A model generated the notes under the pieces. That model saw only the letters and a program-made list of their open reading frames with translations. It did no database searches and was not told where the DNA came from. A stretch of DNA of 64,000 nt from Hericium rajendrae (lineage: Eukaryota; Basidiomycota; Agaricomycetes; Russulales; Hericiaceae), in NCBI GenBank assembly GCA_033439255.1, contig CM065878.1, positions 310,001-374,000 on the forward strand, given 5' to 3'. Below are positions 1 to 64,000 of this stretch, one piece after another; within the stretch, counting starts at the first letter, position 1; each line of letters starts with the position of its first letter. A program made the position numbers and the translations under genes.

Positions 1-362
1 CGGACAGAAGTTGCTCTCACTGGGTTGGGAAAGTGAGTGAATGGGTGAGCACCGTTCTAAGGCTGCATTTGTGTTCATTTGCTGAGTCGTATTTGAAATC
101 TTGTTTCCAGTGCCTGACCACACTACTGACAACCACCAACACCCACTAGGGACCACAAACCACTCCTGACCATGTGCTTCCAAGTCCTCTATTCCATCCT
201 CGCCCATTCTATCCTCACCGTCGTACATTGCCTTTGCACAAAGTTTGATTGTGCACACCACAACGACAGAGATAGGAATCCCAACGTGCTGGTAGACATA
301 GGACCGATGTGAGTTATAGTTGACCTTTGGCGAAGGCAGAGGCTAATTTTGGTAGTGTGCTG

Positions 363-600
363 ATGACAATAATGCCTTGGGGTCTCGAGGTCATCGAGGA
401 GGTTGATGAGAGCAATGCGGAGGATGGTGGCAAAGGCAACGAGGATGGCGAGGAGGACGGCATCAATGATGGGTGAGTGTCATACTCCAACAAGCAGATC
501 ACATGTTGACAACAACAGGGCTGAGAACCCCGGCACGCTGATTTCGACGATGCCATGGGGCCTCCAGGTTATCAAGGAAGTTGACAAGGTTGAGGGATAA
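363..600 (+). CDS. Hypothetical protein, C-terminal end (2 exons)
   Basis: Two exons join in phase: 363-472, a GT..AG intron at 473-518, then 519-600 ending in TAA. The product is about 60 residues, and the motif MPWGL.VI.EVD occurs once in each exon (MTIMPWGLEVIEEVDE and STMPWGLQVIKEVDK), so the protein contains a duplicated segment. An acidic, Gly/Glu/Asp-rich linker lies between them. No family is recognised. An AG just before 353 suggests that more exons lie to the left, so the true start is probably upstream or outside the window. It could also be the tail of a transposon-borne gene. Function unknown. Confidence 0.35.
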
Positions 601-920
601 GGTTGCAGCAAGGACAATGAAGAGAGTTAGCAGGTCGGCCTGGATGACTTGCAAATGGGGAGGAGGATGCGAATGGGCTATACATAGATGACTTTGGATT
701 TGTTTTCTTGTTCTCTTTTCCTTAGGCTGTCGTTTGTCCTTGCAATGTCACTTTGTGTGTTGAAACACATTGTAGGTGGATATATTTTCTATATGTTCAG
801 GAACTGACTGCCTTCCCAACAAGTGATCAATGAGAACCACATAGCAGTCACAGCATGACACTGATGCTGAGAGATTGATAACATGCACGATATGCTACTG
901 AGGTATTCCTAGCTGAGTAC

Positions 921-1062
921 AAATGAAGCTGTATGTACAGATCAAACTGTATGTACAGATACAGCTGTATGTACAGATGAAGCTGTATGGATGGATGTGT
1001 TCGTATGGATGGGTGTATCTGTACTATGGACAGGTGTATCCATACTATGGATGGATCTCCAC
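921..1062. repeat. Short degenerate tandem repeat (about 19-bp unit)
   Basis: The unit 'agctgtatgtacagatga' is repeated about three times and then decays into 'gtatggatggatgtgt' type units. Local minisatellite; no coding role is evident. Confidence 0.7.
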
Positions 1063-1191
1063 AAAAGTGCCTATGCAGCAAAGAAAATAAAGAATCATAG
1101 AATGTACAAAGAGGTATAATAAAGTATACATATTGCTCCGGGGGGGGGCTTGGCTGCTACATATATAACATAAACTTGAATAGAATATATC

Positions 1192-1275
1192 AACCAGTAT
1201 GACCGAGTGGTTTAAGCTCCTTGGACACTAGTACTCTTGATCTCTTTGGTCTTTGGTTTGACTCCGTGCAAAGTC
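1192..1275 (+). other. tRNA-like A and B boxes (tRNA pseudogene or SINE head)
   Basis: TGACCGAGTGGT at 1200-1211 matches the A box of a Leu/Ser-type tRNA gene, and GGTTTGACTCC at 1255-1265 matches the B box consensus GGTTCGANTCC, at a plausible spacing. The acceptor and T stems do not pair cleanly, so this is not a functional tRNA as read. A degenerate tRNA or the 5' part of a tRNA-derived SINE fits better. Confidence 0.4.
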
Positions 1276-2105
1276 TTTATGTTATGCAGCTCGAAGGGTC
1301 ATAGTGTGATGCAACAGTCGCAAGTTCCGGGAGTCCTCTCCATAGCTAGCGGGCATTGGAGAGCAGAGGTGTGTGTGGTCCTCGAGTCCGAGCGAGGCAC
1401 CCAAGTCGAAGTCGAACGAGAAGTCTCAGTTCGGCTCGACGAAGACTCCTAAGAGCCTAAGGGATGGAGGACGAGGCAGGCAAACTCACCTGTTACCTCA
1501 GACAACGTGTCGTGGAGAGAAGAGGGTAGCGAAGCAGATCACTCACCAAAGACAGCCTTTGGCCAGATTTGCATATGTGGGCATGCTTCGACTTCCTCGT
1601 TCAGAAGCAGGGTGCAGGCGCTCGTTTGGAGCGTGCATGCAGACGTCGCTCGAGAGAGATAAAAAAGCAAGAAAAGAGGAATAGGATTTGGAAGATGATG
1701 GACGAAGATAAGATGCTTTTTACTATACAAGATGTACACTAAATACAAACGAAAATAAGATTGCAGGTCTGCCCTCAACTGTACAGTCGGTCAACTGGTG
1801 TGGCTTGACTACCTAATCGGGAAGGTGGTGCTTCTGGGCCTGGCTACCTCGAGATTCCATGTTGACGCGTGATGGCACCCGGCGCCTGGCGTAGTGAATG
1901 ACATGGGTAACCCCCGGGTGTCTGGAGTCCAACCCGTACCCATACCCATACAAACCCAGACCCATTGCATGGGTACGGGTTTTAATGGGTATGGGTACGG
2001 GTGCCCTGCGGGTACACAATTACCCATGGGTAAGTATCCAAAATGATGAATTTAGACATTTCGTAGCTTTTATAAGTAGCCTGCATGCCAATAACATATA
2101 TTGTC

Positions 2106-5100
2106 CTACTTTTTGATAGCATCCCATCCCTCTTCCATCACAAACTCTTCTGCTGGATCACCATCCAGCACATCACCAAGGGCTGCTACCTTGAGTACAT
2201 CGGAGTCCCTGATAAGTCCAAGGAGACTCCAATCACCAAGACAAAGTAGAGCTCGAGTTGTTTGCGCAGAGAGACGGTTCCTAATATGAGATAAAAGTAA
2301 ACGGCCCCGACTAAAGGCACGTTCGACTGCAACAGAGGTTGCTGAATCACAATACACACTACACGTCAGAGATAAGCATATCTTGGATGCATCAATGTAC
2401 GTACCAGGGATCGAAAGATAATTCAAAGCCATGCGCGAAAGTCGTGGATACTCGGAGCGACGCTTGGGATGGCTCCACCATGCAATAGCATCTTGAACGG
2501 GCTCGGGATCAGTGCTGAGATAACGGTCAAGTTCATCACGACCGTCCTCCGTGTTCAAGGCACCGACAGTCGGGAGGTTGTCAAAGAGATTAGTATGGGT
2601 AGGCTATATTTTGAATCGAATCAATATGTGCACATGAGTGAGGAATAATACCAATGAATAGAAGCATTTGACGTACCTTTTGTGCAGAGTCCTCAACCTC
2701 TGCGCTATTGTTCTCATCCTCGGTGTCATCTTCGACTTCCTGCAATGCGTAGGACCTATCAAATTCTTCACGCACAACGTTGCACGCCGTATCGATCCAG
2801 TCTTGTTCCCAGCGCGCGGCCTTGAAGTACGCCAGTTTGTGTCGAGGGTGAAGGACTGTAGAACAATGAGATGAATATTTACTATCGAAGAAATATAACA
2901 GTTACTTACCCATTGCGATCCTGTACACCTCCGATAAATCTGTCATAGTGTAGTAGCGATTGAGCGTGCGTTTGGCAATGTTGAGAGACGCACGGATAGC
3001 TGGGCTATATTTGGCAGCAAGGGCGTCGGTAGTGAATGATGAGTCGATGTGGTCCATGGCGAGGATGACCGTCGCAAGGTTAGGAGTGCCGTGAGAGAAA
3101 AAAAGCGTGGCATCTTTCAAGATCTAAGGAATGCAGTCAGCAAGGCAAACTGCAGCAGGAACGAGAACGAGAGAATACGAGCGCCCATACGGGATAATAC
3201 GAGCGCCCAGGACAATACGAGTGCCCACACGGGACAATACGAGCGCCCACACGGCCACTTACATTCAACACGTTGCGCAGCTGCTGTGCGATGTTCCACT
3301 CGTGCGCCGACAGCTCGTACGCATCAAGGCCCAATGCCGTATCTCCAACGACCGCGCGCAAGGCCCGTTTGTACTCGAGGGCGAAATCGAGCATGTCATA
3401 CGTGGAGTTCCACCGAGTGGAAACATCGCGTGGCATGACTCATTTGTTCATCTTCAAGTCCGATAATGTTTTCTTCCACGCGGGTAGGAGTTTTGTCGTC
3501 GAGTGAACGATCTTGTATGACACCTTGCGTAGCTGGAGAGTTTGGGATCAGAGATGGGTTCCCAGGTGAGTAATGCTGAGCTTTACCTTCACGAGCACAA
3601 GCCTTACGGGCAGAATGCTCTTTTCCAGCTCTTTCTTTTCATCCGCGGTCAACTCGGCAACCTCGTCGACCCATCCTCCTCCTCGTCTATCACCTCGTCA
3701 CCCTCTGCAGCCACGGTGGTGTTCTCAAGATGCGTCTGCATGTCCTCAATGTCAATGTCCTCAGCTAGCGCGTCAAGTTCGGCCTCTGCTCCCGAGTCCG
3801 CCCCGGCACCTCCCTTCTTGGTGTTGAACTGCTTTAGCAAGCTCTTCGCCACTAAGTTAACGATGTGCGCGAAGCACCGGGTGTGGTTCGTCTCGCCAGG
3901 GAACTCGGGCAGAAGACGCTCGAGTTCTTGTATCATTACGTCGTTCGCACTTGCGTTGTTGCAAGTTACGCTGAGGATCTGCGGGTTTCGGTGAGTACGC
4001 GGTGCGCCGTGACTATACTGACATCATACCTTTTCAGATATCCCGAAGTCGTCGAGCACCTGCGCGAATACCTTCGCCAGGTTAAGGCCGGAGTGCGACT
4101 GGACAGCAGATGGCGCCCAATCATACAAGAGATTGTGCACAGATCAAGTCAATTAACTGTGCCTATGGACATATGTAGACCTGTGGTACGTACCTCGGCG
4201 ACTTCAAGGAAGTCGAGCAAAATACTGATTGGCTCCCCGTTCAGCAGTAAATGCACCATAAGTGCGATAAAAGCACGGTGATTGGGTGACGACCAGGCGT
4301 TCGTTGCAAAATTCAAGTCTCCTTCGTACTCCTGTAAGTCATTTCATTTGTTAGTTCTAATTCTTCAAGCAGACTGATAGCTTACTTGTAGCATTTTCGC
4401 CATACGATTACGGGCGCGTGCAAATACCAACTTGACATCACGCGACACGGTACGTGGCGATGGTAACTGATAACCCGGCCGTCCAGTCTTCATCAAAGAC
4501 TTAAAGCGGGCATCGTCTACGATATTGAACGGGCGAAGACTTTCAGAGACCCATCTTACGATCTCCGCCCTGCGAGCAACACCGGTAAGTCTTCGTTAAT
4601 GGCCGAAAGGATTATTTACTTACCGTGTCTCCATCTTAGTGTGCTGCACATGCGAGTAAGTGACTGTCCCTTTGTTTTTTCGTTCGAACGATGCTGTAAT
4701 CTTTCCGCTTTTCAGGTACCCCTTAACTACCTTCTCCCGCGCCGTCTTCACGTCTACAGCCTGCAGCGCCACATGCAATATCTCTTCGCCCCAACACCTT
4801 CTTACATGCTTATGCATGTTTCCAGTTGACTGGGCATCCCCGGTGTCAAGATAGCGATGCACGATTTGCTTGCAGCCCTTTGCAGAGCACTTGAACTCGT
4901 GGCATTTCTGGTCTTTGACATAGGTGATAGATGGTACAGGGTCGAAGAATGCATACATGGGCGATGTCCAGCGTGCTTTTATACATTCTAAAATTGGCGG
5001 TGAGTCTCTGCTTCGATATATTTAGAATAACGTACTTAATTTGGCGTTGTCATCCTCTTCGACATCTTCTGCAATATCTTCGGCATCAGATGTGGCCACA

Positions 5101-5330
5101 GAGTGACTGCGTCGAAGCGGGTATGTCTTTACTGTATTGCCATCACTGTCAAGCTCCTTCACCTCAACAGCACCTTCATTTATCAGGCTCTCCTCATCCT
5201 CCTCCTCCGACATGACAGTTGCCTTTTGTGCTTGACCTGATGAGGTACGAACCTTCTTTGATGCATTACCAGAGATTGCGGGGGGCTTCCTCTTCTTCGA
5301 AGTCGTGGGGTTCTTGGTTGGTGGCATCAT
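2106..5330 (-). pseudogene. hAT transposase, 11 exons, inactivated
   Basis: Cut-and-paste transposase of the hAT superfamily. Exons joined by GT..AG introns: 5330-5036, 4987-4624, 4569-4386, 4331-4194, 4098-4030, 3978-3587, 3532-3263, 3123-2910, 2855-2677, 2603-2405, 2341-2106. Recognisable parts: an acidic N-terminus; a BED-like zinc-binding stretch (CHEFKCSAKGCKQ..H); the RNase H-like core (ATNAWSSPNHRAF, VTCNNASAND); and the hATC dimerisation domain with IPATSVAVERAFSRGR and RNRLSAQTTRALLCLGDWS. Lesions: both expected catalytic aspartates read N (codons at 4299-4301 and 3958-3960), a one-base frameshift near 3670, and an in-frame TGA at 3440-3442. The E of ERAFS is kept. Domain assignment is secure; inactivity is inferred from the lesions. 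Confidence 0.9.
3165..3255. repeat. Minisatellite inside a transposase intron
   Basis: About four copies of a ~22-bp unit (acaatacgagcgcccacacg) fill the intron between exons 3532-3263 and 3123-2910, making it much longer than the other introns of the gene. It is in non-coding sequence, so it does not affect the protein. Confidence 0.75.
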
Positions 5331-5635
5331 AGAGAAGCAGGAGGAAGTTCGAAGCTTGATGGATTGGCAGGGCACTGATGGATTTTCGAAGGAGTAAGGT
5401 ACGGATGGTACTGGTTCTGTATTACTATATGTGGATACTACTGTACAGCAGTTACATAAGATATATTCAAGGCAGGCTCTCAAGCCTGAAATTATGGTTC
5501 ATAACCCATGGGTACCCACAACAGGGGTATGGGTTAGCATTGGGTTGAGGAATACCAACCCGTACCCATACCCATAGTACCCATACCCATAACCCACATG
5601 GGTTACCCCTACCCATGTCCATCACTAGCCTGGCG

Positions 5636-5942
5636 TCATGTGAGATCACTCGGTACTTGGCATCCGTTACAAAGCCCCCCTAGTCAAGCAGCACCGTGGA
5701 GAATACTAGAGGTGCAGGCTCGAATTCAGTGGTGGCGCGGAGGGTTTGGGCGGCAGTGTGGCGGCGGGCATGGGCGGTGGGTCTGGCATGGGCACGGGGA
5801 AGGAGAGGGAAGGCAAAGCCGCAGCCTTGGGATAGGCGTTGACCATTTGATTGGCACTGAGTAGAGATCCCAGGCCATCCCTGAGGTGGCGCGCAGAAGT
5901 GAGAAGGCCACGACGAACTTGCCGGACGTCATTGACGTGAGG
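5636..5942. other. Unassigned junction between hAT element and chromovirus
   Basis: GC-rich sequence on the far side of the hAT target duplication. The minus strand has a proline-rich open frame (PMPDPPPMPAATLPPKPSAP) that might be a gag remnant, but no diagnostic motif is present. Confidence 0.3.
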
Positions 5943-6629
5943 AGATGTGACGTCATTCCACCCCTTGCACCCGACGCTGTTCAATCTGCCCAAGCTGAGT
6001 TCCCTCTTGGCGCGGACCATGCCGCTGCACTGATAGACCGTATTCAGTCCATCTCGCACATGGCCCTTGACAGCCTCACAGCTGCCAAGGTCGACCAAGC
6101 CGAGTTCGCGAATGGCTCTCGTGCTCCCGACCCCGTTTTCATCATCGGCGACAAGGTTCTGCTCTCGACACTACACCGCCGCTGCGACTTCGCCTCCGCC
6201 GACTCCCACCATGCCGTGAAGTTCCTCCCGCATTACGATGGCCCTTACACAATCACGCGGGCTTCGCCGCAACATTCGTCCTACACTCTCAACCTACCGA
6301 ACATGCCCAACGTTTTCCCAACGTTCCACGCCTCCCTGCTCCGACGCTTCCTCCCCAACGATGACGCCGCATACCCTGACCGCAAGCTCGACCGCCCAGG
6401 CCCAATCGTCACCGATGGACAACAGGAGGAATGGCTCGTGGATCAGATTGTTGCGGCACAGAAGCATGGCAGAGGTTGGCAATATAAGGTGAAGTGGGCA
6501 GGGTGGGGCGATGAAGACCAACGTTGGCTACCCTATTCTGAACTCAAGGACTGTGCGGCGCTCGACACATGGCTCGCTTCCCATCCCACACATTCCCCCC
6601 GTCGCAAGCGCCATCCGACTCCCGCCTGA
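5943..6629 (+). pseudogene. Ty3/chromovirus integrase C-terminus with chromodomain (5' truncated)
   Basis: One open frame encodes the end of a Ty3-type pol. It has the linker after the integrase catalytic core, the GPF/Y-like module (FLPHYDGPYTITRASPQHSSY), the conserved FPTFHASLLRRFLPND, then a chromodomain (WLVDQIVAAQKHGRGWQYKVKWAGWGDEDQRWLP in part). Protease, RT and RNase H are absent, so the element is cut off at its 5' side near 5943. The frame is intact over this stretch. Chromodomain integrases are thought to guide insertion into heterochromatin. The LTR follows directly. Confidence 0.85.
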
Positions 6630-6666
6630 CCCGTGCCCCCCCCTTTTTTTTCACGGCGGGGAAGGG

Positions 6667-6872
6667 TGTAATCCCGACATGTGATCACAATGCATCAAGT
6701 TGCTATTGTTTGTTTGTTTATGCTTTGCACATTCAGTACATAGAGCGCACCTTCTCATTGCTTTCCTGTATTCTCGTTCCCACATCCTGTATTCCTCGCT
6801 AGCTCTCCAATACCACGCTGTGGTTCTCTTTCTGTTCTCGTCTGCCTTCTGAGTGTTGCTGTCTTGACGACA
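6667..6872 (+). repeat. Probable 3' LTR of the truncated chromovirus
   Basis: After the pol stop and a purine tract (GGCGGGGAAGGG) comes TGTAATCCCGACATGTGATC..., ending at GACGACA: a TGT..ACA bounded block of about 206 bp. It abuts a copia gag start in the opposite orientation, so the chromovirus seems to have inserted into an older copia element. The right border is inferred from the break with copia sequence. Confidence 0.55.
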
Positions 6873-6954
6873 GCCTTCCATGAGCTTCGGGACAGTGTAA
6901 AGGTTGAATGAGTTGTTGAGCAACATTGATTCAGGACCAGGGCCCATAACCTCT
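6873..6954 (-). pseudogene. Ty1/copia 5' remnant: primer-binding site plus gag start
   Basis: On the minus strand GGTTATGGGCCCTG (about 6941-6954) matches an internal initiator-Met-tRNA anticodon-loop primer site. The same site lies next to the LTR of the gag-only element at 22132-22145. It is followed by a copia-style gag N-terminus, NNSFNLYTVPKLMEG, cut off at 6873 by the chromovirus LTR. Confidence 0.6.
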
Positions 6955-7332
6955 TAGAAGAACCAGGGTATGGGAGGGCTCTAAAATGATACTGAGCAGT
7001 CAGGACTCAGTGATAGAAGAATTCATTGCATTGATTATGTACCTAGAATGATACCGAGCAGTCAGGACTGCCTATGGAGTAAGTACATTAATAATCAATG
7101 AAAGAAGTGTAGATCACATACCTCAGTGATAGAAGAATTCACTAAGATAAACATCCTGCAAACTTGTGCCTACATCAATGGTGCGAGGGGCTAAAAGCAA
7201 CTGTACAGTAGTGTACATAATTGATCTGGGCTTCAGGCCCAAAACATCTAATCTAAAGGTAAGGAACGAGATAAGATGAAAATCACACTTAGTGTGCTTT
7301 GGTAATGGGCATTTGCCCCGATCTCAACAAAG
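6955..7332. other. Possible copia LTR remnant and spacer
   Basis: If the primer site at 6941-6954 is real, the sequence to its right should be the 5' LTR of that copia element. Internal direct repeats are visible (gagcagtcaggact; gtgatagaagaattca, two copies each). No end could be fixed. Confidence 0.3.
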
Positions 7333-7585
7333 GTACAGGCAGGTGACACACCTGCACATGGCAACACACAATGTGTGTATATGGTTGTGCTGACTGACAT
7401 GCTCACATTCAGCTGTAGCCATCTCTGAGCTGTCACTGGCCCATCCACAAGGTACATCGAGATGTGGTGGACCAGCATAGGGTGTGACCAGTGAACATGA
7501 GGCACAGTGGACTGGCATGAGGTGTAGCAGGCATGCATGAGGCACTGGCCCCAGCACAATGCTACATGCCAAGTATAAGGCATGA
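7333..7585. repeat. 'tgcatg' degenerate repeat, left part (split by CATC-A)
   Basis: Inverted homologue of 46303-46555. Together with 10892-11380 it forms one repeat unit that the CATC-A element interrupts. It is dominated by short units around tgcctcatgcatg. No coding capacity is recognised. Confidence 0.75.
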
Positions 7586-8118
7586 CATCTGAAAAAACCA
7601 AATTTTATATAGCTGCAGGTTATGTTATGGGTACTATCATAGAGCTATATAAGCTATATACCTTGCTTATCTAGCTATGTAGCACTATGAGAGTCTTCAT
7701 AGCTTCTATAGCTGGGAGTACTAGCTATATAGTGTTATCATAGCTTTCATAGCTAGTAGTGTGAACTATATAATACTATCATTCTTACCAGGGTAAGCTA
7801 TGACTACTATTAAGGCTATCATGACTATGTCAAGAGGACAAAACATTGTAAAATTCAGAGTCAAAATTAATTACTTTTTTATCTACTACTACTACATGTG
7901 ATAGTACTACAACTATGACTGCATAAATTGCAGCAGGCCAGTGTACCAGAATGCACATAAGGAGTCCAGGGGAGGCACGTGCATGCAGTGTGACATGGCA
8001 CGCACGCAAGGCATGCATGCGCGAGGCAGTGGCTGTGCGGAGCAGTGGGTGTGCAAGGCGTCGCGGCCACCCGCGCATGCGCAGGACGGGCGGCCTGAAA
8101 GAAATTGAGTGTATTGAC

Positions 8119-8668
8119 ATGCCAGGCTTCGATGATCCCGGTCAGGGGGGGCGACGCGACGCCAAGCAGGCCACGCGTGACGCTATCATCGGCCTGCGGC
8201 AGCAGCTGCAGATGCTCGAGAAGAAGGAGGAGCACCTGCAGAAGAAGATCGAGGAGGACACGGCGAAGGCATGCACAAACGCGGTGTCGAATAAGGCTGG
8301 TGAGTGGGTCGTCCTTTGAGTCTCGGTGTTGTGGTTGTGCGGTTGTGGGTGTTTGTTTGCGTGTGTGGGTGTATGGCTATCGTCCTTGGATATGTTCCTT
8401 GGATAAGCCAGGACTTTAACAGCTTTTTTCTGCATATCGTCTCTCATATATTGAGGACTGTGAAATGCTGATTCTACATGCATCACAGTGGCAACCCAGG
8501 CACTCCGATGAAAGAAGATGAACGAGACTGAACTCAGCCGTATCGAGGGCGCCCGAATGCAGCTCGAATCACAGATGAACATGCTCGAATCTGCGAACCT
8601 CAACCTCGAGACCATGTCCGCCATGAAGAAGGGCTCCGACGCACTGAAGGTTCTTCACGGAAACATGT
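8119..8668 (+). pseudogene. SNF7: Captured SNF7/Vps32 (ESCRT-III) gene fragment, two exons
   Basis: SNF7 is the polymerising ESCRT-III subunit in endosomal sorting. Exon 1 (to 8301) encodes KQATRDAIIGLRQQLQMLEK followed by KEEHLQKKIEED..NAVSNK. A GT..AG intron (8302-8489) follows. Exon 2 (8490-8666) encodes VATQALR, then KKMNETELSRIEGARMQLES, ANLNLETMSAMKKGSDALK and a final HGNM ahead of a GTACGT donor. These match conserved SNF7 segments in order. The very N-terminus looks replaced (MPGFDDPGQGG) and the acidic C-terminal half is missing. CGA TGA at 8506-8511 puts a stop where the family has Arg-Arg. It lies wholly inside CATC-A, flanked by GC-rich repeat, with its intron retained, so it is a DNA-level capture and not the resident gene. 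Confidence 0.85.
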
Positions 8669-9651
8669 ACGTGCCTAATCCCCGCCTCCTGGACGTGAGG
8701 CAGTGCGAGGTGACACGAGGCATGCAGTGGGCGCGCGAGATGGGGTGGGCACGCAAGACATGGCAGGATGCATGAGATGTGGCGGGCGTGCGAGACGTGG
8801 CGGCAGCAGGTAGGAGGCGTGACAGCAGCGCGCGGGAGCTGGGGGACCATGCGCGAAGGGCAACAGCCCTGACAGGCCTCATGCAGCCCTGCATCATTGC
8901 GTGCACCTCACGCCTGCTTGTCGTACCTTGTGGGTCCCCACACACCTCGTGCTACCTGCCGCTCACCTCTCACCATCTCTCCCAAGCCGCGACACTTCAC
9001 GGGCCCACTTTGCATCCCACGCCACCCACTGCACGCTTTGTGTGCACGCGAGGTCCCCCGCCATGCCTCGCACGGCCTTGCACCCTCCGTGTCTTGCATA
9101 TGCCCCCCGCTGCACATGGTGCATGGGCCTCGTGCATTGAGCACGCCCCGTGTCTCCTGTGCGCAGGCCCATCGTGTGGCGTGGGCACCACCAGCGCGTG
9201 CATGGGAGTGCACATGTCCGGACCTCGTGCACGTCATGCATGATGTGGCAGGCCCGCATGCCCGAGGCGGAGGCGATAGGGACATGCGCGGGGTACGGCA
9301 TGCGTACACAGGGCCGCAGGCCCATGCATGATGTGCGCAGGGTGCACGATGGTCCCCAGCTATTGCGGGCCCATGCGCGAGGCATCGGGCAGCTGCGGGT
9401 CCATACGCAAGTCCTTAGGCTGCATGGGACCTGCGCACAAGGCACACGGTCGTGGGCAGGAGGGCGGGCAGGCAGAGCCACGCGCGACATGCGTGCACGT
9501 GTATGTTGGCATGTTGTCAATGGAGCTGGGCGCTGGAGGCAGGCGCTGGTGACGTGGTGACGAGGCAGCAAGGCGGCAAGGTCAGAGGGGATGGGGTGAT
9601 GGAGGAGGGACGAAGAGGGGACAAGGATGGGCGTGGGAGGACGAAGTCGGT
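8669..9651. repeat. GC-rich degenerate minisatellite core of CATC-A
   Basis: About 1 kb of G/C-rich sequence rich in gcatgc, gcacg and ccatgcg words with loose 20-30-bp periodicity. Long open frames occur on several strands only because stop codons are rare in such sequence. The same kind of core lies at the same place in CATC-B and CATC-C. Confidence 0.6.
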
Positions 9652-9683
9652 GAGAGTATCGCTCGAATTCGAGCGATACTCTC
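9652..9683 (-). ncRNA. Conserved hairpin downstream of the 5' splice site (CATC-A)
   Basis: Perfect inverted repeat: arm GAGAGTATCGCTCG, loop AATT, arm CGAGCGATACTCTC (14-bp stem). It sits 40-50 nt inside the predicted intron that starts at about 9733 on the minus strand. Equivalent hairpins occur in CATC-B and CATC-C with changed but still paired bases. The RNA role is inferred. Confidence 0.6.
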
Positions 9684-10891
9684 TGCATTAGCGAACATAC
9701 CAAATAAAAGAGCTTTTTTTTTTTTACTTACCTGTGTCCCTCGACTTCCTACGCGTCCCTCTCTGGTATTCGATTTGACGATAAGAGGGAGGGAAGGAAG
9801 GAGGAGAGAAGACGGAGGAGGAAGGGGGAGGAGTGAGGAGTGGTAGAGTTGAGATGAAGTTCGATGTGCATTTCGGTGCAGCAGCCACTGAACACACGTG
9901 CTCGAACATTTTTGAGCTTCGTAAATCAAATAAAATCGACTAAATTCTGAAAAAAAGGAGAGCACTATAATATACTCATAAAATACGACTGAATGAGACA
10001 GATATCTAATTACAGTTCTACGAGCTACTCGACAGCGAGATAAAGTTAGTGAAATCTGCGACTTAGCCTCTGATGCAGTGTCTGGCAGTGCCTGGGTCGA
10101 GTCACGGCAGCAACATTTCAGGCTCCACTCGCCACGTCTACATAAGGTGTGCATGACGTGCGACCTCTCTTTCCTCCCAACCACTACCATCTCTCGTTTT
10201 CGAGACTTCTCCCTCTGCTTCTTCGATGTTTTATTATCTTTAGTAAGTTCTTGATGTTCTTATGTTCTTATTATCACTAATATGATTATGTTATCAAGAT
10301 ATTTTCGCTTTTTTGTATGTTTGTTTGTAAGTCTGTTATATCTTTTAACTGTGACTCATACTAATCTTTCTATTTGTAGAGTTATATTTTCACTTTTTGT
10401 ATACTTTATATTATCTTTATTATTATCTTGACTAATAATAAGGTCTTATGAGGCCTATAAGAGTAGTGTACATCTTGTATAGTAGTGTTTTTCAAATAAT
10501 GATTTTCGATGTTTTTGTTTATTTCAAGACTAAGAATTCTTATAGACTATTGAGCCTATAAAATGCTTTATAATGTTGGAGTGCTTGTATAAGCTATCTA
10601 ATAAATGTATTAAGAAAAGGAGATGTAGTAGATATAGTTAACATAGCTTTGATAGCTCGATATAATAGGATAGCATATATATAGCTCATAGCTAACATAG
10701 CTATCCTCTTATACTATGATAGCTATGATAGCTACACCCTTGAGCTATGGCAGCTATAGCAGCTATGATAGCTCTATATAGATGGCTTTGAATCTATGGC
10801 TAGGCTATATATAAAAGAACACTGCTATGGACCTATCAGAGCTATGTAGCTGATATAGCTCTATATAACAGTGGTAATTTTTTCAGATGGA

Positions 10892-11028
10892 GGTACAGGC
10901 CTGCATGCAAGATGTAGTGTACCTGTGCATGGCCATACATGACATGCCTACACAGGTGTGCTAACTGATGTGCTTGTGCATGGCTATGACCATTTATCAG
11001 CCATATATATGCTAGCATGTGTAGCATC
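10892..11028. repeat. 'tgcatg' degenerate repeat, right part
   Basis: Continues the repeat broken by CATC-A: its first 60 bases match the reverse complement of 46250-46305. It is interrupted again at 11029 by the MITE and resumes at 11288-11380. Confidence 0.7.
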
Positions 11029-11287
11029 CACTGGGTGCATGATCCAATTTTGTCCATGGCAAAATGATGACAAAAATGGTAGAGAAGGACATAATAATGA
11101 ATCAATAAGTCCGGGCCCAAAAATCTGAGCATATTGGTAACAAAATTCAGATTGGAATGCTTTGATTGAATTTTGTTACCGATATGCTCAGATTTTTGAG
11201 CTCGGACTTATCAATTCATTATTATGTCCTTATCTGTCCTTTTTTTCATCATTTTGCCATGGATAGAATTGGGTTGTGCACCCAGTG
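11029..11287. mobile_element. Fold-back MITE with CACTA-like ends
   Basis: 259 bp, starting CACTGGGTGCATGATCCAAT and ending with its inverted equivalent ..TTGTGCACCCAGTG, flanked by ATC on both sides (11026-11028, 11288-11290). The two halves are inverted copies of each other over about 115 bp around a short centre near 11155, so the whole unit can fold into one long hairpin. CACTG ends with 3-bp duplications fit the CACTA/EnSpm superfamily. No coding capacity. Confidence 0.8.
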
Positions 11288-11383
11288 ATCTGAGTCCATG
11301 CATGAGACATCAGAGGCAGAGCATGGTGTGTCTGATCTATGTGTGAGGTAATTTATATACCTTCATTAATAATAATAAAAGGA

Positions 11384-11426
11384 ATCATTTTGCCATACAC
11401 AGCATTGGCCCTCTTCCCCCAAGTGA
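11384..11426. repeat. Shared 45-bp repeat terminus, copy 1
   Basis: Reads as ggaatcattttgccatacac followed by agcattggccctcttccccc. Near-identical copies occur at 14829-14872 and, inverted, at 46170-46213. It probably marks the end of a repeat family; the family is not identified. Confidence 0.6.
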
Positions 11427-12921
11427 TAATGATGAATGGCTCGACAACATTGCCCTTTATCTAGGATCAGAACTGAAAGATTTATCTCCAGACAACAATA
11501 TGTCCAGTTCATATTCACTTTCAAATCTACCCTCAGTTTTGACCTCCACCATTACCCAGCAGGATGAAACCCTGCTTCATGTTTTCAAGTTTCTTAGGAC
11601 ACTTGAGTATCCTTCCACTTCTATGTCAATTCAGCAACAGAAGAGATTCCTAAAGAAAGTATCCCAGTTCTTTGTCAAAGGAGGAATCTTATTCAAACGG
11701 AATTCAACTCGACCCCCTCTTAAAGTTATATTCAAAGCATCTCAACAGAATTCAATTATGATTGATGCACATGAGAATCTTGGTCACTGTGGAGAAATAG
11801 CAGTATTTGAGACCATAAGGACAAGATTCTTCTGGCCATACATGCGTGCTGATGTCAAACACCATATTGCATCATACCATGAATGTCAAATCAAAAGCAC
11901 CAAAAGAATTGAACTTCCTCTCATAATTTCCACCCCTTCCACAATTTGGACTAGAGTCTACATTGATGTCATGCATATGCCAAAAGCAGCAGGATTTACT
12001 CACATAGTCGCAGCACGAGATGACCTATCATGAGCCTCAGAAGGACGGGCTTTGACAAGGGTTACCTCAAAAGCTCTTTCTAATTTCTTTTGGGAACAAC
12101 TCTACTGCAGATATGGAGCCATAGGTCAAGTTACAACTGACAATGGACCTGAAGTCAGAGCAGCCTTTAGTGAGCTAATGGACAGGTTAGGACTTCCACA
12201 TATCCCAATATCCCCATATAATTCCAAAGCAAATGGAGTAGTCGAACGAGGTCATTATGTTATCCGAGAAGCCATAGTCAAGTCATGCAATCACAAGATG
12301 AGCAAGTGGCCAGAGAAGGTAGCAGAAGCATTCTTTGCTGACAAAGTTACCACAAGTCAGGTCACAGGATTTTCCCCCTATTACCTCCTGCATGGAATAG
12401 AACCTGTCCTCCCATTTGATTTAACAGAAGCCACTTTCATGGTTGAAGGATTTAAGTCAGGAATGTCTCCTGAAGATCTGCTCATCTTACGTATGAGGCA
12501 ATTAGGCAAGAGATCACAAGATTTGAAACATGCTGCTTTCAAGCTCAGTCAATATCGCATGAAGTCAAAGGAAGAATTTGAGAAAAAGTTCTTCGCCAAG
12601 CTAGTCACCAAAGATTTCAAGCCTGGAGACTTAGTCCTGCTTAGAAATACTCAGGTTGAGAAGAGTATGAATCGTAAAGCCAAGCCATGATACCTTGGAC
12701 CTTATGAAATTGATCGTCACACCCAAGGAGGATCATATATCCTTAAAGAGTTAAGTGGTGTAGTCATGAGAGATACCATCACTGCTTTCAGACTAGTCCC
12801 TTATATTGCACGCGATCAGAAGAGACTCAAGAAATTGATGTCTACAAATTATGATGCAGAAGATTCTGAGAATGATTCTGAGAAAATGGATGATGCAGAT
12901 ATATTAGATGCCGAAGAATAG
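11427..12921 (+). pseudogene. Ty3-type integrase region, 5' truncated, with nonsense changes
   Basis: One frame reads through the integrase of a Ty3-like element. It has an H2C2-like zinc region (ENLGHCGEIAVFETIRTRFF, then SYHECQIKS, where the first C is replaced by Y), the catalytic D of YIDVMHMP, the D of TTDNGPE and the E of VVERGHYVI. A C-terminal GPF/Y-like module follows (YLGPYEIDRHTQGGSY). Two in-frame TGA codons interrupt it, at 12031-12033 and 12688-12690; the second lies where relatives read KPRYLGPYE, so CGA to TGA is likely. It ends with TAG at 12919-12921. RT and protease are absent; the left border is at the shared repeat terminus. Confidence 0.85.
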
Positions 12922-13195
12922 GCCAATCAGTTGCACCCTTATTGTATGGCAACCAAGGATGGTTGATTTTCAAGTTCCCCGCAGATGTCATGCCCAAAAC
13001 CCGTTTTGAGCATTAACATGATCGATTTAGCAAACTCAACAGCCCCAGAGATTGGCGAAGACTGAAAGACTGATCAGCAAGTACTAAGAAATTGATGAGA
13101 GCCTAGACTCAGGGCTTCGAATTGATTACCGTTAAGCGCGTAGCTAGACGCTCAAGATCTGGCAATGCTCAATCATTAAGCAAAAGTCATATTTA
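12922..13195. other. 3' flank of the Ty3 remnant
   Basis: No gene seen. It probably contains the element's 3' untranslated sequence; no LTR border could be fixed. Confidence 0.3.
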
Positions 13196-13345
13196 CAATT
13201 CCTTAGAATCGTTTACTCTATACCGGCTTTTCCTAATGAAAACGACACCAAAACGATGACCATCCCCATTTGGCAGTTGGCTTATATAATCACAAGTCAA
13301 CAATCTGATGAGTTTGTAGGTTCAATTCCAGTTCAACCTTGAATT
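13196..13345 (+). repeat. tRNA-like SINE candidate, copy 1
   Basis: About 150 bp shared with the inverted copy at 51290-51434 (ccttagaatcgtttactcta; gaaaacgacaccaaaacgat; ggcagttggcttatataatc). The 3' half carries GGTTCAATTCC, a good B box, and the weak A-box-like sequence GGCAGTTGG. It has the size and composition of a tRNA-derived SINE, but the tRNA fold is imperfect. Confidence 0.45.
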
Positions 13346-14177
13346 CTTTTATTTCATTTTACAATCAACATATCTCACTGTTACTGTTCACAATTATCAT
13401 ACATAACATTTATATCTCATTATGATTTTTTGAAATGATTTACTATAACTAATTTCTCATATAAAGTGAGATTATAGGTTTGATTCTGCCAATTGCCATT
13501 CTTATAATTTTGGCTATTTCTTAGAGATATTCAGTCTTTTAAATCTAACTAAATCATTGTTAGACTATATGCATATTTAAGTCAATGCTAGTCATATTAG
13601 GACCAGAAGTTCTCAGTATGAAAAAGTGCAAACTTGTTACAAGATAGTGAATAAATGTAGTTCATAGTAAAGTTTGTATCTGTTTATTGATGTAAGTGAG
13701 TGTGATGTATGGTCATATAATGAGAGCAAATTTTACCTTCTCAGAACATTTGTTTTCATAACAATAGGTCCAGAAATGACTGAGATATGAGCAGATCACT
13801 TCAAAAGATATCCTTGAGGAGGAGATCATAGTGATTGCATTGCAGTGGAGCAATGAGTGACGCTATTTACACGCTAAAGATACCGTTGGAACGGTCTGAT
13901 TCGTACCTTTCCAACGGCATATTATACAAGACGATCGGATACGTATTGAGAACACGCGGTAGCGATTACTGAAGGGTTGGTGTTAGAGGTAGGGGCAAAC
14001 TTGTTGAGGCCATATCTTTTTATCAACTCATCCAATTGTAATGTACCTAGCATCATTGGAAAGGTATAATAAAGAGCTTTCTGACGCAATAAAGGGACCG
14101 GTGCTATCTCCAGTACTTAAGGAGGTACACTCGAATGATCACAAAACCTCCTATTTGACTATTTTCAAGATTTTACA
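13346..14177. other. AT-rich stretch without a supported gene
   Basis: No domain-bearing frame. From about 13860 it resembles the degenerate tandem sequence inside CATC-D (ccgttggaacggtctgattc; cctttccaacggc). Confidence 0.3.
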
Positions 14178-14267
14178 TAATCTGCAGCACGGGCAAAATG
14201 ACATACTCCCGTCCCCCTCATGATGTCATGGGACGGGAGTACGTCATTTTGCCCGTGCTGCGGATTA
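14178..14267. repeat. Strong 38-bp inverted repeat (hairpin)
   Basis: Arm 14178-14215 (TAATCTGCAGCACGGGCAAA...) pairs with 14230-14267 with only two mismatches around a 14-nt centre. The outermost flanks do not show an obvious duplication. It could be a tiny fold-back element. Confidence 0.75.
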
Positions 14268-14584
14268 CATCAGCGATTTATAAGCAGGAAAAAATCGAAA
14301 AAATCATTCAAGTCTAGGGCAAATCATCAAATCATCTGAGAATAGACAAATACTGAGTAGCATTAAAAATCAGTAAAAATCGTGTTAATATGGCCATTGA
14401 TAGTACTATTTAGAAACACTTGAGTTTATGTTTATAGCTAGAGAATTGACAGAGATATAGCCAAATTACTGATTCAGACCCCTAGAAGGCAAAAATAAAA
14501 TCAATCTAGGCAACATACAACAGTTGACAGACCTTCAAAGGCCACACTTATGTACTTTATAAATGTAAACACAATTTTTGAGAA

Positions 14585-14630
14585 GTCACGTGCAACAGCG
14601 AGCCTGACTGGGCTCGCTGTTGCACATGAC
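14585..14630. repeat. 20-bp inverted repeat (hairpin)
   Basis: GTCACGTGCAACAGCGAGCC, 5-nt loop, then its inverted copy ending TGTTGCACATGAC, with one mismatch. It lies in AT-rich non-coding sequence. Confidence 0.7.
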
Positions 14631-14828
14631 CATTATTTTGTCATTAGTTCAACTCTTGCTATTAGTTCAACTCTTGCTAGTAACAAAGTTTAAAAATAAG
14701 AGATAAGTGTAAAACAATATACTTTGAAGATGGAGATCTTTGCAGCATTACAATACTAGTATATTCAATTCTCTGTTATCTTATTAATTCTGTGAGCATA
14801 ACACTACAAAGTTAGAACAATTCAAAAG

Positions 14829-14872
14829 GAATCGTATTGCCGTGCAGAGCATCGGCCCTCTTCCCCCAAGTA
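14829..14872. repeat. Shared 45-bp repeat terminus, copy 2
   Basis: ggaatcgtattgccgtgcag then agcatcggccctcttccccc; see the copies at 11384 and 46170. Here it is not joined to the 'tgcatg' repeat. Confidence 0.6.
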
Positions 14873-15115
14873 GAGTAGCATGTGAACACGAGACTTTGTT
14901 TGCTGGCAACGATGTTCAACTGCCTCAATCCTCGCCACACATCCTCTGACTCATACCTATTTTCCCTGGTGCTCAATCAGACCTTCGACCAGTCACCAGC
15001 AGAAGTCTGAGTCACTCGCAAATTCACATGCTCACCGAATCGGGGCAGCTCAGGTGATCAGCTGCCTCAGTATTTTCCACGCACGTCCATTGCTAGCAAT
15101 GCATCGATCTCTGCA

Positions 15116-16143
15116 GTGTGTTGCAGGTCAGGCAGCACAGCCCCTCCAGATTATGATTCCCTATCTCTATGCCCCACATCCCCCATCGAGATTGTAAACG
15201 ACGACGATGACAACAATATCCAGTATCCTTCCCTATACCATCGTCTCTCAGTACGAGCACACCAATCCTCCCTCCTGCATCCATGGTTCGTCACTAAGCA
15301 CCCCATGCCCTTCATTCGTCAAGGCCAGCTTGTCGAGCTTGCGCTCGTACATGGCGAGACCACTATCATTACTCATGCCTACATCACCTCCATCCTCTAC
15401 ATTGGCACAACATGGACCCACTTCTGCACTGACCGTGAAGATGCAGTAGGCAGTGAGGTCACAGAGCTCAAGCTGATCGTACCTCGTATATGGAGCCAAC
15501 TCCCTCGCACTCTCCCCACTCGCGACTTCTTCCGCCGTCGACCTCGGGTTGACACACATGAGCCCTTCGACCCAGCCGGTGACAGGCAGGTTGCTGCTCA
15601 CTCGTTCATCGTTCCCGTCCACCTGGAGGATGATGAGGAGAGGGTGGTCGAGGCATACAAGCAGAGGATGTGCAAAGTGGCAATTTTGACAGGATGTAGC
15701 AGGTATGTCCTGTGATCTTAGTCATTGGACGTGGACTCTTTCATCTTGTCGAGCCCACATTCATTCATACTCTCATGCTATGCCCTTGCTGTTTCTTTAT
15801 GCCATCAATCTTTGCTATTGCCCCATGATTATCTGCCAACTATTCCATCTCATCTGTCTTCATGCACACCCCACCCGTCGCTTTTGCATTATTTGCTACC
15901 ATTTTCCCCCTGCTTATTGCCATAAACTTCATCATTGTTCACCTCATTACGGTAGATTATTGCATCTCGCGTGGCTTGTACAGCTACGAGCTTTGGGCCA
16001 CTTACTACTTGGAAGGCTACAAAAGATGCGCATACATTACGATTCCCGCAGAGCTCAGGATAGACTATTTGATGATTGGGAAAATGCACTCATTCCTGAA
16101 AAATATTCAGCCCAGCTCTGAAAGACTCCGGAAATTCAGAGAA
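15116..16143 (+). CDS. Unrecognised protein, probably two exons
   Basis: A 199-residue open frame (15116-15715) with normal codon use and no low complexity begins with an acidic stretch (IEIVNDDDDNN) and contains HPWFVTKHPMPFIRQGQ and LVHGETTIITHAYITSILY. A donor (AG|GTATGT) near 15702 would end it, and a second open segment after an AG at 15954 encodes YSYELWATYYLEGYKRCAYI. Their phases do not match exactly as read, so either a frame error or a different splice is involved. No family is recognised. It could be a host gene or a transposon passenger. Confidence 0.35.
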
Positions 16144-16420
16144 TGATCTGGAAACTTCTATCCACTTAGTAAAGCATTTACCAAGGCATTAATAAGCCTG
16201 CAATGACTCAGCACCTGCTCTCTGTCATCCCAATTACTCAGCCCAGCCAAATATAAGCACACAGCCTCATAGAGCTTACCAATCATTACCAATCACATGC
16301 TCGGCTTACTCAGACACCCATTACCAAGCAGAATTTGGCTTATTAAGGCAGAAAAGTAGTATTACTAAGGCAGGAAACAGATTACGAAGCATGTTCTGCC
16401 TTACAAAGCAGATTATTAAT

Positions 16421-17122
16421 TGTAGAAAAATGTAGTCCGGAAATTAGGTAGCTACAAATTTAGTAGTTAGTTCCCACAGTAGCATAGACCATGTACATAT
16501 TTGGAATCTCGTTCCCACGATCTCAGGGGTATATAAAGGCCCTGAAATCGATCAGAACAGGAGGCCACATTAACCACCCCAATCCACCCCAGTTCTCAGC
16601 TTCTATTATTCCAGTCCATTCCCTACCGTGGGAATATTTTCGCTTTCAGTCCCCTAGCATGGGAATATCCTTGTTTGATTACCTAAGCCAGCTCTTGGAG
16701 CAACGGCTCAGACTGCAGTAACTCAGTGTTTCGTCTCACAGCCCCAATCATTCTCGTCAGCCTATCTCGTTAGTCAGTAACAGGTAAAATCCCACAGGGG
16801 ATAAGTTTATCTTTGTTCATCCATTGTTGCATCTAGTCTAGTCTTGCCAGACAGCTAGAAGCCTACTAAAAGTTTAGTCAAAATTCTTAGATCATACCAA
16901 TTCTCAGTCCTAGCCAGTCTCGAGTCTCGACAACAGTTACCCAACATCCAGATCATCAAGTCAGCCAAGGTCAAAGCCACTATAGGCATTCCCCTAAAAT
17001 TCGGAGTATATTTCTGTTTGTTTGTGTTTGTTTGCTCAAGTCTTGCACAGCTTAGAATAAACATAATCACCTCCTAAACTCAGTCAAACACCGTCAGCAA
17101 GAAAAAGGTATAGTATCCTACA
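16421..17122 (+). repeat. Possible solo or orphan LTR (about 700 bp)
   Basis: Bounded by TGTAG at 16421 and CTACA at 17118-17122, with a TATA box at 16530-16537 (GGTATATAAAGGCCC), as in Ty3-type LTRs. No second copy is in the window and the 5-bp flanks (TTAAT / TTTCT) do not match, so the call rests on end bases and promoter only. The 277 bp to its left hold no gene. Confidence 0.35.
16530..16537 (+). promoter_or_regulatory. TATA box of the putative LTR
   Basis: TATATAAA within a GC-rich context (GGTATATAAAGGCCC), the best core-promoter match in this region. Confidence 0.4.
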
Positions 17123-17193
17123 TTTCTACCTCTCCCAAACAACTAGGTACATCCGGGAAAGTAGAAAAACCTGATCATATCTAGGATAGTGTG

Positions 17194-18264
17194 TTACTGA
17201 GGTATACCAACATTACTTCGAAACCCATCATCGTCACGACAGCGGTTGTGGGCCATCTGAGCCACGAGGTTATCGTGCCAATCCCAAGCGGCACGCCGAG
17301 TAGGGTGAAGGAGGGTGACATGGTCGAAGCCCCCATTGTCCAAGTGGTGCGCCCAAAAGTAGCGGACCGGGACGTCATGGCTGAGCAGGACTTCTACCGA
17401 TGGGAGGTTGCACGCGGGGACCACGAGATCGAGTAGCGTGCCAACGGTGTCCGCAAAGGGAAAGCCCCAGCTTTCGACAGCGGCACGCCAGGCGGGATCG
17501 GGCAGGATAATGCACCGCCAGTCGTCACCGACATGGGACAGTAGCCAAAAGACGTAGTCGCGCCATTCGAGGACGTCAGCCTGGACGCGCCGGATGACAG
17601 CGATGTGGTCCTTGGGCTCGTGGAGGGCGGGGTAAGCACACCAGTCTGCAGGAGTGGGAGGCAAGGGGACAACACCCAAGAAGTCTGAGAGCTGCATCAT
17701 GATGGTGGGGGCTTCCGCGTGGTCGCGGTCCATGGCCTGCATGCCGGTAGCATCGATTCGCGCAACCCCTGTCCAGAAAATCACTGGCCAGCAGGTGGCA
17801 GCCCTGGGGTCATAGAGCCAGGAGAGACACATGGCGTCGCAGGGAAGAGGGCGGTAAGCCAGCCAAGGCCGCAGAGGGTCATGTCAACAAGGGTAGACGC
17901 TGTGAGTGTCGACCCAGTTGACAGGCACGGGTGAAGCAAGGCCGAGCTCATCCACGGGATCGGAAGGAGGAGGCCCGAGGTTGCAGGCGGGATCAGGAAA
18001 ACGGTCACCGAAGGTCACCCAAAGCCCCGTAAAGCGCGAGGAGGTGAAAGCAGGGAGAGTTTTGCCAGTGCTGTTGCGTGGAAGGAAAGAGGCACCGTCC
18101 CGATAACTACTGCTGGTGGTGCGCTCCAGGATGCAGATGGAGAGGGTATGTAGAGAGTCTTGGAGGGCGAAGGATAAGGCCGCGGTGAGAGCCGGGTCGT
18201 CGCTGTCAGCAGAGGGAATCCCATGGGTATCTGAAACCATGGCGTCGCGAAATCGCAGGGCCAC
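17194..18264 (-). pseudogene. Agaricomycete protein of unknown function with one nonsense codon
   Basis: One continuous frame of about 356 residues interrupted once by TGA at 17884-17886, probably from CGA. Notable segments: PRAATCWPVIFWTGVARIDA, LEWRDYVFWLLSHVGDDWR, LLSHDVPVRYFWAHHL. I recall similar mushroom proteins annotated only as hypothetical; I know no activity. Tryptophan content is high, no signal peptide or membrane segment is seen, and the start codon is not certain (18264 or 18237). It abuts the 3' end of the chromovirus on the same strand. Confidence 0.55.
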
Positions 18265-18582
18265 AGTAGTCAGAGCGGGTGCAGGGAAGTAGAACGGAGA
18301 GCGAAGGGAAGAGAAGAAGAGAGGAAGGGAGAGAAGGCGAAGGAAGTGGGAGGCGAAGAAGTCGCCAAAGAAGAAGGTAGGAGTAGAGATAAAGAAAAGA
18401 AAAGAGAGTTAGATGTGCGGTAGCGGAGCTAATGCCAATTGAAGTGCCACCGGGAACAGCTGAGACAGCGCGAAATCGCAGCTGCTCGGATGCCACGGGC
18501 CGGCGCTAATAAGGTGGCAGAAAGAAAGGAATGTGGGGCCAGACAAGAAGGTCAGGCAGTGCGGGGCAATGACTGACCATAA
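18265..18582. other. Spacer between the unknown gene and the chromovirus end
   Basis: Purine-rich on the plus strand (gaagaagagaggaagggag); probably the 5' region of the unknown gene. The expected chromovirus 3' LTR is not recognisable, so the element seems truncated here. Confidence 0.3.
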
Positions 18583-20930
18583 TTAAATTTTATGTGCATG
18601 TTTGTAAGCAAAAAGGCAGCAAGGAGCATTACGCAGGTCGTGAGCCATGAGCCAGAGGTCGAACTGGGGGGAGTAGCCCTCTCAGCGAACCAAGTAGAGC
18701 ATTTGCCGGCACTGCTTGTCATAGCAGTGCCCAATGATCTTTTCGACTTGGTACTCTTTGGAGGCCATGACGTCGGGTCGTGTTTCGGGAAGGATGGCGT
18801 GAGCAACGTCATCCTCCATGTGGCAGTATCACTGTAAATGTTGGATGTTGAAATCGGTTGATCCCGGGTACTTATCAGGCATATCCAAACAGTAGATGTT
18901 GGGATTCAAACACTCCTGGATTGCGAAAGGCCCGATCGCATGCTGCGTGAGCTTCGCGAACTCACCTTTCGACTCTAACCACTCCAGAGAGTGAGGGTTG
19001 ACAAGGACAAGGTCTCCTACAGAGAGTTCGAGCTCCCGGCGAGTGCGATTAAAGCCGTCGGCTTGTTTAACCTGCACACGCACAATGGCTGTTCGAGCAC
19101 TGTCGCAATAAAAGTGCAGTTTGTTCACAAAAGCCTTTGCGTCACCGTTCAGCAAATCACTTTGCAGTGAGGACAAGGCAGACGGCAGGGAGAAGAAGTC
19201 CAAGGTGCTGGTGGGGACAAACCCGTAAAGCACGAAATGAGGAGAAGCCCCCGTCGAGGCATGCGGGGTGGAGTTGTAGGTGTGTTCGAGCAGGTGGAGC
19301 CAGGAGGCCCATGAACTTTTATCGGTTGCAATGTATGCTTGAAGCATGACTTCCAGCTTGCAGTTCATGATCTCCGTCTGGCCATCATGTTGGGGATGAT
19401 GTGATGATGACAGAGCCATGCACATTTTCAAGTATTTCGCAACGCTCTTCCAAAGAGGGATGTCCAGCACGGGTCGTGGTCAGAAATGATAGACCGTGGA
19501 ATGCCAAATCGGCAGACAACGTGCTTCACAAACAGACGTGCAAACCCTTCCATGGTGAGCCCAGTCATTGTTGGAATAAATTGCACATGTTTAGTGAGGC
19601 AGTCGACAAATACCAAAATTGAATTGGCCTCCTCCGACCATGGCAGCCCCGTAATGAGGTCCATGGACACGGAGTCATACGGGCGGTGAGGAATCGGGTT
19701 AGGTAGTAGCTTCCCGTATTTTGAGAAGTTTGTCGACTTGACCTTTTGGCATACATCACAGGTCGCACAGAATTCCACGACATCCTTGCACATGCTAGGC
19801 CAGTAGAACTTCCCACTCATAAGCTGCCATAATTTCTCCGGCCCCCTGTGAGCTGATTCGAAGGGAGATTCATGACATTGAACCATGAGTGCAGCCCTCT
19901 CAGATGTGGGCACGCAGAGCTGGGGTTGGAAATCGGCGTTGCGAAAGAAGAGCAATCCTTTCGCATCCTTGAAGAAATGTTCCCCCGCTTGCCAGGAGCC
20001 GACGCTGGGGTCCAGCATGGCCCACTTGGCCTGGAAGGAACGGTCTCCCTTATAGCCCTCGATGAACCGTTGGAGATACGCATCACTGAGGTGGACGAGA
20101 ATCATCGGAGGAGGGTTATCTGCCTCCCACCGAAGATGCTTCTCGTACAGATTGAGAGAATCTGAGGGATGACGAGGGCCCTCCACTACTGGCAGATTCA
20201 CCGATTGGTGGAGGGTAGATAGCTTATCTGGATAGGAAGAGCGGGAGGGACCTGGGTGTGTGCTCGCAGTGGGGTCTGTGACGGTGCCCCCCCCATTGTC
20301 CGGGACGTGCGGGGTGGAGGAACGAGCAGCGGCCTTGCGATACCGATGCCGTGTTTGAATGGTGTGAGCACATGCAGCACCACTGGCGAGAGCATCCTGG
20401 ATATCGGTAATGATGACCTGGGTGACTTTGAGAGCAGGCTCCCACTGGGCGAAGTCTTCGGCTTCGGCAGTGATGGTACCATTGGTCACAATAGCGGGAG
20501 CATCATCGGGTGGAGGGGAAACATGCAGCGGGACATGCTGAAGAAGCCGGGATAGAGGATCGACATTAGAATGGACATGCCCCGGTCGATGGACAATTTC
20601 AAGATATGGTTGATAGGCAGAGAAGACAGTGCCCCACGTGGCCAGATGGTGATTGCTATTCTCGTAAGTCCGAGCCCACTGCAGCGCAGTGTGGTCAGTT
20701 ACTAGCACAATATGTTCACCTTCAATGAAAGGCTGGAATTTAACTAAGGCTTCCTTGGCTGCGAGGACTTCATGCTCGGTCACAGAGTAGTTTTGCTCTG
20801 CGGGCTTGAAGGTACGGCTCCAATAGGCGATGACTCGTTCAACGAAAATGAAGGTTTCATCGAGCGAGGCAGCCCAGTCAGAAGCGAAAGCATCCGGGGT
20901 ATCAGAGGAAGAAACACAGGTCACAAATTG

Positions 20931-21071
20931 TGTTGAAAACGGCAAGCGCAGCGACAACGGAATAAAACGACACGTCTATATTAGGACGACGATGACACCG
21001 GTATGTACTGGTAAATAAGGTTTCGTGACTACGGCAAAGCCCGATGGCTGCCGAGATTACCAAATCTAACA
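20931..21071 (-). repeat. 3' LTR of the gag-only element
   Basis: 141 bp, identical to the 5' copy. On the minus strand it starts TGTTAGATTTGG and ends GTTTTCAACA. It contains CCTAATATAGACG, a possible TATA-like core. Confidence 0.9.
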
Positions 21072-21110
21072 CTCCTACATAATGAGGCAACCATCGGCAG
21101 AAAGTGACCG

Positions 21111-21917
21111 TTAAATGAGGCGAACAAAAGGTTCATCAACCTGTGCAGACTGAGCAAACTCCTCACCATTGCTCTCCACAGAATCTGCCTCTGCAAACCT
21201 GACATGAGACTGACTGGATGGACAGACCCTTGCCATATGACCCTTCCCACCACAATTGTAGCAGGTAACGTCCTTGCTAGAGGACCCTGTAAACCGGGTC
21301 TGCCTGGCGACCAGGGCTTGGTCGGATACTGAGCGCCTGTCCTGGGAACGGCTGAGCTGAGACTCCAGGCCGGAGATACGTGACATGACACTGCTGAGAG
21401 TGAGATCGGAAAAAGGGATTCCATCGAGGGCAGTGACGATTGACTGATACTCCTCAGGGAGACCATCAGTGATGACGAGGATGATGTCGATGTCCTGGAC
21501 AGGAACAGGGGAATGGGATAGCTCAAGGGCTGTGGAGCGGACACGACTAGTCCAATCCATGGTGGACTCAGACTCGAGCTTGGTCATGCTGAAGAAGCAA
21601 TGTCGAAGGGAGAGGATGTGATTGACAGACCCAGAGCGATGGATATCCTCCAAAGTCTTCCACATAAGCCTTGGATCCTCCAAACCCACAATGAAAGGCA
21701 TCTAAGAGGACTCAATACTCAGCGTGATCTTCGAGCGTGCTTGCTGCCTCTTCTTCTCCCTCGCCTGAACTGCCTTCACACCTCTGGGCACCAGCCCTGA
21801 CACCTCTGGCCCAACAACCTCCCACAGATCTGCTGCAATGAGAAGTGCCTCCATGACTGTCCTCCACTGCACATAGTTGCCCTCCTTCAGCTTGACAACA
21901 CGTTCGGTGGACTGCAT
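21111..21917 (-). pseudogene. Copia-type Gag with CCHC zinc knuckle
   Basis: 268 codons in one frame starting at 21917 with KLKEGNYVQWRTVMEALLIA, the usual UBN2-like copia gag start. It continues through DPRLMWKTLEDIH and LPEEYQSIVTALDG to the zinc knuckle CYNCGGKGHMARVC (CX2CX4HX4C), and ends about 30 residues later. One in-frame TAG (21702-21704) interrupts it about 71 codons in, so this copy needs readthrough or is dead. Gag forms the virus-like particle that packages the RNA. The frame closes before any protease motif. Confidence 0.85.
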
Positions 21918-22145
21918 GATGGTGATGTCGAAAAGAATGACTAGAAAGGATAGGGGATAGAGAGAAGGACTGCTGAATGACGAGTGATCAGGCCGAACAT
22001 GGTTGATGCGTGATTACCGGTCGTTGCAAGCGATTGGTTCGAGGATGAAGCACAAGGAATGGAGCAGGTGTCAAAACAAGCCTGATGTAGACCGCAGAAT
22101 ACGAGCAAGAATGACGAGAGTTAGGAACGGGCAGGGCCCATAACC

Positions 22146-22286
22146 TGTTGAAAACGGCAAGCGCAGCGACAACGGAATAAAACGACACGTCTATATTAGG
22201 ACGACGATGACACCGGTATGTACTGGTAAATAAGGTTTCGTGACTACGGCAAAGCCCGATGGCTGCCGAGATTACCAAATCTAACA
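22146..22286 (-). repeat. 5' LTR of the gag-only element
   Basis: Identical to 20931-21071; followed on the minus strand by the primer-binding site. Identical LTRs imply a recent insertion. Confidence 0.9.
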
Positions 22287-23418
22287 AATTGAGGCACTGC
22301 CAGGCCGTTATCATATGCTCGCTTCAAGCGATCGTATGCCTTGGTACCGCGAAGGTCCTTGACTTGGATGCATTGGACCTGTTGGAGCATGCAGCCCAAG
22401 CCATCAGTGGACGCATCAGTGTACAGATGGTATGGGGAACCCTGTTCAGGGTGTCCTAAGACAGGAGCAGCAGCAAGGGAGGCCTTAATGCTTTGAAAGG
22501 CATGTTCTTCGTCGGAACTCCACGACCAACGGACCCCTTTGCGCATCAGCTGGAACAAGGGTGTGGCGATGCTGGCGTAATGGGGCAGAAAAGTGAAGAA
22601 GTAGACAGCCAAACCCAAGAAAGTCCACAAATCGCTGACTTTGGTGGGGCGCGGCATACTCAAGATCTTTTCCACCTTTGCACGGTGAGTGGAGAGGCCC
22701 AACCGAGACACTTTGTGTCCCAAAAGGATGATGGAGCTATAGAACATGTGGCACTTTGAGGGGCTGAGGGTGAGCTCGGCATTCTCGATAGCTGCGAGGA
22801 CCTTGTCCAAATGGTCTAAATGCTCCTTGTGCGATTTGGAATAAATGACGATATCGTTGATGTACACCAAGCAGAAGAGCCACAGATAAGGTGCGAGGAT
22901 GCCCTGCATCATGCGCTGGAAGATGGAAGGCCCGTTATACAGGCCGAATGGCATTTGCAAGAATTGAAAAAGACCGCGATGCATGCAGAAGGCAGTTTTC
23001 TCCACATCCTCGGGTGCCATCTCAAGCTGGGTAAAGCCAGAGAGGGCATCCAAAGAGGATAGAACCTGCGCGCTGGATAAGGAGGATAAGATCTCAGTTT
23101 GCCTAGGGATAGGAAACTCATCCGGTGTCATGATTGCATTAAGGCGTCAGTAATTGATGCAGAAACATGGCTTGTTATTGCGGTAGATGATAATGACCGG
23201 CGCACTCCACGGACTGTGAGAGGGTTCGATGACACCTTGTTCGAACCATTTGTCGAGCTGGTCATTAATAACTTCGCATTTGGCCGGGGAAGTCCCATAC
23301 ATGGGCACCGCAATGGGGACCTGATCGTCCTGAGTACGGATGTGGATGCAGGATGGATGTTGGCCCAAATGTCCATCGAATCTGAAAGCACCAGCGCAGC
23401 GCTGCAGCATGTCTCATG

Positions 23419-26400
23419 GAGGCATCCCAGTCACGAAAAAACATTCTGTCCAGCAAATTGCCTGAGGTGCATTGCAATAACTCCAGCAACTGGCAACTAG
23501 CCAGTTGCTGGACATATTATTATTCATGCTCACAAAGCTGCACCGGGAGGTGCTGCAAAAACATATAATATTCCAGAAAAAACATATCGGCCACGCTCGC
23601 TAACCACCACCGTGCGCTCGTTGCCCTCGGCTACGCTGCCGCACCCACTGATGCCTGCAGCCACTGCGCACTTAATGCTCCTGCCCACTGCACGCTTGCT
23701 GCGTCTCACCGCGCTTGCTGCCGGCGCTTGCCGTGTCCCGCCATGCTCGCTGCCGGCACTTACCACATCCCGCCGCACTCGCTGCTGGCGCTTACCATTG
23801 CGCATGCACTCGCTGGTGCTACCGCTACGCATGTGCCCCCTGGCGACTCTCCGCCCGCATTATGCACATACCGCTGCCCATCGGTGCTCCTGGTCGTGCC
23901 TGCATACCGCTCTCCGCCCACTGCTGCAGGAGCGTGGCTGGCCTGCTGCTCCCCATCCACGATCCCCGCCCGTCGCAGAGCATACGTGTCATGGTCCGGT
24001 CAGCACAGCATTATGTGCCTGCTTGCCACTGGTGCCCACGCCGTCCACTGCCCTGGCCACGCATCTGCCGTGTGCTGATGGTGGCTCCTACACGCATGGA
24101 GCAGGTGGGAGACATGCACGCGCGGTGGTCGGCATATGCGTGGGGGTGCTAGCGCACGGGCCACGGGGCTGGAATGCACTAGCACAGTGGGCGCGATGCT
24201 GGGGCACACAGCGCATGGCGCGGGGACCCTGTGGGGACGATGGTGCAGCGACGGCGTGGGGCACGGTGCTGGATGCGCGGGGATGGCACTGAGCCACGCG
24301 AGCAGGATGCTGAAAGTGCAGGCAGGGTGCTGGGACGTGGGCGCGTGGGATGTGTGCTGCGTGGGGGCTGGCACATGGGAGGCTTGTCTATGTGCAAGCG
24401 CATGGGCGGTCTTATGTCACGGGTGCAGGCAGGTGAGCTGGCTGGCTGGTGGGGACTGGCATGCTGAGCGAGGGGCAGGGGGAGCTGCTGCGCACACGTG
24501 GGTGCTAGGATGCAGTACTGACACACACGTGTGGACTCGGACGTGGCATGCGGGCTGGAAATGGGCAGGCGTGGTCACATGTGACATGCGGGGCTGCATG
24601 GGCAAGGGCGTTGGCATGCGGTCCAGGCATTGAGCATGCACGTGATCTGCTGACATGGATGCACACAAACATAGAGGGTGGTTGCGGCAGCATTTGCACG
24701 CATGCGCTGGCAAGGTCAGATGCAGGTTTGTGAGTGCAGGAGGTGGGAGGTAGTGGAGTGGGGGTGGGCCTTGTCGTGTGGCCTGTCGTGCCATGTCAGC
24801 ATGTCCAGAGCCTAAGAAAAGAACGAGATAGTCAGTATAACATGTAGATACATACGTAGAAATGAAAAAACTTACAAATTCGAGGGCTATTGAGCCCTAG
24901 CTCGTCCCCGCTTGATCATGGGAGGAGGAAAAGGTATGGCTCAGCCACGAGCACTGTGGCACCGATTCGGCAATTGCCGACAGGGCACCGAACGAGGCTG
25001 GCCAAACATCAAAGACAGTTTTCAAGGCAAATAAATTTCATTAAATCGTACAAATAATACAGTGACTTTAAATGAAATGAATTGATCTACGTACAAGAGT
25101 TTGTGCAAATCGGATGCACCGGAAGCATACTATATCTAAAGCAATGTTAAGCACATCTAAACTCGACGGCGCCTATCGATATTGCTAATGCATCGAGCTC
25201 GAATTGGTGTCTCAGGCATACCGGACATTCCATTCGAGTCTCTGTTTCGTACTGTACATTGCTCGCATGCTCAATCGGTGTATACTCATACATGAGGGCA
25301 TGCTATATGAATGTAATACATTTTTTGGGGGGGGTCTAGGCCATCAGATCAACGGGATCATCATCATCTACAGAAGTCACGCACGAAGACCTTTCACCTC
25401 GAACTTTGGGCACGTCGGGCTCAGCCACCGACATTTGGCGATGTCCGAGCTGCGCCACAGCTGTTACACGTCGGGCTCAGCCACCAACATTCGGCGATGT
25501 CCGAGTTGCGCCACATTCATTACGGCTTGTCCTCTAGCTCTCCCTGCATGCATACCCTCTCCTCCACCCCCTGTCCCTCTTCATGCACTCACGCTCCAGT
25601 GCGCTTTTTGCGTGTCTTGTTTCCCTCTCTGCATGCCCACTCCCTCTCTGTGCGCCTGCTCCCTCTTCATGCGCCCGCTCCTTCCCTGCCCCTCCTGCAC
25701 ATCTGCTGCACCCCATGCCCCTCGACCGTGCCTCTCATGGCCCCCAGCAGCCCCCAGCAGACATCCGTGCACCCGCGGGGCTCTATACATGCCCAGACAC
25801 GTCCTAGATGCACATCAGGGCATGCATGATGCACGGGGATGCACGGGGACGCGCGGCGGGCAGGTGCACACGGCACAGCATGCCCAGCATCCACCCGGGG
25901 CACCCAGCATCCCCGGCCATCACTCAAAGCCGATGCCGGACCCTCAACACATGTGGCTGGCACGTAGAACCTGGGTGCGATGGCGAGCAAGAGCTCTCGC
26001 GCCCCAGCAAAATGGCCCAGCTCCCCCAGCAACGGCACTGGGCTCCCCTCACTGTGCCACATGCCCATCACCTGTGCCGCATGCCCACCATCCGTGCCAC
26101 ATGCACATCACCCACACACAACGCCCCAACAACTGTGTGTGGGGCGAGCGATGCGCATGCACCTGCACTCGCCCCACGCACCCCGGAATGCACCATCGCA
26201 TTGCAGTAGCGACAGCATTGGCAATGCGAATGGCACTGACAATGCGCAGGGGATCAAACGGTGGTGGCGAGGAGTGGCAGTGGGAGGCGGGCGCACGTGT
26301 AGCCGAGGCGGGGGCAGGAGGCGGGCAGCACGCATTCGCGTAGCCGAGATCGGGGCGCTGCGCATAGCTGAGGTGGGAGGTGGTGCCGAGCAGGGGCAGA

Positions 26401-26866
26401 ACAGTGCCGAGGTGGGGCAGGCACAGTTCTGAGCCAAGCCGATGTAGTAAGCGTGTGGTAGCAGCAGTGTACGGCCCAGTAAGCGGCCCTGAGCTGTATT
26501 ATAGTATGAGTGCATAATAATGAGTGTGGTAAGTTGCTGGGTGTATTGGAATGCACTCCCAGCAATTTGCTGGTCCACAAAATTATTTAAGGGCTGATAC
26601 TGGTGTGGCCTTGATGGCGAGGAAGAAGTTTGCCTGGTCTTGTGCAACGCCAGCCCTGAATGGCACAACATCCTCTACGCCTCATCTGTCACTAATGTGG
26701 CTGAGCTTCTGCAGCGAGTTCACTTGCAAGAAGTACAGCTATGTGCTGCTCATCGTGGCAGAGGTGCGGACATTGTTACACGTGACGAGCTCAACGTGCT
26801 CTTGGATAGCCGCTTCTGTGGTCGTAATGAAGGAGGCACCGCCCGCCGTCCCTTCTTCGGAAAGTG
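23419..26866. repeat. Left arm of a giant imperfect palindrome
   Basis: 3448 bp that recur inverted at 28097-31789. The arm holds a short gag segment, then AGC-1, then the next gag segment. Relative to the right arm it lacks about 315 bp near 25372 and has one extra ~56-bp tandem copy (cacgtcgggctcagccacc at 25411 and 25467), plus scattered substitutions. The outer border is at GAGGCATCCC, where chromovirus sequence begins; the inner border is at ccttcttcggaaagtg. Confidence 0.92.
23450..26573. mobile_element. AGC-1: TIR element inserted in gag
   Basis: The ends match as inverted repeats over about 42 bp: CCAGCAAATTGCCTGAGGTG on the left against, reverse-complemented, CCAGCAAATTGCTGGGAGTG on the right; both continue to CAGCAAC. 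Likely target duplication is GTCC. Taking one copy of the target out restores the gag frame (ILSTKLFKG across the site). The inside is mostly GC-rich degenerate minisatellite with a short conserved intron-like segment (TTTGTAAGT..TTTTCTTAG, minus strand, about 24811-24876). No transposase was found. Long open frames such as 25204-26343 are composition effects. Confidence 0.7.
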
Positions 26867-27840
26867 TCGGACCGCCAACACTATTGCTGCTCACAAGGCT
26901 GATGAAGAATTCCCAGTTTCCATTGAAGACGACGAAGCTTCTGCAGAAGCTGACCGGCGATCTCACAACAATGATGACTATGTCGACAGCATGCATGCGG
27001 AAGCTTTCGCCAATGAAGCAAAACGCCAGCGGCCACCTCCCAAAGGAGGCTACCCATTTCCTAAGGCAGACCAAGTCAAGTCTTCGTGCAAGCCGCCTTC
27101 CCCATGCAAAGTCTGTGGCAGCAGCAACCATTGGGACAAAGAGTGCCCTCATTGGTCTTACTACGAGGCTAGGAAGACAGCCAATCGGTTAGAAGGATTT
27201 GAGGATACCTCTCAGACAAAGTCCAAGGAAGCTGTATACAGCAAAGCCTTCGAGGCTCTTCTTTCTGAATCTATTTCTTCTGCCTATGTGGATACAGTCA
27301 TGCTTGAAGCAGACCTGCGCGAAATGTGTGAATGTCCGACTACTCCTCCGGCTAAGTCAGCTTTCCTGTCCTGAGCTCCTTATGTCGAAGAAATAGAGGA
27401 TGAGCATTTCGCTGACCTTCGGAGGAAGCCGTCGCAAGCAGATGGTCCCCTCTTGGAGGAAGTTACGCCTGCTAGTCGCCCTGTCGTGGACCTTCCGAAA
27501 AGGCGATTTGCCTTACCGGGACGGAACACTGAGGGCATCTCGGTACTCTCAATGCCAGGATGGGTACTAAGTCATCGGGGCTCGCCCCTTGACCTTCGAC
27601 TCGATTCTAGCACCGACATCACCCTGCTATCGGAGGCCTTCTACAAAGAACTACGGGACCCTCTGCCTCTCAAACGTGGCCTCAAGCTCCAACTCCTGCA
27701 GCTCACGGTGAAAGACATGTGCCTACTTGGATACATGAATTTGCCTATCTTTGTCGAAGCTGTTGATGGTGAAATCCTATGCCTTGAGGCCAAGGCTTAT
27801 GTGGTCTCTGGCATGATGGTGGAGTGGGGAGATGAGGTCT
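26574..27840 (+). pseudogene. Retroelement gag (CCHC) and aspartic protease, left copy
   Basis: The frame encodes LVLCNASPEWHNILYASS (capsid), an acidic linker, the zinc knuckle CKVCGSSNHWDKEC (CX2CX4HX4C), a TGA at 27372-27374, then a retropepsin-like segment LDLRLDSSTDITLLSEAFYK with the DSS/DSG-type active site, and further to AKAYVVSGMM. RT does not follow; near 27825 the sequence changes. This is a Ty3-like gag-protease block, truncated and broken by AGC-1 on its left. Its N-terminal part is seen only in the right copy. Confidence 0.8.
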
Positions 27841-28096
27841 CCCACCCTCCAGAGGTTGGGTCAGCAGCGGTGGTTAGCCGAGGGCTGAGTCAGCATAGGC
27901 CATGTCCATAGCATGTCACAGTAGCTAGGTTGTCATTAGCATTCACCTGCATAGCCTTTGGGCATAGCTAGAGTCAGTCGGGCCCACTCCACCTGGTGAT
28001 GAGAGTGTGAGTTCGACATATGCTGCTCTGCACTTGTCGTTCTGTCTTTTTCATCTTTTTTCAAGCTCTCATCATCTCTTGTCGCTCTCGCATGCT
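27841..28096. other. Centre of the palindrome
   Basis: Non-palindromic sequence between the left protease fragment and the right arm. It contains gtcatagcatgtcacagtag-like, possibly LTR-derived, sequence and a pyrimidine tract (gtcgttctgtctttttcatc). It is not assigned. Confidence 0.3.
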
Positions 28097-31000
28097 CACT
28101 TTCTGAAGAAGGGACGGCGGGCGGTGCCTCCTTCATTACGACCACAGAAGCGGCTATCCAAGAGCACGTTGAGCTCGTCACGTGTAACAATGTCCGCACC
28201 TCTGCCACGATGAGCAGCACATAGCTGTACTTCTTGCAAGTGAACTCGCTGCAGAAGCTCAGCCACATTAGTGACAGATGAGGCGTAGAGGATGTTGTGC
28301 CATTCAGGGCTGGCGTTGCACAAGACCAGGCAAACTTCTTCCTCGCCATCAAGGCCACACCAGTATCAGCCCTTAAATAATTTTGTGGACCAGCAAATTG
28401 CTGGGAGTGCATTCCAATACACCCAGCAACTTACCACACTCATTATTATGCACTCATACTATAATACAGCTCAGGGCCGCTTACTGGGCCGTACACTGCT
28501 GCTACCACACGCTTACTACATCGGCTTGGCTCAGAACTGTGCCTGCCCCACCTCGGCACTGTTCTGCCCCTGCTCGGCACCACCTCCCACCTCAGCTATG
28601 CGCAGCGCCCGATCTCGGCTACGCGAATGCGTGCTGCCCGCCTCCTGCCCCCGCCTCGGCTACACGTGCGCCCGCCTCCCACTGCCACTCCTCGCCACCA
28701 CCGTTTGATCCCCTGCGCATTGTCAGTGCCATTCGCATTGCCAATGCTGTCGCTACTGCAATGCGATGGTGCATTCCGGGGTGCGTGGGGCGAGTGCAGG
28801 TGCATGCGCATCGCTCGCCCCACACACAGTTGTTGGGGCGTTGTGTGTGGGTGATGTGCATGTGGCACGGATGGTGGGCATGTGGCACAGGTGATGGGCA
28901 TGTGGCACGGTGAGGGGAGCCCAGTGCCGTTGCTGGGGGAGCTGGGCCATTTTGCTGGGGCGCGAGAGCTCTTGCTTGCCATCGCACCCAGGTTCTACGT
29001 GCCAGCCACATGTGTTGAGGGTCCGGCATCGGCTTTGAGTGATGGCCGGGGATGCTGGGTGCCCCGGGTGGATGCTGGGCATGCTGTGCCGTGTGCACCT
29101 GCCCGCCGCGCGTCCCCGTGCATCCCCGTGCATCATGCATGCCCTGATGTGCATCTAGGACGTGTCTGGGCATGTATAGAGCCCCACGGGTGCATGGATG
29201 TCTGCTGGGGGCTGCTGGGGGCCATGAGAGGCACGGTCGAGGGGCATGGGGTGCAGCAGATGTGCAGGAGGGGCAGGGAAGGAGCGGGCGCATGAAGAGG
29301 GAGCAGGCGCACAGAGAGGGAGTGGGCATGCAGAGAGGGAAACAAGACACGCAAAAAGCGCACTGGAGCGTGAGTGCATGAAGAGGGACAGGGGGTGGAG
29401 GAGAGGGTATGCATGCAGGGAGAGCTAGAGGACAAGCCGCGTAACAGCTGTGGCGCAGCTCGGACATCGCCGAATGTCGGTGGCTGAGCCCGACGTGCCC
29501 AAAGTTCGAGGTGAAAGGTCTTCGTGCGTGACTTCTGGGACTTTTAAGCCCAGAACTAAGTAATGAATATGTAGAGAATATACTGTAGGGCATGCCTGCA
29601 AAAATTGAGAGACATCTGGGCATTTATCGCGCCAGAATAGGGTGAACCATGGTAACCCTAGAAGAACCCCCGGCTAAACTTCATACAGTACAGGCTTCAT
29701 CCTATTGAGATTCACCCAGCGTGTAGTGCAAGCCAGTTAAGAATATATTCAACCATATTTTGATGAAAGTACAATTTTTTCGGGGGGAAATGAGATGTAG
29801 AACATTGAAATACAATCAAAATATCATTATACTAGGTCAAAAAACATGTAGATGATGATGATCCCGTTGATCTGATGGCCTAGACCCCCCCCAAAAAATG
29901 TATTACATTCATATAGCATGCCCTCATGTATGAGTATACACCGATTGAGCATGCGAGCAATGTACAGTACGAAACAGAGACTCGAATGGAATGTCCGGTA
30001 TGCCTGAGACACCAATTCGAGCTCGATGCATTAGCAATATCGATAGGCGCCGTCGAGTTTAGATGTGCTTAACATTGCTTTAGATATAGTATGCTTCCGG
30101 TGCATCCGATTTGCACAAACTCTTGTACGTAGATCAATTCATTTCATTTAAAGTCACTGTATTATTTGTACGATTTAATGAAATTTATTTGCCTTGAAAA
30201 CTGTCTTTGATGTTTGGCCAGCCTCGTTCGGTGCCCTGTTCAGCAATTGCCGAATCGGTGCCACAGTGCTCGTGGCTGAGCCATACCTTTTCCTCCTCCC
30301 ATGATCAAGCGGGGACGAGCTAGGGCTCAATAGCCCTCGAATTTGTAAGTTTTTTCATTTCTACGTATGTATCTACATGTTATACTGACTATCTCGTTCT
30401 TTTCTTAGGCTCTGGACATGCTGACATGGCACGACAGGCCACACGACAAGGCCCACCCCCACTCCACTACCTCCCACCTCCTGCACTCACAAACCTGCAT
30501 CTGACCTTGCCAGCGCATGCGTGCAAATGCTGCCGCAACCACCCTCTATGTTTGTGTGCATCCATGTCAGCAGATCACGTGCATGCTCAATGCCTGGACC
30601 GCATGCCAACGCCCTTGCCCATGCAGCCCCGCATGTCACATGTGACCACGCCTGCCCATTTCCAGCCCGCATGCCACGTCCGAGTCCACACGTGTGTGTC
30701 AGTACTGCATCCTAGCACCCACGTGTGCGCAGCAGCTCCCTGCCCCCTCGCTCAGCATGCCAGTCCCCACCAGCCAGCCAGCTCACCTGCCTGCACCCGT
30801 GACATAAGACCGCCCATGCGCTTGCACATAAGCAAGCCTCCCATGTGCCAGCCCCCACGCAGCACACATCCCACGCGCCCACGTCCCAGCACCCTGCCTG
30901 CACTTTCAGCATCCTGCTCGCGTGGCTCAGTGCCATCCCCGCGCATCCAGCACCGTGCCCCACGCCGTCGCTGCACCATCGTCCCCACAGGGTCCCCGCG

Positions 31001-31789
31001 CCATGCGCTGTGTGCCCCAGCATCGCGCCCACTGTGCTAGTGCATTCCAGCCCCGTGGCCCGTGCGCTAGCACCCCCACGCATATGCCGACCACCGCGCG
31101 TGCATGTCTCCCACCTGCTCCATGTGTGTAGGAGCCACCATCAGCACACGGCAGATGCGTGGCCAGGGCAGTGGACGGCGTGGGCACCAGTGGCAAGCAG
31201 GCACATAATGCTGTGCTGACCGGACCATGACACGTATGCTCTGCGACGGGCGGGGATCGTGGATGGGGAGCAGCAGGCCAGCCACGCTCCTGCAGCAGTG
31301 GGCGGAGAGCGGTATGCAGGCATGACCAGGAGCACCGATGGGCAGCGGTATGTGCATAATGCGGGCGGAGAGTCGCCAGGGGGTGCATGCATAGCGGTAG
31401 CACCAGCGAGTGCGTGCGCAACGGTAAGCGCTGGTAGCGAGCATGGTGGGACGTGGTAAGCACCGGCAGCGAGCACAGTGGGATGTGGCAAGCACACAGT
31501 GGGTGGAAGCATTAAGCACACAGCAGCCGTGGGCATCAATGGGCACAGCAGCGTAGCCGAGGGCGACGAGCGCGCGGTGGTGGTTAGCGAGCGCAGCTGA
31601 GATCCTTATGATCTCGGCCGATATGTTTTTTCTGGAATATTATATACTTTTGCGGCATCTCCCGGTGCAGCTTTGTGAGTGTGAATAATAATATGTCCAG
31701 CAACTGGCTAGTTGCCAGTTGCTGGAGTTATTGCAATGCACCTCTGGCAATTTGCTGGACAGAATGTTTTTTCGTGACTGGGATGCCTC
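28097..31789. repeat. Right arm of the giant palindrome
   Basis: Inverted homologue of 23419-26866, 3693 bp, with an extra block at about 29532-29846 that the left arm lacks. The arms are nearly identical over long stretches but differ by indels and single bases. Confidence 0.92.
28390..31758. mobile_element. AGC-2: inverted partner of AGC-1
   Basis: Same ends and same insertion point in gag as AGC-1, in opposite orientation, so it is part of the duplicated unit and not an independent insertion. It includes about 315 bp (29532-29846) missing in AGC-1; that block starts TG and ends CA when read from the minus strand but shows no target duplication, so a deletion in AGC-1 at a short microhomology is equally possible. 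Confidence 0.75.
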
Positions 31790-32337
31790 AAGGCCAGTGC
31801 CCATGATCATGCGCGAGTACATGAGACAACGAGTGATGAAGTCAGTTGGGGACTCGTTTTCATAGCATTTCTGTCAGTAGTGCATCTTGGAGAATTCGAT
31901 CTGGTGATTGAGCATCCATTTGTCCCTGAGCCAATACTTCTTGATGCCTTGAAGCCAGTTGAGATAATGTGATGACATGTAGTCCTTGAGCTCATCATGA
32001 AGCAGCATGTACCAGCTGCGAATGGATGATCCGTCATCCAAGCAGCGCCATAGCCACCTGCCCATGACTTCTGGTAGGGTTCCTCCTATGGAAGCAAACT
32101 GCTGTACTTCAGTGAAGTAATTGATGGCAGTGTAAGAGCTTCCGTTCCATCCTGGCAAATTGCTGGGATTAAGAACTTCTTTAAGGTGAGGACCACGGTT
32201 GTCAGGGGTAAACAGTGCAGAATGGGCTGCAGGGCCTGGAGGCAGTGGCGGCGGCGGAGCCGGTGGTCCTGTTCCCTCAGGAGGCCCTCCATTTGTAGGT
32301 CGCGGGTCATGCTGGTGAGGTGTCCCAGTCACTGAAA
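31759..32337 (-). pseudogene. Retroelement gag N-terminal part, right copy
   Basis: The minus-strand frame starts just after an acceptor-like TATTTCAG and reads TGTPHQHDPRPTNGGPPEG, a proline-rich segment (PPAPPPPLPPGP), and the capsid-like LPGWNGSSYTAINYFTEVQQ and ELKDYMSSHYLNWLQG. TGA at 31874-31876 interrupts it (MHY, stop, QKCYENESP). The frame runs on into the outer end of the right arm, and the C-terminal part lies beyond AGC-2 at 28389-28097. Identified as Ty3-like gag from its match in order to the left copy's zinc knuckle and protease block. Confidence 0.7.
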
Positions 32338-32344
32338 TACATTA

Positions 32345-32990
32345 TATAGGGTAACTTGCCTAAATCGTATTACAAAAACCCCGGCAACTGCTGATCAGCC
32401 AGTCGTCGGGCACATTATAATTCACACAGGTAAGGCGGCACCCAGGGTGCCACAAAAACATATGTTATTCCAAAAAAAAACATATCAGCCGAGATCTTAA
32501 GGATCTCAGCACTAGTACTTACCTGCGTGCTCACCGGCGCTTCCCCCCGCGCTTGCTGGTGCTTCCCCCCCTACTCGCCGGCGCTTCCCCATGCGCTCAC
32601 CGGCGCTTCCTCATGTGCTCACCGGTGCCTACCATCCTGCCACGCTGCCGCTTCTATGTGCCGTTCCCGCTCCTGCCCCATGGCTACGCATGCGCTGCAT
32701 GCTCATTGCGCACACTGTTCACCATACACCTGCTGCAGAGCGTGCGTGGCGCAGTCCGGTCAATGCGGCACTAGCACCCATTTGCCGCTGGGCGCCCACA
32801 CCATTCACTGTGCTGGCCGCATCCGTTGAGGGCGTGGGCACGGCGCTGGACAGTGCACGAGCCATGGCACACAGCGCTGGGACGCGCGGGCCACGGCGCT
32901 TGGACACATGGGCACAGCGCGGGCACGGGGTCATGGCGTGGGCATGTGCAGATGGCAGGGGTGCGCGCGGGACATGGTCTACTGTAGGTA
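32345..32990 (+). mobile_element. AGC-4: partial, diverged copy of the AGC element
   Basis: Sequence cggcaactgctgatcagcca..cacaaaaacatatgttattcc, then cagccgagatcttaaggatc, follows the outer end of AGC-1/2 feature by feature. It leads into a GC-rich block of repeated 'gctcaccggcgcttcc' units. The right end is lost. Confidence 0.5.
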
Positions 32991-33666
32991 CTTACTTTAT
33001 AGTATAGAACCCTATTATAATAGTAAGGGGCATGTTACGACATAGACTATTGACCGGTAATGGCAACAAAGGGGTGAAGTTAATAAAGCAGCTTTGTTTG
33101 CTCTATATAGCAGGTGCTTCACATGGCACTTAGCTCTCTCTTATACTATGCTTATGTAATAGCATTTTCGCCTTGTTAAAAGCTAAATGAACCTTATCAG
33201 CTTAGTAATCCTTTCATATTACCCGTTTTAGCTTAGAAAAGCGGCCTTTTTGCCTTCGGGCATCTTCTACTCCTATACAGGTATGCTTCGAATCATTCCC
33301 ACAGTTGGATTGACTTCTTTTGCCTTGTTCCTAATGCCCTGGGACCCACAGATCTCCGATTCATGCACTTAAAATAAGCAATCCGTGATCCGTTCGGCAT
33401 GCCTTTCATTAGGCCTCGGTATTTCCTCAGAAATTGACTTACGGTCATCTTGTGCTGCCCTTGGGACCGGTGTTTCCTCGGCACGCGACTTCTGCTCATT
33501 TCACACCCTCGGTCATCTCGGGCATGGCTTATACCCATATTTACACTGCTCTGTTTACTTACATACTTTGTACTCTATGTTGACATGGAATCGTAGACGT
33601 TAATGCTCATTATGCAATACTGATGGATAGCAACTTGGTTACCAAAATAGGCGGCATGAAGAAAAA
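32991..33666. other. No supported gene
   Basis: Moderately AT-rich sequence without domains or a clear repeat boundary; it separates the palindrome region from the KDZ element. Confidence 0.4.
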
Positions 33667-36044
33667 CTATGCTAAGTCGACATCACCTGCAGTGCCGACC
33701 TCAACTTCGACCCGCACAGAGTCTACATCTGCCACAGTGTTGTCATGGACTCCGTCGTTCTCGTTGACGTCGTCATCTTCGTTGTTGTTGTTGTTGTCAC
33801 CGTCATCTTTGTCATCATCACCTACCGATTGCGCTTCGAGCCACGCAGATAAGTCGTACTTGGTAGCTGACCACAGAATAGGAACATTGTACTTGAGGAG
33901 CAATGGCCGCCACCTTGCCACGCAAGAGAGTGCGAGGAGACTGTACATAGTAGCTTGATGCCGAGCATAAGCATCAAGGCCAGATCGGAGGTCAGCTCGC
34001 ACATTGTCACGATGTCCGACCCTATCCAACCACTCCTGTTCTTTCCACTCGAAAAACACAATGGAGCGCCACATCTCTTCCTGCAGCAATGCGACCTCTT
34101 CCTCCCAGTGCCTGACACTGGCATGGTTCGTGGCCCATTCAACTCACATACCTGCAGGAGTTATGCTAAGTCGAGGTGCATCGTGATGATGAGAAACCTG
34201 ACTTACTCTCGTGTACCTCGTCAACGGACGTGCCCTCACCATGAACTAGATCCCGAGTATCTTGTTGCTGAACTCACCAGATCCACGCAAGTTCTCGTCG
34301 CCCACGCCTGAGGCCTTCCTCCTGAGATGTTGGCACTCGAACATCTTCCGCCTTGAGCACTTGCAATTGAATACTCCAGTCGCCTCCCGGGTTGTGCTGA
34401 GTGAGAACCTTGTGCGCTGCCTGATATCTCGCCACGTATCGGTTGAGCTTCTCGGTCAGAGCCACAATCTGGGTGCGAGCGCATGTGTTCACCTTCTGGC
34501 CTGGGCTGTCGACATTAGCTTTCTTGTAGTGAATGAGCCCCATGCGCACACAGATCTGGCGGCGAACGTGATGGAGTGCATCATCAGCCTGCGCTTCTTG
34601 TAGTTGTGCCTCCTTGTTGAGCAATTCTTTCATGCCGGGTGAGTCGTGATATTGGGTCAGTAAATCGGATGGCAGCCAGAGCTTAGCGAGTTCGGGCTTG
34701 TTATCCATGCGTCGGCTGCTGGTGCCTTCTGCGCCATGTGAGTTGGGGTCGTCAAGGAGCACTGTCACGCAAGGCATATAAATGGCCTGAACCTGTCGCC
34801 AAGTAGCCATACGGTTCCGCAAAATGCTGCGCTTGTCGCCAAGTGCAGCATTCTTATTGCTTGTGGTTGCAGCACTCCTGGTTCGAGATCGAAGAATGCG
34901 CCTAACACGATCTACATCAGCCAATGTATCTGAGATACAGCATGGAGAATGTACTGTTGTTCCTCTAGGTCTAACCCAACTGTCAAGAAGACACTCGCAG
35001 TCATTTCATGGACAGGTAGCGTGCCCTGCGTCGCTTCCTCTGCTTCTTCTCGTTGCAGCTCACAGCGTACATCGGCCAATGTAGTGCCTGTAAAGGATCA
35101 GGCTTCATCCTGACTTCAGAAACGTATGACTCACTTTTTTCCTTCTCTTCGTATGGATTGGGATTCTTGGCTGATCGTTCATAGGTGAGGACCATGTCCT
35201 CTCAGAGCCTTGTATATTGTTTGGGTATCATCAGATAAATGTGTAAGTGGTACATAGCTCTATAAAGTCTATATAGATTTCATAGTTCCATAGCACTGCC
35301 CTTTTCTCTATAGCCAGCATAGCTAAAGGGAAATGCTATGTAGTGCTATGAAGCTAAAGGGTGATGCTATGAAGTGCTATGATAGCTATAATAGCTAACT
35401 ATATAGCTATGATAGTCTAGCTAGCTATGAAAGCTATAAGTGTCTATTAAAGCTATAAGGCTTATGTGTCTTATATATTCTACATTCAGTATGTGTCTCA
35501 TATATCTTACATTTAATATGTGTCTTACATATTCTATATTCAATATCATATTAAAGCAATAAAATCTGTTGAAACTATGAATATTTTTTACAGTCATATC
35601 AGAATTAGTAACATATGATCACACAAGTATAAACTATTTCAATGCATTAAGAGTATATTGATATCATGAAAACTACTACTAATTAAAAAGCAAAAACATA
35701 AGTAAGAAAGTAAGAAAGTAAGAAATAAGATAAGATAAGATAAGTAGTACAAGATAAGATAAGATAAGATAAGTAATCAAAGGTAAAAAAAAAAACATTA
35801 GTCTTGAAAGATAAAGATAACACATGAAAACTTACCAAAGTAACAAAAAGCGAAATCTGAAAGACAACTTAAAAGATATTAGTATTAGTATGAGCAATAA
35901 GAAAAAACAATGAAAGGTTACCTTAAAGACAACGAGCAAAGTAAAGAATGATGACGAGCAAGCAAAGCACGTCGACGAAGGCGTCGACGTGGCAAGAGAC
36001 AGTGGGAGTTAAAGAGCAAGAGGCAACGCGCATCACGCGAGCCT

Positions 36045-36050
36045 TATATA
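36045..36050 (+). promoter_or_regulatory. TATA box in the CATC-B leader
   Basis: CGCGAGCCTTATATACGAA is conserved with CATC-C (42190-42210) in an otherwise diverging region, which suggests a functional core promoter. Confidence 0.5.
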
Positions 36051-36476
36051 CGAATCCCGGGCGGAGCCGGGATTTGTGGTTGCCGGGCGCTTGCCGAGCG
36101 TTGTGTCAGAGACTGGGCGCTAGACTTTATTATGTTGATGCTGCTGCTCAGCAATTCACGGTGCAGTAGATACATAGAATCCTCATTAATTCTGGTTTAC
36201 TGTATGATCTATCATAGTATTCTTTTTCTCTGAATTGTTACGATTTTACTTGGTTTGTTAAAGCTCGAACAACGTAGCTTCGCTCGTTCGGTGGCTGTAA
36301 GCACCAAACGCGCGTCGAAGTCAGTCTTGTCCCTACCACCCTCACTCCCCTGTCTCGCCCGTTCGCCATCCCTCTTCTCGCTCCCATCGGATCGAACACC
36401 GGAGAAGGATAGTCAGATGCCGAGGGCCTCAAAGGTAAGTAAAAAAAGTCTCAATTCATCTATTCGTACTAATCTA

Positions 36477-36509
36477 GAGAGTATTGCTCGTTCGACGAGT
36501 GATACTCTC
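36477..36509 (+). ncRNA. Conserved hairpin downstream of the 5' splice site (CATC-B)
   Basis: Arm GAGAGTATTGCTCG, loop TTCGA, arm CGAGTGATACTCTC. The 14-bp stem includes two G-U type pairs where CATC-A has C-G pairs or their equivalent, so pairing is preserved in RNA but not in DNA. Confidence 0.6.
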
Positions 36510-36699
36510 GACTTCTTTTGTCCTCCCACGCCCTCATCCCCTCTCGCCTCCGACTGCTGCCTATCCCGCAACACCCTGCCCTCCGCCGACCTCGCCGCCA
36601 CGCCACCTCGCTGCCACGTCGCGTCGCTGCCACGTCGCTAGCGCCCAGCGTGTCGCCTCCAATGACCACAATCAGCGGAGTGCGCACGGTCGTCCGTGA

Positions 36700-37460
36700 C
36701 CCGGGATGGGCACGCCAGCGCACGCACGTCGCGCGGGGCCCTGTCCGTCCTCGCGACATCTACGCCATCGCGCCTCGCGTGCACGCCTGCCGCGTTGCGC
36801 ACGGGCTCGCGGTAGCCCGACATTTTGTGCCTGGCCCTGCGCCTCGTGCACGGCCCCGCCGCCCTCGACCCTCACCCATGCCCCTCCACGCGCCTTGCGC
36901 TTTCTGCGTGCAGGTTACCGCATCACGCACGAACCCGCGGCAGTCTAGTGCCTTGCGCACGGGCCCGTGGCTGCCCGATGCTTTGCGCACGGACCTGCCA
37001 CCCTCGACGCCTCACGCACGCCCTCGATGCCTCACGCACGCCCTCGGCGTCTCGCGCACAGACCCTGCGCCTCACGTGCAGGCTGCTGCCTCACGCACGA
37101 GCCCATGGCAACCCAGTGCTTCGCGCACGGGCCCGCCGCCCTCGACGCTTCGCCCACAAGCCCGCGGTGGCCCAAGATCTCGCGCACGGGCCCCGTGCCT
37201 CGCGTACAGGCCCGCTGCCTGGTGTACGGGCCCCGCACCTCCTGCACGCATGTCTGCCGCATCGCGCACGGGCCCGCTGCCATCCAGTGCCTCGTGCACA
37301 CCCCATTGTGCCTCGCGCATGGCCCTCCCGTCTCGCGCACGCAGGCCTGCTGCGCCTCGTGCGTGTGCGCCTCGTGTCACGTGCGTCAGCCAGTGCGCGC
37401 ACTCTCGTGTATGGGCCCCGGGCCCGCGACGGCCTCCCGCGCCGTGGATGCATGCCCGCA
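36700..37460. repeat. GC-rich degenerate minisatellite of CATC-B
   Basis: Repeated units close to 'cctcgcgcacgggcccgctg' with a period of about 25-30 bp. The long open frames here (for example 36518-37522) are arginine/proline/alanine-rich, exist on both strands, and are not regarded as genes. Confidence 0.75.
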
Positions 37461-40120
37461 TTGGCCCTAATTACTTATTTACTTTTAATATAGTAGAATT
37501 AGCTGTTGTTTATTACTCCTGAGCCCATAATTTAAATATATTTTCAACCTAGACAATTGGCTTAAGGTGCTCTTGCCTTAGTATATTTTGGGGTTCTAGG
37601 TATGGTATGATAGGAATCATAGCATTGATAGCAACCCTATAATGTTATATAGCTAGCATAGCTGTCACTCAAAACTACATAGCTCTATATACCCACCACC
37701 AACAGCTATAGAACCTATGATAGGTCTTATAGAGCTATAAAGCTGTGCTGCCAAAATACATAGAGTGCATAGAACTATCATAGGAGCCATATCATTGGCT
37801 GGAAGCTATGTAGAAAACTGATTTTTCTGATGATTGTCTCATTGAGGTCCTCGAATATCAATAGCTGTGTCTTCAGCTGCTCGAAAGCACCTTCGAGGGC
37901 AGTATGTAGCATGAGACCTTGATCAAATTGGTTAGCATGGTACAAGGCTGTCACTCAGCATTCGACATACGCAATTTTGTCATTTTCTGCCAGTTCACCG
38001 AACCAAAGATGTCGTTGAGGGTTTCATGTCTCGCCGCCGCAGACATTTCACGTGTGCTCAGAGCTGCAGGGTTGGTGAGAGCCCAGTTGCTCTCAATACC
38101 CTCGCCACTTGTACAGCCGACACCATGCATGTAGTTGAGTGAAAACGGGCCTTGACACTTTGCTCCATGTGCAAGCAGATGGAACTTTGGCACTGCCCAT
38201 CGGACTTGTACACCAGTGAAGTTGAAGCAGAGGGCGGGTGGCAACTTAGCAATGCGTGTGAAGAAATGGACCATGAATGAGCATGCAATGTCATATGAGA
38301 GAAGAAGCTGGAGGATGAATGCTGCTGTCAGGACGAGGGTGGAAAACACGGCATAGTCCATATTGCAATACCTAGCAATGTCTTAGTTAATATGTTGTTC
38401 GAGAGCGGAGGCATTGTATATGTGTACTGACCTCTCTCCGCATTGAAGATCAACCACGCCATGCTTGCAATAATAGCAATGTCACAAGCAGATAACAGCA
38501 CCAACGCCTGTGACTACAAACTGCTTCTGCGTCGCCACATTGGCATGGTCGATTGCAGAATGGTTTGAATCGCAGTGTTTCAGCTGCATGACAAATCAGA
38601 ATCGACATACAAAAAGATGCAGAGAAGTACCGCTTACCTCACATTCTGCTGCATAATTGGCTAAGTATGTTTGATAATTCTTCTCCTCGACGAAGTACGC
38701 CCAGCCGGATGCCAACTCTGTCTGTTTGTCTTTCTTCTTCTTAAGCTTGAGTTTGAAGTTAGCGTCCACCGCGAGCAGCAAGCAGTACATCCATCTATAA
38801 GAACATGAGTGAGGTCTGCTGCTGAACTGAACAAAAAGGTGCGCACCTAATCGACTCGGGCACATTTTCCCATCCCTCGGGTAGGTTTCGCCCGGGCTGA
38901 GGACAATGGGGACACTCAATGACCAGTTCGCCTTGGCTTGTCCCTTTCATGCCCGTCTTGTCATGTCCTCGCCCGGCTCTCTTTGCCATTAACAGGAGGC
39001 GATACATGCGCATCACTCGCATGAATTCCTTATAGCAATTCTGCACTGCTATCAATGGAAAGGTTGAAGAAAAGGAATGCAAGAGGACTGACCACAGGTG
39101 TGTGCAAACCAGTGCCATCATTGATGGCTGCGATTCTGTGATAAAAGTCGTAGGCATTTATCTTGCCCTGCAACGTAAGTTTGTGGAAGAGCCACAGAGC
39201 TGACAATGTGATGACTGTCTGCGGCCGATCGACTGTAGCTGGAAACCACCGAGCATGGAGAAGCTGCATGATTGGGAGCGAGGAGCCTAGGATATCGCAG
39301 CCACAATAATTAATGGCAACTTCATGGAATCCTGTCACATCCATTACTGTTAACGTCCCCTCATGCGGACACAGATGCGGGCAAGGTCGTCCATCGTGAC
39401 CCAGCTGGATGCGCAGATCAGCCTCCTGTAGCGTATATCTACAGAAGAGGCTGTCACGTCACATCTACCACCCATGCAAGGTTAGTCAAATCTCATATTG
39501 ATGATGCAGGATATACTTTACCTGCACATGATGAAGGGGAAGCGTCCTGTGCACCGAGACCATGCATTTCGCACAGAGAAGTTGTCCTAGGGTGCAATCG
39601 GTACATCGAAGAGTGCTGATCACTTCCTCGCAACCGATACACATCGGGGGGGTTTCAAAGCTACCGAGGCCCTCAAGTCACAGGAGCTCGTCAAGGTACG
39701 TGTCCTGCTCTGGGATCCACTCTTGGATGGGATCAATCTAATTGAGGGTCAGTTTGGACAGTCCCTTCTCCTCAAAAAAAAATGACGACTTACTCTAGGG
39801 CGAAATGAATCCATGTTGCAGACAATGATATCGCCCATGTCTATATGGTATGCATTGTCCTGCGGTATGTGTTGTTCTTCGCTTATATCTTCAGACGGCT
39901 CCAACGGAGCTATCTCGACTTCTTCATGGAATCATGTCCGCTGGGCTGGCTTTTGTTGTTTCTGCTGTGGAACATTGAGGGTGACATGTTGATGCAAGTT
40001 CGGAGGACGGGGAACAGTGGCGGCACCACAGGCAGGGAGGCGATGAGTAGGAGAGTCCGTTGCTCAGCTGGCACCCATAGGCACCACAATGGGATCGTTG
40101 TGCTTGTGCTTGCGGCCCAT

Positions 40121-40499
40121 GCGTATGTCGATGGAAGATACAGTATGTCGCGAGTTAGCCGCAAGTGTCGCAGCAGAACTTCGTTTACTGGTAACCCAGT
40201 CGTGTACCAAAATTTGACAGGTATCATGTGACCATAACTTATGATGACTAAACTGTATTATGCATCTATTGTCTGAACTTGGGGCGAGCCGTGCTTAAGC
40301 TTAAGACCAGTGTATAGGCCTACTGCGGTTGACGAGATCTGATTATTGAACCCAATAGTGAACATAAGCACAAGAGGGACTTCATGACTGCAGCTCAGAT
40401 GCATGTAACGCAGTGGTAAAGTACACAACAAAGGTGCTAAGGCGGAACATCACACAAGCTCAAATTGATCACCACAGAGCATGCGTTGTACCAGAGAAA
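40121..40499. other. Spacer between KDZ start and the small neighbour gene
   Basis: No supported feature. Confidence 0.3.
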
Positions 40500-41206
40500 T
40501 CAAAAGTGATACTTGCGCCGGAAGAACAGCCTGTGTACACTGCGAAAAGACATCAGCACAGCTGCGAATGCAATGAACAGTAAAGATGTACTAAGCACCA
40601 GCCCATACAAGATGCCGTGCCTCAGCCTTCCATCTATACATGGACTCTGCCTTGTCAACGTGTTCGAGTTCTTGATGATATGCGGCAATAAGATGGCGCA
40701 GACCATGGACCACGCTTACATCAGTGGAACATTCTTCGCGGCACCTGAGAAGCTCAGCTTGCTTGTCGTGGAGAAAGGTCATGAACAGTTGCTTCCAAGC
40801 ATCACCGCACTCCTCCTTGAGTGTCTCACGAAGCATGATCACCTCTTCCCAGTGGTGCTCTTCGTCCTTTGCCATCTCCTTGGTACGTGAAGGGTCGCGG
40901 CTGCCCAACCGCGATACAATTGAATCGCTGCAAGCACGAATGACATCGTATCAGTGCGAAGCATTCAGTATAACTAGCACTCACACACCAGGCCCTGTGC
41001 AAAGACCAGAGGGAACCGGTCTATCCTCTTCTGGGCAAGCTGCCTCTCTAAGCTTCGCCGCCTGTCTGATCTTGCGACGGCCGCAGCGATGGTACTTGCG
41101 TTGATATTCTACCTGCTCTTCACGATGCCTACAAGAGAAAACATGAGTTGGACAAAGAGATAGATAGGTCAATTTGAAAAAAAAAATACCGCTGATAGTA
41201 GGTCAT
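40500..41206 (-). CDS. Small unknown gene next to the KDZ transposase
   Basis: Starts MTYYQR at 41206 and splices (41206-41190, 41128-40989, then from 40927) into a basic region HREEQVEYQRKYHRCGRRKI, then an acidic helical region (MAKDEEHHWEEVIMLRETLK; WKQLFMTFLHDKQAELLR; KAESMYRWKAEARHLVW). The phase between exons 2 and 3 is off by one as read. Proteins with a short basic Tyr/Arg repeat followed by a helical domain are familiar to me from mushroom genomes, without known function. Same strand as, and upstream of, the KDZ gene; possibly a companion of that element. Confidence 0.45.
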
Positions 41207-42200
41207 GTTGGGGGAGGAAGGAGAGGACAAGCCTAGTGCATGCCACAGCGCGTGTCTTCTGCATCTGAGAAAATCCACATGGCTATAGAGCTCTATATAG
41301 ATTATATAAATGTCATAGGGCCATAGCTATGCCACCTATTCTATAGATGGCCATAGAAGGGGGTCATCTATAGAGTGCTATAGAGCTACTTAGGATAGCT
41401 ATAGAGTGCTATGATAGCTATAGAGCTATAAGAGATAGCTATGATAACTATAGAGCTACAAGACATAACTATAGAGCTATGAGAATAGCTATGTAGATTA
41501 TATTCACTACAGATACTATAGATGCTCTAGTGGTTACAATCAGCTGAGTACTCTACATATTTATAATAGATTACAATGTTATAATATGAATTTATACTCA
41601 TACTAGACTTAATAAAATTCTACACATATCTACATATTGACAAAGTAGACAATTTATGAAGATCACACAAAAGATAAAGAATAGCAAGATATTTTATTGA
41701 CTAACTACAACATAACAATATACTACAACATTATATTACATAATACAAGATAATAATATTAGGAACATCTAAGATAATATAGCATTAGTGAAGATTAATA
41801 TAAAACATTATAAGACTTGCCGTTACTACAAAAATGCGAAAATTACTAGAGAAAAAGATATTAGTATTAAAAGATAACAAAGATAACATATGAAAGCTTA
41901 CTAAACTAACACAAAAGCAAAAATCTACAAGACAATCTAAAGACATTAATATAAGACAAGACAAAGCTTACCTAGTAAGCATACAAAGGCACTGTAACAA
42001 GTATGAAGACATTAACACAAGACATAAGAGATTAGGAATATAAACTTACCTTAATAAATATAGCAACGATGAGCGAGTGAGCAACGATGAGGAGCGAGCG
42101 AGCAACGACGACGAGCGAACAAGCAATGACGACAAAGCGTCGATGTGGCAAGAGATGGTGGGGATTAAAGAGCAAGAGGCAATGCGTGTCGCGCGAGCCT

Positions 42201-42206
42201 TATATA
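42201..42206 (+). promoter_or_regulatory. TATA box in the CATC-C leader
   Basis: GCGCGAGCCTTATATACGAA, matching CATC-B. Confidence 0.5.
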
Positions 42207-42648
42207 CGAATTCCGGGTGAAGCCGAGAATCGTGGCTGCCGGGCATTGCCGAGCACCGCGTCAGAAGCTAGGTAATTAGACTTGGATATCTTCACCCTGC
42301 TGTCCAGGACAATACTGTATGCTTGCTACAACGATGGCTCATGTATCGTATTGATACACATAAAATATATTTGTATTCTTTCTTTCGTGTTTTTAGCTAT
42401 TTTATTTGATTTGCTATGTCTCTTTGCATATTCGGTGGCTGAAGCACCGAACACGCGTTGGGACTTGTCAACTTTTGGTCAACTCTCACCCTCTGTCTCT
42501 CATCCCTCCACCCTCCTCCTCTTCCCCTTTCTCCTCTTGTTTTCATCCTTCTCTTGCCAAACCAAATGAATTAGCAGGGCTAGCAGCAATGCAGAGGGGT
42601 TCAAGGTAAGTAAAAATAAGCTTTATCTTATGTCTTTCATACTGATCA

Positions 42649-42674
42649 AGTGTCGCTCGTTTTCGAGCGACACT
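42649..42674 (+). ncRNA. Conserved hairpin downstream of the 5' splice site (CATC-C)
   Basis: Arm AGTGTCGCTCG, loop TTTT, arm CGAGCGACACT. Compared with CATC-A the pair A-T within GTATCG/CGATAC is replaced by G-C (GTGTCG/CGACAC), a two-sided compensatory change. Confidence 0.6.
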
Positions 42675-42689
42675 CGTTGTTTCGACACC

Positions 42690-43810
42690 CTCACGCCCTC
42701 CATCGACACCCTCACGTCTTCCATCACCTGTCCCACGTCCCTGTCACCTCCTTCGCCATTAATCGCCCCCTCCACCTTCCCAACGACGCCGCCAACTCCC
42801 TCTGCTGCCCACGCACAACCCCAACATCCCTCGCTCAAACCTCCCCACCCTTGGCACCCCGGTACCCCCCTTCGCGCGCACGGCCACGGACTACGCACCC
42901 ACGGTGTTCCATGCCGTCTGTGTGCTGTCAGCGACGTGCGTGCAAAGGCCATGTCATCGGGCGTTCATCTCCACATGCTCGCTCAACGCCCCACGTGCTT
43001 AATGCCTCCGTCCGCCCATGACACCCCGTACACATGCAAACACCAGCATGTGCACGAAATCGCCCCGAATGTCCGCTCAATGCACCGCTCCCACACATGA
43101 ACACCAGCATATGTCTTCACCAGCGCATGGATGCCAGCCACGCACGCACGCGGCCTCGCACGGGCCTGCCCCATAGCACGGTGTGCGATGCTCCGGATCT
43201 GCCCCAAGCAACCCTGCTATTGCACGCTACCCCCAGGAAACATGCCCCATGCCCTGCGGTCTCCCCTCCCCCTCACACCCAGTGCTCGCATGCAACATCC
43301 GGCCCCGGACACGCGCGCCAGACCCCGCACGCGTGCAACACACCCTGCATGCGTGCACAATGCCGTGCCCACACGCCCCACTCCTTGGACATGCGCGCAA
43401 CACATCGGAAGCATGCCGCGCCTCTGACCTGCGTGCAACACTCCGCGCTCGTGCGCAATACCCAGTGCGTGTGCATGTGCACAATGCCGCACATGCTTGT
43501 GCGACGTCTGGCACGCATGCAAAATGCTTAGGACATGCACGTAAAATGCCATGCACTCACCCGCGACACCCAGCATGCCCGTGCCATGCACAGCATGCGC
43601 GCAGTCCGCTCAATGTGCTGCGCGTGCGCAGAACGCCCTGTGCACATGCCAATGCCACATGCCCGATCAACGTCCCCCGTGCCACCCCTCGCTCTTGCGC
43701 GCACCCTGCCTCGCTCTTGCGCGCACCCTGCCTCACTCTCGCGCGTGCCCCGCCTTGCCCTCGCATGCTATCTCGGCGCTCATGCATCCCGCCCCCGCTG
43801 GCGCCAGCGC
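42690..43810. repeat. GC-rich degenerate minisatellite of CATC-C
   Basis: About 1.1 kb rich in gcgcaacacacc, gcatgc and ccccgc words with loose periodicity. Overlapping open frames on both strands are not considered genes. Confidence 0.6.
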
Positions 43811-44210
43811 TCGAGTCATAATTAGATTTTTTTAATACTTTGTATTATTAAGTTATGACAAAAATAATATAAATGGATCTGACTTACCTTTGGTGTGAAT
43901 TATATCATGTGTATACTCTGAATAATGTGTATAGTTGTTGTATGTCCCATAGATGCCATAGTATATGGTTTATACTTATCAGATGATATAGATGACATAG
44001 GCTATATAGATTCTATAGCAAGTAGAGACATGTCCATAGCCTCTATAGCTGTGCTTACTACCTCTGTAGGCCTACATAGATAGCATATAAGGCTATGTAG
44101 TCTATATAGCTGCTATAGACCTATATATCTGTATAAGCTATGTATATAGCTTTCCATAGCTTAGATAATTGTGGCTGATGGCTATATAAATTTGGGATTT
44201 TTCAGATGTG

Positions 44211-44780
44211 GCATCTCACAACCCGTTTTGCTTAGTATCATAAGCAAGCAGACTGCTGAGACAGATTACGCAGGCGAACACACTATAAAACTCGGCCATA
44301 AGATTGGGGCAAGGCAGAAGATATACTGATATTATTTTCAAGATTTATGGTGAGCCTATGTATTTGATTTCTATAGACGAAGGGCGTTTTGGCCTGTGGT
44401 CATGTGCTGCGACTTCACAGTCGATATGCATCGCAAGGCCGTTCAAGTTGAAGCATCCCTCATTTATAGCTCATGTTCAGGCATAGTGAGGGCAGGGGCA
44501 CAATATATTAGCAATAGACAGACATAGGTAAAACAACAAACAGAGTAACGACAGCCACAAACATGTACAAAGCACGAGACAAGCAACAATGCGTAGATAT
44601 ACTGCAGGTAAATAGGGCCGTGCAAAGACGAGCAGAACAGAGATTTGGTGTTGAAACCAGGGGGTGTAAGCAACAAGTGTCCAGATGAGAGATCTTAGAT
44701 GGAGTCGAGGACATATGTATGTATGTATGTATATTGTGCGACAAAAAAAAAAAGAACCGGCCCCGCCCGGGTGCAGACGT
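44211..44780. other. Spacer with possible promoter
   Basis: Contains CACTATAAAACTCGG near 44280. No gene seen. A tgta microsatellite lies near 44715. Confidence 0.3.
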
Positions 44781-46099
44781 CTACAGTGGGTGGGCATCGA
44801 GCCAAGCCATGGCGGCCTCACGAGTGCGGAACTTCTTGTACCACGACTGGAAGTACCCCAGGATGAGCGGTGCCATTTCCTGCCATGTGTCGAAGATACC
44901 GTGCCGGTAGCCATGAGCTACAGCATAGTAGCGGCAAGTGGGATCGTGCTCCACAGGGCCCGGGACTGGATCCACATTAGAACTGGAGGCTTGCTGTGAG
45001 GGGTCGCCATAATGCTAATGAAGACTCAGCATTAGTACTTCAGCTAGGATACAATAGATACATACCACAGACACATGATGGGTCTGCGCAGGCTCCCTGC
45101 CTGTGACATTGACATTGACATTGACAGAGACCCCCGGATGCATGGTCAGGGAGACGGACGCGGAGGTAGAAGTCATCGAGCTGGACTGAGTCGAAGGAGT
45201 GGCTGCCCTGCCACGTTGTGGAAGTGGGCGAGGAGTAGCAGCGTGTTTAGTTGCAGCGGGCGAAGCTCTGCCAGGCTCTGACCGGTTGCCAAGGCCAAGG
45301 CCCCGCATGTAGTTAGCAAGACGAGCATCCTCGGCAGCGCGAAGGTGCACATCCTCAGCAGCACGATCGCGAACCTCAGCAGCACAGTGGCGAGCCTCGG
45401 CAGCACGGTGGCGAGCCTCGGCAGCGTTGAAGATAGCTCAGGTGTGAGCTTCCTCCTTGCATCTGAGATGAAAAGCCCAAGCAGCCTCCGCTGCCATCCA
45501 GGTAGGATATCGTTGGAAGACGGCATTGGAAAAGCCGTTGACTAAAGGCACGACACGGTGCCTCAAAGGAGTCGTGAGTGCCTTTTTTGGTCGGAGGAGG
45601 ATTAAATAACTTACCATCCACGAAAAATGCCGGTCTGGAGACCATTAGTTATGACATATATCCTCGCGTCTTGTAAGTCACCGCTCTGGGATGGCGACTG
45701 GGGCACGTGGGATGGTGACTGGGGCACGGGAGAGGGTGGCTCGGACTGGGGCTGAGGCACGGGAGGGGGTGCGGGTGGGACCCACCCGAACTCGGCGTTA
45801 TCGGGGTTGTTGGCACCAGTCTCAGAGCAGACAGTATTCTCAGATGCTGGGGGGCCATCGTAGAACTCATCCTCGTCAACATCGGCTCCAAGACATGTCA
45901 GACGTGGGACAGGATAAATGATGTTAGCATACTTACTAACGGTCTCAACTGTCGGAGGCAGGGGGCGATCGCTTCCCACGCCCTGACCAGCAGCAGTCTG
46001 GCCAGAACCCCTCTCCCCACCAGCATCCACGGCAGGAGAACCTGCCCCGGCGAGATGGGCAGAGGAGGGAGCAGACTTGGAGGCGGGGGGCTCATGCAT
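44781..46099 (-). pseudogene. Protein with two viroplasmin / RNase H1 N-terminal domains (one nonsense codon)
   Basis: Exons 46099-45615, 45561-45066 and 45014-44781 join in phase. N-terminus is low complexity with a PQ/PS-rich stretch (PPPVPQPQSEPPSPVP). Domain 1 spans the first intron: RIYVITNGLQTGIFRGW then HRVVPLVNGFSNAVFQR, YPTWMAAEAAW. An Ala/Arg coiled segment (RAAEARH repeats) and a Ser/Thr-rich region follow. Domain 2 is RYYAVAHGYRHGIFDTWQEM, then SWYKKFRTREAAMAWL. This fold binds RNA:DNA hybrids in RNase H1, but no catalytic RNase H domain is present here. TGA at 45438-45440 interrupts it, probably from CGA. Could be a host gene or a transposon passenger. Confidence 0.75.
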
Positions 46100-46169
46100 G
46101 AGGGGCAGAAGGAGGGAGGATACGGGAGATAAGTGAACTGGCCAGGCCTATATGTGAGGACAGAGCTTG

Positions 46170-46213
46170 ACTTGGTGGAAGAGGGCCAATGCTGTGCATG
46201 GCAAAACGATTCC
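46170..46213. repeat. Shared 45-bp repeat terminus, copy 3 (inverted)
   Basis: tggaagagggccaatgctgt then gcatggcaaaacgattcctt; the reverse complement matches the copies at 11384 and 14829. It joins the 'tgcatg' repeat directly, as copy 1 does. Confidence 0.6.
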
Positions 46214-46224
46214 TTTTTTTTTAT

Positions 46225-47424
46225 CATCAATGAAGCTATATAAATTACCATCATGTATGGCCATGTACAGGTATACTGACATCTTGCATGCAGGCCTGTA
46301 CCTCATGTCTTATACTTGGCATGTAGCATTGTGCTGGGGCCAGTGCCTCATGCATGCCTGCTACACCTCATGCCAGCTCACTATGCCTCATGTTCACTGG
46401 TCACACCCTATGCTGATCTACCACATCTCGATGTACCTTGTGGATGGGCCAGTGACAGCTTAGAGATGACTACAGCTGAATGTGAGCATGTCAGCCAGCA
46501 TAACTATATACATGCATTGTGTGTTGCTATGTGCAGGTGTGTCACCTGCCTGTACCTTGTGCCTCATGCCTCATACACAGACATACCAAGCCATGCATAG
46601 GCTTAGTGCCTTATGCATGCTCATCATGCTACACTACATCTTGCATACAAGCCACCATCCTATAGATGCTTACTGTACTTCATGTACAGGCCCACAGCAT
46701 CTTGACACTCTGCACATGCTTGCAGCATCCTGTGCATGGCCACCACACCCTGTTGATCTCCTGTACAAGCTAGTAGCAGCCTTACATATGGGCCTGTATG
46801 CCTTATGCTCACCCTCTATGCCTCATGCATGGCTCTCAATATCTCACACATCCTCACTGCACATTGCATCTTATATATAGGCCCACTACAGCTTAACATT
46901 GGTGAGCATGGCCACTGGACCTCCTGCACAGCTATGACACTTATCATGCCTTGTGCATGAACCTAGTGCCTTATGCACATATGTACTTTTGTTGTGCCTT
47001 ACCAGTGCACACATGCCTGCACATAGCTCTACCTGTACATGATGTGTACCATTGTGCATGTGTGCACTGTTTGAACTTGTAATATACTTGATTGTACTAG
47101 TAGCTATATGAAATATAATTGATTTTGGCTTTATATCTCTTGTACCTGATTGATCTGAGACAGTACTAATAGCAGAGATCATAGTAGGGACCATATAGAT
47201 CAGAGCAAGCCTTTGAATTTATATGATTTGTACAACAACTATAGCTATCCTTCAGAAACATGTAGCACTATATAGTGTCCAACTACTGTTATGATAGCTA
47301 TGATAGGCCTCATAGTCTTACATAGTTGAGAACTGTGGTGGCATAAATAGTGATAGACCTTATAGTGCTATGATAAAACATATAGATCAATACTGGGCTA
47401 TATGAAATTTCAATTTTTCAGATG
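46225..47424. repeat. 'tgcatg' degenerate repeat with gctatag tail; keeps an empty CATC-A site
   Basis: 46250-46560 is the inverted homologue of 7333-7585 plus 10892-11028. At about 46303-46310 (tacctcatgtct) it has the uninterrupted target of CATC-A. It goes on in loose tgccttatgcatg units to about 47060, then AT-rich gctatgatagc units, and ends AATTTTTCAGATG|AT, a CATC-type right end. A matching left end was not convincing. Confidence 0.6.
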
Positions 47425-47944
47425 ATACACACTACACCAACTTATATATGCACTCTTGGCTCACATTTTTTGACCTATGCATACTTTTGTTGATTAGCTT
47501 ACACATGTATCAACCTATGAGCATCACAACAAACTTATGTATGCTTCTACTACCTCATACATTTTCTGTTAGCCTGTGTACCTTCTATTGATTTGTATGC
47601 ATTGCTGCTAGCACCAAAGGCAGAATTTAATTTCTATATTTGGATTTTTTTTTCTGACTTTTACAAAAAATAACATAAATCATATCAGTTTTTTTTTTAA
47701 TAGAGCTTATATCTCTTCAATGTATAATCTAGTCAGTATTTTTCTATTTTACATGCATAAAATACTATAAAAATTGAATTCTTACCTTCAAATCATATTT
47801 TGTATACTGGCAGAAATTAGTGACCAAATATGGCAACTACTTTCTGGTAAAATTGCCTGTCGATTAGCATGAAGGTTTAGAGTAACAAAAAACTTATACA
47901 AATGCCTGAGAGCATCAATTGTGCAAACATCACTTTAAGTATAT
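47425..47944. other. AT-rich spacer
   Basis: No gene. tggcaga..ccaaatatggcaa at 47810-47850 resembles sequence at 53740-53900. Confidence 0.3.
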
Positions 47945-49491
47945 TAGGGTTCAACACAAGTGCACTCGTGGGTGACTTAGATCTGAACTTGCAGGTATTC
48001 AATCTGTCCAAGGTGCTGACCTGGATCCATGCAGATTTGCACCACTGGGTGATCTGGAGCTGCAGGTCAGGTATCTGTGACATCACAGATCACTTGCAAG
48101 TCAGTTGGTCTTAAAGTTGTATCTCACTTTTACGATGCCCTTCTCTTTGTTTTTTCATCTTAATCCTTCCCTTTTCACCATATCTCCTCAATTCAATGGC
48201 AGGATGGGTGTTATGGAGATTCGAGAGGCTTCTAGGTGAGTCCAAAAGCCTTTTATTTCATTGTACTGTGCTGATCTCAGGAGTCTCACTCGATAACAGG
48301 CAAGGCTCTCATTTTTCACTGTTCTTCGACAGGTTTCATGATGTTTGATGAGTTTCATGACATTCCACCATTTTTTGACATCATCCACCATATTTCGTGT
48401 ACCATCTGTGCTTCTCCCATCGTCCTCATCAACAGGTCAACCAGCCAACCGGCCCTCACCCATCTTCGACAACCAGCACTCATGTGCACCAGAAATTTAA
48501 TTCCCACTCACAACAGTAAGAGCATGCACAGTGCCAGTCTAGCGCTGCAACTGCAAGGCCCACAATGCCTGTCAGGTCTTGTTGCTACAGCATTGTTGCT
48601 ACAACAGCAAGGCTTGACATCTTTTTGCTGATCATCTGAGCAGTGTCTAGCATGCCTCAACAATACGCAGTTGTCTACAAACAGCTTTGCATATCCTTGC
48701 ATGTCTGAGACAGTGTGCATCTACCAATACATGCCCTGCCAGCATACACATTTTTGACTGCATGCCCCCACCATCCCATAGTCCATTGCTCAAACTACAT
48801 GTGTGCATTCATGCCCATGGACATCACACATGCCACTATGCATGCTGTCATATCATTCGTCTGACAGAAGCCCAATGTGAGGCAAGTTTTATATGCCATT
48901 AGTGCTATTCAACAATCAAAATGCACCCTCCCGGTCTCATTCCCAATTTTCATCCAAGCTGGTGATTATCATTTGTGTGTGCATGCCCACAGCTATGCCA
49001 GTACACCAGCACCCACATATGCTCCCCTTGCACATGTGCCAGCTCATGTGCACACACATACTCAAAGCTGCCCCACCGGCATGCACATGCCCATGTCGAT
49101 GCCACAAGTATGTCGCATGCAGCCTTTTGAATCCATGCCTTGCTTGTAGACTTTATACACTTCATGGGTATGACAAGATATAGTGATAATGGGCATATGT
49201 GATTGAAGCTGTAAGTTAGTGTTGGCAGATGACATATAGTATGTAGTTAGTTAGGGATCATGACATATAGATTTGAACTTTGCAATATAATATGTTAACC
49301 AAAATAAAGTTTGGATAGCAGGTTACCCACAGGTCACTCACAGGTCAATGAGTTTGAGCACAACCTTGATCTGGATTTGTATAGGTCTCAGCCACCAGGT
49401 GATCTGGATCTACAAGTTAGATACCTGCAGGTCAATTTTGTGGGTATACCCATGTTGATCTACAGGTGACTCTGACTCGTGTTGAACCCTA
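47945..49491. mobile_element. Non-autonomous hAT-type TIR element
   Basis: Starts TAGGGTTCAACACAAGTG and, reverse-complemented at the right end, TAGGGTTCAACACGAGTC. Flanks AAGTATAT (47937-47944) and AAGCATAT (49492-49499) form an 8-bp duplication with one mismatch, as expected for hAT. Subterminal gatctgcaggt-type words recur near both ends. No transposase frame. 1547 bp. Confidence 0.75.
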
Positions 49492-49499
49492 AAGCATAT

Positions 49500-50700
49500 A
49501 AAAAAACACTATTTAATCTAATCTAATCATGAGTAGTTCAGCTCCTACCTCTGATAACTCTACATTTTCTGCTATGTTATATATCTTAGTACCTGATTAT
49601 ATATATAATCTGGTATGTAATACAGTACACACTTGTCATATCTTATTATAATCAGCTCGATATATGATATACACTATTATATATGCTTATATTATAAATA
49701 CTTGTAATATCTACAAATCAAACAAGATTCAAGATTGAATATATGATCAATGTCAAACATTGTATTGTTGAACAAAGCTAATGACCAATCACGTGATCAA
49801 TAGCAGACCTTGTTCGGCCGCACAAGGTCTGGTGGCTGTGCTTAGCTTATGTCAGCAGTAGTTGATGTTGCGCTCTCTGCTTTCTCTTCTTTTCTTCAGA
49901 TAGCTTTGAAGTCAGTGTGATACTACCAGTAGTGCACACTAACTACAAGGCTTGGACACGCCCAGTTCCCATCTACAGTGAGTTGCGGCTGAGGTGTCCA
50001 ATGATGGTGTAGGGCCATCACCAACTTTTTGGATCTCTTCTGATGATGTGGCATAGAGATTGCACCATGGCCCTCTCAATACCACATGAATCAGAATGAG
50101 TGAAAGCTTGTTGGAATCAGATTTAGAATAGCTTTAGAATAGTGCCATAAACAGCAAGATAGCATGGCAAAATGCTGATCTATTGAACTATATGTCCGTG
50201 ATGATGTGGCAGACTAATTGCTTTATAGCTCTGCTGATACTGCATCAATCATAATGTATGAGGGCTTATTGAAATTGGATTTACAGTAGCTTTCTAACAG
50301 TATAGTTTACAACATTATAGCACCACTTGTTGTTGAGATAGGAGACAATACTCTTTTGCTGATGTGGCACATAAATCGAGAAATATCTCTGCTTGGAGTG
50401 ATCCGATTTTCATATTCTAAATTGGGTTGGAAAGATGTGATCAAACGTATTTGAACACAATTTACCGTTTGTCGATTGATTGCTTCGTTGCAGAGCTATA
50501 AAGCAATCACTGTATACAGTGTATTGGCTCTGTAGGCAACTTATGCTTATGTAAGCGGGCGCTAAGACCTTGTTCGGCCGCACAAGGTCTTGTAGGATCA
50601 CATGACCGACTCTCAGGACCCACTGCTACCGATAAATTGCATTTTTTGCTCATTTTATCAATAAGCAGTATGTACATTTGTTTCCTGTGTATCATTTTAG
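49500..50700. repeat. Spacer with two copies of a 26-bp palindromic motif
   Basis: AGACCTTGTTCGGCCGCACA followed by AGGTCT occurs at 49805-49830 and again at 50565-50590, each flanked by an ATCAC(G/A)TGA-like word. Between them lies a degenerate duplication of about 130 bp (gatgatgtggca units). No gene. Confidence 0.6.
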
Positions 50701-51272
50701 TGGCTGTATCTTTCTATAAGCAGTAAATTGTGTTAGAGACCAGCTTTCTGGTATATTTGGATGCATTTGAGAACAAGTGAATCAGTTGAGTACTGATTAA
50801 GTTAGCTGGAGTTCAAGCATTCTAGGGGAAAATGTAGAAACAATTTGCATTCTGCGAGTTTTGCACCGATCCTAACGCCTAAGGTACCGTCAGAAAGCTA
50901 TCAATAAGTAGATTCTGATGCATTTTAGAACGAGTAAATTGGTTGAGAATTGGCCTAGTTAGCTAGGGTTCAAGCATTTTAGAAGAGGAAAAAAAGAAAC
51001 ACTTTGCATTCTGTGAGTTCTTAACCGATTTGGATATGAAGTATGGTAGCAAAGCTATAAGTGAGTAGATTTAGACGCATTTGAGAACGAGTAAATCGGT
51101 GAAGAATGGACTGAGTTAGCTCAAGTTCAAGTGTCATAGAGGGAAAATGTAGAAATTCATTGCATTCTATGAGTTCTGCACAGATCAGGGTGCAAAAAAT
51201 ACTATCAGAAAGCAATAAATGAGCAGATCCAGATGCATTTGAGAACAGGTGAATTGGTTGAGAACTGATCAA
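50701..51272. repeat. Tandem repeat, about 155-bp unit, nearly four copies
   Basis: The word gatgcatttgagaacaagtg and its variants recur at about 50760, 50918, 51069 and 51231, each followed by aat(c/t)ggttgagaa and later by tttgcattctgtgag. Non-coding. Confidence 0.75.
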
Positions 51273-51289
51273 GTTACATTAAATCAAGA

Positions 51290-51434
51290 AAGTTTGGCCA
51301 GAGCTGGAGTTGAACCTGCAAACTCGTTAGATTGAAGATATGTGATTATATAAGCCAACTGCCTAATGGGCATAGTCATCGTTTTGGTGTCGTTTTCACT
51401 ATGAAAAGGCGGTATAGAGTAAACGATTCTAAGG
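51290..51434 (-). repeat. tRNA-like SINE candidate, copy 2
   Basis: Inverted homologue of 13196-13345. Reverse-complemented it contains GGCAGTTGGCTTATATAATC and the B-box-like GGTTCAACTCC. The right end is joined to the start of the tryptophan-rich gene region. Confidence 0.45.
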
Positions 51435-52585
51435 AATCGTAATGAAAGAGGAAATGGTACTTCTCCATGCTCGGACTCTTCGACGTGATTATTCAATGAC
51501 AGTCCGCATGGCGAGCCCTCTATGCATCATATCGGATTTGCCTCGCGCTCGACAGCTATCCCACGGCCTACGAATGGGAGGGAGCTGGAGGGCCCGTTCG
51601 ATGAGGGGAGTGAACCACCTCCCGAGCCACCTCCGAGCTATGCCATGCACGAAAAAAAGCCCGCAAAGCTGCAGGGTCAGACCCACTCAAAGCGCGCTTG
51701 GGCCACCGAGCTGAAACTCAAGGTGCTCCGCACATTAGTTCCGGCACATCTTGAGGCCCAGCAGCAAATAAACTACCTGAGTTTTGGCCCGTGGCCTATA
51801 GTCAGTGGTTTAACGACTTCTCCCATACCGACAAGCCCCCTGAAGGCAATGCTCCACCTCTTCGAGAGGTGAGGATATTCCAAAAATTACTGTCCGCATC
51901 CTGGGGACTAATGAATGCGTCAAACGCGTTGCAGCACATCAAACAATGGTTCGGCAACCACTCGTCACGAAGTGTCCATGGTCAGACAGGCCGCAAGAAG
52001 ACTATAAAGTTCGGTGGCAAGCGCAAGCGCACCAAGGTGCAAGCATATCAGCACCTGTTCTGGGAGTCGAAGCTGAACATCAGGAAAAACCGGAGTTTCG
52101 CTAAATCAGGTGATGTGGCACTGATGTGCCTATAGAAGCACTGATGGTAACTACCGGTGTTCTCCGGCAGATACTGTAGCTCATCTCATTCTATGGTAGC
52201 CTTCTGTAGCTCTCTGTAGTTATACTTTATTTTCAATTCATTATATTCCTTGAATGTTTCTGAAAAATAAGTTGTGCTTGTGTTCATCATATAGTTTGAC
52301 TTCTTTGATGACTCATGTACTGTCACCACAAGTGACATGTCACATACATATGTGGCGTGCCTCTTGCAGCTCTCCACTCTACATTTATGTCCTAGGGCAA
52401 GCAAAGCACAAGTCAAGAAAAAATGTGAGTGTATCCAAATTATCTTGATTAACATCTTCTAGGAGGTTTAACAGCACATCAGCAATTTTGGTTATGAAAA
52501 GGTATGTGTGATTGATGCTCTAACTAACAATCTTATATCCTAGATTTTGATGTTGTGCACCAAGAAGTGCACCGATTTGCATGTA

Positions 52586-52953
52586 CTGTACCATTTCGGT
52601 CGTAGGCTCGCGGGGGTCTGAGTGTGACCGAAATGTTCATAGGCTCGTTTGGCTCATTAGGCTCGCCGGCCCATGTGACCCGTGACCGAGCCTAAAATAA
52701 TAGGCTCGTTGACCTTTGTACACCCTTGTATGGCTCCAAATCCTGGCCAAGAACCTCAATAGATGCTCAAGAGTGCCTTTCAACACATAATTATAGTCCC
52801 GCGGAGCGAAAAATTTTCTCCTAAGAAGATTTTTTACTTCCTCTTAAATTTCGTAGGCTCGCCAGCCTCTGTGACCCGTGACCAAAGGTCGAATAGGCGT
52901 GGCTCGGAGGCCTCTGTGACCTGTGACCCGAGCCTACGACCGAAATGGTACAG
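52586..52953. mobile_element. MITE with 25-bp TIRs and TA target
   Basis: CTGTACCATTTCGGTCGTAG begins the element and its exact inverse ends it, continuing to GCTCG; both sides are flanked by TA. 368 bp, non-coding, with GTGACC(C)GTGACC subterminal words. TA flanks suggest a Tc1/mariner-type source; a hAT origin is not excluded because the flanks are themselves palindromic (GCATGTA / TACATGC). Confidence 0.7.
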
Positions 52954-52959
52954 TATGTA

Positions 52960-53645
52960 CATGCGTTCGAAAGGTACGGATCACCGCTTTCTGGAACACT
53001 AAACATATCTCCGGTGTGTTTCCTTGTTGTAACGATATTCCAGAAACATGTTTTGGCTGACAGTTTTAGGGATTTCATTCTAGTGGCTCCAGTTTTGCAG
53101 CTACCAGGTCGCATGATGGCTCGTTTGAAAGCTCTTGATGAGCTCTTTCCAACACGCCAAAAAAAGTCTGCGGTACGTCCATTCTTCGCTATGATACAGC
53201 CCATTCTTGTTTAGAGGGGCGATTTTTAGAAGTTCTCAGATCGGGTCATGCATGACACCGTTCGAAAGCTACGATCAACCGCTTTCCAGAACAGTTGAAA
53301 CGTTAGCGGTGTGTTCTCTCGTTGTTGAGATAGGCCTGAAACAATATTTGACCTCCATTTTCAGAGATTTTGCCCCTATGGGACGAGTTCTGCCCCTATC
53401 ATGGGGCATGAGGGCTTGCCCGAAAGCTATTGATTAGTGCTTTCAGATGGTTTAATCAGTTTCGTGGTGCGTGCAGTATTCAAGGCACTATGCCACTTTT
53501 TGTATCTACTAAAGGTCACCCATAGTGTTCGGGCTATAGTGCCTTCAATATTCAACGTATCACATCGTATAGGGCACCATTCGAAAGAGACGAATTACAC
53601 GGTTCGAACGGTACTAAGTACGTGCTAATCGGTTAAGAATTGATT
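52960..53645. repeat. Degenerate tandem repeat in CATC-D (about 280-bp unit)
   Basis: cgttcgaaaggtacggatca at 52966 and accgttcgaaagctacgatc at 53259 start similar units that share ggtgtgtt(t/c)(c/t)c(t/c)(t/c)gttgt; a third, weaker unit starts near 53578. Non-coding. Confidence 0.5.
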
Positions 53646-54149
53646 GTTGTAGAAGAGAAAGGGAGATCTGTCAGGGGGACCCAGACACTCTCCCATGCCC
53701 CTTTCAGCTGCGACGCATGCAACTAAGGAAGACAGATTGCCAAATATAGCAATCTTATTTTTGCCAGTACAAAGTAAATATAAGTTGATGTAGAACTAGC
53801 ATTACTAGATGTTTTAAAAAAACTTGTAAATAGTGTAACTTACGATGTATTCTGCAAGGGAGCAGAAACCAGATTGCCAAATATGGCAATCTGATTTCTG
53901 CCTTTGGTGTTGTTTGGCCTCAGGACTTGCCAGCAACGCGCGTCGTCTTTACCACTCTTCCTCACTCTCTCCTCACTCTCTCTCCTCATCCCTTTTTTTC
54001 TTCTCTTTCTTTTTCTCTTATATTATTGTAAGTCTTTTTTTCTTGGCTTCTCATTTCTTTTCAGGCCAGTTTGGTGCAAGAGGTGGCAACAAGAACGTAA
54101 AAGGTAAGTTAATTTGTTTGTATCTTAGAAGCTTCAGTACTGATGTGTA

Positions 54150-54410
54150 CGTCTATCTGCCCACCTATATGCTTGCCCACCCACCTATCTACTCGCTTGT
54201 CCATCTGCCCGCTTGCTTGCCCACCCACCTGCTCACTTGCTCACCCGCTCACCCGCTTGCCTGCTCACCCACACTTGCTTGCTCGCTCACCCACTTGCCT
54301 GCTCACCTGCTTATCTGCTTGTCCGCCCACCCACATGTCTGCCTGCCCACATTGCTCACCTGCACATCTACATGCCTGCACCCTGCACCCTTGCATGCCC
54401 CCCTTATATA
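54150..54410. repeat. C-rich minisatellite of CATC-D
   Basis: Units near 'ctgctcacccgcttgcccac', about 20 bp, directly downstream of the splice-donor consensus, in the same position as the GC-rich cores of the other CATC copies. Confidence 0.75.
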
Positions 54411-57400
54411 CATAGATGGGTTGTAATAGTATAGATTAGAGTACTTAGTTTTTTTGTAGTTAATACAACAATGAGAATATTGAATGATCTGATTTATTAA
54501 ATTTGTGTGAAATAAACTGCTAACATTAGTAGTCTATGCTTAAGTTTGTAGAACTACTATAACATGTTTGGTTACTACAGTAGAAAGATCCTCACTACAA
54601 GTCACTACAGAAGCCACCGTAGAAGGGGGGGTTCCTATGAGTACTACAGGTACTATAGGATCTACAGGTGGCTACCGTAGACTACAGATTGCTACTGTAG
54701 CCAATGGTAGCAACTTCAGTTTTTCCAGATGAAGGATGTGATCGTGCCCGAATACGAAGCATACCATGCTGAGGAAGTCAAGCAGGGCAGGATGCCCATG
54801 CACAGTACTCCCTGGCACACCAAGCGTGCCGGAGAACTCCTATCCGATGAGTCAGATGAGGTCAAAGAACAGGTCACAAAGGCCATGGATCCCGATTTTG
54901 AATTGATCCAGGAGTTTGCTGAGATTGGCGAGCACGACAAGGCTGAGATGGCAAGACTGGTTCAAGCTAAAAAGTACCAGGAGTAAGTGTTGTTCGCTGT
55001 GATCGTGAAAGAAGAACTAACCTGTTCTAGTGCCATTGACGCGTTTCCGCACACAGCGGCAAATCTCTCACACAAGCTCGCAAACAGGACTGGGGGTGTT
55101 GTCACTATTTTGTTCGGTGCACCTGTACCTGCGAGTTCCGGGAGATTGGAAGTGTTTTCGTGAGTAACTCGTGATCGAACTGGATGATGGTGAACTTACC
55201 TATTGTATTAGCATCCATTCGGGCGCGAGCGACGGGAGAATGTTTGGCGCGGCATACAAGGACTATGGGGAATGTGTTGAGAATCCCTTCCTCGTGTTTC
55301 TTCGTAGCCTCTATCGTGAGTATGCTATTTATTAGCCAATGACCGTGACTTACGATATACTTCAGCACCCTCCATCTGCCGTGAGCGTGATTTGACACCG
55401 AAAAAGGATCAAGTCGCCTCCTCGGAGGCAAATGGCCAGCCGGCTGCTGATGTGTGGACCCTGGGAATGGAGGTGGCAGCCAAAACCAAAACCAACAGAG
55501 TACCGGGGGTGCGAGGGGACCAAGTATCTCAAGTGAGGAGTGGGGTGAGGGCAGCTGAGGGTCACTGCAGCAGGAACAATGGAGCGATGGGCTCGCTAAG
55601 GGTGAGGCTGAGGCGATCTGGTGATAAGGGGCTGGGAAGGATGGGGAACGGCTGTGGAATGACAAGGAGAATGACGAGACACACAGGTCTCTGATACGAC
55701 GGACTGATCCTAGAGAAATGACACTAAAGAGGGCGGACTTGTCTAAAGTCCGGAGAACGATGAGAACAACAGTGAGAGAGACTTCTGAGGTCTGTGCTCT
55801 GAGGGGGAAAGGTGCACTGAGGGGTTCTATTTGAAGCTGGGACTCTGTCTACCATACAAGTAAGAAACTCGCCCTTGGCGGTCTCGGGCGATCTTGGACT
55901 CGGCTGCTCTATGGTACATCTATGGTCCGAAACCATCAAAAGGCGGCATCCAGGCATCCTGTACAACACAGACCCGGTATCATAATGCCAGCAACCTGAT
56001 TGGCTCACCAAAACCGCTGAGGACGATCTGGAACAAACTTGAGGAAACCTCGGTGAGGCCTGCAGTAGCTGACAACTCCTGAGATGAGGGACATCACTGC
56101 TCTGAGCAAGGTTGGTGGGTGAGGAGCTGGAAGCTGGATGGGAGTGAAGGGGAACTGCATGGGAGATGGTGAGATGAGGTCTGACGTTGCTGAACACAGC
56201 TTGAGGCATATCACCACGTCTTCCAGCAGAGGTGCTACAGCTGCCCCCATGACTATCACTCAATCCACACGAGTGACAGCAGGGATCGACAGCGAGGATG
56301 GTGCGACAATTACACAGAACGAGGCAACGGTGGATGAAAACGATGGTACTACGGCGGCCCAGAATCCAGCTGAGGACAGCACGACAGGGCAGGAAGCCGA
56401 AGATGATGCCGCGGGAGACGAGACAGCCAATGAAGCTGCCACAGCCAAAGCAGCTGACAAAGCTGCCACAGCCAAAGCAGCTGACAAAGCGGTTGCGAAG
56501 GCTAAGGCAGTCACAGCTGAAAGGGTGCAAAAGAAAGCAGCATGGCGCAAGAAGAAAGCGGCATGGCGCAAGAAGAAGATAGCGAGGGGGGAGTACACCA
56601 TTCGCAAATCGCCATATGAGTTGGAGCATGACAGGAATATCGCCAAGATACAGGCGAAGATGAAGGCGTGGAACATCCCCACGGCCAGCAGCCTCTTTGG
56701 ACCGAAAGAGCGACAGAAAAAAGGGAAGGGGAAGGGGAAGGAGAAGGGAGCAAATGACAAGTAAGTGACTTCAGCGGCAGGTGAAGAACAATACTTATCT
56801 TAACTGTGCCAGGGGCAAGGGGAAGGATGTTGTTCCCCCAACAGATGACGAAGAAGCTGCAGATGGCACAGAGCAGGAGGACGAGGACGAGGACGAGGAG
56901 GACGAAGAGAAGGACGAGGAGGATGGCGATGCAAATACGAAGGCTGGTGCCATCAATGTTGATGTCGAAGGCCTGCCAAAATGGATGGCAGAATAGGTGA
57001 AATACCTGGTGGGCAGAGCGCCTGATGATGACTGGCAGGAGGTCGTCAAGCTCTGGATGAAGATAGAAGAAAGGCTGGGCTTCGCAGACAATAGAGTGAG
57101 TGATTCTGTTATTCATGAGTGACTGCGGTACTTATCTGTCCACAGAGCAACCGTTGCAAATTGCTGGGCACCAATCGGCCTCTTGAAGTTCCGGCGTGGC
57201 AGAAGGACGGCCGCCCGTTCAATGAGATGCCGAAGGTCGAGAATCTGGAGCAGTACGCAAAGGGTTGGCTCCCGTGGTGGTGCAGTTTGCAGCCTGCATC
57301 GCGAGGCAACGTCTGGCCGCTTCAACGCACTGTAGACGCTAATGAGAGCTGGGCGGCATTGAGGAAGAGTGGTAAAAATGGGTTCGGCCTGATCTTGATG

Positions 57401-57680
57401 ACGCTGGACTGGTGGTTCAAGGCCGAAGAGGACAAAGAGGTGGACGAGGCAAATGACGCACTTGAGGATGTATTGTGGGTGGCATGAAAGATGCTGGAGG
57501 ATGATGGATCGAAGAAACGGCAGACTCCTGATGAGGAGGAGGAACACGAGGAGGAGCAGAGGGGCAGCCGCGCCAAATGGTGAGGCCATCGTCGTGCGCG
57601 TCGAAGTCGATACATACTCACCTACTTGCCTGCAGAGCGAAGATCGCATAGCGTGGGAATATGGCAAACACCTGCCATAA

Positions 57681-59214
57681 CACAGGCACTGTTCAACACG
57701 GTGCCGCCGAGTCCGCTTGTCAGGCAAGTGTAATGGTTCCAACAACCTTGTTCTGCTCTATAAATGTTTGCTAGTACAGTCGACTATCTCATAGTGCATA
57801 GGCTCAGTCCCCACCTGGGCCTATGCATTATGATGTCGTATGCAATACAGGATAGGTCACGTTATGTGACATACTATGACCCAGTAAGAGCAACTGTCAT
57901 GGTCGTACATTGTTAAAGCGCGGACATGATAGATAAATAGCTAAACACTGTAGACAAAAGAAAAATGAGTCTAATGTTATTTCTTTCTTCTCTTGATTGT
58001 CTGACTTTTGAAAATGAGCCCGCATTCTCTGAATGCGCAAGTAAGATTTTGGGCTCACGTGCATGTGCACCTTTCAAGTTCGCTTGATGATGGTGGAGTT
58101 TGTCGAAGAAGCAGAGTTTGGGTTCAAAATTTAGGGGTAATGGTTCTCTTTTCCATGCTTACTGTTCATTGTCAGGCTTTTGTGTTTATTTTATGCCCAT
58201 TCTGGCTCAGTCCTGCATCAATACCATGCATTGTCCCTATAGTGGCTATGCATAACGAACAAAAAGGCTCATGCATTATTGAATATGACACATTGTTGCA
58301 TAATTACCGCAGGACGAACTCGGTCCCCAGAGGTCCTTATGCATTATGACAACTTATGCATTATGACCTTATGCATTACGAAAAGTTTGACTGTATCTAT
58401 CTTGAGTTCTGAATGTGTTGGCTCTATCTACTGTGGTTTACGCGGTTCCCGCTTTGATATATATGATCTTGTTAAATAAAAGATATTTACCTGTCTCGAG
58501 AGGCATAATCTGGTGCACGCGTCTTCGATTCAGCTATCGTGGACTATCGTGCGAATTAATTATTGTAATGTTAAGTGCGTGAGGAAAGGCAGTGGAGGGC
58601 TGCAGAATGTTTCGGGCAGCAATAAGGGCCCGCCTGGGGAAGCTCGGGATAGATGCCAGCCCGGGCACTGATATTAGGACCGAGCAGGAATGATGGGCCG
58701 CACGGCCCATGAAACGCCCTGCTGAGCCTGGGAATGACTGAATAGATTGATCATTCATTGTGCCTGGGCTGGAATCGGAGCAGCCTGGAGCACCCACGAG
58801 CATTCGGTTGACCAGAGATACTGGATATATTTAAGCAACTGATCATTGATCGTGCCTGTATCGAGATATAGATAAGCACCGGTCGGAACAAAAGGCATGC
58901 TAATTATAGCGGGATTTGCTGCAGCATCATTTAGAAGCATTAATAATAGGACCAAGCACCCGGTCTGAGCACCCGGGGTAAAATTGATTCCAAAAAGACA
59001 ATATTACTAAGCTATAGGCCCGAAATAGGTATTATATTAAGCTATAGGTGTATTTTATCTATATTATTAAGCTATATAGAGCCCTAGGCTAATAGAGGCT
59101 AATATAAAGGGCAGATCGTTAAGAGCGCCGTTAAGCGTACATAACCTTTGCTGTAACATGGCTTGGACTACTGTAATGGTACTTTCGTTATAAACTTAGT
59201 AGCTATGGCTCACA
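57681..59214. other. No supported gene
   Basis: AT-rich around 58000-58480 with repeated 'tatgcattatga' words. 58560-58980 has repeated 'gagcacccg' and 'ggcctgggc' words of unknown origin. 59000-59110 has short gctata(g/t) units. Confidence 0.35.
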
Positions 59215-61300
59215 TGGTATGAGCCGTGGGAAGGCGGGAGCATGCGGGGAACGGTGAGAGCATGCGGAGAATGGCAAGAGCATGTGGAGAATGGGGATTG
59301 GGTACGCACGAGCACTGGAGGTGCGGGAACTGAAGCGCACAGGCACGGGACTGGGACGCACCTGGCACAGGGCTGGGACGTGTGGGCACAGGGCTGGAAC
59401 ACGCGGGCACAGGGCTGGAATGCGCGGGCACGGAGCTGGGGCTCGGGCCCGCACACAGGCACTGGAGGGTGTGGGCATGGAGCTGGGGCATGGGCGCGGA
59501 GCTGGTGGGAGGGAATCTTGAGGGCGTCGTTGTGTCCGCATGTCATTGCTATGCGATGGGGCATGCGTGGTAATGGGCCGATGCACATGCGAACACGAAT
59601 GCGTCAGCATGAACGTGGTGTGGTGGGGTGGGATGAGGATGGGTTGGCCTCGTGCGGCCTGCGCACATGCCTCCTGAGGACTTTGATGGCACGTGGTTGC
59701 AAGCGTGGGGTCTTGCGTGCTGGTGAGTGCCCCCTCATGGTGCGGTGGAGTGGCCCAAGGGCAGGAGCAGAACCCAAGGTGATGGCAGGATGCCGACTAC
59801 ATACAGGAGGCAGACTCTATCTAAGTGGATGCTGACTAAGCCTCGGCATCCTCCGAACCTCTGGATGCAGGGAGCCTCCGGCTCCCTAGTCCAGTGGGGA
59901 GAGGTCAGACATGCATTTGCAAGCGCGGCAGTGGGTCGAGATGGGGGCCTGGCACAAACGCGCGGTTGCTAGGGTGCGTGCGGGGTTGTCAGGTGGATGA
60001 TGCGTCGAATTTTGTGAGTGCGTGAGTGCGCAGGCAATGCCGAATGTGCGATTGCGAGCGCAGGGGGAGGGAGATACTTGTGATGGGGGGTGGGTCTCAT
60101 CGCACGGCCTGCCATGCCACGTCAACGCATTCAGAAGCTAAAAAAGAGAAGAAATAGTTAGTATAGCACGACAGACAGAATGTAAACAAGTAACTTACAA
60201 ATTTGAGAGCTTTTGAGCCCTGTATTGTCCCTGCTTGATCATGGGAGGACGAGGAAGAAGATGTGCTGAGCCACGAGCCTTGTGGCACCGATCGGCAATT
60301 GCTGAACAGGGTACTGTACGAGGCTGGCTGACTTCGAACATGATTTTCAGAAAGAGTAAATTGTATTAAAACTTTTGTGTGAATCAAATGGACTTAAGGC
60401 ATACTGTGTGCAACGCACTCTTAAGGATGTCTAAAATGGACAGCACGTCGAGCTCGAATCGACGTCTCGGGCACGCCGGACATCCGATTTGAGCCGCAAT
60501 TTCTTAGCATACCTCCCTTCTACCATCTATCGGTCTGCTAGAATATATTATAGTATACTATAACTATGTATTCATACTTTATCAGATTTTTTTATGGCCC
60601 GGATCTATAGGATCTGGGTAAGATTGATGTTTTTTGGTCATTTCAGGCCAGATTCTATAAGTTTTTCAAGTCTCGAGGTCTCAAATTTTCATTAAAATAT
60701 TTGTGCGTTCGGAAATATATGATCCATAGCTTTAGAAAACGTTTTGCGCAACTCGTTTGTCGAAGGTCGAAGATTTGAAGCCTGCACAACTGGAACTATG
60801 CATTAGGGTTACTGAACATTACAGTATGTTTGCCCTCCTGACTCTGATATTGCTAATAATCGCTCAATCTTTCTACTACATATTCTGGGCTACTATATGT
60901 ACATATCTACCATTCAATTTCTGTCTTTTGCGGTCCAAAAACTGCCCAAGACTCGACTCCTCCTCCTCGTTCGGGGTTCTCGGGCTGCTACCGCCACTCG
61001 GTAATTTCCGAGCCATGTCACAGCTGGTGCACCGCGGCTCGTCCTCTCCCTCTGCACCCTCCTCCCTTTCCTGCCCACCCTCCTCCCTCTTCATGTTCAT
61101 GCTCACCTCCATGCTCTTCACACGCCTCGCATCGCTCTTTGTTCCCCCTCCCCATCTAGCATGCCTACCATGCATCCGCCATGCTCCACGCTCCTCGACC
61201 ATGCCCTCCACGGCCCACAACAGCCGTCCGTCCCCTCCACACCCATCAGACATGTGTAAAAGCATGCAGCAGAGGCCCCGGATGCCAATTGTAGTGGTTA
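59215..61300. mobile_element. AGC-3: partial copy of the palindrome's TIR element
   Basis: 60000-60580 follows 24700-25260 feature by feature (cttacaaatttgagagcttt; ttgatcatgggagga; gagccacgagc; ggcaattgc; cgagctcgaat). 60960-61260 matches the 25400-25600 part (ctgc..cacagctg; cctctccctctg). The intron-like segment is conserved (ATTTGTAAGT..TTTTTTAG, minus strand). The GC-rich left part (59230-59520) repeats 'gcgcgggcacagggctggaa' units. TIR ends are not seen, so both sides are probably lost. Confidence 0.6.
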
Positions 61301-62757
61301 CTGTAGTTAACTAACATACTACAGTACCAGGAAATAGAAAGTGATGATAACCTAGGTTAATTGATGTGGCCTAGAGTAGTAGGACCTTAGTAGTGATACA
61401 GGCCAGCCAGGATCCCTGGAGGTTAGTAGTGATCATCGGGCTGCAGCCGAGTTTGCAGGAGGTTAGTAGTAATCATTGTCCAAGGCTGGTGATACTGCAA
61501 TATGCATGCATCACTACATAGGCTGCACACATTACTACCGACTAGCAGGACATTAGTAGTGATGACTAAGCTCCGTCGTTCCTTGCAGGGTGTAGTAGTA
61601 ATGACCTGGGATGCTCCCCAGGTCACTGAAAAGTCTACTATGCATTCTGCAATGACTACTATGTGGCTGGACTTCCGGCAGGCACATGGCTGCTCCGCTG
61701 CTCCGGGCACGGTGATGCGTGCGGGGTCGTATCTCACCGGCATGTGCTTCTGCAAGGGGTTATGTAATTGGCACGCGCTTCCCCGCATCCGCCCACCCAG
61801 CTCATTCCTCCTTTCCTCCACGCCTTCCATAGCGGCGCACCACTGCATGATTCATGGACGATGGGCAGAGGCCATGTGGCGCCTCCGGGATTCTGGTCCG
61901 TATGGTGCATGAGGATTTCTATTCAGTGCATGCTACGGGGGCTTATCGAATCCCCACGCGCTTGTGCGCATCCGCCCGACCAGCCCATTCCTCCCTTCGT
62001 CCATGCCTTCCACAGCAGCGTGCTCTGAAGACGGTGGATGGAGGATCTCGCACGGCCATCTAAGAGGTATGTGTCCTTTCGGTTCTGTCTTTCATGGCCC
62101 ACTGATCACTTCACATACCTTCTGCATTACACACTCCCGTTACCAGTGTTTCTTCCCCTGTCACGTTCCCTCGCCTCTGTGCATCCATAATACACCCAAA
62201 CCGAACGGATTCGCCTTGACATCCACAATACAATGTTCCTTCGTGAATGCCCTCGCACAATTGTAGATCGTCCACCCCATGTTTGCCTGTCTGTGTTTCA
62301 TTCTCGCCTTTCTACACTTATGTGCGTTCTGGACCTGTTCATTTTTGTTCCTTACATTCATTTCAATCTTTGACTACTAGTAGTTACCTTGTATGCCTCA
62401 ACGTTGCCTCAACTGTAGCTTTCTTTTGCATCCCGGCATAACATCGGTTTCTTGATCTTTCAGCGAGCTGGTAAATGCAGAACATTTTGGAGTTATATTA
62501 TATAGCTTTTCTAAAGTCTATCCTATCACTCGACGGTGCACAACGAGATCGACAACAGCACCAGTGTATGTCGTGCAACTTCGACAAGTGAGATCTCCAG
62601 TGATTACCTAAGGCCCAGATCACATCAAGATCCAATGTGTATATATGGGTAACGGAGGTATTTTTCGACTTGGGGTAAGTAGGTTGATTACAGGTGAAGT
62701 CGCATTGCACCGACAAGAAGCATGTAGCATGCCAAGAAACCATTCAGTATGAGCCTT
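61301..62757. other. Spacer with short repeats
   Basis: ttagtagtgat words recur between 61330 and 61640. A direct repeat (cgcatccgccc.accagc.cattcctcc) occurs at about 61785 and 61966. No gene recognised. Confidence 0.35.
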
Positions 62758-64000
62758 TTATTTCATATGTTGCCTATTTCCTGCTACACCTGCCTCTGAT
62801 TTGTGAGTATAGTCCAAATGCTGCCGAGGTGTGAAGTGATTACTTCTTTGCTTGTGCATCTTTACACCATTGGCTGCTGCGGGCCCACATTTGTGCTTGT
62901 TTCCAGCACTGACATCGACTCCTGACTGCTCCCCAGCCAATGCACTCGACACCAATGCGCTCGACACCTCTACCATCTCCCTCAACACATATTCGACGTC
63001 TTCTATAGCCGATGATAACTCAGCCTTCTCACCAGCTGTGGCAGCATGGCAGTGCCACCAAACGAGCAGTATCAAGATGGTGAAAAATCCATTCTTACCT
63101 CCCTTTCTGGTCTCATCCCAGGTTTCGTTTGTGTTCTTGCGACACTTTAGTGGCCAATCCACGTTTTCTGTTCTCCAGGTGGGTTGCAAACATTTCCACC
63201 ATGCCCTCCACCTCTCACCCCAGTCGTCTAGTGGACCTAGCTCCGGGATTTTTTCATACAAATGCTTCTTTTTTACCCAATCGGGGTGTTCCGGAGGATG
63301 AAGAGTCGTTTTCATCAGGGTATTCGGACCCTGGGCCATCGTGAGTGTTTAATCGTGGCGCTATGCTGTTGTACTGACCTTGCCATCTTCGTAGCCGAGG
63401 AGCACCTCGTGCTCATCCCAGAAATTCACCACATTCTGCCAAATTGGCATGTCTGACCCTGTCAAAAGGAAGTCACAAGCCTGCGTAACCCACGCGGGTT
63501 CACCTGGTTTAGGGAAGCTTTTGTTGACTGGAGATTTCCCCCCTCCAGCTCGAGATTGAGGTGTACCGGTGTCCGTGCTGGTATGAGTTTCATCGATAGA
63601 CATCAATGTGTCTAGTTCTTGACCATGCAATGCTTGCAACGTCGCATTGTCCACTGGTGTCTTGCTCGAGTTAGGTAGTGTAGACTTCGCCTGAACTGCC
63701 TTCGCGGACATGGTGTGTGCATCGCCTTCACACGTGGATGGGTCATTACTAACAGGTGATGAAAGGACATTAGGTGCTGGGCCGAGATCATCACGAATGA
63801 CCAGAGGAGCTGCGGCTGCATCAGTCGTCGACTGGGCCTGGCTTCCTATCTGCGTGGAGCCACTTGTTCCGACCGCCGGTTGGGTTGCCGCTGCGTGAGA
63901 CAGACCTCCTATCTGTGCCGAAGCGGTCGTGTCGAGGTCAATGGTAAGCTTTCTATTTCACGGTCAGTCTTTCCTATCTATCGTGTCATGAGGAGGACTT
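62758..64000 (-). CDS. Second Trp-rich Agaricomycete gene of unknown function (partial)
   Basis: The 3' exon (about 63323-62758) encodes HPDWVKKKHLYEKIPELGPL, then WRAWWKCLQPTWRTENVDWP, ETRKGGKNGFFTILILLVWW and VEYVLREMVEVSSALVSSAL, ending at TAA 62758-62760. The exon before it (to about 63378) encodes Thr/Ser/Ala-rich sequence and PAWVTQACDFLLTGSDMPIW, WDEHEVLLGYEDGK. The same order (LPKW / PxW ... WW..LQP..R ... GKNGF.. WW) is seen in the gene at 51522-57680, so they are paralogues. No internal stop was noted in the part visible. The 5' end lies beyond the window. Function unknown. Confidence 0.6.

Follow-up and report, generated by a model that had tools for sequence, protein, structure and literature searches.

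CATC-ended elements of Hericium rajendrae agree with non-autonomous PlavakaB transposons, one of which interrupts a KDZ transposase gene

In the window, i.e. the whole stretch of 64,000 nt of Hericium rajendrae DNA that was analysed, a KDZ transposase gene is broken by a sequence with CATC and GATG at its ends, which raises the question of what kind of element this is and which enzyme moves it. The initial annotation had placed an element, CATC-B (here also E2), between AT and AT inside this gene, and its limits proved exact: it covers 35229..37832 (2,604 bp), has CATCAGATAAAT...ATTTTTCTGATG ends and lies between the left (35227..35228) and right (37833..37834) AT copies of the target duplication. 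The KDZ transposase domain (PF18758) is on the minus strand at 37993..38787, in two separate matches (37993-38373 and 38419-38787, corresponding to C1:347993-348373 and 348419-348787). The downstream part of the gene, severed by CATC-B, is at 35004..35228 on the same strand, with a stop at 35202, and the two halves are separate matches. As had been proposed, the halves rejoin in frame when the element and one AT are removed: with one AT retained the frame reads ...FEDLNET|IPKQYTRL*EDMVLTYERSAKNPNPYEE, and retaining both ATs or none produces a frame shift. Uninterrupted paralogues, matching residues 6-99 of the 100-aa joined query in a single stretch, are present at C2:2830257-2830538 (79% identity) and C7:3042565-3042846 (76% identity). 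The DNA of the C2 paralogue is gapless at the CATC-B junction, its sole gap, of 3 bases, being elsewhere, and represents a paralogous empty site; it does not show a CGA at the TGA at 35202, and so gives no support to the ancestor suggested for that stop. KDZ elements are abundant in this genome, and one of them is the host gene of CATC-B. It is confirmed that CATC-B is a genuine transposon without its own enzyme, inserted within another transposon.

The window holds other copies, with the duplications that the initial annotation had listed (AT for E2, TG, GA and AA). Precisely, CATC-A (E1; 7586..10889, 3,304 bp, GA) is inverted relative to E2, E3 (41262..44208, 2,947 bp, TG) is colinear with it, and E4 (CATC-C; 52078..54731, 2,654 bp) has AA. 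A near-copy of E4 is located inside a Plavaka relic at C1:622208-635523, its two aligned parts being 98.1% and 99.6% identical. A one-ended fragment is also present at 46170..47424. The ends do not extend beyond CATC/GATG: the outer flanks differ from copy to copy, except for the end at 47424, which has its outer flank in common with five other places because the fragment is carried inside another amplified repeat.

We searched the whole genome for the terminal motif and found 961 matches (486+475), against 70 (38+32) for a reversed-pattern control. In the first 100 places of the list, which all lie on C1, neighbouring ends spaced 2.4-4.0 kb apart were convergent in 21 cases and divergent in 4; without the lower limit and below 6.2 kb the contrast was weaker (24 vs 13). 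The paired ends read on C1 were mostly 2.5-3.7 kb apart, without a Plavaka match between them. In the window alone, a one-mismatch pattern gave 18 matches, against a shuffle mean of 8.8, and 2 of 100 shuffles reached 18; since this enrichment is only mild, it is the duplications, together with the genome counts, that carry the proof. The 15-bp left end of CATC-B has 23 matches across the genome. The end originally defined, CATCAGAWAAAT, is valid for CATC-B only; across the wider family the terminus approximates to CATCWGRWAAAW and varies, for example to CATCTGAGAAAA at 41262.

For the target duplications we scored 25 end pairs, leaving out nine other convergent pairs of 6.1 kb and longer. An exact 2-bp duplication was found in 22/25 pairs, compared with 60/600 in a mismatched-pair control. 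Non-TA 2-bp duplications are right for the family, as had been claimed. This value becomes 21/25 once one false pair is corrected: C1:631297-635219 had been scored as a match, but by homology with E4 the element begins on the left at C1:632929, and the nested pair C1:632929-635219 is then flanked by AT and CT, without a duplication. The other pairs lacking a duplication were C1:114281-116977, C1:1243729-1247274 and C1:611957-618989, the last of which mixes two subfamilies. One AT/AT pair (L060) is less certain than the others because its right flank is common to an amplified repeat. Longer duplications were not the rule, a 3-bp flank match being seen in 1/25 pairs (10/600 in the control) and a match of at least 4 bp in 0/25. 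Mutator duplications are at least 5 bp long and that of Tc1/mariner is TA; none of the 25 scored pairs had a duplication of at least 5 bp, of hAT, Mutator or KDZ type, and only 2/25 had TA, which does not agree with Tc1/mariner. Among the Plavaka-bearing elements with both flanks read, 4 of 6 had a 2-bp duplication, the exceptions being the relic C1:622208-635523 (AC/GT) and C13:69303-80424 (TG/AG).

A copy coding for a transposase, which the initial annotation had proposed to look for, was found in three elements of ~12.4 kb, each with a PF18759 (Plavaka) match between two CATCTGGAAAAAGTGT ends and a 2-bp duplication: C4:1119862-1132277 (TG/TG), C2:3857472-3869885 (TC/TC) and C2:25000-37414 (CA/CA). 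A second coding lineage is represented by C4:1700591-1710662 (10,072 bp, CT/CT), with a PF18759 match and a CATCAG end; when matched by eye, 8 Plavaka matches have its CATCAGCAAARGCC end at a distance of 2.4-3.5 kb on their downstream side. PF18759 was assigned to these elements by match position and, for both C4 elements, also on their ORFs. The C4 copy at L095:3739-4995 has, in order, the motifs SDKT (16), ADYPEQ (122), CPKC (138), HSLVH (341) and NTEMFE (360), which, with the catalytic D/E picked by eye, fit the pattern that PMC12730594 gives for CMCT-clade transposases (D, D, C(2)C, H(3-4)H, E). In a non-exhaustive search, none of the transposase genes had exactly the ends of CATC-B, CATC-A or E3.

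Some candidates were rejected. The relic C1:622208-635523, a candidate autonomous partner, has CATCAGGAAAAACC ends and a broken Plavaka domain but lacks a duplication, and recurs on C11. The long pairs 2721181-2726626, 4213008-4217901 and 611957-618989, examined as possible autonomous copies, have no Plavaka match listed; the last contains a reading frame that is integrase-like and, by eye, resembles copia. We also rejected CATCAGGAAAT as a terminus: many of 20 Plavaka loci carry it near the domain (by eye), and because of its constant position there, copy after copy, it was taken as an internal motif.

CATC-A, CATC-B, E3 and E4 very probably belong to the PlavakaB lineage, which is related to CACTA/EnSpm within the CMCT clade, as non-autonomous DNA transposons that are moved in cut-and-paste fashion by a Plavaka transposase from elsewhere in the genome. 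The PF18759 DDE transposase would be supplied by the ~12.4-kb relatives or by other CATC-ended Plavaka elements, would recognise the CATCWGRAAAA ends and excise the element, and would insert it at a 2-bp staggered cut without a fixed target, generating the 2-bp duplication; CATC-B would have entered the KDZ gene in this way. The ends, the 2-bp duplications, the empty site and coding copies with like ends and duplications were observed; mobilisation in trans, excision and the pairing of a coding lineage with a non-coding subfamily are inferred.

Many non-coding CATC copies contain a predicted small intron adjoining a palindromic hairpin, in which a change in one arm goes with a change in the other. 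In E2 the predicted intron, on the plus strand at 36435..36477 (43 nt, GTAAGT...TACTAATCTAG), is suggested by its sequence and by similar signals in diverged subfamilies, and is followed on the same strand by the hairpin GAGAGTATTGCTCG-loop-CGAGTGATACTCTC (36477..36509). The E2-type hairpin is a perfect palindrome in E1 (9652..9683, minus strand), and the corresponding one in E3 (42649..42674, plus strand) has both arms altered (AGTGTCGCTC/GAGCGACACT). An exact-pattern search did not find the hairpin block in either C2 coding copy, nothing in window positions 30001-60000 reached the gathering scores of Rfam, and no common reading frame was seen by eye past the predicted splice in E2, L015 and L068. 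We did not accept G-U wobble in the hairpin of E2 as proof of RNA pairing, because CpG decay yields identical changes and some copies have C-A mismatches. It is possible, although on balance doubtful, that many of the non-autonomous PlavakaB elements are not simply products of deletion and share a selected, probably transcribed small unit absent from the coding elements checked, whose role in the expression, silencing or mobilisation of the element would be played either by a non-coding RNA or by a palindrome to which protein binds. Its predicted components would be a TATA-like box, a short exon, a 40-60-nt intron (GTAAGTAAAA and CTAAY signals) and, at its 3' splice site, the palindromic hairpin; selection would be indicated by the two arms changing together. 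None of the papers searched was found to describe such an intron and hairpin, and why a transposon parasite keeps what the coding elements checked lack is a puzzle. More broadly, ends, 2-bp duplications, empty site and coding partners make a genome-wide demonstration for PlavakaB, in which a large non-coding repeat set is linked to the transposase that probably moves it.

That the window elements form a new, unrelated superfamily with its own unseen transposase is very unlikely: E1-E3 do differ from the coding copies past the first ~12 bp, and by exact pattern their internal block is missing from the two C2 coding copies, but Plavaka-bearing elements of the same genome have like termini and 2-bp duplications, and some elements with no listed PF18759 match (C1:214368 and C1:1247274) share 16-24 terminal bp with an end of the 12.4-kb family. 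Slightly less probable still are classical CACTA/EnSpm elements, in which non-autonomous derivatives are common. These belong to the same CMCT clade and have CA..TG ends, but as described in PMC12730594 their ends are CAC..GTG and their duplications 3 bp, whereas here the ends are CATC, 3-bp matches are rare and the domain is that of Plavaka. A coincidental flank and ends, which the mild enrichment of the loose pattern in the window might suggest, has a negligible probability given how often the motif occurs in the genome, how the pairs are spaced, how the duplication rate compares with the control, and the paralogous empty sites.

Compared with known systems, KDZ (Kyakuja/Dileera/Zisupton) elements differ in their unrelated transposase and 7-8 bp duplications, those of hAT and KDZ being at least 5 bp (PMC12730594). 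PlavakaA shares the Plavaka transposase and 2-bp duplications but has published TGT..ACA ends (PMC12730594), which the elements studied here do not have. The Plavaka/CACTA kinship suggested initially was right and can be narrowed to PlavakaB by ends, duplications and PF18759 coding copies. The CATC end, unfamiliar at first, had already been described: PMC12730594 (December 2025) gives PlavakaB termini as CATCA..TGATG, with 2-3 bp duplications. The family is a known kind, being large in fungi and having enzyme-coding relatives in the same genome, and by their termini the window copies may be filed as non-autonomous PlavakaB, an assignment that the evidence supports. The likeness lies in the termini, CATC(A)..(T)GATG, in the 2-bp duplications without a fixed target, and in the PF18759 transposase that the coding copies carry. 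The differences are a fifth base that is A or T here (CATCWG...CWGATG), a small departure from the published CATCA, with CATCT in the 12.4-kb family, and the predicted intron and hairpin held by many of the non-coding copies.

The element CATC-B (E2, 35229-37832) has the left end CATCAGATAAATG and the right end ATTTTTCTGATG, with AT directly flanking both ends, and interrupts a KDZ transposase gene on the minus strand, for which two matches to the KDZ domain PF18758 were obtained at C1:347993-348373 (window 37993-38373) and C1:348419-348787 (window 38419-38787). When the flanks were joined with one AT, the frame was open across the site, the stop at 35202 being reached soon after; keeping either both ATs or no AT shifted the frame. 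The joined 100 residues, with X in place of the stop, were used as a query against the same genome. Among the 16 matches listed, a copy on C2 (79%) and one on C7 (76%) spanned the junction over residues 6-99, other weaker copies crossed it too, and the two KDZ halves of the window appeared as separate matches. The DNA of the C2 paralogue aligned to the joined site with no gap at the junction. Because the joined frame is open and the KDZ paralogues are uninterrupted, we considered both the insertion and its 2-bp duplication as real, in agreement with the initial annotation; the CGA ancestor that it had guessed for the stop at 35202 found no support in the paralogue.

In the 46.8-Mb genome, the end motif CATCWGRWAAAW was matched 486 times on the forward and 475 times on the reverse strand; the corresponding numbers for the reversed pattern were 38 and 32. 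The places listed were the first 100, every one on C1, and pair counts were drawn from these; by eye count, 62 of them fall in the first 636 kb of C1, the region holding the window. Among the matches listed, 21 of 33 adjacent convergent pairs had a spacing of 2.4-4.0 kb, compared with 4 of the 34 divergent pairs; when all spacings below 6.2 kb were counted, there were 24 convergent versus 13 divergent pairs. Precisely, flanks were scored for 25 pairs, namely the 21 at 2.4-4.0 kb, the window pair 41262-44208 (E3), one end of which deviates from the motif pattern, and 3 of 12 longer pairs (5,446, 4,894 and 7,033 bp). Flanks agreed at exactly 2 bp in 22/25 pairs (mismatched-flank control, 60/600), at 3 bp in 1/25 (control, 10/600) and at 4 bp or more in 0/25. 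One of the 22, C1:631297-635219, was rejected as a false pair, as homology sets the true left end at C1:632929; the corrected pair, C1:632929-635219, has flanks AT/CT and no duplication, which leaves 21/25. The other pairs without duplication were C1:114281-116977, C1:1243729-1247274 and C1:611957-618989. In the remaining pairs we found AT, AA, TA, GA, TG, AG, CC and TC, with TA in just 2, hence no TA rule applies; the AT pair L060 is less sure since its right flank is common to an amplified repeat. The 2-bp, non-TA duplications initially described for four copies thus hold for most of these pairs, and longer ones are rare.

The Plavaka transposase family, PF18759, had 132 matches in the genome (matches and not genes, with exons counted separately) and KDZ had 172, both transposases being abundant. 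For one Plavaka group, whose domain is split into 1-99 and 106-325, 8 kb were read around C4:1130047, and the end CATCTGGAAAAAGTGT was found 1.6 kb downstream of the Plavaka domain; with at most one mismatch, this 16-mer had 67 genome matches versus 1 for the control, and its exact copies pair up around three Plavaka domains. These elements are C4:1119862-1132277 (12,416 bp, flanks TG/TG, ends and right 6 kb read), C2:3857472-3869885 (12,414 bp, TC/TC, ends read) and C2:25000-37414 (12,415 bp, CA/CA, ends read), and they supply the transposase-coding copy that the initial annotation had proposed to look for; of a fourth copy, on C7, the right end alone was seen. A second coding lineage is represented by C4:1700591-1710662 (10,072 bp, ends CATCAGAGCC and CATCAGCAAAGGCC, flanks CT/CT), which holds PF18759, and by its sister C13:69303-80424 (TG/AG). 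A relic at C1:622208-635523, also present on C11, is bounded by CATCAGGAAAAACC ends and flanked by AC/GT, and its Plavaka domain is broken. The 2-bp duplication was therefore present in 4/6 Plavaka-bearing elements with both flanks read. Among outside proteins bearing an organism name, the best-scoring one was from Dentipellis (67% identity), which points to a probable basidiomycete. The C4 12.4-kb element also seems to carry an Ulp1/C48 protease gene next to the transposase (minus strand, positions 210-572 of its piece L095; 26.6 bits, cut-off 20.7, E 6.5e-6); a DUF6830 match in the part read was below its cut-off.

The ends that non-coding CATC elements have in common with Plavaka-bearing ones lead us to infer that the former were mobilised in trans. 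For instance, C1:214368-218102, with no Plavaka match listed, starts with CATCTGGAAAAAGTGT and is flanked by an AA duplication; at C1:1247274, an end whose pair has no duplication matches the first 24 bp of the left end of the 12.4-kb element on C4. E4 (CATC-C, 52078-54731) is 98.1% and 99.6% identical, in two aligned parts, to a copy nested in the relic, which suggests recent movement. The relic and two nested E4-type elements are part of a stretch of at least 13.5 kb found on C1 (C1:622208-635523) and close to one end of C11 (C11:37882-51197), the two copies being 99.9% identical. On C3, a Plavaka match (L055, C3:1368106-1368975) stops beside a CATCAGAAAAA end and picks up 3.3 kb further (C3:1372234), the arrangement that a CATC insertion in a coding relative would leave. 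In addition, a repeat running from 46170 to beyond 48924, whose six compared copies all lie on C1 and are 97-100% identical, includes a CATC-element fragment together with its flank. In the four copies with the boundary read, CTTGGTGGAAGAGG is preceded by differing sequences, which suggests capture and amplification of the fragment by a putative mobile element.

E1 (CATC-A, 7586-10889), E2, E3 and L060 align colinearly, with identities of about 58-68%; E4 and parts of the sequence L059 are less similar. A block common to the four colinear elements combines a TATA-like box, recognised by eye, with a short exon, a GTAAGT-type signal, a CTAAY signal in most copies and an AG overlapping the start of a hairpin, the small intron being predicted. 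The commonest hairpin form is GAGAGTATCGCTC-loop-GAGCGATACTCTC. In E2 the box, predicted intron and hairpin occupy 36040-36509; the hairpin is at 9652-9683 (minus) in E1 and 42649-42674 in E3, is lacking in E4 and is farther from the 5′ signal in L061. Stem pairs were counted in seven diverged copies picked by a fuzzy motif (E1, E2, E3, L060, L015, L068 and L069; L061 was aligned and excluded): 5/13 pairs had changes on both sides that kept the pairing, each in one copy, against 5 mismatched and 2 wobble cells out of 91. The main form had 190 and 195 matches on the two strands, and its reversed control had 0; a perfect palindrome is counted on both strands here, and most of the stem is set by the pattern itself. 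The E3 form, differing in both arms, occurred at 49 places (control, 0), with the matching partner in 49/49 though the pattern permitted an unmatched one; a single change passed on to many copies may account for this. On C1, 13/29 main-form hairpins lay within a convergent CATC pair of <6 kb (4.9% for jittered positions), 22/29 lay inward of an end by no more than 2.6 kb (13.9% for jittered positions), and 13/23 convergent pairs of this size class (<6 kb) contained one. The main form was absent from both C2 coding elements (C1 and C2 fully listed), the E3 form from the three 12.4-kb elements and the 10-kb C4 element (all places listed), and the fuzzy motif from L095, the relic (L062-L063) and the 10-kb element pieces. 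The RNA fold of the 118-nt stretch 36413-36530 gave z = -2.9. Rfam had no match in window 30001-60000, which includes the E2 block, and no description of an intron and hairpin block was found in the literature searched, supplements being outside that search.

As for known systems, the part of PMC8290104 available states that TIR motifs of Marasmius oreades KDZ and Plavaka elements are characterised in a supplementary figure, and the accessible part of PMC9674265 adds nothing on termini. According to the available text of PMC12730594 (December 2025), Plavaka, grouped in a CMCT clade that also contains EnSpm/CACTA, Mirage, Chapaev and Transib, is split into PlavakaA, with TGT..ACA termini and 2-bp duplications, and PlavakaB, with CATCA..TGATG termini and duplications of 2 or 3 bp. 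The Plavaka kinship at first only suggested is borne out by PF18759 in elements with CATC ends and 2-bp duplications and, judged on transposase domain, termini and duplication, the CATC family can be assigned to PlavakaB; accordingly, a DDE transposase would act on the CATC ends, and the target would be cut with a 2-bp stagger.
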